A DNA stretch of 64,000 nucleotides, taken from NCBI GenBank assembly GCA_900291925.1, contig UWYS01000003.1:1-64000 (forward strand), read 5' to 3'. A program made the position numbers and the translations under genes. The notes under the pieces are model-generated. The model was given only the letters and a program-made list of their open reading frames with translations, was not told the origin of the DNA and did no database searches. This stretch comes from Thecaphora thlaspeos (taxonomy: Eukaryota; Basidiomycota; Ustilaginomycetes; Urocystidales; Glomosporiaceae). Positions 1 through 64,000 of this stretch are shown here, one piece after another. The number at the start of each line of letters is the position of its first letter. Positions within the stretch are counted from its first letter, which is position 1.

Positions 1-260
1 CTACCCTAACCCTAACCCAAACCCTAACCCTAACCCTAACCCTAACCCTAACCTAACCCTAACCCTAACCCTAACCCTAACCCTAACCCTAACCCTAACC
101 CTAACCCTAACCCTAACCCTAACCCTAACCCTAACCCTAACCCTAACCCTAACCCTAACCCTAACCCTTAACCCTAACCCTAACCCTTAACCCTAACCCC
201 TTAAGCCTGACCCTTAACCCTTGTCCTTATCATTCTCCTGAAGCCTTTCCCTTATCCCTA
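1..260. repeat. Telomeric repeat array, left chromosome end
   Basis: Tandem CCCTAA hexamers, the C-rich telomere strand as expected at the 5' end of a top strand, run almost uninterrupted to about position 167. Variant units (ccctta, cccaa, ccctga) follow to about 260 before unique sequence begins. The G-strand unit is TTAGGG, the common telomere repeat of basidiomycetes and many other fungi. This fixes the window as a chromosome terminus. The degenerate inner units are typical of the proximal edge of a telomere. Confidence 0.97.
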
Positions 261-672
261 ACCCTTTTGATCTTCAAGTCAGAGCAGGCAATTGAAAATG
301 CAGCAAATTAATTATATAATTCGATAATGTGTATTTTCACGGGCTGCCGGCGCACTGAGCGCACAGACCAGCCCATGGGTCCGGCCGCTCTGCCATACGC
401 CCCTCGCTCTCGTCGTCCCTCCGTCGTCTCTCCGTCCCCTCTTCCTCTTCGACGCCACGATCCCCCTATCTACCCTGACCCTCGACTCTCTCGCCGCCGC
501 CGCCGCTCGCCTCTGGTGTCCTTCGGAGCTCTACGTATTGCTCGTGGCCACGACTACTTCCTGCCCCTGTCACGCTCTCGCGCCTTTGCTTGCTTGCTTG
601 CTTGCTTCGCTGGCTCGAGCGCATCAACGTCTATCGCATCGCATCGCATCGCATCGCATCGCATCGCATGCC
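261..672. other. Short telomere-proximal spacer and 5' region of MDM10
   Basis: About 410 bp separates the telomere from the first gene. It begins AT-rich (around 280-330) and becomes pyrimidine-rich. It contains a short (CTTG)n run near 585-605 and a GCATC pentamer array at about 634-668, ending three bases before the MDM10 start codon. No subtelomeric gene family, for example a RecQ-type telomere-linked helicase, is present. Confidence 0.7.
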
Positions 673-1963
673 ATGTACGACTTCGTCTCGTATCTCCTCC
701 GCCGCTACTTTGACGCTACTGCCTGGAACCAGCACAACTCCTACCTCAACCTCACCGCCTCGTCGGCCGCGCTGCTCGACTTCACCATCCCCTCTGGCCT
801 CTCGCTTTCCTTCTCTGCCCCTCCGTCGTCGTCCTTCTTCACCTCCTACCGCCTCGCCGCTCTCCCCAATCTGCGCGGCGCGGTGGGCTACATCTACTCC
901 TCCACCGACAATCCCCTCCACCTCGCCAGCTCCGAGCGCCACGTCAACTTCAAGCACATCGTCCAGCGCTTTCGCATCACCGAGGCCCCGCGCCCGCCCC
1001 AACCAAAGCAACCTACCTGGCTCGCTCGCCAGCCGCTCGACCAGAAGCGCGACTACCTCGTGTACGGATGTATGCACCTCCCCTCCTCACGTCTTGATGC
1101 GCTCTACACGGTCCGCATCTCGCCCACTTGGCAGCTCCTCGTCACCGCCGTCTCCACCCCGCCAAAGTACCCGCTAGACGCCCTCGCCTCTTCCAACAGC
1201 ACCGCCGCCACCGCCACCGCCACCGCCACCGCCACCGCCGCTTCGACATCGTCGCTCGGTGCGGCGCCGCCCGGGTCGACCAACCTCCAGCTGACGCTGC
1301 AGAACGACACGGGCAGGTGGTTTACAGAGTACAGCTACTCCGCCGACGATGCACTGTGGGGCTTTCGCGTGCTGCACAACTTCGGCACGCCGTCCAGCAA
1401 CGGCCGCGGCCGCGGCTCGTCGCTGGCCTACTCGGCCGGCGAGGTCAACGACCCGTCGCGCAGCAGCCACTTGAGCACACCGTCTACCTACCCTCCCAGC
1501 GGCGCAGCGAGGACCGCGACGCCAGCCGCCAAGCGCCGGATCAACGAGAGCAGCCCCGCCTCATCGTCTTCGTCGGACGAGAGCGACCAGGTCGTGGGCC
1601 GCGGCCTCCGCGGCCGCTTCAGCGCCGGGGCCGAGGTGTTTGTCTCGACCGTGGAAAAGAGCGCCGGTCTCTCTACTGGTATCCGCTTCGCCACGCTGCC
1701 CGAACCCTCGTCCACGTCGACGAGCGGTGGCGCGAGCGGGAGCGGGAGCAGTGGCGGTGACGGTGGCGGTGGCGGTGGACCGAGTCAGCCTCCGACGGTC
1801 CTGATGGCGACGCTGAACCCGATGATGGGACATCTCAGCACCGCGTATGCGGCGAGGATGGCGCGCGACCTCGTCGTCTGCTCTCGTTTCGACTTTAACG
1901 TCTACAGCTACGAGAGCGAGTTGTCGATCGGAGGCGAGTACTGGCTGAGAGCGTCTCCTACGT

Positions 1964-1994
<31 letters not shown>

Positions 1995-2035
1995 GGCCGC
2001 GAGTCGAACGCCACTTTCACGTTCCCCCGCCTCAC

Positions 2036-2068
<33 letters not shown>

Positions 2069-2568
2069 GCACGCCGCCGACAGAAGGACTGCCTGATCTT
2101 CGACCCTCGACACGAGCGCAAAAAGCCATCGTCGAAGCATCGACTCCCTCTCCCTCTGCCTCCGCATCTACGCACCATTTCGACCAAGAGCCTTCCACCA
2201 GCCTACGCGACCCACCCTCTGCCGCAGTCGACGACGACACACCGACGCCCTACTCCCTCCGCGACGCATCCCCCTCTGCTCCCTCTATCCTTCCTACCAC
2301 AGCAGCACCACCCTCTTCACCCGCCCCCGCATCCGCCATCGCCGCACCGATCACGGGCGTCCTCAAGGCGCGCATCTCGACAACGTCAGACATCCGTCTG
2401 CTGTGGCAGGGTCGGTTGCGCAACTGCCTCGTCGCTCTCGGTGTCCGCGCCGATCTCGACGGTGCAGGGCTGGCAAAGGGTGTAGCGAGCGTGGGGATGA
2501 GGACGCCTTCCGCCGGTCAGTCTGGCATAGTCAAGAGCGTAGGTATCGAGGTCATGTACTTCTCCTGA
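673..2568 (+). CDS. MDM10: Mdm10, mitochondrial outer-membrane beta-barrel of ERMES
   Basis: Single exon, 631 aa. The N terminus MYDFVSYLLRRYFDATAWNQ with the following NSYLNLTASSAALLDF is the conserved Mdm10 opening, so I place the start at 673 and not at the in-frame ATG at 538, whose extra 45 residues come from the GCATC repeat. The C terminus GIEVMYFS fits the Mdm10 last beta-strand and sorting signal. In fungi Mdm10 is a porin-like barrel that joins Mdm12, Mdm34 and Mmm1 in the ER-mitochondria encounter structure and also works with the SAM complex. The protein is longer than the yeast one (about 490 aa). The excess is low-complexity Ala/Thr/Ser sequence encoded by microsatellites around residues 176-190, 431-440 and 455-465, which probably form loops. 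It starts only about 0.4 kb from the telomere, and MDM12 lies 10 kb away. Confidence 0.93.
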
Positions 2569-2611
2569 GGGCGACGCGGTGTTGCACGATGGCGTGGCAT
2601 GATCTCATGCG

Positions 2612-2637
2612 CGCGCGCACACACACACACACACACG
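2612..2637. repeat. Microsatellite between MDM10 and the next gene
   Basis: A short alternating (CG)n/(CA)n tract (gcgcgcgc followed by acacacac) lies in the roughly 235 bp intergenic spacer between the MDM10 stop and the 3' end of the minus-strand hypothetical. No other feature is seen there. Confidence 0.7.
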
Positions 2638-2804
2638 CTCGCAGCACGCACGTCGTCTTTCGGGTCGGACGGACGTGGGATGGACTTGCACGACCACGAG
2701 ATCGAATTGCAATTTGCGGAGCCTACAACAGAGACACTAGAGACGGTCGAGGGTCCCCCCCCCCTATGGTATGCAGACGGCGGGGTGTCGAGGAAAGGGG
2801 GACC

Positions 2805-3926
2805 CTACAAAACCATCCTGTTGGCAAGGTACGACGCAGCCGCGAGGCTAGGAGCGGACCTCCAGAGCGTCTCGGCATCGGGGTTCCTCGACGCTGCTGC
2901 GCCTCCGACGCGTTGCGGGCTAGGAGGCTCGACGGTCAACCTGGGCGGTCGAAGCGTGGCGTCGCCCTTTGTTGCACGCGGGTTGTACGAGTCGATGGGG
3001 AGGTATGCGTATCCCTCCGTGACCGAGCAAGAGGGAGCATCGTACTTCGTAGGCGAGGTCTGTGGAGTCGTGACCGTTGAACTGCAGGGTGAGGACGAGG
3101 TGCTGCACGACGAGGAGCTCGAGTAGGCGTGCGACGCCATCGTGCTGCTGTTGGACGAGAGGTCGACGTAGCTTCCGACTCCCCATCCTCCCGCTCCCGA
3201 GAGCGGCGAGGGAGAGGTGGGAGAAGCGACGGCGGTGCTGGAGTAGAAGACGTCTCCCCAGGACGAGCGCGTCGATGCAGGGGCTACCGACCTTGTCGTC
3301 TGGCCGCACGAGTGCGTCTTCTGGTGGTGGTGGTGGTGGTGGTGGTGCCGGTACTGCGTAGGGGACGGGGTGGGCTGGTAGCCAGCCCATCCATCGCCCG
3401 CCGGTCGACCAGGCAGCGACGAATCAAGCGACCTCCTTCCTCCGCCCGTCCAAGTCGCTCCACCGTCTCCGTACGTCGTCAAGTCGACCGACATCGTCGT
3501 CGCTCCAGTGAAGGATGCGGCGCGGACGACGGCTTCCCTCTCCCTCCTCCTGGCCAGTCTCTTTCGCTTCTCCTGCGACATGCGAGCTCGACCCTTTTTC
3601 TTGTCCCAACCTCTGCAGGCGGCTTCGGAGTCGGTGGTGAAGGTGGAGTCGGCGGGTGAGAGCGGACTCGTGGGGCAGGCGAGGAGGGGCATGGCCATGG
3701 CATTGGCTGTCAGGAAATGCCAAAAGGCCGAGCGCAACTTGAAAGCATGCAGCCGGCCTGCTGCGATGCGGATGCAGATGCGGCGGCGGCGGCGGCGGCG
3801 GCGGGCGGGCGGGCGCAGACCTACTGTACTGGAACGGTAGGTGGGCAGTGCAATACAACCTGCACTACCACTCAACCAAAAACCAAGAAACTGAGTGTAA
3901 AGTAAATCACGAAACCCTAAGATCAT
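2805..3926 (-). CDS. Hypothetical low-complexity Ser/His-rich protein
   Basis: Open frame of 373 codons from the first ATG. The true start may be internal, because the first roughly 75 residues include an Arg run encoded by a (CGG)n microsatellite. The centre has a basic segment (SQEKRKRLARRRERE) that could be a nuclear-localisation or coiled region, followed by a poly-His run near residue 195 encoded by (GGT)n on the plus strand. The second half is rich in Ser, Thr and Pro with scattered aromatic residues and resembles a disordered regulatory protein. I recognise no domain. A 175-codon ORF overlaps on the plus strand (2599-3126), so strand assignment rests on length and composition only. It converges on MDM10. 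Confidence 0.45.
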   Translation of the reverse strand: MILGFRDLLYTQFLGFWLSGSAGCIALPTYRSSTVGLRPPARRRRRRRRICIRIAAGRLHAFKLRSAFWHFLTANAMAMPLLACPTSPLSPADSTFTTDSEAACRGWDKKKGRARMSQEKRKRLARRREREAVVRAASFTGATTMSVDLTTYGDGGATWTGGGRRSLDSSLPGRPAGDGWAGYQPTPSPTQYRHHHHHHHHQKTHSCGQTTRSVAPASTRSSWGDVFYSSTAVASPTSPSPLSGAGGWGVGSYVDLSSNSSTMASHAYSSSSSCSTSSSPCSSTVTTPQTSPTKYDAPSCSVTEGYAYLPIDSYNPRATKGDATLRPPRLTVEPPSPQRVGGAAASRNPDAETLWRSAPSLAAASYLANRMVL

Positions 3927-4970
3927 GCTGCTCGAGCAGCTCGGAAGCCGAACAAATCAAGAATCCAAATCACAGCCAGATGGCACGCCGCGCCTCCCTG
4001 TCTGAGGTGCATCGATGCGCGCCACCTCTCTCTCTCTCTCTCTCCCTCTCTGACCCCACCTTTCGATGCTGCGTTCAAGGGTTGTGGATCCACTTACTAT
4101 GTACGCATACTGAGAGAGCAAGTGCAAGCCAAGTGCAAGCCAGAGATAGTCTTAGTGTTTCAAGGCACATCGGCGTGGTAACTACCACAACCAGGGGCAC
4201 ACGTCCTTGCATTGCATTGGTCAGCCTGTGTACATAGCCATTGCTTGTTTGGGCTTCTCTGGCTCTATTCCCCATGTGTCTGGCAGGGTTGGGCAGGGCC
4301 CTTGGCCAAAACCATACCAGCAGATGCCCTTGGAACCCTAACCCTAGCAGATGCATCTCCAAGTGCTGTGAGTGGTGCACAGTTTCAGGGACTGCAGGTG
4401 AATGTGTCCCTGGGGGCTGTGTCTGGGTGCATCCATGTGGCCCAGCATGTGTGTCCAGCATGTAGAAGATAGATGTCAAGGATGATTGGTTCCAGCTTGA
4501 CAATGGTGCCCAGGAGCCTCTATTTGTACATTAGACAGTCCCCAGCAAACCCACAAGCATGCCTTGCGTCTCTGAGATGCTCTTGGGACACTGTCAGCAT
4601 CCCAGAAGGCTTCTACCTGTAAGGCCTAGGCCTGGTAGTAGCAGCTCCAACAGCAAGTTGGCAACTGACTGCAACCCAATCAGTCTGATTCCATTGGGCT
4701 CAGATCTGATGCAGCCAATTTCCAACACAGCATTCATAGCTGGCATCTGAGCCCCAACAGTGGACCATCAAGTAATGTGGGACTGGAGAAAAGTCCAGCT
4801 TGGGGCCTATGACATGAAACAAAAAAAAATTGGATTTTAAGGGTTCAGTTGGGCTATGGCACTTCAGCCAGAGGTACACTGTACTCAAAAAAAGACACAT
4901 CAAAAAGTGGGGATTTTTCCCTGCAGCACTATAGCAGAGGCTGCAGAGTCTAATGGGGCACAATGGTTGG
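3927..4970. other. Gene-free stretch; start of CpG-poor insert
   Basis: From 3927 to about 4200 the DNA has normal composition and a (CT)n run near 4028-4052. From about 4205 it becomes almost free of CG dinucleotides while staying moderately GC-rich, the same texture as 56.6-60.8 kb. A 13-base telomere-like string (AACCCTAACCCTA) lies at 4334-4346. No convincing ORF is present. This is probably decayed repeat sequence next to the solo LTR. Confidence 0.6.
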
Positions 4971-5660
4971 TGTAAAGGCAATGGTTGTTGGGTGCAGCAA
5001 CTTGCTTGGCTGGGAGGAAGTCTACAGGCCTACTTGCTCCCTGCCAAGGAAGTTGCTCTCACTCAAGGGCTGTTGCTGCTTTGGTGCCCACATCAGAGGG
5101 CAGAGCAATACTTGGTGGCAGTTGGATTCAGCTGGCAATGCTTGCAGGCACCATTTGCAAGTGTGTTGTGTACATGGGGGAGATGGCGGGGTTTTGTAGC
5201 AGCATTGCAATGTATGTCAACAGTTATGGTGTTGCTAGCAATGTGTTGTCAGGCTCTCCATAGGCAATGTGGCAAGCTTGTAACAACTGTCTATTGACTA
5301 GACTGGATGCCAGACCCAGTCCTTGTCCAAAGAGCAGCCCAGCTATATATACAAGTGGCCACCTTGCCTTCATATCCTGCTGCCTGGAGGTTGCACCCTG
5401 TAACAATAGCCCTTGCCCCACTTGTCCCAAAATCATCTAGTGCACTGGCTTGATGTACCTTGCCCCAATGGTCCTCCCCAATGCCTGTCCTGTGTCCAAC
5501 TCTGGCCACACCATTTGTTTGCCATGTGTGGTTGCCTTTGCCATCACCCCTTGCCGGCTGTCCCCCAGCAACTTGGTCTTGTGGCAGCAAGTCTCTGTAC
5601 TCTGACAAGAGACTTGCTTGCACAAGGGCAAGTCGCTGTCCACACTGGCCGGCCATGACA
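4971..5660 (+). mobile_element. Solo LTR (copy 1) of an LTR retrotransposon
   Basis: A 690-bp unit starting TGTAA and ending TGACA aligns along its whole length with 59,326-60,014 (689 bp). It has the TG...CA termini of an LTR and is bounded by GTTGG (4966-4970) and GTCGG (5661-5665), a 5-bp target-site duplication differing by one CpG transition. An internal TATA-like string (TATATATA, 5345-5352) fits an LTR promoter. No gag or pol sequence lies beside it, so it is a solo LTR. Orientation is assigned from the TATA box. Nearly all differences from copy 2 are C/T or G/A at former CG sites. Confidence 0.8.
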
Positions 5661-5830
5661 GTCGGTATGTTATTACTAGGTCGACAATCACACGGTCCAT
5701 AGAAATGTAGCGCAAATTTGCCAGGTAGATGTCACAGCGAAGGAGGATTCTACACGCCGTCGATCCCTCTAGCTTCATCTCTTCTCGACCTCCTTCGCCT
5801 CGTGTCGAGCACATCCACCTCCTTCGCATG

Positions 5831-8800
5831 TCACGTTTCCCTCCCCTGATTTCCAACCGCGTTCGGTCCTACAAACATAGTTCCCGCCTTGAAGACGACA
5901 AACAACATGATACCCACCTGGAAAAAGCGGATAAAGTTGCTCGATTTGTCCGCTTGGATGTTCTGCCAGTCCTGGAAGGTCTCCTGTGCGCTCCGACCGC
6001 TATCTCGGTTGGAGTTGAGTTCTTCCCTCCGTCGTTGCCGCGCAGCGAGCGTCTCAAAGTGCGTCGTCTTGGGGTGCGTAAAGATCGACGAGTGCGTTTG
6101 ACGACCCGTAGAAGATGTTGAGGAGTGCGGAGGTGGCGAGGCGCGTCGAGTGTGGTTCCATGCGTAGGTGGCGCGCGCGCGTCGAGAGGCGTTTGAGTTT
6201 GGGTCGTACTGGTACCTCTCTCCCCCCTGTGCAGAGTCGGGCGCGTAATGCGAAGAAGAGGCAGACATGTCCCGGTCGTAGCCGCGTCTGTGCGGCCAAG
6301 ATGAAAAGCATCAGCCGCTTCGGCGTGTCAGCTACCGTCCCCCCCTAGCAGATCCATCCGCCGCCGACTGCGTGCGGGGCAACTCACCTGGCGCTCTCGT
6401 TTCCTAGCGTAGCATAGGCCTCGCTGACCTGCTGAAACTTGAGCTTGGCGTCTTCGCTCGGGTTAACGTCGGGGTGGAGCTCTTTGGAAAGCTTGTAGAA
6501 CTGCGCCTTGATTTGCGCCTTGGACACCGATCGCTGGACCTGGAGCGTCTTGTAATGGTCGGCCACCACCTTTGCAAGCGTGCGGCGCGAGGTCGAAAAG
6601 AGCCGGCGGCGATGGCTGGATGCCGAAGAGAAGGGGGGTGAGGGCGACGATGCGGTGGAGAAGGAGCGGCGACCAGTCGGGTGGAACGGCGCAGATGGGC
6701 CCGGCGTCGGTTTCGCCGCGGCAGAGGAGGCAGGAGGGCGTGTGAGAGAAGGCCGGAGTCGCCGCGTCTCTGCGTCGGGTTGGCGTTCGAGCTGCTCCGC
6801 CTCCTGTCTCGCAGACGTCGCGGCCGCCGCGGCCTGTTGTTCGTCCTCCTTGCTCTCGAAAACGGTCGCCCCCTTGCCCCATGGCCCAGCCTTCTTGCCC
6901 CAATCCTCGCGCACGCCCCAAAAGTGGACGTCGCTGAGGACCGGTAGGCCTTCGCGGTTCCTCCGTCCCACGGGTCCAGCCTCGAAGCTGGGCCGCCCGT
7001 CCTCGGGCAGGCCGGCGTTGGAAGCGCCACGGTTGGGCTGGTCGTAGTACCTTTGGTCTTCCTCGGTCCAGTAGGACGGGTCGGCCAGGCGGCCGGGGAA
7101 GGTCGCAGCTTCGTAGCTCACCTCATCGGCAAAATCTCCTTCCACCTCGAGGCCGGGCGGGGTGTGTCGGACCGGGCGGACAGTAGCCTTGGCGCCCGAT
7201 AGCCGGGAACGTGCGGCGTCGAGATGGTCATTTCGCTGCGCCGCCGCTGCGATCTCGCCCGCATTCGCGCTGGCAGCCGCGGTACCGGTAGCGGCGGCGG
7301 CGTCGACGGCATCGACCTGGCCGAGCTCGCGCATCCGCTCGCGCTTCTCCGCCTCGCTGCCCTTCCAGCTGTTCATCTCGCCGTGGAGGAACGGCCGCCA
7401 GCTCTTGCGCACCACCCAGTCCGGGTGGCTCATCTCAAAGAGGCGCGAGACGGCACGCTGGTAGGCGAACCGTTCATCCTCGCCCGAAAAGATGGCAAGG
7501 TGCTTGAAGCCGACCTTGTCCGAGAGCTCTCTCTCGCGTTGTAGCGCCGCCTCGTCCGCCGTGTCCGCCAGCGATGCCGGTGCCGAGCCGCGCCTCTGCC
7601 GGTCGAGCGCCTCGCCTGCGCCTGCGGACCGGTCCGGACGCGATTCGTCATAGGGCAGGATGTTGGGGCGGAAGCCCTCCTCGGTATCCTGGAGCGCCTC
7701 GGACAAGGTCTCCATCTGGATCAGGTTGTCGCTCATGAATTTGTCGCGCTCGACGTCGACGCGTTGCTGGCTCGAGATCTTCTGGCGTCGCTGCGCCTGT
7801 TCGGCCGCCAGCGCCTCCTCCTCCGGGTAGCCCTGGCCGGCAGGAGGCGTGAGGAACGGGTTGATCCCGCCGTTGGCCGACATGTCGACGACATCGTCTG
7901 CCTCTGCCGACCCAAACGACCCGCCGGGCGTCCGGCTGGTGACGTACTGCCTACCTCGGATCTCCTTGACGATGGTCCCTGGACCAGCCGACGCGCCCTT
8001 GACTGCGTGTCTGGCGGCCTCCTTGGCGTCCGGGAAGAAGAGATCGTCGGGCGAGCTGTCGACCTGCAGCACCAGGCGGCAACCGGCCTCGTAGACGGCG
8101 TCGAGCAGTGTGATGAAACGTCGCGCCTGGTTCTTCTGCATCAGCGTCAGCTGCGGGACGTCGTCGACGATGAAGGTGTGGTAAGTCGAGGCAAGCGTGA
8201 GGTAGTCGGCGGGCCCCAGCGGCGAGTCGCACAGCTGCTCGAAGGTGAAGCGGCAAACGCTTGGGCCGTCGTCCGAGGCCGAGATGCTAAACGGGACCGC
8301 AAGCTTGCGGCCGTAGACCTCGACTGTGGCCGGCGTCCCCTCGCGACCGCGGATCGCGTCATCGGCAGCGGCGCGGAAGAGGTCCTCTTCGCCGCGGACA
8401 AAGTAGGTGGCCCGGCGGCCGGGATCTGCCCCTGACGCCGTTGCCACTGAATCGCCGCTGGAACGGGACGGGTCTTCCGCCGCGTCGGCCTCCTCGCCGC
8501 GCTCCTGCTGCTTGCGCCTGAGCCACTCCTCTCGGTAGAAGGGCTCTCGGCGAAAGTCGCGCGTCTTGCGCATTTCAAAGTTGGGGCACCGCTCGCCGAG
8601 GATCTCGAGGAACTGGGTCAGCTGTCCACGCTGGACGTTGGAAGCATAGAGGTCCCTGGGTATGCGGTTGCTGGTCCCGATGACGACGCCGCCGAGGCGC
8701 CAGTAGGCCTCGAGCGTCCTGCGGAGGAGGCCGGCCGAGGCGACGTTGACCAGCTGGATCTCGTCAAAGAGGAGGATGTAGCCGTGCTTGAGGAAGAGGT

Positions 8801-9896
8801 GGGCGGCCGCGTGGAGCGGGAGAGTCGTCTTGACGACGTCGCCGTCCGGGCCGGGGATCTCGGGCGCGTCGACCGGTTTATCCTCGAGGGAGTCGTAGCG
8901 CATGAAGGGCATTCCCTCGAGCATCCGCCTCCATCCTCGCTTTCCGTCGGTCACGGCGGCGGCATTCCCGCTGCTGCTGCTGCTGCTGCCGCTGGCCGTT
9001 GCCTTGTTGGCCTTTGCGTCGCGAACCCAGACACCGCCGAGGCCCCTGCTGGGTGCTACCGTCTTCCGGGGTCCGCCGTAGCGGAGGGCGATGCGCCTGC
9101 GCTCCGCCTCGTCCCAAATGATCTTGTAGAGGTCGAGGAGCAAGTGGTGGTAGTGGCGCCGGAACTTGTGCTTTGTGGGGAGGCTGTCGTAGAAGATGTT
9201 GATGACCATGCTCTTGCCCGTGCCCGGGGTCCCGGTGATCATGAGGCCCTTTGGCGTCCCAAGCTCTGCCAGACCCTCGCTGTCGCTGAGCCAGCGGACC
9301 AGCTCGCCGATCTTTTCCTTGGCGCGATTGCTCTCAACCTCTGGTGCCGACGGCTGATTCGCGCCGTGGGCGCGTCGAGCGAGCCTCCTCTGTTGCTGGA
9401 GCACATTCGTGGCGTAGGCTTCTGCGTGGGCGGTGTCGTGGTTGAGGATTCCGAGAAGGTGGGCGGGTGGGATGTAGTCGCGGAGTGCGCGGTTGATGCG
9501 GCGGAGTTGGACGAGGGCGCGGAGCTGTTCCTCGTCCTCTTCGAGCTCGCCGCGTGCGACTTTGGCATAGTAGATGAGGAGTGGGTCGGTGGCCTGGAGG
9601 GCGTTGGGTTGGGCTGGAGCGGCGGAGTCGGGGGCGCTCGTCGAGGTGGAGGTGGATGGTGGAAGCGTGGCTAGGCTGCGTACGTGGCGTGGTCTGGTGG
9701 GCGTGACTGAGGGGGCGTGGAGGCGCGTGAGGAGTGTCGGTTGCTGGGGGCGGGCGGCTGGTGGTGGCTGATGTTGCACGTGTGGCGGGCGCAGGCGGTG
9801 TGATGGATGTGATGGCAGTGTTGCGAGGGTGTGGCAGGCGTGTTTGCTGGAAGAGAGCGGATGGCGCCATGCGGTGGGCCTGGACGGACGCAGCAT
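5831..9896 (-). CDS. AFG1: Afg1/Lace1-type AAA ATPase fused to a DnaJ protein
   Basis: Two exons (9896-6388 and 6287-5831; intron 6288-6387, GTGAGT...CACAG) give 1321 aa. The start is at MLRPSRPT, followed by an Arg-rich, mitochondrial-presequence-like leader. Residues about 100-700 are an Afg1-like ATPase: Walker A GTPGTGKS at about 222-229, a Walker B-like ILLFDEI, then GTSNRIPRDLY and an arginine-finger region. The characteristic tail SDVHFWGVREDWGKKAG follows further on. After a presequence-like linker (RRRLFSTSRRTLAKVV) comes a J domain at about 1110-1180 with HPD at about 1140. The intron splits its last helix. A membrane segment lies at about 1291-1309. Afg1 is known to act in turnover and extraction of mitochondrial inner-membrane proteins. 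J proteins drive mtHsp70. No in-frame Met lies between the Afg1 tail and the J domain, so a separate DNAJ gene would need an unseen upstream exon. Confidence 0.85.
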
Positions 9897-10618
9897 GGCA
9901 AGGGGAAAGCGGCGGGCGGTGGTGGGGTATCGCGCGGGGAGGGAGCGACCGATGAGGGAGAGGTGCGTTGCGCGATAGATCCCGCCGGCGCCAAGAGGGG
10001 CGCGAGTGTATGCTGCGGGTAGGAAGGTGGCGGCAGCGAGAAGAGGAGAGTAGGATGAATAGACGGTCGGGGAAGAAAGACGGAGCGAAGGGTGATGGTG
10101 GTGGTGGTGGTGGTGGTGGAGGGGAAAAGGGGCGGCGTCGTGTGTGGTGCTTGCGCCCTTCCCTTGGTAGGCAGCAAGCAGCAAGCAGCGAGCAGGAAGC
10201 GGGCCGACGCGAGAGAGAGAGTGAGGAGTGTAGTGAGAAAGTGAGTGTAAGCGTGCATCATGATTATCGCGCCAAGGGGGAAGGCGCATGCCTCCACTCT
10301 CTGCCTCTGCCTCTGCCCCCGATAAGCCCTTGAGCTTACCTCGGCCTGACGCGGCACCGAGACGCGCGTGTGCAGCCTCACGCCTTGCCGACTGCCCCGC
10401 ATGGCCGCCTCCGAGTTCCGCGCTTAGGCACCCGTCGGTGGGTGGTGGACATTAATTTATTTTTTTGCTTGGCCCACTTGGCCAGCCTTTCTTCTGAATC
10501 CCTTCTCTCGCTCTCCCGCTCTCCCGTTCTCTCTCTCTCTCTCTCACACACACTTCTCCCAACCATCAACCTCTTCCTCTCATTGACACCCCCTCCGTCA
10601 CACGCACGCACGCCCACC
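9897..10618. promoter_or_regulatory. Divergent intergenic region, AFG1-DnaJ / BUD23
   Basis: A 722-bp spacer separates the two start codons. It holds a (GGT)n tract near 10097-10122, which appears as a poly-His codon run in the minus frame, and (CT)n pyrimidine tracts at 10528-10545, just upstream of BUD23. The minus frame stays open to 10289, so an upstream AFG1 start is formally possible, but that extension is low complexity. I see no clear TATA box. Confidence 0.5.
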
Positions 10619-11839
10619 ATGAGAAGACCGGAACACCTCGCTCCGCCAGAAATCTTTTACGGGGACGTAGAGGCAGGCAAGTACACCGCAAAGTGAGCCC
10701 CTCAACGCCCTGCCCGGTGGCCCCCTACCATCGCCGCCTCACGTCCCCGTTGCAACTTCGACTGACCATTTACCTTCTCGACTGCCACTCTTACCTGCCA
10801 CTCTTACCTGCCCCCATCCCGCCCCCAACGCCCCTAACAGCACCCGCGTACAGACTATCCAGGCAGAGATGACCGAGCGTGCTCTCGAGCTCCTCATTCT
10901 CCCAGACCACCGCAAGCCTGCCCTCCTCCTCGACATCGGCTGCGGATCCGGCCTCTCCGGCGAGATCCTCACAGAGTACGGACATGAGTGGGTGGGCATG
11001 GACATTTCGCCGTCCATGCTCGAAGTGGCGCTGGAGCGCGACACAGAGGGTGACATTATGCTCGCAGACGTAGGCCAGGGTTGCGGCTTCCGCGCTGGCA
11101 CCTTTGACGGCGCCATCAGGTGAGTGACTCTGTCGTCGGAACTTTGTCGTGCCCTTCGTTGTTCGTGCTGCCGCTGTTCTTGCTCGACTTGCAGGCCCAC
11201 TTCTGACCTCCTCTCCATGCCTTTCTCCCCTCGCCTCTGGCCCCGCTCCGCCGCGTGACAGTATCTCGGTGCTCCAGTGGCTGTGCAACGCCGACTCGAC
11301 CACTCACTCGCCCGCCGCGCGGCTCGCCACCTTCTTCACCACGCTGTACTCGTCGCTCTCGCGCGGTTCGCGCGCCGTGTTCCAGTTCTACCCGGAGAAC
11401 GACGAACAGGTGACGTTTATCATGTCGTTTGCAACAAAGGCGGGCTTCGGCGGCGGCCTGGTGGTCGACTTCCCCAACTCACGCAAAGCAAAGAAGTTCT
11501 ACCTCGTGCTCTGGGTCGGTGGCGAGATGAGCATCGGTCCCAACGGCCAGACGGCGAGGCAGGAGCTTCCACACAGACTCGTACACGACCACGAGGCAGC
11601 AGGGTCAGGTGGACCAGCGACGACGACGGACAAGGTCAAGTACGAGGCGAGGAGGACGGACAAGGCGAGAAAGGGAAAGAAGAAAAGCAAGAGCACAGAG
11701 TCGATAAAGGACTACATCTTACGGAAGAAGGAGCTCAACAGGCTCCGCGGCAAGGACGTGAGTAGGCCCTCGGCGCGCACGGCCGCCGAGAGAAAGGTCG
11801 AGACCAGCGCTGACTCTCTTTTCGTTTGTCCCTCTTCTC

Positions 11840-11886
<47 letters not shown>

Positions 11887-11997
11887 TCCTTCTCTCCCTA
11901 CGCTCGCTCTGGCCACTCGCGTTCCGCTGCCGCCGACGCTGTGCAGGTCCCGCGCGACTCGAAGTACACCGGCAGGAAGCGCAAGGACGCCTTCTGA
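10619..11997 (+). CDS. BUD23: Bud23, 18S rRNA (guanine-N7) methyltransferase
   Basis: Four exons: 10619-10692, 10841-11119, 11262-11757 and 11947-11997, 299 aa. The start MRRPEHLAPPEIFYG and the run KYTANTRVQTIQAEM across intron 1 match the Bud23/WBSCR22 family. SAM-binding motif I LLDIGCGSGLSGEIL and VGMDISPSML follow. The C-terminal WBS_methylT region is Lys-rich (KARKGKKKSKS) and ends VPRDSKYTGRKRKDAF. In yeast Bud23, with Trm112, makes m7G1575 in 18S rRNA and assists 40S export. Intron 3 carries a long (CT)n tract at about 11,840-11,882. All introns are GTGAG...AG and phases agree across every junction. Transcribed divergently from AFG1-DnaJ. Confidence 0.94.
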
Positions 11998-12475
11998 GTG
12001 CCGCCAGACTGTCCCAGCGTCGCCTTGCATCTGTTGTACCTGTATACCCAGCCTTGAGCGTCCCATCTCTCTTTGCTTGCCTCTGGTTATTTGCCTCTCT
12101 CTTTGGCCCTGGCACCCTGAATGCAGGGAGCCTTGTGGATTGTACTATGCAGCGTGGAAACGACATGCTGCTAGGTTGGACGTGGGACCAGCGTTCGTTT
12201 CTCGCATGACTGAGCCAAAGGGACGGCGAGCGTCGAAGTAAGTGTTGCGTGAAGCACGTGCGCGGCTCGATGAGCGGCAGATGTGGTCGCCCGTCTTCCG
12301 AAGAGGCGCGGGCCCGCACTGTCCTTTCTTCCGACACGATGCACGGTGTGTGGGCCTTGGTGCTTCACTCGTCACGTCCTTAGTCTCGCACCACCATCGC
12401 CTCTCCCTCCTTGCACCTACGAAGACCACGACCACGACCACGATCATCACCACCACCACCACCACGAACGACGTC
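11998..12475. other. Spacer BUD23-MDM12
   Basis: 478 bp holding the BUD23 3' end and the MDM12 promoter/5' UTR. A repetitive CAC/ACG microsatellite (about 12,424-12,466) lies immediately before the MDM12 ATG. The MDM12 frame is open upstream to 12,242, but those residues are not Mdm12-like. Confidence 0.5.
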
Positions 12476-14097
12476 ATGTCGCTCGACCTGGACTGGACGC
12501 TTCTAGACTCCTCCCTCTCCTCTCGCCTTCTCAGCACCATCAACCGCGCGCTGGAGAGCAGCGACTCGAAACGACCTTCCTTCCTGGGCGAGATTTGCAT
12601 CACCTCTCTCGAGTTTGGCTCGCATCCTCCCGACCTCACCATTCGGCATGTCGGGGATGTTTGGAGTGATTTCATCACGCATGATGATCTACCCCCCAGC
12701 AGCAGCAGCAGCGGCGGCGGCGGCGGCGGGTCTGATCTTCCTGTTCCGCCGATGAGGACGAGAAGAGGTCAAGATACCGCACGACCTCCCCAACCACCGC
12801 CGCCTCTCGATTCGCCAGAGGAGGGCGCGGAGATGCGATCGTACGCGCCGGATTTCGTCTCGCCCGGCTCGCTACCTCTTCGAAGCTACGTTCAGTTCAA
12901 CGATACCCTCCCGCCGCATCGCATCCAGGGACCCCCTAGCGTCTTTTCCCCGTCCCTCGTCAGCGGCGTCGGCGGGGGATCCACGCCGGGTCCCTTGCTC
13001 TTCTCACCCAGAATCAACCAGCAACACCAACAATGGAGTGCCGCTCTAGCATCGCGCGGCATCCGCGCGGCGGGCACGTCTACGCGGGCACCGTCACCTT
13101 CTGAACAGCACTCGCAACCGTTACCTTCACCTGGGTATTTCGGTCATTGGCAAGGAGGGAGAGGTGGTGGTGGTGGGTCGAGGAAGAGTAGTTGCGACGC
13201 TGCTTCGTCTTCGGTGGTGGGACGCGGTGGACCGGGTCCGATGTCGAGCGTTAGCAATGTCGTTCCGCGCCCGCACGCGGGTCATGCCGAGCGGGGTCGA
13301 GCGTCGTACGGCGCGGCGTCAGCGCGAACACATCCTGGTGCTCACTTTGGCGGAGCGATCTCATCACCCTTCACACGCGGTCAGCACAACATCGACGATC
13401 CCTCCACCACCCCCTGCTCCTCCTCCTCCGCCGCTGCAACGACACTACCTTCCCTCCAACTCCACTTCCATCTACACTGGCCAACGGCGACGTTCCGCCT
13501 AACGATCCAAACTTCCCTGCTGATCAACTACCCTTCACCAGCCTTTATGTCGCTGCCACTGCAGTTGAGCGTCACTGGTTTCGTACTACGATGCGGTCTC
13601 ATCCTCTCGCTCGAAGGGGAACGACGTCGTGCACACATCTGCCTCACTGAAGCGTCGGCCGACGAGGACGAGGAGGGGTCGGTGGGTTTGTCTTCGGAAG
13701 ATCTCATCGAATGCGGTGGTGCTGCAGCAGCGGGGAGAGCAGCAAGGTGGACCAGGAAGACGACGTATGGTTTCGATACGACACGGAGCACTACCGCCAC
13801 CGCCACCGCTACGGGAGCGAGAAAAGTGACGCCAGGTCAAAGTATCCTTCCCTCGTTGACATTCGAGAGCGAAGTGGGTCAATCGGACAAGCACGCACTC
13901 AAAAATGTCGGAAAGGTGGAAAAGTTCGTCGCGGAAGTGTTGAGGAAGGGCATCGAGGACGAGGTACGTTCCCATCGCCCCCCCCCCCCCCCACCCTTCT
14001 TTCTCGATGAGATGGCATTGTGCTGACGTTCGCCCTTGATCGTCTTGTACGGCTTCCGCGCAAGCTTAGCTCGTCTTTCCGAATTACTATACCCTAG
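12476..14097 (+). CDS. MDM12: Mdm12, SMP-domain subunit of ERMES
   Basis: Two exons (12476-13963, 14065-14097; intron GTACGT...GCAAG), 506 aa. The N terminus MSLDLDWTLLDSSLS is the conserved Mdm12 start. The SMP lipid-transfer domain is split by long low-complexity inserts (poly-Ser/Gly near residue 80, then Pro/Ser/Gly-rich sequence to about residue 330). It resumes with HFHLHWPTATFRLTIQ, LLINYPSPAFMSLPLQ and finally HALKNVGKVEKFV. Exon 2 adds only 10 residues (LSSSFRITIP). Mdm12 bridges Mmm1 in the ER to Mdm34 in the mitochondrial outer membrane and carries phospholipids. It is larger than the yeast protein (271 aa) because of the inserts. The intron contains a run of about 14 C. It converges on DRE2. 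Confidence 0.93.
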
Positions 14098-14412
14098 ACC
14101 TCCCGCCGCCTTCCAAGTAGGCTTCGCTTCGGCTGCGTCGTTCCCTCTCTGTCCACTTACTGTATACCCCATGGCTCACACGCCCCTACTCTCAGTTGTT
14201 GTCGTCGTAGCCGAAGGCACACCACCATGCCGACGGTCCGCAGCCTCTGCGGAGCAACCAATGAGTGTCGATTGCGCAGAACCGAGCGAGCATGCTTGGA
14301 GTACAAGCACGAGAGGACCTCCTCCTCGTCTCCACTTCACGCTAACCTGCAGCGAAGACGTGGCATCCCTCCGTCTCTCCAGGGACGGGCAAAGCATCGC
14401 ATTGCGACCGGC
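14098..14412. other. Convergent spacer MDM12/DRE2
   Basis: 315 bp between two 3' ends. No ORF or hairpin terminator recognised; presumably the 3' UTRs of both genes. Confidence 0.5.
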
Positions 14413-15605
14413 CTAGACGTCGACGTCGTCATCCATGCCTGCCGGGATCTCGACCTTCTGACCGGGCTCAAACGCCGGAAGGCCGAGGAAGGGACAGCTG
14501 CTACACCTGAATGCGTCGCCGAGGAAGCAGCTCCCGCAGCTACTCGTCGCGCCCTTTGTGTCGACCTGGATGCGCTTGACCGTTCTCGCGACGCCGTCCT
14601 TGCCAACAATCGTCTCTGTGATCTCTGTCCTCTTGCCGCCGCCGCCGCCACCGCCGCTCAAAGGGTCCGCGTTTGGCATGTCCATATCGTCGCCGTCGAG
14701 CTGGATGACTTCGCCCTGCATCTCGGCCTCCTGCAGCTCCTTGAGGCCGCACGTGCAGCCCTTGCATGCCTTCTTCTTGAGCGCCCCAGGTCCGACGTCG
14801 CAGTCCGGCCGCTTGACGGCGGTCGAAGGGACGAGGTCGGCGGCGGTCAGGAGCGAGGCGGGGTCGATCAGGCCGGCATCGCCGCCCGAGGGAGCGGGCT
14901 GGGTCGACCAGAGCGATGCCTTCTTGGCGCGCTCGCCGCCGCCCAGCTTGCGGCGCAGCGGAAGGGCACCACTTGTCGAGGAGGAGCCGGATGCGAGCGG
15001 ATCGGACGAGGCGGCAGCGTCGGACGACTTTGTCGCGGTGAGGAGGCCTGTGGAGGGGTCGACCTGGACATCGACAAAGCCGGCAATTGTCAGCTCACCG
15101 CGAACCTTGTTGGATGCGGCCGTGTCTAGGGGCTTGGAGAGCTCAATGACGATCTGACCGCTGGGACGGAGGGCGGTGTAGAGGAGCGAGAGGAGGACGG
15201 GTGACGAGGCGTCCGAGTAGGGGACCACGACGTGGGCCAGCGGGTAGGTTGAGGCGGGAAGAGCGGTCGCTGGCAGGAGGGTGAGAAGGGATGTGAGAAG
15301 GGGTCGTCAGTTTGAGAAGCTTTTGCATATTATCGCGTGATACGTCGTCCGATGGTGCGCTGCTCGGGGCGGGATGAAAGCTCACCTTGGTCGATGATGC
15401 GGTCGACCATGTGCATCTCTACCTGGCGCTGACCGCCGTGTCCGCACTTTTCCACTGCGTTCTGGTAAGCGCCGCTCTGTGCGGCAGCCATAGAGCCGAT
15501 GACGAGGACGCTTGCGCCTGCATCTACGTGTGTGGCGGACACGCTGCCGCTCGATGTGTGGGCGATGGGACCGCCGGTCGAGTCGCTGACGGCTGTAGGC
15601 GACAT
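14413..15605 (-). CDS. DRE2: Dre2/anamorsin (CIAPIN1), Fe-S cluster assembly protein
   Basis: Two exons (15605-15386 and 15269-14413; 116-bp intron), 358 aa. The N-terminal methyltransferase-like domain reads MSPTAVSD... VLVIGSMAAAQSG, then LAHVVVPYSD, LLYTALRPSGQIVIEL and an acidic/low-complexity linker. The C-terminal CIAPIN1 domain holds both cluster motifs: a CX2CXC element (KKKACKGCTCGLKE) and a CX2C-X7-CX2C element (CGSCFLGDAFRCSSC), then LGLPAFEPGQKVEIP. Dre2 accepts electrons from Tah18 at the first step of cytosolic Fe-S assembly and also occurs in the intermembrane space. The linker is longer than in yeast. The 5' region holds a (CCACCG)-like microsatellite at about 15,725-15,760. 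Confidence 0.94.
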
Positions 15606-17794
15606 GGTGGGCGGTGCAGGGTGGCGGGTGGCTGGTGGCTGGTGGCTGGTGGCTGCGGTGAGGTCTGCGGACGGGGAGTGGGGTCTATCGTCAAGTGGCG
15701 AGAGAGTAAGTGTGCGTGTATGGATGTGTGGCGGTGGCGGTGGTGGTGGTGGGACAGAGTGGGTGGTGGATGATGGTGAGGTGGGAGTGTGGGAGTAGTG
15801 GTGAGGGGTCGAGGCGTTATCTCCGGAACTTGGTGGGGGCTTCGGCTGACTCTGAGGGAAAAAAGTCGACTGAGTTACATACATATCTCAATAATCACGC
15901 GACGGCGCCGCCCCACCTCGTCTTCACTTTACTTAGGCCACAGCTGGGTGGCGTGGCGAAAAGGAGAAAGCGCCACCCTCCCAACCGCCCCCCTCCCCCC
16001 CAGCTCAGCCAGGAGCGCACCACGCTCGCACCGGCAGGAGCGCCGTCTAGGCGGCCGATCTACGAGCTCGGAGAGCGCCAATGCGTACAGAAGACCATCC
16101 ACTACTCCTGTTGCCTATGTAAAGTACTTGTTGCTGAGATAATAGCGCGGGCTGAGCATCGTCTGCAGCGCAGCCAAGCTGGGGCCAGCGCATTTGTAAG
16201 TCGCCTCCCTCTTTCCAGCGCTGCGCCGTCGGTGCGCAGGCCTTTTTGGAGTCACACAACACGCTCGCAATCGGGGGGGGGGGCGGGGGCTTCCGCATCC
16301 GCCTCCATCGGGCAAAGTCAAAGATCAGCTCGGATCCGGCGTATGACCGTCACGGCCGGGTTGCCGCCTGTTCGGTCGATGGGACGACGGCCAAGTGGAG
16401 CGCACCGGCGACCCTTTCTTTGGCCGGCCAGAGTCGCGCATTTGACGGCTGTCAATAGGGCGGGCGCCTCGGCGTTGGGTCATGCCGGACGGATCAAATT
16501 TTTGCTCGATCTTGTTCCGCTTGCAGACGCGCTAAAAAATGGCGCGAAATTCCATGAGCAAGGCAGCACCGAGCGCAATTGGCCGGCCGGCCGGCCGCCA
16601 CACAAAGGAACAGCTTCTCTCTGGCTACCTACAGCTATGCTCTTGACTCGATCGAGAACGCTCTTCAGTCGACTGTCGTAAGTAGCGTGCTTTAATCTAA
16701 GTGTCAATAGAGGCTGGTAGGCTGATGCTCCCTACCGTCGCCCTACATAGCAGTGCGATCTAGGAGTTCGCCTACAGTACTGAGCCTTGCCACGAGGGTG
16801 TCGAGGGATGGCCAAGGGGCCAGTCGGACGGCGTACTGTATCATCATTGGATGCTGCTTGGGTTTGCTTGGCCTGCAGGGGTGTCGTTCGACTCGGCGTG
16901 ACCGCTGGGGCGGGGGTACGCACGGTTGAAATCCATGCGAGAATCCTGCCGAGGGCCCCACCGCGATGCCTGGCTGGACCGGCCATATCGCGCGGTGGCA
17001 AAGTGCCCAACAGCGCAGCACACTGGCCGCCTGTCGAGCATGAGCGTAGACGTGGGCAGCCCCCATGCGAGCCCGGAAGAAAAGAAGAAAAAAAACAGAA
17101 AAAAAAAAACAAAAAAACTTTGCACATGGGTGCCGTCGCCATGCTACCGTCGGTCTAGACAGGCGGACTGCCTCCCCCGTATGTAACTACGTACCCCGCC
17201 AATCACGTCGCCCGGAAGAGGCAGACGACGTGGGGACTCCACGGGCCTCCGCATCCCTACAGTATGTACCAACGTCGCATCATTGAAGCCTCCGAGTGGC
17301 TTCCCGCCCCTCCCCCCGGACTCGACACGCACGACCATGTCTTGCCCGCCTCGCCTCGCTGACCTCGTCAACCTTTTACCCCGGCCCGACTCACAGCCAA
17401 CGTACTGTAACGTCCCGACCGTATGGGCTCTCGATTGGCCGGTCTAGCCCAGGAACGCCAGAGACCGAACAATGATGATCGCGCGCCGTCAATAAGGGGC
17501 TCCTCCACGCCCGGCTTTCCATAGTCCCGGAGCGAAGCGGGGACGAGTTTCTGCTACTGTATTATAACACGACAACTGTAAGTACGCAGCGTGATACCAG
17601 TTCCAACGGGTGTCACAGGCAGCATGGCAGGCGATAGACTAGCGTCGACCGCCCTCGACCGCCGCCGGGCGACTTTTATAAGAACATCTCTTTCCTTCGC
17701 CCCATATGTCGGTCATTCCCCCCTCCTACCCCACACTCTCCCTTCTTCAACTCCTGCCCCTTCCAACATCCTCCTCTCCTCTCGCACGCCACCG
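15606..17794. other. 2.2 kb gene-free region upstream of the MFS gene
   Basis: No ORF with recognisable or protein-like composition on either strand. It contains a poly-G tract (about 16,270), poly-A-rich sequence at 17,080-17,120, and five copies of the heptamer TACAGTA/TACTGTA (16,773; 16,834; 17,258; 17,403; 17,555). The last 200 bp should be the transporter promoter. No tRNA-like B box seen. Confidence 0.5.
17675..17682 (+). promoter_or_regulatory. TATA-like box of the MFS gene
   Basis: TTTATAAG lies about 115 bp upstream of the transporter ATG, and the rest of the leader is C/T-rich. The position suits a TATA element with a short 5' UTR. This is inference from position only. Confidence 0.45.
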
Positions 17795-19968
17795 ATGACC
17801 GCGACCGACCCGCAGACCTACACAGGTCCTTCCCCTGTCGCTGAGCTTAGGACGGAGCAGCAGTCTCCTCAGCACGACGACATGAACAGCTACGATGACG
17901 ACGAGGACAACAAGGAGAAGGCCGCTTTCGATACTGAGGCCACGACCGAGGCTCACATGACCACTGTCAAGCTCAATCAGGCCATCGGCAACGTCGACAC
18001 CGAGTCGGAGGAGTACAAGGTTCGGGAGAAGCGCCTCGTCCGTCGGATCGATCTCCAGCTCTTGGGCCCTCTAGTCCTGACGTACATCTGTAACTACATC
18101 GATAGGAACAACATCACGACGGAAATGGTGAGCTTCAGCTGGTTCCCAAGGTGGTTGCGAAGGTATAGAAGGTGGCGAGGAGATGGTTTGGTGGCGAGAA
18201 GGATGGCGAGCGCGGAGATTCCGCGCGGGGGAAAAAAAATCAGAAAAAAAAATGTGCTGTCCAAGAGCGCATACGCACGGACGCTGACGCCCCACCTCGT
18301 CCCTGCGCCTTATTCATGCTTCATCGACGACAAGACAATGGCTTCATCCGCGACCTCAACCTCACTAGCACACAGTACGCCACCTGCCTCTCGCTCCTCT
18401 ATGTCGGCTACATTTCGCTCCAGGTGAGTTTTTGTCGACGTCAGGACCTTGGCGGGGCGGGGCCGCGACCCTACCGTCCCCGTCTCGACTTTTCCACCGT
18501 CGCTCCTCGCTTCTGTGGCCCTCCTCCTGACTTCCCATCGTTCTCGCGCTTGTGGACCTCTTCAACTCCTCAGATCCCTTCCAACATCTTTATGACCAAG
18601 ATCGGCCGGCCCTCGCTCTACATTCCGGCCTGCGTGGCCGGCTGGGGCGCAGTCTCGGCGTGCACCGCCGCCTGCACAACGTTCGAGCAGGTAGCCGCAG
18701 TACGAGTCATCCTCGGCATGGTCGAGGCCTGCTTCTTTCCGGGCGCCCTCCTCCTCCTCTCGTGCTGGTACAAGAAGAGCGAACTCGCCACTCGCTCCGC
18801 CTTACTCTTTAGCGGATCGATCCTCTCCAACGCCTTCTCCGGTCTCATCAGTGCAGGCATCTTGAACAACATGGAAAACGTCGCAAACCTCAAGGCGTGG
18901 CAGTGGCTCTTCGTCCTCGAGGGCGCCATTACTGTGGCAATCGCGATCGCCGCCGTATTCATCCTTCCGGATTTCCCTCACAACTCGAAGTCTTTCAGCA
19001 TGGAAGACCGCGAATTCCTCGTCCGCCGCATGGCCCTGAACGCCGGTGAGTCGGACGTGCCCAGCGAGAGCGGCGGAGCGATCGAAGGCCTCGTCCTCTG
19101 CTTCAAGGACACGAAGGTCTGGACGCTTGCCTTCATGCTCACCACGGCGACCATTGGACTCGGCTTCAACCAATACATGCCGACGTTGACGCGCACCCTC
19201 TTCGACGAGAAGGTCAAGTCGCTCCTCATCACGGTCCCGATCTGGTTCTTTTCCTTTGTCATCTGCCTGCTCAACGGTATCCACTCGGACCGAAAGAAGG
19301 AGAGGACGTGGCACATTATTGGACCTCTTGTGAGTATTCGCTCGGCCTCGGCGTCGCGCATCGCATAACGGCCCCACCTCCTGACACCGTGACTGACCTT
19401 GTACCCTCCCATTTCTGTCTCTTCCTTCGTCTACCGGCATCGCTCCTAACTTCCACAGGCCGTCGGCTTCATCGGCTTCATCATCTCTACCGCAACCGCC
19501 AAGCTGGGCGCTCGATTCTTTGCCCTCTTCATCGAGGCGAGCTCGTACGCCGGATACACTTGCATTCTCGGCTGGATCGCGCCGTCGGTCCCTCGACCTT
19601 CGTACAAGCGAGCGATTTCGATCGCCTTCATCAACGCCTTCAGCCAGCTCGGCAACATCAGCGCCTCGTATGCCTGGTCAGCAAAGTGGAAGACGAGCTC
19701 GCCTTCCTACTGGCAGTCGAACGTCATCTCCCTCTCCATGTTTGTGGCTTGCATCCTGCTGGTGCTGTTCCACAGGCTAATGCTGCAGAGGGAGAACAGG
19801 AGGCTCGACATGGTGCGCGGCGTGGTTGGCACGCCGGCCGCCGGCGAGCAGGGCGAGGCAAAGTTCCCCGTCATCGACGACGAGGAAGTCGAAGGTGTCG
19901 CGGCGCAGCAGAATATCTCGATGCAGCAGGCTATGATGGCCAGGGCAAACTTTAGGTACATGCTTTAA
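17795..19968 (+). CDS. MFS transporter, Dal5/Tna1-like anion:cation symporter family
   Basis: Four exons; the three 3' ones read cleanly: exon 2 to 18423, exon 3 18574-19329, exon 4 19459-19968. Exon 1 (17795-18127) ends VLTYICNYIDRNNITTEM before GTGAGC. The product is about 560 aa with about 12 membrane segments. A hydrophilic, acidic N terminus of about 80 residues precedes TM1 (QLLGPLVLTYICNYIDRNN). LSLLYVGYISLQ|IPSNIFMTKIGRPS then gives the family's signature second helix and loop. The family moves organic anions such as allantoate, nicotinate or pantothenate; the substrate cannot be told. Odd point: no acceptor for intron 1 joins exon 1 (phase 0) to the NGFIRDLNLTSTQYA frame near 18,330 in phase. 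CAAG at 18,327 is off by one. A one-base error, a missed micro-exon or an unusual donor may exist. Confidence 0.88.
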
Positions 19969-20996
19969 GGGATTGCGCCTCGGTATTAGTAGGTTACACG
20001 CTGCCTTTTGTCGGTGACGACGAGAACGCAGCTGGCGACACACTTTGTAACGATTTATTTGCTCTTTTTGCACGGAACGATTTCACGCAATGCATTCTTC
20101 ACGACTTCTATCGGTGCGGCGTCGTCTCGAGCAGCTCCATCGTTGATGGGTGGATTTCAAAGGCAAGGAGCATTGGCCCTCCTCCAGTCCCTTTTGTAGG
20201 ACTTCTTCATCTGCGACGCCACATTGCGTTGTGCCGGCATGAGGGTGAGTTAAGCGGATGGAGACGCATAGACGTAGCTAAGTGTCGCAGGGAGGCACGC
20301 AGACAGCACCTGCCCATTTCCGCCCTCCGCCTGCCCAGCGCCTCTTCCGACCTTGATCTTCCTTGCCAACGAGAGCGCTGATAATAGCGACAATCACAAA
20401 AATTCGATTCCGTGCAGGCTGAGCCTGCAAGAGGTCAGTGACGCTGTGCAAAGCCGCACAGACAGACGGCGCGTGTGTTTGGTCGAAGAAGATACATAGA
20501 TGAACGATGGCATTTACGATGACGTAGGAGCGAGAGTGAGGAGTAACATGTCGATGACGAGGCCGGAATACGATACGGTAAGATACAATCATGAATACGA
20601 AACGGATCAAATGTGAGCAATAAATGACGGTGAAGAGATGTGTACGAGGGATGTCTCTCGGCAAGTATGCGACGCGTGCGTAGGGCGCGTCGGTCTGGGT
20701 GATTGGCTGAGGCACCCGGCCTCATCTCGAGCCCGGCTCAGCCCTGCTCCCATCTTCTCCATCTCTCCCTGTCGTCGCCCGCAGGGCATCCTTGTTTTCC
20801 CGCCCGCCCTCCCTGCTGCTTGTCGCTCTTCCCGCGCTAGACCGACACGCCGGTTCTTACGGCGTGTCGGGAGCCCTTCAGAGCTCAGGTCATGCTGGCC
20901 TGCCCGCAATTGATATGTTCCCTCTCTCCCTCTCCCGTGCGTGCGTCGGCCAATCAACGGGACCTTTCTATAGCAAGAGGGATGTGTTCGCGTGGC
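19969..20996. other. Convergent spacer MFS/HypX-like gene
   Basis: 1.03 kb between two 3' ends. Short ORFs here look like noise. No repeat or RNA gene recognised. Confidence 0.5.
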
Positions 20997-23900
20997 TTAG
21001 TTCGCTCTGAGTCGCGTGCTAGCAGGGAGAGAAGCGACGAGTTCGCTACCGTCCTCGGCATAGTAACAGCTGAAAAGACACTCTCCCTCTCTCTCCCTCT
21101 CGCTCGGGAGGAAAGGCGTACAGGGGACAGACGAAGCCGGCTGGATAGACGAACGCATACTCTTCCTATCTGCCGATCCGTGGGCGTCGCGTGAACCGGC
21201 ATGGTAGGAGATGGGTCTGGGACCTGAGGTCGAACGGCGACTGGTCGACGACAGAGGGACGGAGGTCGACATGCTAGGAGATCGCGAGATGGATGCGCTG
21301 CGTTGGCGCGAGGTCGCGCCGACGGTCGAAACGGTGTCGATCTTCTTGAACGTATAGAGGAAGGCGACAAAGCGGTTGTAAAGCTCCTTGGTGCGAGATG
21401 AAGAGTCGTGGCACAAGGAGGGATGACTGATCGACGCCCTCCTTGCCGTCTTGGTGGTAGGCGTCGGTGCCGCAGCGGGGACGGCGTCCAGGGGCGCAAA
21501 ACTGATGGCCGTCCCGGCTTTACGCATCGAGTCGGTAGCAGGCTGAGCTGGACGTTTCGCAGCACGCTGCTGACGCAACTTGTGCGATCTCGCCTCGCAT
21601 CGTTCCTCGACAAGCGACTTGGCCTTGAGGCGCGGCGAAGAAGGCGGCGCAGACGACGGGGCCGTCCAGTCGCTTTCGCCGGACGCGTCGGAAAAGGCGC
21701 TGGGACTGTTGAGCATCGGCGAGCCGTGAGGGTCATCGTGTCCTATCTCGGGCGTCCTCACTTGTCGGATGGGCAGCAGCTCCGGCCGGCTGCATGGTAC
21801 ACGCACTACCGCCTCGGTGGCCGGGACGTCGCCGAGGCTGTCGAACGAGGCCAGCTCCTCCTCGTCGTGGCGCACGACGGCGGCAGCGTCGTGCGGCTGA
21901 CTGTTCCAGTCGGCGGTCTCGTACCTCCGGTGCAGCGCGAAGCGCTTCGGCGTAGCCTCGGGAACCAGCTTGCGCACAAATGCGGTGCAGCGCGTGCGGA
22001 AGCGCTGGCCGCGGTGCAGGTGGAAGAAGTCGAACGTCATCTGGTCCAGCTCGAGCTTGCGGAAGGTTTGGAAATGCTGGCGCAGCGTCGCCGGTGTCGT
22101 GGCGCCGCCGCTGCCCGCGACCCCGCCCTTGGCCATCCTGCCGGCAAAGAGGTAGGCAAGGTACTTGGCTTTGTTGGTTACGAGCCTGTCAACGAGCGGA
22201 CGATTGTCGACGGCTTCGCCTACGACGGGCAGCAGCGCCTTTGTCCACGGTGCGCCGCTGGAGAGGAGGCCGGTAGGGTCGCGCGCGACGTCGCACACCT
22301 TGGCGGTGACGAGGCGTTGGACAACCGACTTGATCTCGTCGACGACGGCTTGAGCGCCAAGGTGTCCCCGCTCAAGGACGTGGTCGACGAGCCCGAACGA
22401 CTTGGCCTCGGCCGTGCTGATGGGGAGCATCTCGCGCGCGAGGCGCGACGCCACCTTGGCGCCGCACCGCTGTGTCCAGCTGTAGGTATGCCACTCGGAG
22501 CCGTACAGCCCGAGGCCGCGATAATGCGGGTTGTGCACGGCCTGTTCGATCGAGAGCACCACGTCGGCGGCCGTCGCGACCGCCAGACCGCCCGCGGCCG
22601 CATTGCCGCGCATTGCCGAGACGGTGAGGACGCCGGCGGGCGCGAGCAGCGCCTCGACGCAGTCGTCGATCGCATTGATGTTGGCCCAGCCCTCGGCGGC
22701 CAGGTCGGACGAGCCCTCGATGACGTTGAGGGCGATGCCGTTGGAAAAGTAGCCGGTCCCGCCCATCATGACGATGGCCTTGAGCCCGGGCTGCGCGAGC
22801 GTCCAGCGGATCGCCTCGAGCAGCACCTCGCACTGGAGCGTCGAAAAGGCGCCGTTGTAAAACTCGGCGTATACGTAGGCCACCATCGCCCCTTCTCCGA
22901 GCCACTCGAGCTCTACGTAGACCTGCTGGTAGGTCCCGCTACGGCGGCGCCAGGGGAAGACTGGGTCGGCGCCGAAGCCCGTGGTGACGCTCCACTCCTC
23001 GACGCGGTCCAGCAGGCCAAGTCTGTGCGCCAGCTCCGGCATCGAGAGCAGGCCCATGACGGCGGGCAGCTTGGGATGGAGCTGGTGATCCTTCTTGGCC
23101 TTGGGGCATCGGACGTGGCAGATCCAGATCGGCAGGTCGCTACCGACCGTGACGAGGACCGCGCCTTCGCGCGTCGCCAGGACGGTGCCGACGGGTCCCT
23201 CGCGCGCCAGGGCGGCGAGCGTCGCGGGGAGCGGATCGCGCTGGACGACGACGCCGTAGACGAAGAGCGGCTTCCCAAACAGGCTCGTCAGCACACCCGG
23301 CTGCGAGTCGGCCGAGTTGATCCGCTGGACAATGACATCGGCGCTGATCGGCGCCGCGACGGCACGGTCGGCAAAGAGGAAGTCGCGCATCGACGCCTTG
23401 AGCAGCGGCCTCTCGTGCGTCTTGCCGCCGAGAAACGGCTGTCCTCGCGAGACGCACTCGACGCCGGCGTTGGCGGGCGCCGACAGTGAGGGAGGGTATC
23501 GGTTGCCGGTAGCCGCTTCCGCTTTGGTGGTGGTGGCCGCCGCCACCGCCTGGATCCGATCTAGGGCGGCTAGCACGCCGCTGAGGGCGCAACGTGTGAC
23601 GGGACCACGGTAGAGGTCGCTCTTGGTCATGCGTCTCGTCTCTGGATCGAGCTCAAACTGGTCAAACGCCCAGATCGGACCGGCGTCGAGCGCCTCGATG
23701 GCCTGAAGCACGGTGACGCCCCAGTGCGAACGCATCGCAAAGCTGCCGCGCGCAGCGGCCGCGGGGTCGGCGTGTCGCGCGTCGATGAGGGCTAGCTGCG
23801 CCTCGGCCGAGGGGAGCTCGCCCGTGTCTCCGAGCAGGCACCAGTCGATGGCCGAAGGGCCGGCGTCGCCTGGGGGGCCCGGGTGGACGATGAGCGTGAG

Positions 23901-24232
23901 CCAGCGCGTGTAGACCTCCTTTGGGACGCGTTTTGTGAGAAAGGGGCAGACGACGACGTCGGGAGCCGCGAGCTCTGCGGCTGAGATCATCAGCTGCGAC
24001 GTGAGGGCGAGCTCGATGGTGACTGCATGGCCCTGGGACCTCAGCACGAGCGCCAACCGCTGTTGCCAGGAGAGGGATGGAATGGAAACGATGACGTGCG
24101 ACGAAGATGAAACAACAAGAGGTCAGCTTGTCGTCTGGCAAGTCGACAGCGACTATGATGGACCAGCCGAAGGGAGAAGCCACGAACCTGTGAGAGCGAG
24201 TTGAAGGCTGTACAAATAAAGAGGATCTTCAT
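20997..24232 (-). CDS. HypX-like formyltransferase / enoyl-CoA hydratase fusion
   Basis: Two exons (24232-24188 and 24059-20997; 128-bp intron), 1035 aa. The joined N terminus MKILFICTAFNSLSQ|RLALVLRSQGHAV has the HypX opening. Domain 1 (about 1-300) is formyl-THF transferase-like: LIVHPGPPGDAGPSAIDW with His74, then HWGVTVLQAIEALDAGPIWA with Asp140. Domain 2 (about 400-620) is crotonase-like: MMGGTGYFSNGIALNVIEG, WANINAIDDCVEALL, SAMRGNAAAGGLAVATAADV and NPHYRGLGLYGSEWHTY. A helical region follows (LRQHFQTFRKLELDQMTFDF), then about 270 low-complexity Ser/Arg residues absent from bacterial HypX (about 550-600 aa). Bacterial HypX forms the CO ligand of [NiFe]-hydrogenase from formyl-THF via formyl-CoA. 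No hydrogenase gene lies here. The fungal role is unknown to me; CO or formyl-CoA production is inference. Confidence 0.85.
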
Positions 24233-27200
24233 CGTGGGACACAATCAGACGAGGGGTGATCCGGTGTGGTTTCTTCTCGGTAGGATGGCCGCGATGGAAG
24301 CGCTGCTGCTCGCGGATTGAGCACACTCCAGGTCGAGAAGGGGCGAGGTAACTGGATGAATCTAGGGACGTCGAGGGTAGGCAGATTATCGTCGGTCCTT
24401 TGCGATCGTGGAAGGAGCTTCGGTATAAGCTTGCGGTGGGTATCGATGGTAGAGGCGAAGAGGGAACAGGGGATAAGACGAAGCAAGGAGGGGGAGAGCG
24501 TATCGATGTGGGCGATCAGATGAGGGAGATGTGAGCGGAGAGGGAGGCGGGAGTCTGCCTCAGCGAGATAACGGCTTATATACACCAGCAGGGACGGAAG
24601 GAAGAGGCCGAAGGCCAAGGAAGATCAGGGACAGGGAAAGACGGAGCAGGGGCAGAAGAGCAAGCTGGGCCAAGGTACAGTACCAGAGCCAAGCATCTAG
24701 CTTCCGCGCACCTCCGATTGATGATCCGCCACATCAAGCAAGCAAGGCGGCCGCTCTGGGACTCAGGGCCGGGTCGTTACCCGAAAAGAAGGCAGAGAGG
24801 GGAACGGTCTGGGCCTCAATGTCCATGGCGGCAAGGTGAGGGCGCGCCAGGTACGGGGGGGTTATGAAGGCAGGGCGGAAGAGATGGTGGGGCGCAGCAG
24901 GGGGGTGGAGGATGCGCCGCCTCGGTGTGGTTTCATCTCGGAGGTCTCTCTTTGTGTGACGACGAGTGCAAGGAAAGCACGGCGAGGCGGAAGGAGCCCA
25001 AGAGGTACAAAGAGTCAAGTGGGGAGCGAGGGCGGGTGGGAAAGGGCAAGAGTAAAGCAGCTCGAGAAGAAGTCAAAGACGGGCGGCGGACTTGGCGCAG
25101 CCTGTCTGCCCTGTCATCTTCGGCCGACGAGGCAAGGCGTTTGGTGTTGATGCATCCCATGGGACCCTGCCTCGCACTACAGACGCCGCTCTACACCGAC
25201 CCGACCCATCATCACTGCAACGAGGCACCAGGGTCCGCCGCACCATGTCCGCCGTCGTTGACTCGACCTAGGCGCAATCCACGCTCTGCCTTGCTCGTCA
25301 CGATCCTCGCTCGGCCTGCTCGCAGGGGGAATTGGAGGCGAAGATGGTGCTGTCAGACATGCGTGCCTACGGAACAGCGTACCCGCCGCGACCCCAAAAG
25401 AGACCGGTGGTAGACGGCGAGCGTCGTCGCTGCCTATCGTCCATCTCGAGTACGCTGACGGATTTCCAGGATAGGCTCGACGCCTCGCCCAGCTTGAGTG
25501 TACAAGAGTTGTCTGACGCCCAGCTGAGCGCGCTTACCCTTCGGCGGCAAACAGCTTCATCTCGGGCTGTCAAGAGCCTGCCGGACCGCTTTCTCATTCG
25601 CTGCTTACGGGTCAGAATCTAGCTCAAGGTACACTTCCAGCGGGCCCGGAGTGGGCCGTAAACGCACAGAGAGGGTAGTTCTTCCTTCCAAGGAAGTGCA
25701 GCGGACCGCTTGGTTGGCGAGCAAGGTGGGCGAGCCGTTAAACACGATATGAACGACGTCGGATGTGCCTATATCAAGAGGTGGGTCCGTCCACCTCCTT
25801 CCGCCTGGCTTCGCTTACGAGAGACAGTCCTTATGAAGCGTGGGAAGAAGGGAAGAAGGGAAGAAGAGAACGCCGGTGGGTCATGGGCGTCGCCCGTGCC
25901 TCTGCACTGTCCTAAGTGCATCTCCGGGATCTGATGAGGACGACGAGGGGAGTGGCGAGAAAGTGACTAAGTTACTCCGTGCTTAATGCCTGCTTCATTT
26001 CGGTGCGTGGCCGCCGTGGCGTTCAGGGGCGAGGCGTGCAGATACGAGCTGCTGAACTGAATTGGATGGTGGCGGGTGGCGGCCAAAGGGCGGCGACGTT
26101 GGGCCCCCAAGACGGGAGCGTTCTACCGTACGCCGTCTGTGCCAGGTCGGCGCCCGGCGTGAAGCAGAACAACCGCACACACCCAACCTTCAGGGCGTGG
26201 GAATCGTCAACCCCACCGACCGGCCTACTTTTCCCAACCCCCTCTTCAGCTCTGCCTTGAAGCAGGACGGCCCCAATAGTACGGTCCGTCCGGCGGCATG
26301 GGTACATGAAAAAGTGCAGAGAATGTTAGGTAAGTAAGTAGCACCTCTGCCACCCCATCGAGATGGTGAGCGTTCAACGTCCCTCCCTCCTCGCTGCCTT
26401 TTTTCAACTTATTTTATTTTATTTGTTTATTTTCCACCCAAGGGAAACAGACAGATAGATAAGCCTGGGCGTATGGCGTCGAGAGCACTTGCTCGTCGAG
26501 CGTTCCGTTCGTCGGTACACAGGGACGTGCGTTGAGCTTGGACGTCCGACGTCTCTCTCCTGACTGGTGCTTTCGGTGGACGGCGGTGCACAAGAGGCGT
26601 GCGGCGCTGGACGTCAGGCGCAGGGTGGTCAACTCCGCCCATCTATGCAGGTCCCCCCCCCTGACCCTGATCCTGATCCTCTCGCTCTCCCGCAACGCTC
26701 TGCACCGTACCCGTAGTCACCACTGTACAGCCTCGTCGATCTTTCCCTTGTCGCGAGCAGACGAGAGCCAGGCGAGCTGCCGGGCGTCGCTGGACGTAGT
26801 CATGTGCATATGTACCTAACTACGTAGCTTCTCCTCTCACCCTCCTTTTCAGGGTCCTTCATCACGCTACAGTTTGTTAAGCTAACAGAGAACGAGGCAG
26901 GAATCACTGCTTCGACACGCAAACAAGGCCTGCCGCCGGGAAAGTAGACTGTGGGAAGGTGGGAACGGGGTCCAGCGATCAACCCTCGTTGCAATCGCTT
27001 TTGTTTCGTGCGGAAGGTCTGCATGGCGAGGTGCGGTACGACGATGGACGTCCATGGGCGAGCGGACACGGACACTCTCTGCGAGATTGGGTCGACGTAA
27101 AGCGCCTATCCTTTGAGGCTGTACCGTCGTTTAGTCTGGACTCGCTGTCTGTCTGTTGCTGATCTCGATGCCGCCCCTGTCGCTCCTACCCTACACATCC

Positions 27201-29167
27201 CGTCAGCGATGAAGCGATGGTGTGACTTTCTCTTGGACTTCACCGTCCTGTCTAGGCTCTCTGCTCTACCACCTGTCGCCCCGATATATCCTCTACGCCT
27301 TAGCGAGCCGGGATGCAAGGCACTCTTTCGGCGACTCGCCCCGTATTGCCCCTGGATGCCGCCTTATCCTCGGGACACCTTGTTTGTCCAGCTAACCATC
27401 TCACAACGACGTCCGCAGTCCAGTTCTACCTGAGGGCTGCCCCAGTTTTGTGCCCCCTATCCCATTGTGTTCGGCTTGGCATCTATACAGCTTTTTCAAG
27501 CAAGACGGCTTCTGAAGTTCGATGCTTTCCATCCCACCCTTCCGAATCTAAGATCGTCTGCCGTTGAATGGTGCTGATTCGATTGTGACACCGCCCGTGA
27601 GGGGGGCACAAAGAGCCAATGAAGGCCAATCGCAGTGACTCGATCGTCAGCCGAACATCAATGGCGCATTTGGAAGCTGGTGTCGGCAAGTGAGGCAACC
27701 GTGCGCTAGCCTCGCCGTCCCGAGCCCGATGATGAGCCAGGCGATGCCATTTCTCTGTGTGCTGAGGTGTACGTGGTCTTCCATCGACGGTCCCGATCAA
27801 GCAAGGATTCGGAGGGTCAAACATTTGGCATCACGTCGAAGTTGGTGGCCCTGCACCGTACCCCTGGTTGGGGGTCGCTCCGGGTGAGCCGAGGGGACGG
27901 GATGGGCGGGTGGCTTGTACCACGCTGCATTGCAGTTAGCTCGAGGCAGGGCTGCCTCACTCATAGTCAGCTAACTAGACGGAGTTGGCCGCCGCATGCC
28001 GATGCGCTTGCCCGATGCGCTTGCTGGGCCAAGAGGACGAAACAAAGGTCGAAAGCTAAGTGACGATGACGGTGGGTGGGCCGAGGGAAAGAGAGGGCTT
28101 CGGACGAAGCCGAGCGATGCGAGCTAGGAAGCTGCGGCCGGTCGGGCCTTCGAGACGCGTTATCCGGCATCCTGGACGGGACGGCAACAGGGCCGAACGA
28201 GCGAGAGGGTCCGGCCCGGTGTTGGTCGGGGTGGGGTGTACGACGTGTTCTCTCGCCTCGAAGCTCAACAAAGTTAGCCCAGCTAGGTAGGCTGGACTAC
28301 GCCGCCTTTTCTTTCTCGTTTCGCGGGCGCGTCGACCTCTTTCCTCTGTCTTTCCTTCTTTGTGACATGGCGCATCGACCAGGGACACAGGGGCGCGCGC
28401 GACAGGTGAGAGAGAGCGCGACGTCGGACCACACATCGAAAGGCGACGAAGAGCCGTTGTACGTATCATCCCCTCCCGTCTGTGGACCATGCACACCGCT
28501 CGCTCTGTCGATTGGGCTGGCTCGCGGGCTGGCTGGCTCTGTGATTTATAAGGCATGCAACGACAAGGCGATCGTGTCAACCATGATGCGACTGGGCGGT
28601 CGTCTGGTCGCATCCACAGACGAATCCTCCCGCTGAAGCGACCGAAGTGGCTAAACTCGCAGTTTGACTCAGCCCGCGCGCGGCTTGTCCACATGCCTAG
28701 AGAGCTGTTTGGCGGGTCGTCTCGCTTGGTGTCTACTTAACTGTAGCGTGATCATGTCCAGAGAGAAAGGGGACAGCGGAGGACGACGAGGGGAGTTGGG
28801 TTTGTCTAGGCGTCTGGCTGGCAGGTCCGTGTTGGCCGTGGCCGAGGTTGAGCTTTCTGAGTGATCGAGCCCTAGGGGGAGAAGGGGCCGCTCCCCTTTT
28901 CCCTGTTGTTGGTCTCTCGGCGCCGAGGTGTCGGTTTCCCGCCCTACCCCTCCCCCTCCCCTCCATCCCTCACCATCCATTTTCCTTGTTCTCTCCCAAC
29001 CTCTCCTCTGCTACCACTCCATCCCCTCTTCCTTCACCTTCTCTTCTCCCTCTCTCTCGTCTCGCCATCGTCTCGTCGCCTTGCCTCTGGCCCACAACAC
29101 TCGCTCTCGCTCTCTCTCTCTCTCTCTGTCCACCCTTTTCTCAGCTTCGCGCATTCAAACTGCAACA
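24233..29167. other. 4.9 kb region without a recognised gene
   Basis: The first 400 bp should be the 5' region of the HypX-like gene. Small ORFs occur on both strands; the only one with a plausible start is minus 24,734-25,018, ending MDIEAQTVPLSAFFSG, which is followed by a possible GTAACG donor. None has a recognisable domain. One TACAGTA heptamer at 24,676. The distal 250 bp is strongly C/T-rich (28,950-29,160) and is the likely promoter and leader of the GPI-protein gene. Confidence 0.5.
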
Positions 29168-30520
29168 ATGAAGACTTTTGCCATCGCCGCCACCCTCGCC
29201 TCGGCCGTTGCCGCCGTCAAAGGATTCGAAGTCAGCTTCCCCAACAGCAACGGTACGGCCCAAGCTGCGTGAGGCTCGCTGCCTGTCCCAATTGGCTGCT
29301 CACCTTTCTTGTTCCTCTCTGCCCTTCTTGCACCCTGCACCTCCAACTGCTTCTTCACCAGGAGGCTACTGGGTCGTGAGTAGACTCAAGCTCGGAGGTT
29401 AAAGAACGACTGCGTGTTTATCTGTACTCACCACTATCTTTCCCGCATCCGCGCTCTGTTTGTCCCACGCTCCACACCACGCCATCCATCGGCCTCCGCC
29501 TCCAGACCAACCACACCAACACCCTGGTGAGGCTTCGTCAAACTCCTCTCCCGGTTGCCTGCAACATGTCGAACGCCTTCGAGCTGGCACAGTCTCGCTG
29601 ACCCCTTCTCACTTATGAAATTGCTGCTGCCCCTTGGCGACGCTCGACGCCTAATGCCCACGCAGAACTGGAAGGGTAGGTAACTCGCTGTGGGAGGCAG
29701 GCAGAGCCGGTCACCAGGCTTTCCGATGCAATCGAACCGAATGCTGACCGGATCGACGCCTCTCCCTGCATCCCTGGCTCCTTAAACAGCCAACTCGACC
29801 GATGCCACTTTCTTCAGCGTCCAGCTCCTTTCCCAGAACCAGTCGTCATTGCTCGGAAACTTCCAGATCGGCAACGCCCTCAACACCGCCGTACGTTTGT
29901 CGCCCATCGCACGCCTGTATATGCTTTCGGATGTTGCGACAAGGAGTGGCCTGACTGACGTCCGTCTCTGGCCCTTGAATGCTGTCTGATGACTTGCGTC
30001 CGACACCGCAGAACGGTACGGCCCAGATCTTCATCGACCAGATCCCCACGGGTACCTACACGATCCTCTTTGTCAACTCGAGCAACTATGAGCTAGACCA
30101 CCCCCAGGTCTACTTTGGTGAGTACGCAAGGACGAGGACGAGCAGTGTGTGAAGACGTCGACCGGGTGAAGCGCTGACCCTGTCTTGACTGTCTGACTGC
30201 CTGCCGCTCTCCGCCGCTCTTTGCCTCTCCTGCTTTGCCACACTGTGCTCGCAGAGACATCGACGTTTGAGATCAGGCCCAACGGCACCACGCCGGCCGA
30301 GGTGACGGCCAACACGAACGCCGACCCGCAGAGCTCTTCGACGGTGGCTGCGACCGGCTCCGCGTCGGCCACGCTCTCTCGCGCCTCGAACACGGCCTCT
30401 AGCGCGGCGAACGGCAACGCCAACGGCGCCTCTGCTTCGCTCGTAGGCGGAGGCATGGCGGCGCTGTGCGGAACCCTGGTGGCGGCGAGCCTTGTCCTGG
30501 GACTCAACCTGGTCGCCTAG
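29168..30520 (+). CDS. Secreted GPI-anchored protein, Kre9/Knh1-like N-domain
   Basis: Seven exons restore one frame: 29168-29252, 29365-29372, 29506-29526, 29666-29675, 29790-29890, 30012-30117 and 30255-30520; 198 aa. A signal peptide (MKTFAIAATLASAVAAVKG) is followed by an Ig-like Ser/Thr-rich surface domain of the Kre9/Knh1 N-terminal type: FEVSFPNSNGYWTNHTNTL, NWKANSTDATFFSVQLL, IPTGTYTILFVNSSNYEL, VYFETSTFEIRP. A Ser/Thr/Ala/Asn stalk and a hydrophobic C-terminal tail (LCGTLVAASLVLGLNLVA) indicate a GPI anchor. Several NXS/T sequons are present. Such proteins sit in the plasma membrane or wall and are linked to beta-1,6-glucan biology; the exact function is unknown. Exons 2-4 are micro-exons of 8, 21 and 10 bp. 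Every junction keeps phase, which supports the model. Confidence 0.85.
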
Positions 30521-32001
30521 TTGCCGCAGCGGACCATGACTGATTGCAAAGCGATCCGATGAGCGTCTTTCTCTTTGCGTCTTGCGTTTTTCTCTTTTCT
30601 TGCCTGAAGCGGCGCTCCAACAACGGACACACTCGGGCGGCCGCGGCAGGCGACAAAGCCGCCTGCTCCAGCGCAGCCGCTCAGTTGGTGCTGCGGTCCT
30701 TTGATGCCGTCGCATCCCCTCGACACTCGTTTTTTATTGGAACCTTGGCTCCTTGCCACTGGTTGCAAGCCGTGTAGCTCTGTTTTTGCCTCGCTGCCAT
30801 TGTCGAGTCACCTATCACACCACACATACGTACAGCCAGCACCCTTGCGGGGGTATGGCGATCGCGTGCTATGAGCCATCATCTATACCCGGTCACCAGC
30901 TTCGAGAGCCGCCTGGCGGGTGTGAAGTGTGGGCTGTGTCCGGCAGGCGGGTGCTGACGGCGTGGAATCGTCGACACAGTGTTGCCGTTTGCAGCCTGGC
31001 AGCTCGGCGCCGAGTGGAGCATGATTCAAGATATTGTTCTGATGCAGTCTTGGCTGTGAGTTGCGGGAGAGGCGGAAAGAGGTGTGGTGTGGCGTGGTCT
31101 GGTCGTGTCAAAGTGGCTGCTGCTGCTGCTGCTGCTGTAGCGTCGCCATGTCGCACGGGCCGCCTGGGTGGAATGCGGGGCGGAGCGTGCGGCGGCTCGC
31201 AGCGGGGCTGACGGCTGGCTGAATGGGTTAGAGTGAGACCTCAACCTATGCGCTGGTTAGGCTGCGCCGCTGCTGCTGCCGCCTTTTCGGTGGGGGTTTT
31301 TTCCGCGCCCCTCGTTGGATAGCGTTGGGCCCCTGACGCTCGATCCTTGTCTTCTTCCTCTACCTCAAGTCCCACCATCAACACCCACCATCACCCTCAA
31401 CATCGCCTTGTCGCCGTCATTCCGCCTGTGCGCCTCTTGTTTACCTTCTTCTACCCTAACGGCGCTCTTCCCCGTCGCTCTTAACCTGCTCGACCTCTTG
31501 GTGTCGTTTCGACAATATCTCGCTGGTGACTGGGACGCCGTCTACTCTCCGCACTGCGACTTCGAACACCCAGCGTCAAACGTGGCCGTCAACACCCTCT
31601 CAGCATCGACTGTCGCCTCTTTCTCTGCCATCTGCCTTGACGCCCTTCTGCGCATCACGATACGGACCTCACCCTCGCTTGCTCGCTCGCACGTAACACC
31701 CTTCGCTCTGCGTCGAATCGATCGCAAGCTTCCCCACATCGACAGCCACAGCCGACCAATCTCGAGGACTCCATTAGACAGACCTGCCTGGTGAAAGAAC
31801 AGGCGAACGCAACGAGGACCAAACAGCGCCCCTCTGACACCATGCGCTGGGCCCTCTGAGCCAAGCTCCCGACGGCTTGAGCAAACCCCACGTCCATCGC
31901 CGACTAGCCAGTTAGCCTTTCCGAGGCCCCGCCTCACCTCGACCAACGCATAGCGACCGCCTCGATACCACCATCCAGCCTACCACCGGGTCGTCCGGGC
32001 G
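30521..32001. other. 1.5 kb spacer, GPI gene to CaaX-protein gene
   Basis: No recognisable gene. It contains a (GCT)n run at about 31,118-31,138. The 480 bp ORF at 31,315-31,794 has C/T-rich leader composition and no domain, so it is probably the 5' UTR/promoter of the downstream gene. Confidence 0.45.
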
Positions 32002-34041
32002 ATGCAGAGCGGCACGATGGCAGCCACGCTCCCCTTCTCCCGCAGCTACGCCCACCCGGCCCCGCTCGACTCCACCTTCAACGGTGACTTCGCTACCCAG
32101 CAGGCCGACCCATACGAACAATGGGGACCCAACTCACTCCCGCCTTCCTCGGGATCAAACATACCCTGGGACGAGCAGGTGGTCCCCGCGCTCCGCAAGA
32201 AGCTTGAGCAGGAGAGCACAAAGCTCGGTCGCAGGATCAGCGCCATCGAGGCTAGCGACGGAGGCTGGACAGCCAGCGCGATACGATCGCGCGAGAGCAT
32301 CGAACGCAGGGACTCGAGGCCGCCGCCGCACGTTCGTCCGACGATGCTCGCAGAAGAGGAACGCGAGGCCGGCGATGCGCTCGGCGGCACCCGCAACGCC
32401 TACGCTGCGGGGCAGTACCCGTCCGGGTCTCGGCATCAGACCGCTGCCGCCGGAGATGACAACGGCAACGGCCTCAGCAGGAACGCATCTGCCGCATCGC
32501 GCGTACGGGCGAGGGTCCAGTCCTCGGCCGTCAGCATGCAGCCCACGAACGGTAGAGGCAGCGGCGGCAACGGTGTTGCAAACGGCAGCATCGGTCGCAC
32601 ACCCTCGCAGCTGCGCAACGGGCCCGGACCGGTCCGCGACGATGCTACGGCAAGGGTGGTAGAGCGAGCCCGCAAGCTCGCTCGGGAGCGCGCCGAGTCG
32701 ATCCGAGCTGGAGGGTCGTCGACGGACAGCCCGTCGTCCAGAAGCGGTCATGGCGGATCGACGCAAAGGCCGCAGCAGCAACAGACCGGGGGAGAAGGTA
32801 AGACCAACGGAGACAGGCAGAGAAGCTTTGCCTCCGAGCAGCAGCAGACTGCCTTTCCTAGCGAGGATGGCCACCAACCTCATCACCAGGCGACGCCACC
32901 GGAGCAGCGGCGTGGGCAGACAAGCTTCGAGCAGCACCGACTGCGGACCCACTCGACGCCAATGAAGTACGCCGGGCCGTCTAGTGGCTGCAGACCAAGC
33001 GGCAACAACGGTTGCGTCGCGGGCGCAGGCGTCTCCGAGGCGGAATACCTGACCACGCCACAGGCGCCGGCACACACGCAGGCCGAGCCTGGCGGCGGTC
33101 AGGAGCGCACGTCGTTCAACAGCGGAAGGCGGCGGGAGTCGACGTCGTCCAATGTCGGGCGGAGCACACCCAGAACCAACGGCCGCCAGCCGCTCTCGCG
33201 CGTCAACAGGAACGCCTTGCCGGCGGATGATGCGCTCTCCGAGTTCGGCCCGCTCGGCGGTGTGGCCAAAAGAGATTCGGCCAAGAGCACGCCCACGCGC
33301 ACCGCCACGAAGCGATCCAACCCGACCATCCAACCGGACGCCTTCCGCTCCCTCTCGCCTCACCGCTATGTGGCAGGCCCCGCCGATACGACCCTCTCGG
33401 GCGGCTCGCACCTGCTCTCGGCGACCAGCGAATTTGGCTCGATCGGACCGCCGCCCGTCGTCTCGGTGTCGAAGCTGTCGTCGGCCTATGCGTGGGACGA
33501 TGAGATCATCCCGACGGTGGCGAGGCGGCTGCAGCAGGAGATGCTGATGGCCGGCGACCCGAGGCTGAGCCACGTCGACGGCCTGATCGACACATGGGAC
33601 CGCAACGGCCTTCCGCTCAGCAAGAGCGAGGTGGCCCGCCGGATCAAGCAGGTCCAGGAGGAGTCTGCCGCCGGGAGGCGAAGCTACGGCGGCGCAGGCA
33701 ACGACGACGACACTCCCTCGGGCGAGCACGATGCGTCGCAGCGCGACGGACAAGGCAAGTCGGAAGCGGCGATCCGAGCGGCGCAAGAGGCGCTGGAAGG
33801 CCAGATGGTGGCGGAGCAGCAGCAGCAGCAGCAGCACTTTGATGACACGACTATGCAGCGCGACCGAGAAGGCGACCGTCGCGATTCACAGCACCAGGAG
33901 AGCTACGAGATGCAGTCCCTCCAGCGGCCGACGCAGGACGACCGTCATAGCAGGACGAGCCGGGGCCGTCGCTCGCATGCCGAAGAAGAAGAGGGCGGTG
34001 AGGAGCACCGTCAGGGTCAGCAGCAACTGCAGCAGCACTAC

Positions 34042-34072
<31 letters not shown>

Positions 34073-34194
34073 TGTTCCAGCCCGCGCCCGTCCATGCGAT
34101 GGCGGCTTCCGGGAGTCCGCAGCGTCAAGCTCAGCAGCAGACGCAGCAGGAGGCCGAAGACGAGGCGGTATGCTGCAAGTGCACCGTCATGTAA
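32002..34194 (+). CDS. Hypothetical disordered protein with CaaX box
   Basis: Single exon, 730 aa (a second Met lies five residues later). Mostly Gln/Ser/Gly/Arg-rich disordered sequence with poly-Gln runs at about residues 610-620 and 680-700. Two related short segments stand out: NIPWDEQVVPALRKKLEQE (about 53-71) and YAWDDEIIPTVARRLQQEM (about 496-514). They look like a duplicated helix with a W-D-(D/E)-(E/Q)-hydrophobic signature. The C terminus CCKCTVM is a CaaX prenylation motif (CTVM) with upstream cysteines suited to palmitoylation, so membrane attachment is expected. I do not recognise the family. The TVM ending would favour farnesylation by the usual rule that Met at the last position is a farnesyltransferase preference. 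Confidence 0.7.
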
Positions 34195-34983
34195 AGACAG
34201 GGATGCCCATCTTTACAGCGACGCGCAGACCCAGTCATCTCCCGACTCGACTGTCACTCTGACATCGGCATCATACACACCCTCCTGCCTGCGCCCGTGC
34301 CATTGCCATGCACAGCGTACGGATGCTGCGGCCCTCCAGCCGGCGCCAGGCCGACTCTTCGCTGCTCGGGCAGACCAGACTATTTCGAATCTCTGGCCGT
34401 GCGCCTCCCTCTGCTGGGTCCCACTGAGCTTGCACTTCACCTGGACATTACGCGCTGCGTCACCTGCAGAGACACCTATCCATCCTCTAACATGCACACT
34501 CGCTAATCCAGCCGACCTGGCCGTCCCCTCTGGCCTCTTTGTATACCTCAGCCCTGACCCGCTCGCACGCACGCACGTACGGTCGGGGTGCAGTTCATTC
34601 ACCCTCTTTCAATGTGATACGCTCGTTTTTATCCTGGACCGAATGGACTTGTTGCGATGTCCGCTTCTATCTCTGAGCTGTGCTGTGGCTGGAATGGGTA
34701 TTGTTCGGTCGCTGGCGGTGGTGTTGGACCTCTGCTGGATGAGTGTCGGGTGTGAAGCACGATAGCGACACGGACGGAACACGGAACAAGGACCGGCTGA
34801 AAGGACGCGGAACCGAAAACGCGGTAGGAAAGTGGATAAATCGCACGGACGCACGGAACCTTGTGCAGCGCACTGTCCATTCGGAGCTGTTCAGGGCCGC
34901 CGACTTTTACGCCATCATCTCACGCCTCGTCACGCGGCACCAACCTTGTTCCTCCTCCCTCGCTGAGACGACACGCATTCGAA
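34195..34983. other. Spacer to EMC10
   Basis: 789 bp with no recognisable gene. The 3' end of the CaaX gene and the EMC10 promoter must lie here. Short ORFs look like noise. Confidence 0.45.
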
Positions 34984-36098
34984 ATGCGCTCTTCTCTCTC
35001 CCTCTCCCTCTCGCTTCTACTTTGCACTCTCACACTCTCATCATACGTAACAGCCCGACAGTATACGCTCTACCACCGCCTCTCTCCATCTTCTGGCGAG
35101 TTTCGAGAATGGACAGTTAGGGGGAGTGTTGATATCCTCCCTTCTGCCTCAGTCGGTGAAGAGGGACGGGTGAAGTTGGTCAATTCAGTTGGGCAGGAGG
35201 AGTGGGAAGCTTTCAAACAGAGTGCTGAAAAGACGGAGAGTAAGGCGGAAAGGTACGAGATTGCGGTTAGACAGGATGGTCAAGGGGTCAAGGAGGACGA
35301 GGATGTCAAGACTTTCGTACCGCTCGTAAGTCATCCCCTCCCTCTCCATACTTGGACGGTATCTCGTCGTATTGTAGCGATCTAACAATCCCCACCGCAT
35401 CGCATCTCTTTCGAACGCAGTGTCACCTTCGACAATCCTCCCCACACCTCCCGGCTCTCTTTGATACATTTTCATTCAACCTTCGCAACGACACACTTTT
35501 TTCCCTCTCCTACACTATCCGCGACATCCAACTCGACGCGGGTGGATGTCCCATCCCATCCCAAACGAAGCTCAAGAACCTGCAAGAATTTGAAAAGAGG
35601 GAAAAGGCAAAGAGGAAAGCTGGTTTGGCGAGGTTGAAGAGGTTGGGAAGGGATGTTCAACATCTAGAAGAGGAAGAGAGGGTGAGGGAGAAGAACGACC
35701 TGCAGAAATGGAGGAGTCAAGTCGTCGTTAGGACCAAGGAGAGGGTTATGACGTGAGTTTCTCCACCTCCTTTTGCTTGTCCCCCCCCCCCCCATCCCCC
35801 TTTTTCTTACGCTTTCCAAAAAAAAGACGTCTGATTAACTTTTCTCCCCCTTGCTACTCTACTACTTCTACCTGGACCCCCCGCCGACAGACCCCTTCTA
35901 CGCGCACCACCACCTACAAAACAAGACGGCACCATCCGCGAGCCGGAGCCTGAGAAATCCTTCATCCAGAAATACTGGTTCTACATCGTCCCCATGCTTC
36001 TCGTCATGTTGCTTCCGGGCGGAGAGGAAAAGAGCGAAGCGGGTGCGGCCGAAACGCAGGTTCAGAGTCAGGGACAGGGTGCTAGACGCTTGAACTAG
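34984..36098 (+). CDS. EMC10: EMC10, ER membrane protein complex subunit 10
   Basis: Three exons (34984-35325, 35421-35752, 35891-36098), 293 aa. A signal peptide (MRSSLSLSLSLLLCTLTLSS) precedes a lumenal beta-rich domain starting QYTLYHRLSPSSGEF with a basic/acidic helix (about residues 175-220). The conserved tail is GTIREPEPEKSFIQKYWFYI, then a membrane segment VPMLLVMLLPGG and a short cytosolic end. The segment pattern EPEPEKSFIQKYWFYIVPM is typical of fungal EMC10. EMC inserts tail-anchored and multispanning proteins into the ER membrane. Intron 2 contains a poly-C and a poly-A run. The stop lies 248 bp from the convergent VPS52 stop. Confidence 0.88.
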
Positions 36099-36346
36099 GA
36101 GAAGAGGGTCAAGGAGAGGGGTTGTTTTTTTTTTTTTGCAAAGAGCGAGGTAGTGAGGGGGAAGATGATGTATACATGAAGGAACGGGTCGAGGTGCCGT
36201 GTGGGGTTCCGGTTGCAATGAAACGACCCGTCAGGCACGTTAGGCTCCGGATCACTTGCTTCGAAGCAACTCGTTCCAGTGCGACAACTCAGCTTGTATC
36301 CGCGGTAGAGAGAGGGAAGCCGGACCGTTCTATCACGATCGTCGAA

Positions 36347-39016
36347 TCACAGCAAATCTTCCGTCAGACTTGCACCTTTTTTCCTGCTGTTTCCTTCCGT
36401 CTGTGCCAAGGGCAAGGGGACAAGGGGAAACTCACTTCCAGACCTCTCAAGACGATCTCGTACAGTCCACCTGGCGAGGAGGGAGAGCCGAGGAGTTTTT
36501 CGACTTCAATTCGAAGTCGCAGAAGACTATCGGTGTGTTCGATGGAGGACAGGGTATCGATGGGTCAGAAGCAGGACGATAGGATCGACAGGGGGGGTGA
36601 GGGAAAAGGGGGTGAAAGAGCAGAGACCTACTTTGCAAATAAGCCGTCATCTTCCTCTTCTTCAAACAGGTAGACCATACGCGTGTAGAGAGCTGCATAT
36701 CTCGAGGCCACCTGTGCAAAGGGAATTCACGAATCGGTCCAAGGATCAGCCATCGTTCTGCCCTCGTCCCTTGTCCCTTTGTCTCTCTCGCGCTGCAGTA
36801 CTCACGATTCTCTCTACCTCTCCCTTCTCCCCCGTCACCGCACCTCCCACCGCCCCCCAAAACAATCCCTTCATCCCGCCACCTCCATCGCCACTCTTAC
36901 CTCCCGACCCATTGACCTTTCTGACCGCATCGATTCGCTCGTCCAGCTGTCGTTTCAAAATAGGGTAGGCGGCAATCTTGAATCCCATCAGAGCCGTCTC
37001 CAGCAACGGTGTCGAACAACCTCGACGCGATATTAGCTGGAGCAGTGTATCGTTCAGCCGTAGCATGCTGAGCAGTGAGAGCAGGGGGGGAATCGGTGTG
37101 AGGAGGGATTTGGTGAATGTCTAACGGCAGCGACGCAAGATTTAGAAGGGGGGTTAAATCGATTCAGCTCAGTCAGTCTGTCGCTCCTGCTGCTGGACAG
37201 GACCGAGACCGGGTCCAAACTCACAGACCAGGTACTGATCGCGGGCTCCAACACCTGCTTGAAGATCTCGTCGCTTGCACCTCGACCCTTCATCTGACGC
37301 TGTTCCGACCGACTCAGCTGCACCACGCTTGGTTCCGGCTCCGTCTCTGTCTCCGCCTCTTCGACCCCTTCTTCATTGACGCTGGCGCTTTCGTCCGGCG
37401 CTGTTCTTTCGCCGCCAGATCCGCCGGGCGCGATGACGACGCTTTCGTCTTGCAGGTTTTCAAAGAAGCGGACGAGGAACGTATATTCCGAGCAAGAGTT
37501 GTCCACCATGACGAGCGAGATGGAGCGGAAGAGCGACTCGGGCGAAGCGCGCTGCCGTCATTGATTTGGGGGAGGGACAATGGGAACGCGGTGGTCAATG
37601 GTCAAGCCGCACAGAAAGTTAGAAAGGAGGGGTATCCTTTGGGCCGAGGGGGTCAACTCACAAAGGAAGCTTCGTCGGCCATGTAGCCAAGCACGATACT
37701 AGGCCCATCGAGTTTAGCGTTCTCGAGCCTGGCCACGTCGAGCTCCCACGGATCTGCGGGGCCCGTCGCAGAGCCTTTCGCCGTCGGCTGTGAGGCTGAT
37801 GATGTCGGTCGTGAGAGGAAAGCTGTGAACGGTCGGAAGACAAAAGCGTAAGGCCAGGGTCAATTGCCTGTCCGTTCTTTCGCCGGCCGAATCCAATCGT
37901 AGCCGGGTCTGGAGGACACTCACCCATCGCGGCCGCTCCCGCATTTCCGGCTGAGCCGAGCGCAGATCCAGCCGCCGCCGCCGTTGACGACGACGACGAA
38001 GATGATGTTGGATCAGTGATGAGCCCACCCGCCGTCTCGTTCCACCTTGCCTGGATTACGCCAAATGACCTCGCGTAGCGCCTAAAGGCCGTCTCAAAGT
38101 AGAGCCTGGCCGCTGCAACGTAGATGCGCTGTACGTCGATGGCGACCCTTGGCATTTGGCGCGCGAGGAAGGCGTAAAAGGGATGGTGGTGCTGCAGCAG
38201 GATGGACGTCTGGAGTACCTGCAGATTGGTTGTCACCGAGGATCGAATGGCGGCGTAGGGCGAGAGTAGGAAGGCGCGGAGCTTGACTGCCACCTGCGAT
38301 TGGGAGAGAAGCGAAGAGACTGAGCATCAGCACACCTCTGGGGCGGTTAAGGGCGGTGCGTGGCGGAGAGTAGGGGGAGTGGGAGGGGGGAGGTGGACTG
38401 TACGTACGATGTTCTTGCACGTCTGTGCGACTTCCCTGGCCTCTTTGACCGCCTGGTACTCTTTGTGCTGGAGCGTCGCATCTTGCTTGTTGGACTGGTC
38501 GTCGCCGTCGGTGTGTAAGAAGGGAGATGCGCCGGTCTTTGTAGCCTCTAGAACGCGTTCGAGCTGTCTGACGGCCTTTTTCCATAGCTCAACCTTGGAC
38601 TCTGGTTCGGTGTGGGAGAAGAGGTCGACTACGCGCGGGCTGAGGCTGATTTCGGAGAGGAAGAGGGCGAGGTGTGATTCGATCTGCCTGCGTGCGTGTA
38701 GCCTGGTGTCGATGTGGTGGGAGGTGGTCTGGAGCGCGGATATGTGGGAGGACAGGCTGGATAGGTCGGACTGGAACGTCGAGAGGAAGGAGTGGAGCGA
38801 GTCGAGCAGCTGTGTGGAGGCTGATGCCTCGTGGTGGAGCAAGAGGAAGGTGGGGGCAAGGGAGAGGTAGAGGCGGTCCTGGTGTTGTTGCTCTTGCTCG
38901 AGGTGTTGCCGGTGCTGTTGCTGTGCGTTGAGAGCATTGTCGTCGTCGTCGGCGTCGCCGTGTTGGGTGGCGGCGAGGTGGGCCGTGTGGTTGGCGGTGG
39001 CAGCGTCTGTGGCCAT
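36347..39016 (-). CDS. VPS52: Vps52, GARP tethering complex subunit
   Basis: Eight exons read by frame and splice sites: 39016-38408, 38293-37924, 37822-37662, 37551-37225, 37120-36806, 36711-36632, 36526-36436 and 36400-36347; 668 aa. The N-terminal half is a coiled-coil (LLDSLHSFLSTFQSDLSSLS) with the Vps52 signature RRQIESHLALFLSEISLSP. The C-terminal half has AVKLRAFLLSPYAAIRSSVT, FYAFLARQMPRVAIDVQRIY, YFETAFRRYARSFGVIQ and SLFRSISLVMVDNSCSEYTF. The end LLRLRIEVEKLL is the usual last helix. GARP tethers endosome-derived vesicles at the trans-Golgi. An Ala/Ser-rich insert lies near residue 290. The last exon (17 codons) is the least certain. All other phases agree. Confidence 0.9.
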
Positions 39017-39851
39017 GGCGAGGAGAGTTAGGCAGCCGTGTGAGGTGGGATCACATGTGTGATGGCTGTGAGGGTGTGCGGACTGCTAGGCTGCGGCGGT
39101 TGTGGACTGGCGATGGTGGGGGTGGAGAGGAAGAGGGAGGGCGAGGGCGAGGGCGAGGGCGAGGGTGGGAGCAGCCTATTCTGGACCCTGCCGCCGCCCT
39201 GTCTCTCTGCCTCCTTTGCGCTCTCTGCGCACAGACAGAAGACACCTTTTGCCCGATTTACGCTCTCAATTTCGCGCCGCCCTCCTCATCCCCCTCCGGC
39301 CGCGCCCTCTTCCAAAGGGCACCCAGCATCGTCGCCATACCCTACGGTACCTACATCGTCACCTTCCTGCGTGCTGTCCATGCCATCCCGACGACGCAAC
39401 ATCACACTCACAACTCTACTCTGACAAGCAAACGCAAACATCCCTAGTCTGCGCGTCCTGCTATGCGCCGCATCCAAGGCACCGACGCTGCACAAAAGCG
39501 TCGACGGCGCCGGTATCTCAGTCCGTCGCCGGTGCCAAACGCCCCTCCTGATCCCACCGCCCCCTCGCTACCGACGGCCAAAGAGGCCCAGCGCAAAGAG
39601 TTCCTCCCGCTGCCAATCACCAACACACACTCCTGTCAAGCAACTGACACGGTATTGTATTCGACGGAAACACGGGAACGCCGTCGAGCAAATCTCACAT
39701 GGAACAACAACCCAACGGTCAACAGCATGCATCATCCTCATCGCAACGCTGCTACTACCCCCTCTCGAGAGGGTGCGGGGCGTGGTAGGCGAATCCTTCG
39801 GCAGCGGCCCCCGAGGCAGACCGCAACGCTTTCTTATACCCAGTGCAAACT
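39017..39851. other. Spacer VPS52-ALDH
   Basis: 835 bp between the VPS52 start and the ALDH stop. (GAGGGC)n microsatellite at about 39,138-39,165. No gene recognised. Confidence 0.5.
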
Positions 39852-41464
39852 TTAGATGGGCGCCGGCTGCGAGAGGTTGCAGTGCACCGCCTTGACGTTG
39901 GTATAGTTCGTGAGAGCGTACTCGCCAAGCTCGCGTCCGATCCCCGAGGCTTTGTAGCCGCCAAAGGGAACCTGCGCCTCGAGCTGGTTGTAGCAGTTGA
40001 CCCAGACCGTGCCCGCCTTGAGCTTGTGTGCCGTCTCAAGGGCGCGCGAGACGTCGCGCGTGAACACGGCCGCCGCGAGGCCGTACATTGTGTCATTGGC
40101 GATGCGGATCAGCTCCTTCTCGTCCTTGAACTTGGACACGACGACCACGGGCCCAAAGATCTCCTCGCGCGCAATCTTCGAGTTGGGGTCGGCGTCGGTG
40201 AAGATGGTGGGCTCGATAAAGTAGCCCTCGTTGCCCTTGCGAGCACCGCCGAGATACAGGTTGGCCTCCTTCTTGCCGAGCTCGATGTACTCCATGATCC
40301 GGTCGTACTGCAGCTGCGAGACCTGCGGGCCCTGGAACGTCGTCTGCTCGAAGGGGTCGCCGACCGAGAGACTCTTGCAGATCGCCGTCATCTTGGTCAT
40401 GAACTCGTCATAAATGGCCTTTTCGACGTAGACGCGCGAGCCAGCGCAGCACGTCTGGCCGTGGTTGAACATGATTCCGAACACGGCCCACCTGGCCGCC
40501 TGATCCAGGTCGGCGTCCTTGAAAATGACGTTGGGCGACTTGCCGCCGAGCTCGAGCGTGACCTTCTTGAGGTTGGTCGAGGCGGCCGCCTTCATAATGT
40601 TGCGGCCGACGAGCGTCGATCCGGTGAAGGCAATCTTGTCGATGTCCATGTGGTTCGAGATCGCAGCGCCCGCGACGGCACCGAAGCCCGAGACGACGTT
40701 GACCACGCCCGGCGGGAAGCCGGCCTCAACGATCAACTCGCACAGCTTGAAGGCCGACAGCGGCGTCTGCTCGGCCGTCTTGAGCACAACCGTGTTACCC
40801 GTCGCGAGCGCCGGGCCGATCTTCCAGGCGAGCATGAGCAGGGGGAAGTTCCAGGGGATGATCTGACCACAGACGCCGATGGGTTCGTGGCGCGTGTAGG
40901 TGAACTTGGTGTCGTTGACCTCAATCGTCTTGCCGTGGTTCTTGTCGGCCCAGCCGCCGTAGTAGCGGAGGTTGGCGGCGACGTTGGTGACGTCAGCGCC
41001 CTTGGCAATCGAAAAGGCCTTACCGTTGTCGAGCGCCTCGAGCGAGGCGAGGACGTCGAGGTTGGCCTCGACGAGGTCAGCGAGCTTGAGGAGGAGCCTG
41101 CCTCGCTCGTAGCCAGGGACTGCGGCGTGCGAGGGCGGGGAAGGGGGAGGGACACGGGAGGCGATGTGGGTCAGCAAGTCGTTCCGAGCGAGAGAAAAAG
41201 GTGTGCGACGTCGACGGAGCGTGCACGGGCCAATTCACCTTTCTCGCCCCACGAGTTCTCGAACGCCTCGCGGGCGGCCTTTACGGCGACGTCAATGTCC
41301 TTGGCCGAGGCCTCTGCAACCTGGCCGATCTCCTTGCCGGTCGAAGGGTTGACGGTGGCAAACGTCTTTCCATCGAGGGCAGGGACAAACTTGTTGTTGA
41401 TGAAGAGGTCCGACTGGACGGTCGTCTTGATGCCGTTGGGGAAGCTAAGCTCGAGCTTGGGCAT
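39852..41464 (-). CDS. NAD(P)+-dependent aldehyde dehydrogenase
   Basis: Two coding exons (41464-41239, 41119-39852), 497 aa, the normal length of class 1/2 [24 protein letters not shown] gives a cytosolic-type start with no clear presequence. Key elements: [17 protein letters not shown] (catalytic-site Asn), [11 protein letters not shown] (coenzyme loop), [12 protein letters not shown] (general base Glu, about 265), [15 protein letters not shown] (nucleophile Cys, about 299) and [12 protein letters not shown]. The final [19 protein letters not shown] is typical of fungal ALDH1/Ald5-like enzymes. It oxidises aliphatic aldehydes such as acetaldehyde to acids. A sequence reading CAACTACCAG|GTGAGT near 41,682-41,691 suggests a 5' UTR intron ending just before the ATG. 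Confidence 0.93.
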
Positions 41465-44003
41465 CTTGGCTATGAGCGGCGCGGATGGCGAGGAAGGTAG
41501 AACGAAAGACAATGACGGGGTGTCAATCCTTCTGTGCGCATGCACTGTCAGGCAACAGAAAATTGCTGATCACCACCCACAATGGCCGTCGGGGTTTGGG
41601 TGGGTGGGGGGGGGGGGTCCGCGCGTTATCCCACGTTGGCGTGGCAGGCCAATTGTCAATGAAGTGCGACTCTACTCACCTGGTAGTTGAAGTTGACGGG
41701 AAGGAGAGGGCGTGTTCTGAAGTGTTGTAGATGGCCAAAAGGGTGGCGAGGCTGTAGTTGGCGTGGGGATGTGGCGTGTAGCTGGGAAAGGTGGGAGAAA
41801 GGGATGGGAGGGGGGCAGAAGGAGAGGAGAGAGTCGTTATATATGTGGCGGAAGGGAGAGGGCGATGTCGAAGGACGGCGGAAAGAACGCGGGGGCGGGG
41901 GGGCAAGGGAGAGAGGGCGGTGGCCAAGGCGGCTAAGGAGAGAGAGAGAGAGGAAGAGGGAGTGGGCCAAAGGCAGAGGTGCGAAGCGGCCAAGAGGCGT
42001 GGCTCTGAGTACGTAGAGTGGAGGGCTGCCGACCGCAGGGCAAGCAAGGCCAAGGCAGACAGGCAGGTCGAGGCGGTAACAGGCTGGCGAACGGGCAGGC
42101 AGGCAGCTGACCCCACACGCTTTTCTCGTCGCTCCTCCACCGGCTTACCAGCTAGGCCTTGCTTAAAGCCGCACGTGCATGAATGAATAGGAGGGCCCGT
42201 TCGCGGCGTGACGTTGCGGGGTGGGGGAGGGCTTCTCGTTGGCAAGTCACGGAGAGGACAGCCTCACGCGTTTCCCTACACATCGCGAGAGCACGCCCGG
42301 CCTGCGTTCGCCGAGACGAGCAGCAACACCACGGCCGCCGCCACCCTCATCGCCCTGATGCTTTGTTTGTGCTCGGTCGATGAACCGTGCTGTAGTACCC
42401 AAGTAGCCTAGCTTGCATACAGTACGTTTGCTCGATGGGGCCGGATGTTGTCAAGATCTAGTCAGAGTAATCCAATTTGTCACTTTACGTCCAGTACGGT
42501 ACGTGACGGTGGGTGGGCTGGACCGAGCGGCGGCGAACCGACGTTGGCTTGCCTCTGCTGCTTGTCGCCTCGCCCTACTCTTAGCCTCTCTCTTCGCCTC
42601 CCGCGCGCGCGCGCGCGCATGTTTGAGCGACTTGCCGCTTTGGTTGCGGTTGCGCGCCGCCACCCTCCCATCTCGATCCCGAGTCCGATGGATGGTCGAT
42701 GACATCTCTCTGCTGCGGCATGCAAGCACCGCCCTTGTTTCTTCGCATCCCTCCAATCTCCATCCGTCCACTTTCCAATCTCCACACCTCGACCCTTCAA
42801 TCTCCATCCCTCCGCCCTCTGCCCTCCGCCCCGCACCCCTCAACCTCCATCCCTCTACAGTATGTACAGTACCCCTCCTATGCACCCCACCTCACCCGTC
42901 GTCCTGCCTGATGCTGCTTTTCGGTGCGGGGGGTGGAGACCGGCGACTCGGCAAGGGCAGGGTGGCCTCCGCTTCTTGCTCGAAGCCAGCAGTGAGACGC
43001 AGCTGTTCAGCTCGTAGACCTTCTTCAGGGTTCCCCCGGGAAGCTGCGTGAGGTGGCGGGCTCGGGAAGACATGTTCGGATGCAATATCGTTCTACGGAC
43101 GGCGGCCAAAGCGTGGCGTGGTGCGACGAGTACGGTACGTGGTCTCGGTGTCAGTGCTCGACCAAGCGTGGTGCCAGCAAGACGTCGGTCCTTTACTGTA
43201 CCCGCCTCGTCGAGGCGAGCCCCGACGAAACAGCGCTCTTCGCAACCTCGCTTCCCTCATATTACACACCCCGGGACCTTGACAGCTTACAGTACATACC
43301 GCCAACCTCATGCCCCGCACGGGGCCTTTGCTCAAATTTGCCCGAGCTCAGCTCTTCACCGTACAACCAGGTGACACACCGCCCACACAATGAAATCACA
43401 GTAGATCCACGATAACTACATACTGTAAACTCGCTTTTTTCGGATACTGCACCGTCTTCTGTTCTCCTCGCTTTGATCGAGATGTATCTGCCGTTGGCAT
43501 GCGGCACGGAATGCGGGGAAAGGCGGGGTAATCGGGCTACTTATTCCAGTTGATTGTCGCCGTGGCGGGACCCGAGCAGCTGTCCAGGTGACTGCTCGTT
43601 GCCCGCACCGTCGCCCTGGCTTCCACACAGGTCCTCAACGCCACTGTTCGCTTGTGCTACAGTGATATCGTCGTCTGTGGTCGCTGCTGCGGCAGCGGTT
43701 CATCGTCGCAATCGTTGCTCTAAAACATCATCGACACTTTGATGCTGGGGGTACATATTTCATGAGAAACAGCAGAAGCAACCAGACCACAGCTCAGGCG
43801 ACTTGCAAGCTACAGAAACATAGCTCTACGGCCGTCACATGGCTATGATCTGGAAACTTTGCAGTCCAGTGGGACCAAAGAACAACAGACCCAAGTAGCG
43901 GGGTCAGGACGAGAAACAACAGGGGTCAAGGTGAGCGCTCGCACTCGTCCAGGCGCATCACGGCTTCCGTGTTTACGCACGCTGTCAGTTCACCTACACC
44001 TAG
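41465..44003. other. 2.5 kb gene-free region rich in TACAGTA heptamers
   Basis: Upstream of ALDH, with no recognised ORF. Contents: a poly-G tract at 41,608-41,617, a (CG)n run at about 42,601-42,617, a loose tandem of CAATCTCCATCC units at about 42,750-42,855, and six copies of TACAGTA/TACTGTA (42,418; 42,856; 42,865; 43,194; 43,288; 43,421). The GGTACGTG context recurs twice (about 42,495 and 43,134). Confidence 0.5.
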
Positions 44004-45438
44004 TTAGTCGATTCCATCGCCGCACTTTTTCAGCCTGGCGAGCATATTGGCATTCCGAACGTTCTTAACGCTGGAGAGAGGACAAGTGCGTCCGGTCGCA
44101 AATGAAGCGAAGAGGTTCACGGTATCGTAAGTGTCCCATCGTCGCGCGAGAAGAGGCGGAAGAAGGTGTGAGGATCACTCACGTGCTCCCTATCGCTATC
44201 CCTCCAGCTGCTAGTCCCTCTGTAGCCGCAGTGGCCTTGCCGTAGTCTTCTCTGTTGGCGTGGCAAAAAAGAGACAAGGAGGGCGCGTGAGAAGGTTGGT
44301 CGATAGGTGGTTGGGTTGAGGTCTTGGGCTGATACTATATTGCCCGGGCTTACATAGCCTAAAGGAAGTCCACAGCCGGGCCGTATAGCGACATCACAGC
44401 AAGTTGACAAGGGCAAGCTTGATCAGCTACTCAGACGTGTGCACGAAAGGAGGAGCCAGGAATGGCGTGCGAGCGGACTCACGAGTAACGTTGCTTCACT
44501 GAAGAGCCCGCGTCTCCTCCTCCTTGCTGTTGTCCTCGTCCTCGCTATCATCTGTTTCCGACGTTTTTCTTCACATTTCCTTCTTGCTTCTTCCTCTATC
44601 CTCCATTTTACCATCGGGTTCATGCATGCAGATTCAGCCTCACTTGCCATGCCCGACATCAGGGCGAAGTTCGCGCTTGCTGCAGCAGCAGTTGACACTC
44701 ACCTTTGACTTTTGTCTCTTCGTTCTTCTGTACCAAATTTTCCAACTGATATCCAATCGCCACACTTCCCGCTAGAGAAGTCACGACAGATGCATACGCT
44801 CCCATCACGGATTTCCTCGCTACGCCTAAACCCAAGAAGTTCTTTCCTGCAGTTTTCGTCGTTTTTTTCGCTTTTTCCAGTATGTTGGTTTCGGGTCTTG
44901 GTGCGGTCGTGGTGGAGAGAGGAGGGTTGTGTACGGGAGAAGCAGGTTGGATTTCGAGAATTTCTGCAGGTGGCGATCCACTTGATCGAAAGGGTCGTGG
45001 GAACGTTGGTGCGACCGGTGTGGAACGGGACGTTTGTAACCCTACGTTCGTTTCGGGACGAAGGGACTGCGCGGAGGGTGGGCTACGTTCGGGTGTGCGA
45101 GGTAAGGGAGAAGATGGTGCTGTCTTGAACGCGCCAAACGTACTAAGATCGTACGGCGTCCGTGGCGAGGAAATATCGATGGGTGGACTGAATCTACTGG
45201 AATATCGACCCGAGACCGACGGAGAACTGCCCGTAGTCGTCAAGGGATAGCGGTTCGAGGTGACACGGCTTGATGTACGGTCGAGATCTGACGTTGGAGA
45301 GTTTGGCACGGGAACGGCATGGATGCTTTGGGTCGTATGGAAGAAGGCGGACAGGATGAGAAGGAGTGCACGTGGTGAAGAACAAGGTGATGGTAGTGAA
45401 AAAATCATGAGGCCGAGTGCGAAGAGACGATGGGGCAC
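44004..45438 (-). CDS. Hypothetical membrane protein with glycine-zipper helix
   Basis: Four exons proposed: 45438-44703, 44551-44500, 44251-44183 and 44070-44004; 307 aa. The N terminus (MPHRLFALGLMIFSLPS...LLLILSAFFHTTQSIHA) is a signal or anchor. About 150 Ser/Pro-rich residues follow. A hydrophobic stretch (MGAYASVVTSLAGSVAIGYQ) leads to an acidic linker (DDSEDEDNSKEEETRAL). A small-residue helix (ATAATEGLAAGGIAIGST) and a basic end (VKNVRNANMLARLKKCGDGI) close it. Phases agree, but the exon 2 donor is GTGAAG and exons 2-4 are short, so the 3' half is tentative. Function not recognised. The layout suggests an ER or mitochondrial membrane protein. Confidence 0.55.
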
Positions 45439-45826
45439 CGGGGTGTGTCGAGGTGGGCTAAAGTGAAGCGGATGGCAAGGAAGGTGACGAGCTTATACAA
45501 TGTGGGGGCTGCAAATGGTTCAGTAGATCTACACAAAAGGGACAGACGAGGGGATCGGTACATCGTCCTTATATCTCTACACCCCTCTTCACTGTCTCAC
45601 GACCAGGTCTCGATGAGCGGCGCTCGAAGGGAAGACGAGCTTGCGCCATTCAAACCAGAACGCACGTTCTCCTGCTTCCCTTCTTCCGCTTCCGCTTCAT
45701 CAGAAGAATCGGGGGGAGGGAAACACGACGGCACGTGCAACTCGAGTGGGGGTGGATACCGTTTGGTTCGGCGCGTAAATCGTCAAAGCTCTCCGAGATT
45801 CTGCGTGATTTTCTCGAAGAACCTCC

Positions 45827-45886
<60 letters not shown>

Positions 45887-46552
45887 AGAGAACATTCTTT
45901 TGTTATAGCACGTGCTAGTCGATGTGGTGTAGGGGGTAGAAGGGGCGTAGTCAAGCATCGTCACGCCTACGGCCACGGTCACGGTCACGGTCACGGCCAC
46001 GCCACGGGTCGGTTGGTAATGTGAATTCCCGTGGAGAGCGAAACCGATAATTCCAACCTCCATCTCATCTCATGCCGATCGATTGGTCAGAGTGCTCGGA
46101 CAATCGATGCACCGTGCACGGTCCGACCTCGGCCAAGGTACGACAAAAGCAGCTTCTGAACGAGTTTGGTTGTCTCTCCACGTTGCTTAGCTGTGACACC
46201 ATCCTGCCGTGTCGATTGGTTAGCTGCGAGACGTTATACCGGCGGCTAGATGAACGGTTGTATGGCGTCATAAGGTGACAAAAGTGAGCAGAGCGGTGCA
46301 GCTTCTAACTTTGATCTGCTGCGGCGACCAAGCGTCCCAGGCTTGTCGCAATTGCCGTGTCCCTCACCGATAGGAGCGAGGTGAGGGTCGACGATGCCCG
46401 CCCACTTCAAAACGGCCTGGACGCCCACCTCTCTCCCCTTCCGCCTTTTTCGGCCGAGGGTAGACCGATACACTGAACACAGGCGCAGGCATATCCTTCA
46501 ATAAGGTTTTGTTGACCGTTCGCTTCGCAACAGAGTGGGAAGAAGCCATACA
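45439..46552. other. Spacer with (GA)n and hexamer microsatellites
   Basis: 1.1 kb without a recognised gene. A perfect (GA)n tract of about 50 bp lies at 45,829-45,879, and an imperfect (ACGGTC)n tandem at about 45,963-46,003. Confidence 0.6.
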
Positions 46553-47478
46553 ACACATTTCCCTAGGAATCCGGCGTCGCTAGGAATCCGGCCGGGAAAA
46601 AGCAGACTGTCTACCACCCTCACTACCACCATCACCGCCATTGTCATCGACCATTCTACTATCCACCGCATCTCCTGACTGCCCCCGCTGCTCTCTCTCT
46701 CAGCACCCACCGACACATCAATGCGAGTTGTACCACCCACGCCCCACCATGCCACCCTCACCTACGCAGCAAGTACGACCGCGCACTCGAGAATCAGCGC
46801 ATGGACGGCGCTCTGCTCGACAACCTCACCGCCTTCTTCAACATCTTCTGCAGCATGCTGCGCAAGTACAACATTCGGGATCCACTGGTGATCTGGCAGG
46901 GCAAGTGGCACCACCTTGGCAACCACCGCCACATAGAGGGACCAGGCAAAGGCTGCCACTTTGCCGTCTCGCCCAAGGGGTGGACAAGCAACAACTTGGC
47001 GCAAGGGCATCAGCAAGACGTCGGTCCGCAAGGCCTTTGCTGACGTTGGCCTCACCTTGCCCGCTGCAGCAGAGAAGGTCCTCGCCAAGCTGCCAGGCTT
47101 CAAGCCTCGCAATCAGACCCCGCCGCCAGTCGAGGGCCCCTTTTTCAACACTCCAACACTCCAACCAACCCAGCTCGCTTTCACAACCTCGCGCTGAGCC
47201 TGTCAAGCTTGCCGCCACTGCCTCGGCTTGCTCTCAATCCCGCTTTGGCCGGACCTTCATTTCAGTGACCTGTACGGCAGCCGTGGTGGACTGGCTGAGC
47301 GTTTCTGATGGCCCAATGTATGCAGCAAGTGTCGAAATGGATTGCATTGCTTGTCCAGTGCTTGGTACACAATAGAGCCGTCGACAACAATGGCGGTGAT
47401 GGTGGTAGTGAGGGTGGTAGACAGTCTGCTTTTTTGAGGCCGGATTCCTAGCGAAGCCGGATTCCTAGGGAAACGCGT
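46553..47478. mobile_element. Pogo-like TIR element, copy 1 (non-autonomous)
   Basis: 926 bp, nearly identical to 52,701-53,609. The termini are inverted repeats carrying a doubled CTAGGAATCCGGC unit. The right end reads GGGAAACGCGT before TA (47,479-47,480). The left end reads ACACATTTCCC where copy 2 has ACGCGTTTCCC, two CG-to-CA changes, and the flanking dinucleotide is CA instead of TA. Internal frames hold short transposase-like scraps: YDRALENQRMDGALLDNL then FCSMLRKYNI, and later SVRKAFADVG with VLAKLPGFKP. These resemble parts of Fot1/pogo DDE transposases, with the catalytic core missing. TA target and internal deletion fit a Tc1/mariner-superfamily MITE. A 244-codon frame (46,641-47,375) is kept in both copies but looks out of frame to the scraps. 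Confidence 0.8.
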
Positions 47479-49621
47479 TAAGGTGAGCGCCATGCCGGAG
47501 AGGGGCCGAGGCAAGGGGCCTCCTTCCCGCTCTCCACTCCGACAGCGTCAGCCGGGCGTAGCCCCTTGGCTGCGGCACGTCCACTCACCGCTCGCAACCC
47601 GTACCACTGCTGGACATTGTTGAGGAGGGGCTTGCACAATGATCTTGAATCACGTAGGGCGTTGCCGCTCGAGCTTAGAAAAGCACACAGCCCCGACGAC
47701 ACAAAAGGTCTATGCGGCGTTCCGACTACAGAATGTCACAGGTCAAGGCGGCTCCGACCCTTGGAGCCGGGCATGACTCGGCCCTCGAACCTTTGGCAAA
47801 GGAGGATGGTCCGACTGGCGGGAGGCCCGGACTCATCTACCTCATTTTATTTTTTTCCTGTCTGCAGCAGCAGGTCCCGCCGCTGCGGTAGGCTGCAGTC
47901 AAAGGCCGAGGGCTTAGACAGCACGCAGCGGATGGGGACCGAAGCGTCCGGCAGGTTGGCGAGGGAGAGGCAGACGAGGCAGATCGGTCGAGTTGAGTGG
48001 TGTGACGAATGCCAAGCCAGGGTGTCACGAGTTGGTTGTGATGCCACAAAGATCGGGGGCCAGAGCAGGATAAACAACGAGGATGAAGACGGACGACGGA
48101 CGATGGTTGTGATAAGGATGAGATGATGACGAGAGGATCGCCTGCCTGGTTGACCGGCCCGGCCGTGTATGTCTCACCGCAATCAACGAGCACATGTCCA
48201 CCGACTTTCAGGGTGGACAGGCGATTGCGGCTGAACGACGGCGACGCTAGGGTATACGATCAAGGTCAGGTCACCACGACAGGCTGCTGCTCTACTGTAC
48301 GACAGGTTGCGCTTACCGAGCAAGCAGCCCGACCGTACATACGTGTCCCTTTCGACGCCGATCGCACCATTACAAGCAGCGGCGGCGGCAGCGGATCGGT
48401 CTTAGCTAGTCACAGAACACGGTAGCGTTGTCGATAGCCCGCCAGCTGGCTCGATTGAAGAGCGCAGCAGGAGCGTGAAGGAGGAGGGGGAGGCGCCGGG
48501 AACCATAGGGGATGGACGCAGAGGAGGTCGAGGACCCGGGCTACATACTTTGCGTAGCTTAGAAGGAGCGCATCCGCCTTGCTCCGCCGTCGCCTCGGCT
48601 CGGGGAAAAAGGGTAGGTGCGGTAGTATCGATTTGCTGCGCTCGTTCTGCTACCTTGGAAGAGCTGCAGGTGCGGCACGAAGGCCTGCAGCAAAGGGGCA
48701 GCCCTGCGACAAAAGAGCCTCGACCCTGCCTTTCGTCATAACCCGTTTGCTCCACCGGCAGTTGCCAGACACGTACTGTACTACAGTAGAGCCTTGCCCT
48801 GCCTCGCCCAAAGGCGGCCCACGAGAGAGGGCGAGAGAGGGCGCGCGTTGCATGTGGAACAAACTACGTCAAGTCACCCCCCGGGTTGGTTTGTGTTTCG
48901 CTCATCTCCCGCCCATCGCCCCTGGCCCACGCCCCTTCGACTGGCGCTGCTTGAGCTCGACACGAGCGCGCAATGGCAGAGGCCTGGCCTGGCTTGATTC
49001 CCCCCTTGCCCGACATTTTTTTCAAGCTGCCGTGGTGCGTCCGCCTGCCCCGACAATGGCGACGTGCAACCCCAAGCCTGTCCTCCCTCGTCTTGGCCCT
49101 CCTTTCTACAACACCACCATCAGCACACGCCTGTACGGCAGATACCCACCGCGTTCGCGCTCGTATCGCCCATCGAGCAACATAACGCCTCCACGCGGCG
49201 GCAATCTCATTCATCACCTTCGACGCGAATCCCAGCACACAGCTAGCCATACACAAAGGATACGCGCGCGTTCGCAAAGCATATACAGTGAGTGGAAGCA
49301 AGGCAGCAGAGGGCCATCTCTGTGACAGCGCGGCTTCTTTTCCAAGCAAAGAGGGATGGCGAGGGGCGAGAGGAAGCCGTCCGTGATGAGCAGCAGGCGG
49401 CGCGGAATCCGTCCGATGTTGGGCGAGAAGGGGTGGGAGCGGATGGAGCCGATCGGGCCGCCAGATGAGATACCATTATTGTCCCTCCCTCAGAAGATAA
49501 TGGACCGCTGCTCGAATTCTGGCTCTGAACCAAATGCGGATCACCCGAACAAGGGCATTCCTTGACGCCAATCCTCGCCTCTCTCTCCTTTCCGTCCTCC
49601 GCCATCGCTGCCCACGCAGGC
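47479..49621. other. 2.1 kb gene-free region before the Csc1-like gene
   Basis: No recognised gene. Three TACTGTA/TACAGTA heptamers (48,293; 48,774; 48,782), two of them in an inverted arrangement. The last few hundred bases form the promoter and leader of the channel gene. Confidence 0.45.
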
Positions 49622-52309
49622 ATGGTCGCTATACTGCGAGCGGCGCTGCCGATGGCGCTCGCCGCCCTCGCCCCGACGCTGGCACGCGCCCAGGAGGCGA
49701 CGAAGGTCGACAACAACTCGACCTCAACCGTAGTCTCGTCTCTCGTCCTCAACGCCTTCATCTTTGCCATCCTCGTCTGCGTCTTCCTCATCGCTAGGCC
49801 ACACTTCCGCAACATCTACACCCCGCGAACCTACCTTACCACGCCTGAGGAACGCGTCGACGCCCCGCCAAGGTCGCTCTTTGGCTGGATCCCCGTTTTC
49901 ATCAAGACGCCCACCACCGAAATCTACAAGAAAAACGGCCTTGACGCCTACATGTTTGTGGAGTACCTCGAGATGATGCTCTGGATCTTTGTCCCCACCT
50001 GGGTCCTCACCTGGGCCGTCCTCATGCCCACCTACGCCGCCGCCACCTCGGGCACCCAGACCGGCTTCAACAAATTCACCTACTCCAACGTCGGCGGGAA
50101 CAAGCAGGAGTCGAAGCGCTTCGCCGCCCCGCTCATCCTCCAGTACTTTATCACCTTCTGGATCCTCTACAACGTCCACACCCGCATGCGCCGCTTCGTC
50201 AAGCTGCGCCAGGAGTTCCTCGTCTCGCCCAAGCACGCAGAGACGGCACAGGCAAAGACGGTTCTTATCACCGGCGTCCCCAACGAGCTCCTCAGCGAAA
50301 AGAAGATCACCGAAATCTACTCGCAGATGCCGGGTGGTGTCGCAAAGGTCTGGATCAACCGCGACCTCAAGGAGCTCCCGGACCTCGTCGACGAGCGCAC
50401 AAAGTGGCTCAACAAGCTCGAGGCCGCCGAAACAAAGGTTATCAAGCTCGCCTACAAGCGCGTCAAGAAGGGCAAGGTCTCGGCTGACGGCGCTACGGCC
50501 AAGGATGCCGAGATGAACCCGGACATCGCCGAGCGCTACATCGAAAAGAAGCAGCGCCCCACCCACAAGCTCGGCGCGATGGGCTGCTTTGGCGAAAAGG
50601 TCGACACGCTCACCTGGTGCCGCGAACGCACCAGCGAGCTCAACCGCCAGATCGACCAGAAACGTGCCGACGTCGCCTCCGACTACAAGACCTACCCGCC
50701 CCAGAACAGCGTCTTCATCCTCTTCAACACCCAGATCGCCGCCCACATGGCGCAAAAGTCGCACGCCCACCACCTCCCCTACCGCATGGCCGAGCGCTAC
50801 GTCGAGGCCCACCCGGACGACATCGTCTGGGCGAACCTCAACATGAACCCCTACGAGCGCAAGGTCCGCACCGCCATTGGCTGGGCCATCACCATTGGCC
50901 TGATCGTCTTCTGGACAGTCCCAGTCGGCTTTGTCGGCATCATCTCTAACATCAAGGGCCTCAGCCAGGACGTCCCCTGGCTCGGATGGCTTGGCGACCT
51001 GCCCTCGGTCGTTACCGGCATCATCCAGGGCATCTTGCCCATCGTCTTGCTGGCCGTCCTCAACATGCTGCTCCCCATCATCCTCCGCCTCCTGTGTCGC
51101 CTTAGCGGCGTCCCCACGAGGACCGGAATCGAGTTGTCGCTCCAGACGCGCTTCTTCGCCTTCCAGATCGTACAGAACTTCCTCATCCTCACGCTCATCT
51201 CCGGCAGCGCGTCGCAAATCATGGATTTCGTCCGGGACGTCGGCAACGACCCGGCTTCGTTCCCTGGCCTGCTCGCCGACGCGATCCCCAAGGCGTCGAC
51301 CTTCTTCCTCTCGTTCATCGCGCTCCAGGGTCTTTCGGGTGGCGCGGCCCTTTTTGCTCAGTCGATCCCTCTGATCGTGTACTACGTCAAGAAGTTCCTG
51401 CTCGGCTCGACGCCGCGCAAGGTCTGGCACATTGACCATGACCTCCGCGGCGTTGCCTGGGGCACCCTCTTCCCCGCCATCTCGCTCCTCACCGTGGTCG
51501 GCATCGGCTACCTTGTCATCGCTCCGATCGTCAACGGTTTCACCGCTGTGACCTTCATCATCTTTTACCTCGGCTACCGCTACCTCTTCCTCTACGTCTA
51601 CGACACTCGCCCCGAGAGCGAGACGTCCGGTCTCTACTTCCCCAAGGCCGTCAGCCACCTGCTGACTGGTCTCTATGTTGAGATGGTCATGCTATGCGCC
51701 CTCTTCTTCCTTACCCAGTACACGAACGCCGACGGCTCAACGACCCAGGCGGCGATCCCCGAGGGAGCGCTGATGGTCGTCTTGATCGTCATCGTGGCCG
51801 CCTACCACTACGTGCTCAACGATTCGTTCAAGCAGATCTACACCGCACTCCCGCTCACGCTCGTCCCCGCCCAAAACGACGGAAACGTCGCCAACCACGC
51901 CGCCTCCTCGCCGCACGCCACCGCCGTGCGCGCCTCGGGCGAGACGAGCACCGAGAAGAAGCCGCTCATGGTCCAGTCGAGCGACAACGTCGCGCCGACC
52001 TACAGCAACAGCAACAACAACTTCCACGACGGCCACCGTGCCGAAGCGACCGCGGTCGACCTCAAAAACCTCGAGAAGCGCTCGACGACGCAGAACGACG
52101 CCGAGATGGACCAGGCCTTCCTCCACCCGGCTTCGCGCGATCCGCAGCGGCCCGTTTGGATCCCCAACGACAAGTTCGGCATCGGACGCGCCGGCGTCGC
52201 GGCGGCCCACCAGGCCGGCATCGAGGCGACCAGCGAGAACACCACGGTCAACGAAAAGGGCCACGTTGAGACCGACGCCTACGAGCCGCCGGGCGAGCCC
52301 CGCGTCTAA
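49622..52309 (+). CDS. Csc1/OSCA-type osmosensitive cation channel (RSN1/DUF221)
   Basis: Single exon, 895 aa. The open frame extends upstream only through a non-ATG codon, so ATG at 49,622 is the start. A signal-like first segment (MVAILRAALPMALAALAPTL) leads to NAFIFAILVCVFLIARPHF and NIYTPRTYL, the late-exocytosis-type N domain. Two more TMs follow (MMLWIFVPTWVLTWAVL; ILQYFITFWILYNV). A cytosolic RRM-like domain (KTVLITGVPNELLSEKKITE, about 220-420) contains a charged helix pair. The 7TM domain runs about 425-760. The tail (about 770-895) is hydrophilic and has KKPLMVQSS and RPVWIPNDKFGIGRAG. Yeast Csc1 and plant OSCA are hyperosmolality/mechanically gated cation channels. It sits between the two TIR-element copies. 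Confidence 0.93.
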   Translation: MVAILRAALPMALAALAPTLARAQEATKVDNNSTSTVVSSLVLNAFIFAILVCVFLIARPHFRNIYTPRTYLTTPEERVDAPPRSLFGWIPVFIKTPTTEIYKKNGLDAYMFVEYLEMMLWIFVPTWVLTWAVLMPTYAAATSGTQTGFNKFTYSNVGGNKQESKRFAAPLILQYFITFWILYNVHTRMRRFVKLRQEFLVSPKHAETAQAKTVLITGVPNELLSEKKITEIYSQMPGGVAKVWINRDLKELPDLVDERTKWLNKLEAAETKVIKLAYKRVKKGKVSADGATAKDAEMNPDIAERYIEKKQRPTHKLGAMGCFGEKVDTLTWCRERTSELNRQIDQKRADVASDYKTYPPQNSVFILFNTQIAAHMAQKSHAHHLPYRMAERYVEAHPDDIVWANLNMNPYERKVRTAIGWAITIGLIVFWTVPVGFVGIISNIKGLSQDVPWLGWLGDLPSVVTGIIQGILPIVLLAVLNMLLPIILRLLCRLSGVPTRTGIELSLQTRFFAFQIVQNFLILTLISGSASQIMDFVRDVGNDPASFPGLLADAIPKASTFFLSFIALQGLSGGAALFAQSIPLIVYYVKKFLLGSTPRKVWHIDHDLRGVAWGTLFPAISLLTVVGIGYLVIAPIVNGFTAVTFIIFYLGYRYLFLYVYDTRPESETSGLYFPKAVSHLLTGLYVEMVMLCALFFLTQYTNADGSTTQAAIPEGALMVVLIVIVAAYHYVLNDSFKQIYTALPLTLVPAQNDGNVANHAASSPHATAVRASGETSTEKKPLMVQSSDNVAPTYSNSNNNFHDGHRAEATAVDLKNLEKRSTTQNDAEMDQAFLHPASRDPQRPVWIPNDKFGIGRAGVAAAHQAGIEATSENTTVNEKGHVETDAYEPPGEPRV

Positions 52310-52700
52310 ATGCCGGAGGCGCCGGCGCCCTAGTTCTAAGCGTCGGGTTCTCGGTCACGGAACCTTGCTTCAACCTTCCCTCTCGCGGAGACTTGGAAGG
52401 CGGCGCGCGCCCTTTTCGAACTCCGCGATACCCTTTACCTTTCCTACCGCCGGCCAGCCTTCTGAGCTTGCGCTTTAGGGTCTCGCTCCAGCTCCGTAGG
52501 CTCTTGCTCGGCCTGGCCCGGCTCGGTGGGCTTTACAGCGCGCGCAACATACCCAACTTCTTGCCCTCACCCCTTACCCTTCCCTTTCTATTTCTTAGTC
52601 GTAGTTGCCTCGACATTATCCCTAGGGCACGTTCCCAACGCTCAGTGGCGGAGACTCACCCTCGGCCATTGAGATATTCTTGGCGTTCGGTGTTCCTCTA
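52310..52700. other. 3' flank of the channel gene
   Basis: 391 bp between the channel stop and TIR element copy 2. No gene recognised. It ends in the TA dinucleotide (52,699-52,700) of the element's target site. Confidence 0.5.
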
Positions 52701-53609
52701 ACGCGTTTCCCTAGGAATCCGGCGTCGCTAGGAATCCGGCCGGGAAAAAGCAGACTGTCTACCACCCTCACTACCACCATCACCGCCATTGTCGTCGACG
52801 GCTCCACTACCCACCGCATCTCCTGACTGCCCCCGCTGCTCTCTCTCTCAGCACCCACCGACACATCAATGCGAGTTGTACCACCCACGTCCCACCATGC
52901 CACCCTCACCTACGCAGCAAGTACAACCATGCGCTCGAGAATCAGCGCATGGACGGCGCTCTGCTCGACAACCTCACCGCCTTCTTCAATATCTTCTGCA
53001 GCATGCTGCGCAAGTACAACATTCGGGATCCACTGGTGATCTGGCAGGGCAAGTGGCACCACCTTGGCAACCACCGCCACATAGAGGGACCAGGCAAAGG
53101 CTGCCACTTTGCCGTCTCGCCCAAGGGGTGGACAAGCAACAACTTGGCGCAAGGGCATCAGCAAGACGTCGGTCCGCAAGGCCTTTGCTGACGTTGGCCT
53201 CACCTTGCCCGCTGCAGCAGAGAAGGTCCTCGCCAAGCTGCCAGGCTTCAAGCCTCGCAATCAGACCCCGCCGCCAGTCGAGGGCCCCTTTTTCAACACT
53301 CCAACACTCCAACCAACCCAGCTCGCTTTCACAACCTCGCGCTGAGCCTGTCAAGCTTGCCGCCACTGCCTCGGCTTGCTCTCAATCCCGCTCTGGCCGG
53401 ACCTCCATTTCAGTGAACTGTACGGCAGCCGTGGTGGACTGGCTGAGCGTTTCTGATGGCCCAATGTATGCAGCAAGTGTCAAGATGGATTGCATTGCTT
53501 GTCCAGTGCTTGGTACACAATAGAGCCGTCGATGACAATGGCGGTGATGGTGGTAGTGAGGGTGGTAGACAGTCTGCTTTTTTGAGGCCGGATTCCTAGG
53601 GAAACGCGT
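52701..53609. mobile_element. Pogo-like TIR element, copy 2 (intact ends)
   Basis: 909 bp with termini ACGCGTTTCCCTAGG...CCTAGGGAAACGCGT, perfect inverted repeats for the outer 15 bases, flanked on both sides by TA (52,699-52,700 and 53,610-53,611). This is the TA duplication of the Tc1/mariner/pogo superfamily. It lacks one of the two right-hand CTAGGAATCCGGC subunits present in copy 1. The interior matches copy 1 almost base for base, with the differences clustered in the left 100 bp and the right third. Same orientation as copy 1. No intact transposase is encoded. Confidence 0.85.
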
Positions 53610-54782
53610 TAGCTTGTTCCCACCACTCTTTTCTTTGCGCCCTCCTCTGACGGCAGGCCGCTCATCTCACCGAGCGAGCGCGAGCCATGCCTGCTGTGCA
53701 CGTCTCTGACGATGTCTCTCTTTTGGCTGCACCGCGCGGATCTCTGCAGCCCGCCCATGAGCCGCTGCGGACCAACGGCACGGTAGGGTAAACGCAACGC
53801 GACGTCACATAAAAAACGAAACACCCGCGAGGGAGGGGCTAGAACGCGACCCCAGACATCAACAGGCATTTGTTGATCGATACGCCCGGCTTCATCCGAT
53901 GTATGTAAGTAGGCGGCCAGCATTCAGTCGGTTTGGCCATGACAGCGTCGTCTGCTTCACATGCGCCCGTTCCTATAGCAAGACATGCTACAGTAACTTT
54001 GCTTCACGGTCCTGCCGACTGAGTGACTAGAGCCTGTCTTCCGCTTCGGCCGATCGCCGTCGGTGCTCTGACACGTACAGTACTAACAGCCATACAGTGG
54101 ACCGACAGACGGGACCCGGATGTGGCTTCATTAGGGCCTATGTCGGAGACAGGAGAGTCGGAAGCTTCCATACCGAACCTGAGCCCGCGAGCCAGAGCGT
54201 CCAGGCTGGTCCCACCGGATCCAAGTATCTCCTGTCTGGCTACACCATCCTCAAGCAGCGAGTCTCGTCTCCGTTCGACAGCGTGGTGGAATGTGAACCG
54301 ACAGGATTATCTCACGTCCATCCAGGCACTGTTGGCGAGTCCGGAAGGATGGTGAATAAAGTGCGACATTCTCTATGGCCTCCGTTTCTATCGTTCATAA
54401 CAGCAGCGGCAGCAGCGAAGAAGAGGGTGCCAATCTTGAATGGCACTGCCGCGGCGCTCGGTCATGTGCGCAGGGTGGGCGTCCGTTGGCAGTAGACTCT
54501 CTTCTCCCTCTTGCCGCCGCCGCCGCTTCGGCGTCGTCATCTCTATCATCCCTTGTTCACTTTCCTCGCCATGCTCTCACCCGGCGCCCAGGCGCTCTCC
54601 AAGAATTCCGACAACCCATGTTGTTTCCTCTCTCCCCGTCTGCTCCTCTATACTTTGGCTCAGCCTCGTGGCTCGAGTTGGTGCAATAAAGCTTGGTATA
54701 TTCAGCAGGACGGCCGCCTGGCGAGAGCGATCACCTTGCTCCCTGCGCTTTTATTCTCCCTCTATGGTCACCATCGCTTCAT
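53610..54782. other. Spacer TIR element to adenosine deaminase
   Basis: 1.2 kb without a recognised gene. TACAGTA at 53,989 and 54,076. Short plus-strand ORFs have no domain. Confidence 0.45.
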
Positions 54783-56302
54783 CTAGCAGAACGACTGCTC
54801 AAACTCGACGAATTCCATCTCGAGCTTCTTCTGGAGGCGGGCTCTTGTGCTCTTGCCAGTGAACGCCTTGCACGACTCAGCCTGAAACGAGGCGGCGCAC
54901 TCTGCAACGAGCTGGGCGGCCTCTACGTCCTTCCAGATGCTAGCGCCGGGCAAGAAGGAGTAGTGCAACGAGTTCCTCGCGAGGCCCTTGAGTTCGGCGT
55001 ACGTCAGGCCATGTTCCGAGACGGCACGTAGGAATTCGTTGCTGAGGTCGTTTCGCAGCACTCCGGAATCGTCGGTGCTCAAGACGGTCGCTACGCCATG
55101 GGAACGGTAGAAGTTGAACGGATGCTGTTCCCCCTTGATGCCGAGGATGGCCTCGTTGCTGGAGAGGTTGATCTCGACTGCGATGCCGTTTCGGCGCATG
55201 TCGCGCAGCAGCGAGGTCGAGTTCGTCTCGAAAGCGATGCTGACTCCGTGTCCTATCCTCCTTGCCGAGGCCACCTCTACCGCTTGACGGATGTGGAACC
55301 CCATGTCTCGCGGGTGCACCGTACCGAGGACGAGCTCGCCAGCGTGCAGAGCAGATGGGACTCGGGGGAAGCGAGAGTGAAGGTGTCGAAACATGTTCAT
55401 GTGCAGCGTGTAGTCTTTCGTCGCCACCTTGCCGTCCTCTGCCTGTGCGATCTGAACACCGACGAACCTATCATCTGCCTGTTGAAGCGCGAACGAAGTG
55501 TAGAGCATGGTGTACACTTGCGACGGCGTCATGAGACGCAGCGCTGTGGCGAGGTATCGAACCATCACGTCGCAGCCTACGCGCGAGGGACATTCAGACG
55601 TAGCGACCTCCTCCATATCGTCGTACGTCTTTCGGATCGAATTTATGTTGCTCGATACGATGCTCTCCAACTCCTTGTCCACCCTCTTGAAATCGGAGAT
55701 GGTAGAGTTGCTGCTGAGGGGCGAGGACAGCTCGGCCGACATCGTAGTCCACAGCGGAGGAACGACCATGACTTCTACGTAACTGACATGGTCTAGCGCC
55801 GCCTGTTCCTTTACAGCTGCGAGTTCCTTTCCGGCCGAGGGAGTAGCAACGATGCTAGACCTTCTGAACGTCGCAAAGAAGCGATCGTGTCCGCTCGGCT
55901 GGGCGCCAAACGGTGTAGCCGGGTCAGACTGGCGGAGCGATACAGCATTGATGGCCGAGTCGTAAAGGGACTGACTCGCCTGCTCGACCGGTACCGTTCC
56001 CGGACCGCAGGGGAGGCGGTGAGGAGTGCCGAGGTGGTGTTGAGGCACACGCCAAGATCCACCGCCCAGCTCAGCAGATCTTCCGCAAAAGGCGTACCGT
56101 CAAGGTGGTTGTGTAGGTCGGCTCCCTTGGGCATGGGCTGGACGAAACTGCGCACAGCACCCAGGTTCGATCGGCGCGATTCGAGAGCGGTGTGCGCGCA
56201 TTGCTCCGTCGAAGAGAGAGAGGAGCGAGATGTCTTGAAGGGTGTAGCGCTGGCGAGCGTCAGAAAGGCCAAGAGGGCCACGAGACCGGTGGAGAGTCGC
56301 AT
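54783..56302 (-). CDS. Secreted adenosine deaminase (ADGF/CECR1 type), frameshifted
   Basis: The N-terminal frame starts MRLSTGLVALLAFLTLASAT (signal peptide). It continues to the metal-binding ADLHNHLDGTPFAEDLLSWA and VDLGVCLNTTS. The rest of the enzyme lies in another frame from about 56,010: GTVPVEQASQSLYDSAINAV, PSGHDRFFATFRR, ALHAGELVLGTVHP, RRIGHGVSIAFE and STDDSGVLRND. It ends at QSFC. The switch falls at a G4 run (56,010-56,013, plus strand; C4 in the coding strand) and equals a one-base loss. There is no room for an intron. All catalytic elements (HxH, HAGE, GHG, TDD) are present, so either the read has an error or the gene is freshly inactivated. ADGF enzymes deaminate extracellular adenosine to inosine. 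The total is about 505 aa if read through. Confidence 0.85.
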
Positions 56303-57445
56303 CGTGTACGGTGCGGCGCTCTTCGATTGCAGCACGGACAGCGTCGACCGAGCGATTTGAGGAGGGATGAGAAGGGGGGAAAGACGGAGGAAGGGGGGAA
56401 AGGGAAGGGCAGCACGACGACCACGGCCAAAGAGGGTGAAAAGAAGGGTTATGAACCTCTGCTCAAGGACAACCCCGGACTCAATCTCTTATAGCAAATC
56501 TGCAACGAACGAAAAAGGTCACGTTCCGAACGAAACAAAAGAGAAGGTGAAGAAGAAAGGCAAGCAGTCCGAAAGTGAATGGAGAGACAGTGTTTTGGTC
56601 ATCTCTAGAAAAACAGATGAGGTGGGGGTGCATGATGCAGTTGCAAGAAGCCTGTCCCACTCTCTGTGCTGGGGATCACGAGCTTCACAAAGAGGGCACT
56701 TTATGCTGAGCCATATGTGCTAAGGCACAAGAACACCTGCATTCAATGAAAGAGGTGCAGCTGTTCTGTCAATCTTGGAGAATAGCAAAGAGTGCAGCTG
56801 ACCAAGCTCCATCTGTGTGCTTACAGTACTTACAACACAGTACTGTACAGTAGGCAACAGTTTGGCACTCAGAGACAACTGTCTCACAACACTTTTGTGT
56901 CACTCTGCTTGGTGCTGGTGCAAGTAGCCCCTCCTCTTCCCTCCCCCCCCCTCTCTCTCTCTCTTTCTCTTGTTCTCACACTTGCTTGCATTCTTAATTA
57001 TGTTTGTCTGATGCTGCCATCATGACTACAGCCAAGAGTATGTCTGCTCAAAATAATGATGCCTGCAGGCTGACCCAGTCACACAGGAGGAGACATTGTG
57101 AAAATCTTCCAGGAATGCAGGCTCATTGCAACCCTGTCACACAACACCACCTGGCCACACACACAACACTTGTCTGTACTGCTACTGTACTGTAACTACA
57201 CTGTTCTTTATAATATCAGGATTTCCATTTTGATATTTCCTGCAATCAAGAGCAAATGGCAAGATGAACTACTTAAAGACTATAAAAATCTAATGCCATG
57301 GAATTCAGGAAAAGCAATGCTGCATTCAAGTATGGTTCTCTATAAGAAAAAGACTGCTTCCATTCCTTACTACTACTGTTTCCAGAGCTTCCAGAGCTCA
57401 ATCCTTGTGATGTGATAAATAAGGTATTGCTTGCCATGGAGTGGT
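56303..57445. other. Transition into the CpG-depleted island
   Basis: Upstream of the deaminase the DNA is purine-rich. From about 56,600 CG dinucleotides almost vanish and AT content rises. Five TACAGTA/TACTGTA heptamers occur (56,822; 56,841; 56,846; 57,183; 57,188), the last four as overlapping pairs. A (CT)n run lies at about 56,950-56,975. No gene. Confidence 0.55.
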
Positions 57446-58286
57446 CTAGACATTGACAACATCCTTGTTGAACTTGCAGTAGGCATCATTCTTGCCAGCA
57501 ATGGGGTTGGCAGGCTCCTGGTCAGACTTGACACTCATGTACTTGTTGCAAGTGACAATCTTCTTGCTGTAGATCTTGATGTTGTGCATGGTGGCTGTGT
57601 CTCCAAGGTTGGTGTTGATGCCAAGCAGTGCAGACTTGCTGTCATGGGCAGTGATGTTCCTGAGGGTCAAGGGTTGCAGAGACAACAACAAAACTGTGGT
57701 GGTGAGTGATACTCAAAAAAGATAACAACAATGTGCCCTCAGTCTCACTACTCTGCCTTTTCATTGAACTCACTCAAGCACCCACTTGCAGCAGTAAGCC
57801 TTCTTGCAGTTTCCACAAGACCTTCCCAGCTTTCCAAAATCCTCAATCTCAAAGTTCTTGATGGTAGCCTTTCCACCACCATTGAAGTTGATGATATTAT
57901 TGCTTGCCTTTTTGCACCATCACTGTTGACAAGCATGGTACTACTGCCCTTGAAGCTGATAGCATCCTCATCTATGTACTCAAAGTAGGCTCTGTTGATG
58001 GTGCAACTTCCAAGGCAGTGGATACCATCAGTGGCAGGGTAGCCAATGACAATGTTGCTGATTGTTGCACCATTGGCAAGCTGGAAGAGGGGCTTCTGGC
58101 TTTTGCTCTGGTTGCCATTCCCAAGACCCTTGGAAACTTGCCACCATTGTAAGATTTGTTGGCAGGTACTTGGATTGTCTTGGTCACAGGAGTGCTGCCA
58201 ACTGGGTTGGGCCATGCAGCTTTGGCAGAGGCAAAGAGTGTCACAGAAAGGACAAGGAAAGAGACAAGAGAAGCAGGGAACTGCAT
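57446..58286 (-). pseudogene. Decayed PL3-family pectate lyase
   Basis: Start MQFPASLVSFLVLSVTLFAS (signal peptide). Successive frames then carry PL3 landmarks: TIQVPANKSYNGGK; LFQLANGATISNIVIG, GIHCLGSCTINRAYFE, DEDAISFKGSS; NIINFNGGGKATIKNF, DFGKLGRSCGNC; and after a GTGAGT...CTCAG intron (57,773-57,660) NITAHDSKSALLGINTNLGD. Two frame changes are needed, at an A3 run (58,134-58,136) and a T5 run (57,909-57,913), each equal to one lost base. PL3 enzymes cleave de-esterified pectate. The frame is CG-free; arginines use only AGG/AGA. It lies in the CpG-depleted island, so I call it a hypermutated relic, though read errors could explain the indels. Confidence 0.8.
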
Positions 58287-58422
58287 CTTGGTCTTGGTCA
58301 AGAAAGGATGGAGGGTGGTCTTGAGCAGAGGACTGAAAGGAGGGGGAATTGTGTAGCAATGTGCATTTGAGCAGGTCTGGTCTGATGGGATGAGAACCCC
58401 TTGATGGTCCTTGATGATGAGG

Positions 58423-58430
58423 TTTATATA
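58423..58430 (-). promoter_or_regulatory. TATA box upstream of the PL3 relic
   Basis: TATATAAA on the minus strand, about 140 bp before the pectate lyase start codon. The position fits a core promoter of the former gene. Confidence 0.5.
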
Positions 58431-58467
58431 CTGTTCTCATGAGTAGCTATTGGGCACCCCAACTGCC

Positions 58468-58658
58468 TCAATGTGGACATGTAAGTACATAGCTTCCAGC
58501 TGCTGTGTTACAATCAGCATGGGAAAGTTGGTTGCTGCTTGATAAACACCAAGAAGTACCCCTGAGCTTATTGTTGTTGTCATCACTGCTGCATGCACCT
58601 GTCCTGGCATTGCTGCACAAGCAAGAGGCATAGTTGCAGTTGTTGTACAAGCAGGAGG
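58468..58658 (-). pseudogene. Relic of a small cysteine-rich protein
   Basis: A 60-codon frame from 58,650 carries seven cysteines (at residues 5, 10, 12, 20, 35, 47 and 58), with CNYASCLCSNARTGAC at the start and GSYVLTCPH at the end. This spacing is unlike random low-complexity sequence and recalls small secreted cysteine-rich proteins, but there is no signal peptide in the visible frame and the 5' part is cut by the adjoining LTR-like repeat. It lies in the CpG-depleted island. Family not recognised. Confidence 0.35.
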
Positions 58659-59085
58659 CTGTAACAGCAGCTACCAGCTGAGCAAAGAGACTTGCTCTGG
58701 TATGAGAAAGTCTCTCCAGCAGGGGGTAGCAGCTGTTTTGGTGCCCATGTCAGAGGGCAGAGCAATACTTGGTGGCGGCTTTGTACAGCATGTTTGGGTG
58801 GTACTTGTGGGCACTGTTTGCAAGTGCAGCAGCAAGGCAGTGATGGATTGGGAGTAGAGATAGAGGTATAGTAGCCATGGAGATGTATAGCAACATCTGC
58901 TGTCTCACATATTGTTGAGCTCTCCACTGGTGGTGTGGTAAGCTGGTGACAACTGTGAATTGACTAGACTGGATGCCCAATCCAGTCTTTGTACAAGGGA
59001 CTTGGTCTCTATATATACAAGTGCCTGCCCAACTTCATATCAAGGAACAGTGGTAGTAGCCCTTGGAATAATGACTACCTCTGGG
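58659..59085 (+). mobile_element. Diverged LTR-like copy 3
   Basis: It starts TGTAACAGCAGC like copy 2 and aligns in patches with the other two LTRs: TTTGGTGCCCATGTCAGAGG, AGAGCAATACTTGGTGGC, then TTGACTAGACTGGATGCC and a TATATATA string at about 59,009-59,017. The 3' third diverges, and the end is approximate. It is probably an older or related-family LTR lying 0.24 kb upstream of copy 2 in the same orientation. The gap between them (about 59,086-59,325) is too short to hold gag-pol. Confidence 0.6.
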
Positions 59086-59325
59086 CTTGGTGTTAGACTA
59101 TCCAAGTTGCTGGAGGCCTCCAGCTTGCACTGCTGACATTCCCCAATGCTTCCCAATGACTTGGCACCCTCTATGCTGTGGTGGGGTGCATGGTGTGTTG
59201 TCCACGCCAACAGCCATATGGAGAGACTTCCTCAAAGACAGGCAAATTGTTGGGCCACAGAGACACTTGCCAGACTGTCCTAGTGGTGGGCTTGTCTGGC
59301 AGGGAGAAGAGCAGAAAGTGCACCA

Positions 59326-60014
59326 TGTAACAGCAGCAGTCATTGGGCACAGCAACTTGCTCAGCTGGGAGGAAGTCTACAGGCCTACTTGCTCCCTGCC
59401 AAGGAAGTTGCTCTCACTCAAGGGCTGTTGCTGCTTTGGTGCCCATATCAGAAGGCAGAGCAATACTTGGTGGCAGTTGGATTCAGCTGACAATGCTTGC
59501 AGGCACTGTTTGCAAGTGTGTTGTGCATGTGGGGAAGATGGTGGGGTTTGTATTGATGTTGCAATGTATGTTGATGGTTGTGGCAATGCTAGCAAGGCAT
59601 TGTCAGGCTCTCCATGGGCAATGTGGCAAGCTTGTAACAACTGTCTATTGACTAGACTAGATGCCAGACCCAGTCCTTGTCCAAAGAGCAGCTCAGCTAT
59701 ATATACAAGTGGCCACCTTGCCTTCATATCCTGCTGCCTGGAGGTTGCACCCTGTAACAATAGCCCTTGCCCCACTTGTCCCAAAATCATCTAGTGCACT
59801 GGCTTGACGTACCTTGCCCCAATGGTCCTCCCCAATGCCTGTCCTGTGTCCAACTCTGGCTGCACCATTTGTTTGCCATGTGTGGTTGCCTTTGCCATCA
59901 CCCCTTGCCAGCTGTCCCCCAGCAACTTGGTCTTGTGGCAGCAAGTCTCTGTACTCTGACAAGAGACTTGCTTGCACAAGGGCAAGTTGCTGTCCACACT
60001 GTCCAACTGTGACA
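59326..60014 (+). mobile_element. LTR copy 2
   Basis: 689 bp TGTAA...TGACA unit that aligns end to end with the solo LTR at 4,971-5,660. Flanks are CACCA (left) and CACAC (right), which do not form a clear 5-bp duplication, so this copy may be rearranged or may be the remaining LTR of a larger deleted element. Differences from copy 1 sit mainly where one copy has TG and the other CA, meaning an ancestral CG lost independently in each. It contains a TATATATA string near 59,699-59,706. Confidence 0.75.
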
Positions 60015-61330
60015 CACACCTGCTGACAGTATCCAGACCATACACAGCATAACAGCAGTCTCAAGCAATTAAGTCAACAATCTCCTGGGAGACCCAGGAG
60101 AAGCAGCAGTCTGAGGATGGGGTGGTGCTGTCAGACTCACTATTGTCAACCATAGTATTGTTGTTGTTTTGGCTGCACTTGCCACAGTGGTTGTTGTGGT
60201 GCTCTGTGTGTTGACCAGCATGGTCCAAGTGGGTGGTGCTGTCCTCCACCAGTGCAATGAGTTGGTCCAAGTGCTCCTCAAGGCAGCAGACAGACTCATG
60301 CAATGCAAAGTTGGGGCAAGCTGGAGACATTTGGCAATGGGAATGGCCAGGTGTGCTGGGCTTGGTTGAAAGTCCAGGGGATGGCAAGGAGGACAGAGTT
60401 TGGGATGGAGGGGGGATGGGAGCCTTGCAGTAGGTGGTGCATTACTTGATGGGTCAACTGGTGGTGCTGCAGAAGTGACTAGCTGGGTGAACTTGAAGGC
60501 AGCAGCAGCAGGTCTGTGGCAGCATAGCCACCAAGGTATTGGTGATGGTGGGCAACAATGCAGCATGGTGTGTGTAGTGCCAAGGGGAGTGTCTTGAGGC
60601 AAAAAAAAAGATGAGTTGATGTTGAGGTGGTGTCAACAAGGAGAAAGGTGGTGGAGAGAGGGAGAGGAGAGAGGAGAGGCAGCAAGGCAAGCCAGCTTGC
60701 TGCTTGGAACTGGCACCCACCATGCATGTGACCAAGTGCCATGCACTCTCAAACTGCACTTGCACAACTTGTTTGCTTTCATTCGACTTTTTCCTACCTT
60801 TTTCTCTGCCCGCCATCCAACTACACACACTCAACGCCTGTCACGCGCCCCCGCCTCGGAGCCGAGGCGCAGCACCATAGCCCTCTCGAGCTCAGGTCCT
60901 TCTCTACCTGCCCACAACCCGTGCCTCCTCGTCTATGCCTGTGTGCACAAAGGTCGCTGCTTGGGACAAAGATCGTGAAATCTCTTGTCAAATCTGTCGT
61001 GCAATGCTGTCGGATACAAATACAGGTGTGCACCCCACTGCCATTAATCCCAAGGCCGAGACAAAGCGAGGGCATAGGGGAAATACTTGGTCATGGGACA
61101 CCCCCACTTCGTTGACCGTTGCGCTGCCTGCAATGGGTTTGCTTTGCTTTGCTTTGCCTTTCCAGCTCTCTCTCCCTCTCCCTATTCCTCGCACCCCAGC
61201 AATTGCCTCCACGCTCTCCCTCTCTCTCTTGCTTGTCGCCCCTGCCCTCTCTGGCGCCCGCCCTTCCTGGTGATTTGGGGTTGCGGCCGTCGCTTGTCCA
61301 TCCCGACCCACCTTGCGACCCTCCACCTGA
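60015..61330. other. CpG-poor relic DNA and 3' flank of the NTPase gene
   Basis: From 60,015 to about 60,780 CG remains nearly absent. A minus-strand frame at 60,061-60,387 has protein-like composition (EEHLDQLIALVEDSTTHLDH, then an Asn/His-rich and acidic stretch) and may be a decayed gene or retroelement fragment; I recognise no family. At about 60,785 CG content returns abruptly to normal, and the sequence becomes the downstream region of the NTPase-nuclease gene. Confidence 0.5.
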
Positions 61331-64000
61331 TCACGACAGGCTCAAGGTCCATGTGCCTCGACTCTTCTTGTAGAACTCCAGAGCGTGGTAGATCGGCTCA
61401 TTGTCGACGTTGCAGGTTGCCAGTTCTTTCACCCATCCCTCGGCATTGGGGATCTTCCTGAGCGCAGGATAGCTTGATCCATCGCAACCTCGAACGTGCA
61501 GCACGGCCGCCGCGGCGTCCGCCTTTTGATGAATTTGCATCCATGACTGTACGGCTTGAGATGCGCGCTGGTCCAAATGCGAGGCGTCGCCAGTGTCGTC
61601 CCTGACGTTGGCAAGTTCGTCGAGCTCCTTGGGAGGCTTGTGCACCGGTATCCAGGCGTAAAACTTGCTCCTCGCCAGGGAAGGAGTGTCGATGCCCAGG
61701 TCCATGATGATCGTCACGGGCCGATGCTGTCCGGCTTGCAGGTCCATCACACGTGGGCCCCAGACGTTGCAGTCCACTCCCTCAATCACATCCTGCCTTC
61801 TTCGCAACTCGAGCCTCGGTAGGGTAACGGCGTTACGCAGTTTGACCTGTACACCCAAGTACGAGAATTGCTCTCTGTCCAATGGTCGATTCGGATCGCC
61901 GCGATAGACGGGCAAGATGAGGTCGATACCGCGTTGGCCATGCGCGCATTGCAACGCAGCTGTCCGTTGCCACACGCGCTCGAGCGCCTCTCTGCAAGCG
62001 GCAGAGATCGGGGCGCAAGGGTATGGGTGATCGTGCCACAGCAAGAGCCGCTCCGTGATCCTAGGCACGTCTACTCACGTTGTGATTGTCTCGAAACACT
62101 CTTGAACAGGTATGAAGTGGGTGAATGCCATGAAGTTCCCTTCGAGGAGCTCAGCAAGGTGTTGAACCTCGTCATCGGAGACAAGTCCAAATCGAGGCCC
62201 GAGCAGCGTTCGAAAGAACTCGGCGGCCGAGAACATCGCTGCGTGCGGATCTTCGGCATCGTTCTGGTCACGCCTGCCGCTGTCGACGCCAGTAATGTCG
62301 ATGCTGCCGGCCATGCAATGGTCGCGTGCGATGATAAGCATGACACGTGCCAGGAACTCTCCTGTCTGTCCTTGAGCAACAAGCTTGCCCGTTGGGACCA
62401 AGTGAGAGAACAAAGTTCTCAGAGCTTGCTCGTAGTTTGTACCCTGCATCAGGCTCGATTCAGCGGCAAGTGAGAGAATTGGCTCGCTAACGGTTGTCGT
62501 TTCGCTTAATCCGTTCTTCGAGAAACCTGTGAAGATTCGAAGGTGGCGTCGAACGCCTTCTGTCGCCAGCTCGAGGGTCATCGCTTCGTCGCCGAGCTTG
62601 CGTTTGCGCGGAACGTGAGGCGCAGCGCGCTCCGTGTGACAGACGAGGTCCAGCCACACGCGCGACGAGAAGGCGGCGACGACGTGGTCAAGGTTCTTGG
62701 GCTGGAAGCCCTCGGAACCAAAGAGCTTGTATCCCGCAAATTCCAATACTTCGCTCGGTGCTACACCTGCAGCCCACAGCTGAGCGGTAGAAACAGCGGA
62801 AGAAACAGCGGGTATAAGAAGTGGTTAGTAGATGAGTCGAGCGATATCGGAATGCACCAAGCGGAAGGCTAAGCTCACTGGTCGTCCGAACTTTTGCAGA
62901 GCGCTGACTTTGAGGACGTCCTTCGGCGTGCAGGTGGATGTTGAGAGCTCCTTGTCGACATTGACGTCCATGGGAAGGTCGACGTAGGGCGGCAAAGGAG
63001 GAATAGTCTCGAGGCGTTCGGAGCCCATCGCCGGCTCATTCAGCTCTGAGATTCCGGAAAAGGTGTCCGTCAGCAGACACCACAGCCTGAGCCGTTTTTG
63101 CGTCCGGGAGAGAGAGAAGGCTGCACGCCGAAGGTCCATCAGCTGGAGACCGCCCCCGTGCTCGAGGTAAGAGACCTCGTCGAGCGCGAGAAAGAATGTC
63201 GGTGTCTCAGCAAGGTAGGCTGCCGTGTCCGGGTGCAGCCCCGTGGGAGGCTGGCAGCCAGCATCGTCGATCCTGTCGGCAAGCGCTTCAGCGGCCTCAT
63301 TACACCATGCGTAGCTCAAGGCATCGGCAAATCCTTTGAGCTTCTCGTGCTTGGCTCGAAGGTGTTGCAGCAAGCCACTTTTCTTGCCTTGCTCGACAAG
63401 ATTTACAGCGGAGGTGGCGACTTCGTGGAAGAAAGAGGAGCGTACAACATTGATGGGCTCTTTCGAGACCGCCCATTGTCGCCAGAAGTTGCTGCTACTG
63501 TTGCTGCTGCCGCCGCTGGCACCGCCGCTGCTGCTGCTGCTGCTTTCACTGCTGGACGTGGCTTGGTTCAGTGCTGTTCCAGCTGCAAGTGCAGCCAGCA
63601 GCCTTGCCAGGAGAGCGGTCGCGGCAGCCTGACGACCAAAGGGATCTTTGCGCTCATCGATGCAATACCTGGTGAAGTCGTCGTCGCCATAAGGGAAGCC
63701 GCGCTGGCCATGGGATCCCGGCTTGCGCATGCACACTGTGAGGCCGGGGAGGGCTTTGCAGAGCTCGTGCACGAGCTTGCTTTTACCCGTCCCGCTAGAC
63801 TGAACCACATGGACGACGCGACCGTACGCTTTGGGTTCATTAGGCTCGTCGCAGTAGGCCTTCTCGTAGGACTGGGCGATGGCGTTGACGAGGTTGAGAT
63901 GCGCGTCGTGAAGGATAGGACGGTCGAGGAAGGCGTTAGAAATGGCAGTGTAATGCTCATTGTCCCAGCTCGTCCGCGCGTGAGTTTCGTACTGGAAGCC
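61331..64000 (-). CDS. Crinkler/RHS-like P-loop NTPase with PD-(D/E)XK nuclease, 5' end outside window
   Basis: Three exons in view: 64000-62879 (open to the edge), 62779-62079 and 61991-61331; introns of 99 and 87 bp, phases agree. The first visible part is WDNEHYTAISNAFLDRPILH. Walker A is VQSSGTGKSKLVHELCKAL, followed by VCMRKPGSHGQRGFPYGDDD. Walker B is TFFLALDEVSYLEHGG. KFGRPLWAAGVAPSE spans intron 1. The C-terminal domain has GIDLILPVYRGD and SYLGVQVKLRNAV, a D...QxK pattern of the PD-(D/E)XK nuclease fold. This NTPase-plus-nuclease architecture is that of the eukaryotic Crinkler-RHS class, known from oomycetes, chytrids, basidiomycetes and trypanosomes and thought to derive from transposon proteins. 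A Ser/Gly-rich insert (about 63,480-63,550) follows the Walker A region. Its role here is unknown; at least 820 aa are visible. Confidence 0.75.

What the first reader, a model, noticed from the sequence alone, without database searches (positions are those of the whole stretch)
20997..24232. HypX-like CO-forming maturation enzyme in a fungus
Seen: both HypX domains with conserved motif blocks, a spliced N terminus, and a fungal-specific C-terminal extension of about 270 residues. Known: bacterial HypX makes the CO ligand for [NiFe]-hydrogenase under aerobic conditions via formyl-CoA. Fungi lack that hydrogenase, so the enzyme must do something else: CO signalling, formyl-CoA supply, or formate/one-carbon disposal.
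Basis: partly seen in the sequence, partly recalled or inferred. Interest (0 to 1): 0.75.

Follow-up and report, generated by a model that had tools for sequence, protein, structure and literature searches.

The report
Hydrogenase-free carbon-monoxide maker in fungi
A smut-like fungus in which no [NiFe] hydrogenase was found carries an intact-looking copy of the bacterial enzyme that makes carbon monoxide for those hydrogenases, and in some bacteria the same enzyme sits beside a likely carbon-monoxide sensor, so it may make carbon monoxide as an internal signal.

Summary
The gene is real: minus strand, two exons, 1035 residues. It is a full HypX homologue: best PDB match Aquifex HypX (E 3e-72; fungal profile 3e-143), model TM 0.88 to 6J0P. 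The five proposed catalytic residues are kept in 120 of 121 rows, one row gapped. Fungal rows form one group with no clear bacterial donor. The genome shows no NiFe large subunit and no HypD.

Two additions. The C-terminal extension is a linker of very variable length ending in a near-terminal CYY (112 of 114 assessed tails; 0 of 80 bacterial HypX). And bacterial HypX lies beside MHYT genes in two lineages: 9 of 9 orthologues in the family of Nocardia terrae and six methanotroph loci. Four of those nine genomes show neither large subunit nor HypD. The MHYT protein CoxC senses CO (PMC11347149, passages); this fungus also has an MHYT gene, unlinked.

Best reading: a CO-forming enzyme reused for signalling. 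CO formation is likely (about 0.8), the MHYT link plausible (about 0.4). Nothing was assayed.

The parts
24188..24232 (-). exon 1, residues 1-15 (MKILFICTAFNSLSQ)
   Evidence: contiguous in relatives P0001 and P0002
24060..24187 (-). intron, 128 nt, GT...AG
   Evidence: predicted, no transcript data
20997..24059 (-). exon 2, residues 16-1035 and stop codon
23565..24232 (-). N-terminal Rossmann part of the formyl-transferase domain (about residues 1-180; the span includes the intron)
   Evidence: alignment to Aquifex HypX; Pfam Formyl_trans_N only E 0.029; boundary approximate
23094..23345 (-). Formyl_trans_C match (residues 254-337)
   Evidence: E 9e-4, just below the Pfam cut-off; supported by the HypX alignment
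22344..22823 (-). crotonase-like domain, ECH_1 (residues 428-587)
   Evidence: E 1.5e-15
23883..23885 (-). His74 codon (Aquifex His74)
23865..23867 (-). Asp80 codon (Aquifex Asp80)
23685..23687 (-). Asp140 codon (Aquifex Asp109)
22521..22523 (-). Tyr528 codon (Aquifex Tyr416)
22494..22496 (-). Glu537 codon (Aquifex Glu426)
21843..21866 (-). acidic motif DEEELASF (residues 747-754) shortly after the HRR motif
   Evidence: pattern in 109 of 121 rows
21060..21068 (-). near-terminal CYY (residues 1013-1015) in ECLFSCYYAED

Best explanation
The gene encodes a HypX-type two-step CO synthase. The N-terminal domain should move the formyl group of 10-formyl-THF onto a tightly held CoA; the crotonase-like domain should then split formyl-CoA into CO and CoA. 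In this fungus the CO is unlikely to serve a [NiFe] hydrogenase, because no large subunit or HypD was found. I propose that it is used as an internal gas signal, most likely read by a copper-dependent MHYT membrane sensor encoded elsewhere in the genome, with the conserved C-terminal CYY tail acting as a control or docking element. Shown here: homology, fold model, catalytic residues, no match to two hydrogenase marker families, presence of an MHYT gene, and HypX-MHYT gene neighbours in some bacteria. Inferred: CO formation by the fungal enzyme, signalling, MHYT as the receptor, role of the tail.
For: HypX homology. Model fold: Verticillium relative P0112, TM 0.92 by target; window protein, TM 0.88. 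All five proposed catalytic residues kept in 120 of 121 rows, one row gapped, including the Tyr and Glu whose equivalents are needed in Ralstonia according to PMC6802093 (parts 1-4 of 7 read). Genome: no PF00374, no PF01924, one HypX copy, one MHYT gene. Bacterial link: MHYT gene next to HypX, same strand, in 9 of 9 close orthologues in the family of Nocardia terrae (Pfam hits in the same places) while upstream genes differ; MHYT histidine kinase two genes after HypX in six methanotroph loci. Four of the nine genomes have neither large subunit nor HypD match. CoxC, an MHYT protein, senses CO with copper (PMC11347149, abstract and passages). 21 of 29 basidiomycete species named in the HypX list are also named in the MHYT list (hand count, both cut at 120 rows).
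Against: No activity was measured. The MHYT gene in the fungus is unlinked (contig C12 versus C3) and its protein has no recognised output domain. MHYT occurs in fungi not named in the HypX list, such as Meira, Exobasidium, Cryptococcus. A Taphrina genome paper found MHYT kinases only in Taphrina and a few Pezizomycotina (PMC4007546, passages). All six methanotroph genomes have a NiFe large subunit elsewhere and five of six have HypD, so their HypX could still serve hydrogenase. Of 80 bacterial HypX loci only 7 have MHYT in the fetched DNA, and 52 of 80 have hydrogenase-type neighbours. Two HypX-bearing genomes, Moritella and Shewanella, have no MHYT match at all, and two other Nocardia loci have none near HypX. 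The five divergent HypX have no MHYT beside them. MHYT may sense O2 or NO. A partial heme-oxygenase match offers a rival CO source.
Confidence: 0.45

Rival explanations
1. CO is made, but as a ligand or modulator of another metalloprotein (an iron-carbonyl cofactor or respiratory haem/copper sites), not as an MHYT signal.
For: Known HypX supplies a CO ligand (PMC12134894, passages). Catalytic residues are intact. The conserved CYY tail could dock on a client protein.
Against: HypD, part of the scaffold on which Fe(CN)2CO is built, has no match here. No alternative client is known to me.
Confidence: 0.2
2. The useful product is formyl-CoA, formate or free THF: a one-carbon valve or formyl-CoA supply, with little or no CO.
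For: The first half-reaction residues are conserved. Matches to the CoA-transferase III family lie at two places in the genome; their substrates are unknown.
Against: The Tyr416/Glu426 equivalents, proposed for decarbonylation, are as strictly kept as the transferase residues. A protein with ACT and formyl-transferase domains, an architecture that I recall from 10-formyl-THF deformylase, may already offer THF recycling.
Confidence: 0.2
3. The crotonase domain has acquired a different CoA reaction in fungi and the HypX label is only ancestral.
For: Long stem of the fungal group (1.12 changes per column); two positions near the CoA channel differ from Aquifex (R9 to A, R448 to M), though both vary in bacteria too.
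Against: All five proposed catalytic residues and most CoA contacts (Q15, R131, S194, Q195, N306 equivalents) are kept.
Confidence: 0.1

Closest known systems
HypX/HoxX of Aquifex aeolicus and Ralstonia (Cupriavidus), CO supplier of O2-tolerant [NiFe] hydrogenase
   Same: Two-domain order, model fold, five proposed catalytic residues, most CoA contacts
   Different: No NiFe large subunit or HypD match in the genome; acidic motif and CYY tail; separate group in the trees; one-residue shorter Y-to-E loop than Aquifex, which many bacterial HypX share
Database entries 'hydrogenase maturation factor hoxX' / 'sensor protein hoxX' in fungi
   Same: Relatives in the same list; the closest rows (80% Pseudozyma flocculosa, 76% Thecaphora frezii over the core) are named only as uncharacterized or hypothetical
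   Different: The hoxX name implies a hydrogenase role for which this genome gives no support
HypX-MHYT gene neighbours in the family of Nocardia terrae and in methanotrophs (found here)
   Same: HypX with the five residues intact and an MHYT gene in the same genome
   Different: Genes adjacent or two genes apart in bacteria, unlinked in the fungus; the N. terrae MHYT protein shows no other Pfam domain, the methanotroph ones are kinases
CoxC, MHYT-LytTR CO-responsive regulator of Afipia carboxidovorans (PMC11347149)
   Same: MHYT domain as in the fungal and bacterial partner proteins
   Different: Controls genes for oxidation of CO as a substrate; HypX has 0 occurrences in that paper

Membership tests
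HypX | formyl-transferase-like domain followed by crotonase-like domain | tested here: met
   the first domain is seen by HypX alignment, not by Pfam cut-offs
HypX | His74, Asp80, Asp109 of the transferase site | tested here: met
   His74, Asp80, Asp140 in the window; 120 of 121 rows, one gapped
HypX | Tyr416 and Glu426 of the decarbonylation site | tested here: met
   Tyr528 and Glu537; 120 of 121 rows, one gapped
HypX | CoA contacts R9, Q15, R131, S194, Q195, N306, R542 | tested here: met
   Q15, R166, S267, Q268, N417 kept; R542 is K712, as in 67 of 80 bacterial rows; R9 is A9, as in 46 of 80
HypX | overall HypX fold | tested here: met
   model to 6J0P, TM by target 0.88; a prediction, not a solved structure
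HypX | CO production from 10-formyl-THF via formyl-CoA | not testable with these tools
   needs an enzyme assay
[NiFe]-hydrogenase maturation factor (functional sense) | a [NiFe] hydrogenase and HypCD scaffold to serve | tested here: not met
   0 matches to PF00374 and PF01924 in the window's genome (six-frame search, exon by exon); other hyp families not searched
FMT/ArnA or stand-alone enoyl-CoA hydratase | closer to these than to HypX | tested here: not met
   structure hits 1-8 all HypX, E 3e-41 to 5e-38; hit 9 has E 1.5e-11
HypX-MHYT gene pair | MHYT gene adjacent to hypX | tested here: not met
   MHYT gene is on contig C12, hypX on C3; both are in one genome

The most novel reading that the evidence does not exclude
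HypX and MHYT form an endogenous carbon-monoxide signalling couple, maker and sensor, found in bacteria and in fungi and used independently of hydrogenase; the fungal enzyme is additionally gated or docked through a conserved C-terminal CYY tail.
Probability: 0.35. Interest if true: 0.9.

Novelty: new variant of a known kind. Interest (0 to 1): 0.7.

Why it matters
In what I saw in print, HypX appears only as the CO supplier of [NiFe] hydrogenase. Intact copies in fungi, and in some bacterial genomes with no detected hydrogenase, would mean that dedicated, haem-independent CO synthesis from folate is wider than that, and would give CO biology in fungi a testable source besides heme oxygenase (heme oxygenase and CO are linked to heat stress in Ganoderma, PMC9659044, abstract read). 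The bacterial HypX-MHYT neighbours offer a simple system to test whether cells make CO as a signal. None of the 25 papers listed holds both HypX and MHYT, and the searches for HypX/HoxX in fungi listed no study of the fungal enzyme among the rows shown; the library lacks most subscription papers.

Tried and rejected
Literature on fungal HypX: hits were unrelated uses of the name (PMC4374905: a tyrosine-cluster gene; passage read) or a bare citation (PMC5491491, passages). Rfam scan of the window gave 0 matches. A possible cyanide-plus-CO gene set beside HypX in L042 did not hold as HcnABC: NCBIfam gave sarcosine- and glycine-oxidase-like matches below their cut-offs, then selD and mnmH. The idea that the MHYT-linked methanotrophs are hydrogenase-free was rejected. 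A bacterial donor for the fungal group was not found: the nearest row, L066, is a long branch and was left out of the careful tree. Docking of the CYY tail on the core is not settled: in the window model the block holding CYY has pLDDT 70 against mostly about 30 in the linker, but in P0112 CYY itself is below 50; coordinates are not given. In writing up I first gave the longer motif for all 112 tails; a recount shows CYY in 112 of 114 and the full [LIV][FWYM][SPA]CYY in 81 of 114.

Full report
The gene. On the minus strand, exon 1 (24232-24188), a 128-nt GT...AG intron and exon 2 (24059-20997) give a 1035-residue protein. The N terminus across the splice matches unbroken relatives. One copy was found in the genome. 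The window's genome is 20.6 Mb in 32 contigs; the nearest proteins are from Pseudozyma flocculosa (80%) and Thecaphora frezii (76%), so this is a smut-group fungus; the species was not determined.

What it is. Pfam sees the crotonase domain (E 1.5e-15) and only traces of the formyl-transferase domains; none of the 25 NCBIfam families shown (of 44) reaches its cut-off. Against solved structures the best hits are all Aquifex HypX: phmmer E 3e-72, fungal profile E 3e-143. The window model (mean pLDDT 78; 585 of 1019 residues at 90 or more; it lacks the first 16 residues) matches HypX structures at ranks 1-8, TM 0.86-0.88 by target; hit 9 has E 1.5e-11. A Verticillium relative, P0112, gave pLDDT 89.9 and TM 0.92.

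Active sites. From Muraki et al. (PMC6802093; parts 1-4 of 7 read) the Aquifex residues are His74, Asp80, Asp109 for formyl transfer and Tyr416, Glu426 for decarbonylation; the paper calls them putative. In an alignment of the window, 120 listed relatives and 80 bacterial HypX, each of the five is kept in 120 of 121 rows of the fungal-type set, the remaining row being gapped. In the bacterial set Tyr416 is Thr in 8 of 80, all Bacteroidota by their record titles. Most CoA contacts are kept; R9 and R448 are not, but they vary in bacteria too. A review (PMC12134894, passages) reports that the Lenz group showed CO formation by HypX through formyl-CoA; I did not see that paper. The listed relatives are named as fungi where named; unnamed rows, and one row from a eukaryote transcript set (P0071), were not checked.

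Descent. In a 98-row tree (18 fungal rows of the 121, 80 bacterial) and in a 56-row careful tree (17 fungal, 39 of 80 bacterial, long-branch L066 left out) the fungal rows lie on one side of one branch with full support. The ascomycete and basidiomycete rows separate inside it, which fits one old acquisition, but basidiomycete unity is weakly supported (88/46).

Hydrogenase markers in this genome. PF00374 and PF01924 give no match, while controls in the same calls ring. Other hyp families were not searched. A partial heme-oxygenase match, CoA-transferase III matches at two places and an ACT plus formyl-transferase protein are present.

The tail. Of 120 listed relatives 116 have the HRR pattern; 23 to 477 residues follow it. 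109 of 121 rows match an acidic pattern just behind it. Of the 114 tails longer than 40 residues, 112 contain CYY, 2-37 residues from the C terminus; shuffled tails give 0.13 on average and at most 2; 0 of 80 bacterial HypX have CYY. The fuller form [LIV][FWYM][SPA]CYY is in 81 of 114. Two further rows without the HRR pattern also end near CYY, and P0028 and P0104 do not. Both models put a one-residue strand bridge four positions before the Cys and a helical turn at SCYY; confidence is moderate in the window model and low in P0112.

Bacterial neighbourhoods. Of 80 bacterial loci 52 have a HypD, HypE or large-subunit match in the fetched DNA and 28 do not, several of these on short contigs. Six methanotroph loci (L016, L023, L024, L025, L039, L051) carry HypX, then a gene of 282-297 aa, then an MHYT-PAS-histidine kinase; a response regulator and a hybrid kinase follow, identified by Pfam in L024 and by clustering in the other five. 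In Nocardia terrae (L048) a 268-residue MHYT protein starts 22 bases after the HypX stop codon. A search of 201 genomes of that family (drawn from a larger group) found HypX in 14: nine close ones (71-100% identity) and five divergent ones (40-43%). In the fetched stretches (6.8-17 kb) an MHYT gene lies next to HypX on the same strand in 9 of 9 close ones and 0 of 5 divergent ones, and none of the 14 has HypD, HypE or large subunit. Pfam hits in the same places confirm the nine. Upstream genes differ among the nine, while the pair stays and some downstream genes are shared (its drawing mislabels the MHYT gene in L090, L093 and L097, where a reverse-strand frame was chosen). The nine are relatives and count as one lineage. 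Two other Nocardia loci (L054, L070) have no MHYT near HypX, and a Moritella and a Shewanella genome with HypX have no MHYT match at all. The nine genomes have 6-10 MHYT repeat matches each, roughly two to four genes, so adjacency by chance looks unlikely; I did not compute a probability.

Hydrogenase status of those genomes. G133, G178, G072 and G208 show neither large subunit nor HypD; G046 lacks HypD and has a weak large-subunit hit; the other four have HypD. All six methanotroph genomes have a large-subunit match, five of six HypD. Of the 15 genomes, four (of L009, L011, L040, L043) show no large subunit. Assemblies may be incomplete; completeness is not given.

MHYT in fungi. The window's genome has one MHYT gene, in a 1211-residue frame with no other Pfam domain. 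Relatives are listed from smuts, rusts, Cryptococcus and its kin, Pezizomycotina and Gigaspora (group names recalled). Of 29 basidiomycete species named in the HypX list, 21 are named in the MHYT list (hand count; both lists are cut at 120 rows). Several MHYT fungi are not named in the HypX list. An Aspergillus fumigatus receptor survey lists an 'MHYT domain signaling protein' (PMC3576715, passage); a Taphrina paper found MHYT kinases rare in fungi (PMC4007546, passages). CoxC responds to CO, needs copper, and O2 competes (PMC11347149, abstract and passages).

Judgement. That this is a working HypX-type enzyme is likely. That CO is a signal read by MHYT proteins is my best guess, resting on gene neighbours in two bacterial lineages, some without detected hydrogenase, and on the presence of both genes in this and other fungi. 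I know of no test of it in any organism.

Noticed in passing
L010, L013, L018, L022, L026, L068, L074, L080 (Bacteroidota): HypX with Thr in place of the proposed catalytic Tyr416 (NPHT for NPHY), in loci that also hold a HypD match; suggests that the Tyr is not strictly needed or that these work differently.
   Followed up: partly
L042 1-9352: HypX followed by a small ferredoxin-like protein, a sarcosine-oxidase-alpha-like and a glycine-oxidase-like protein, then selD and mnmH: an unusual neighbourhood.
   Followed up: partly
L029, L043, L040: Marine gammaproteobacterial HypX next to or near methyl-accepting chemotaxis proteins; the genomes of L040 and L043 show no NiFe large subunit (the L029 gene was placed by clustering only).
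   Followed up: no
L103 (genome G055): A divergent HypX-like frame with Tyr and Ala at the His74 and Asp109 positions and one in-frame TGA; the other 13 Nocardia-family rows keep all five residues.
   Followed up: no
L089 21-4418 (own genome, contig C21): 1465-residue frame whose only Pfam match is a formyl-transferase domain, best stretch 1090-1171; identity unknown.
   Followed up: no
window 39852-41234, minus strand: Aldehyde dehydrogenase family gene.
   Followed up: no
window 18169-19368, plus strand: Major facilitator superfamily transporter exon, convergent with the HypX gene.
   Followed up: no
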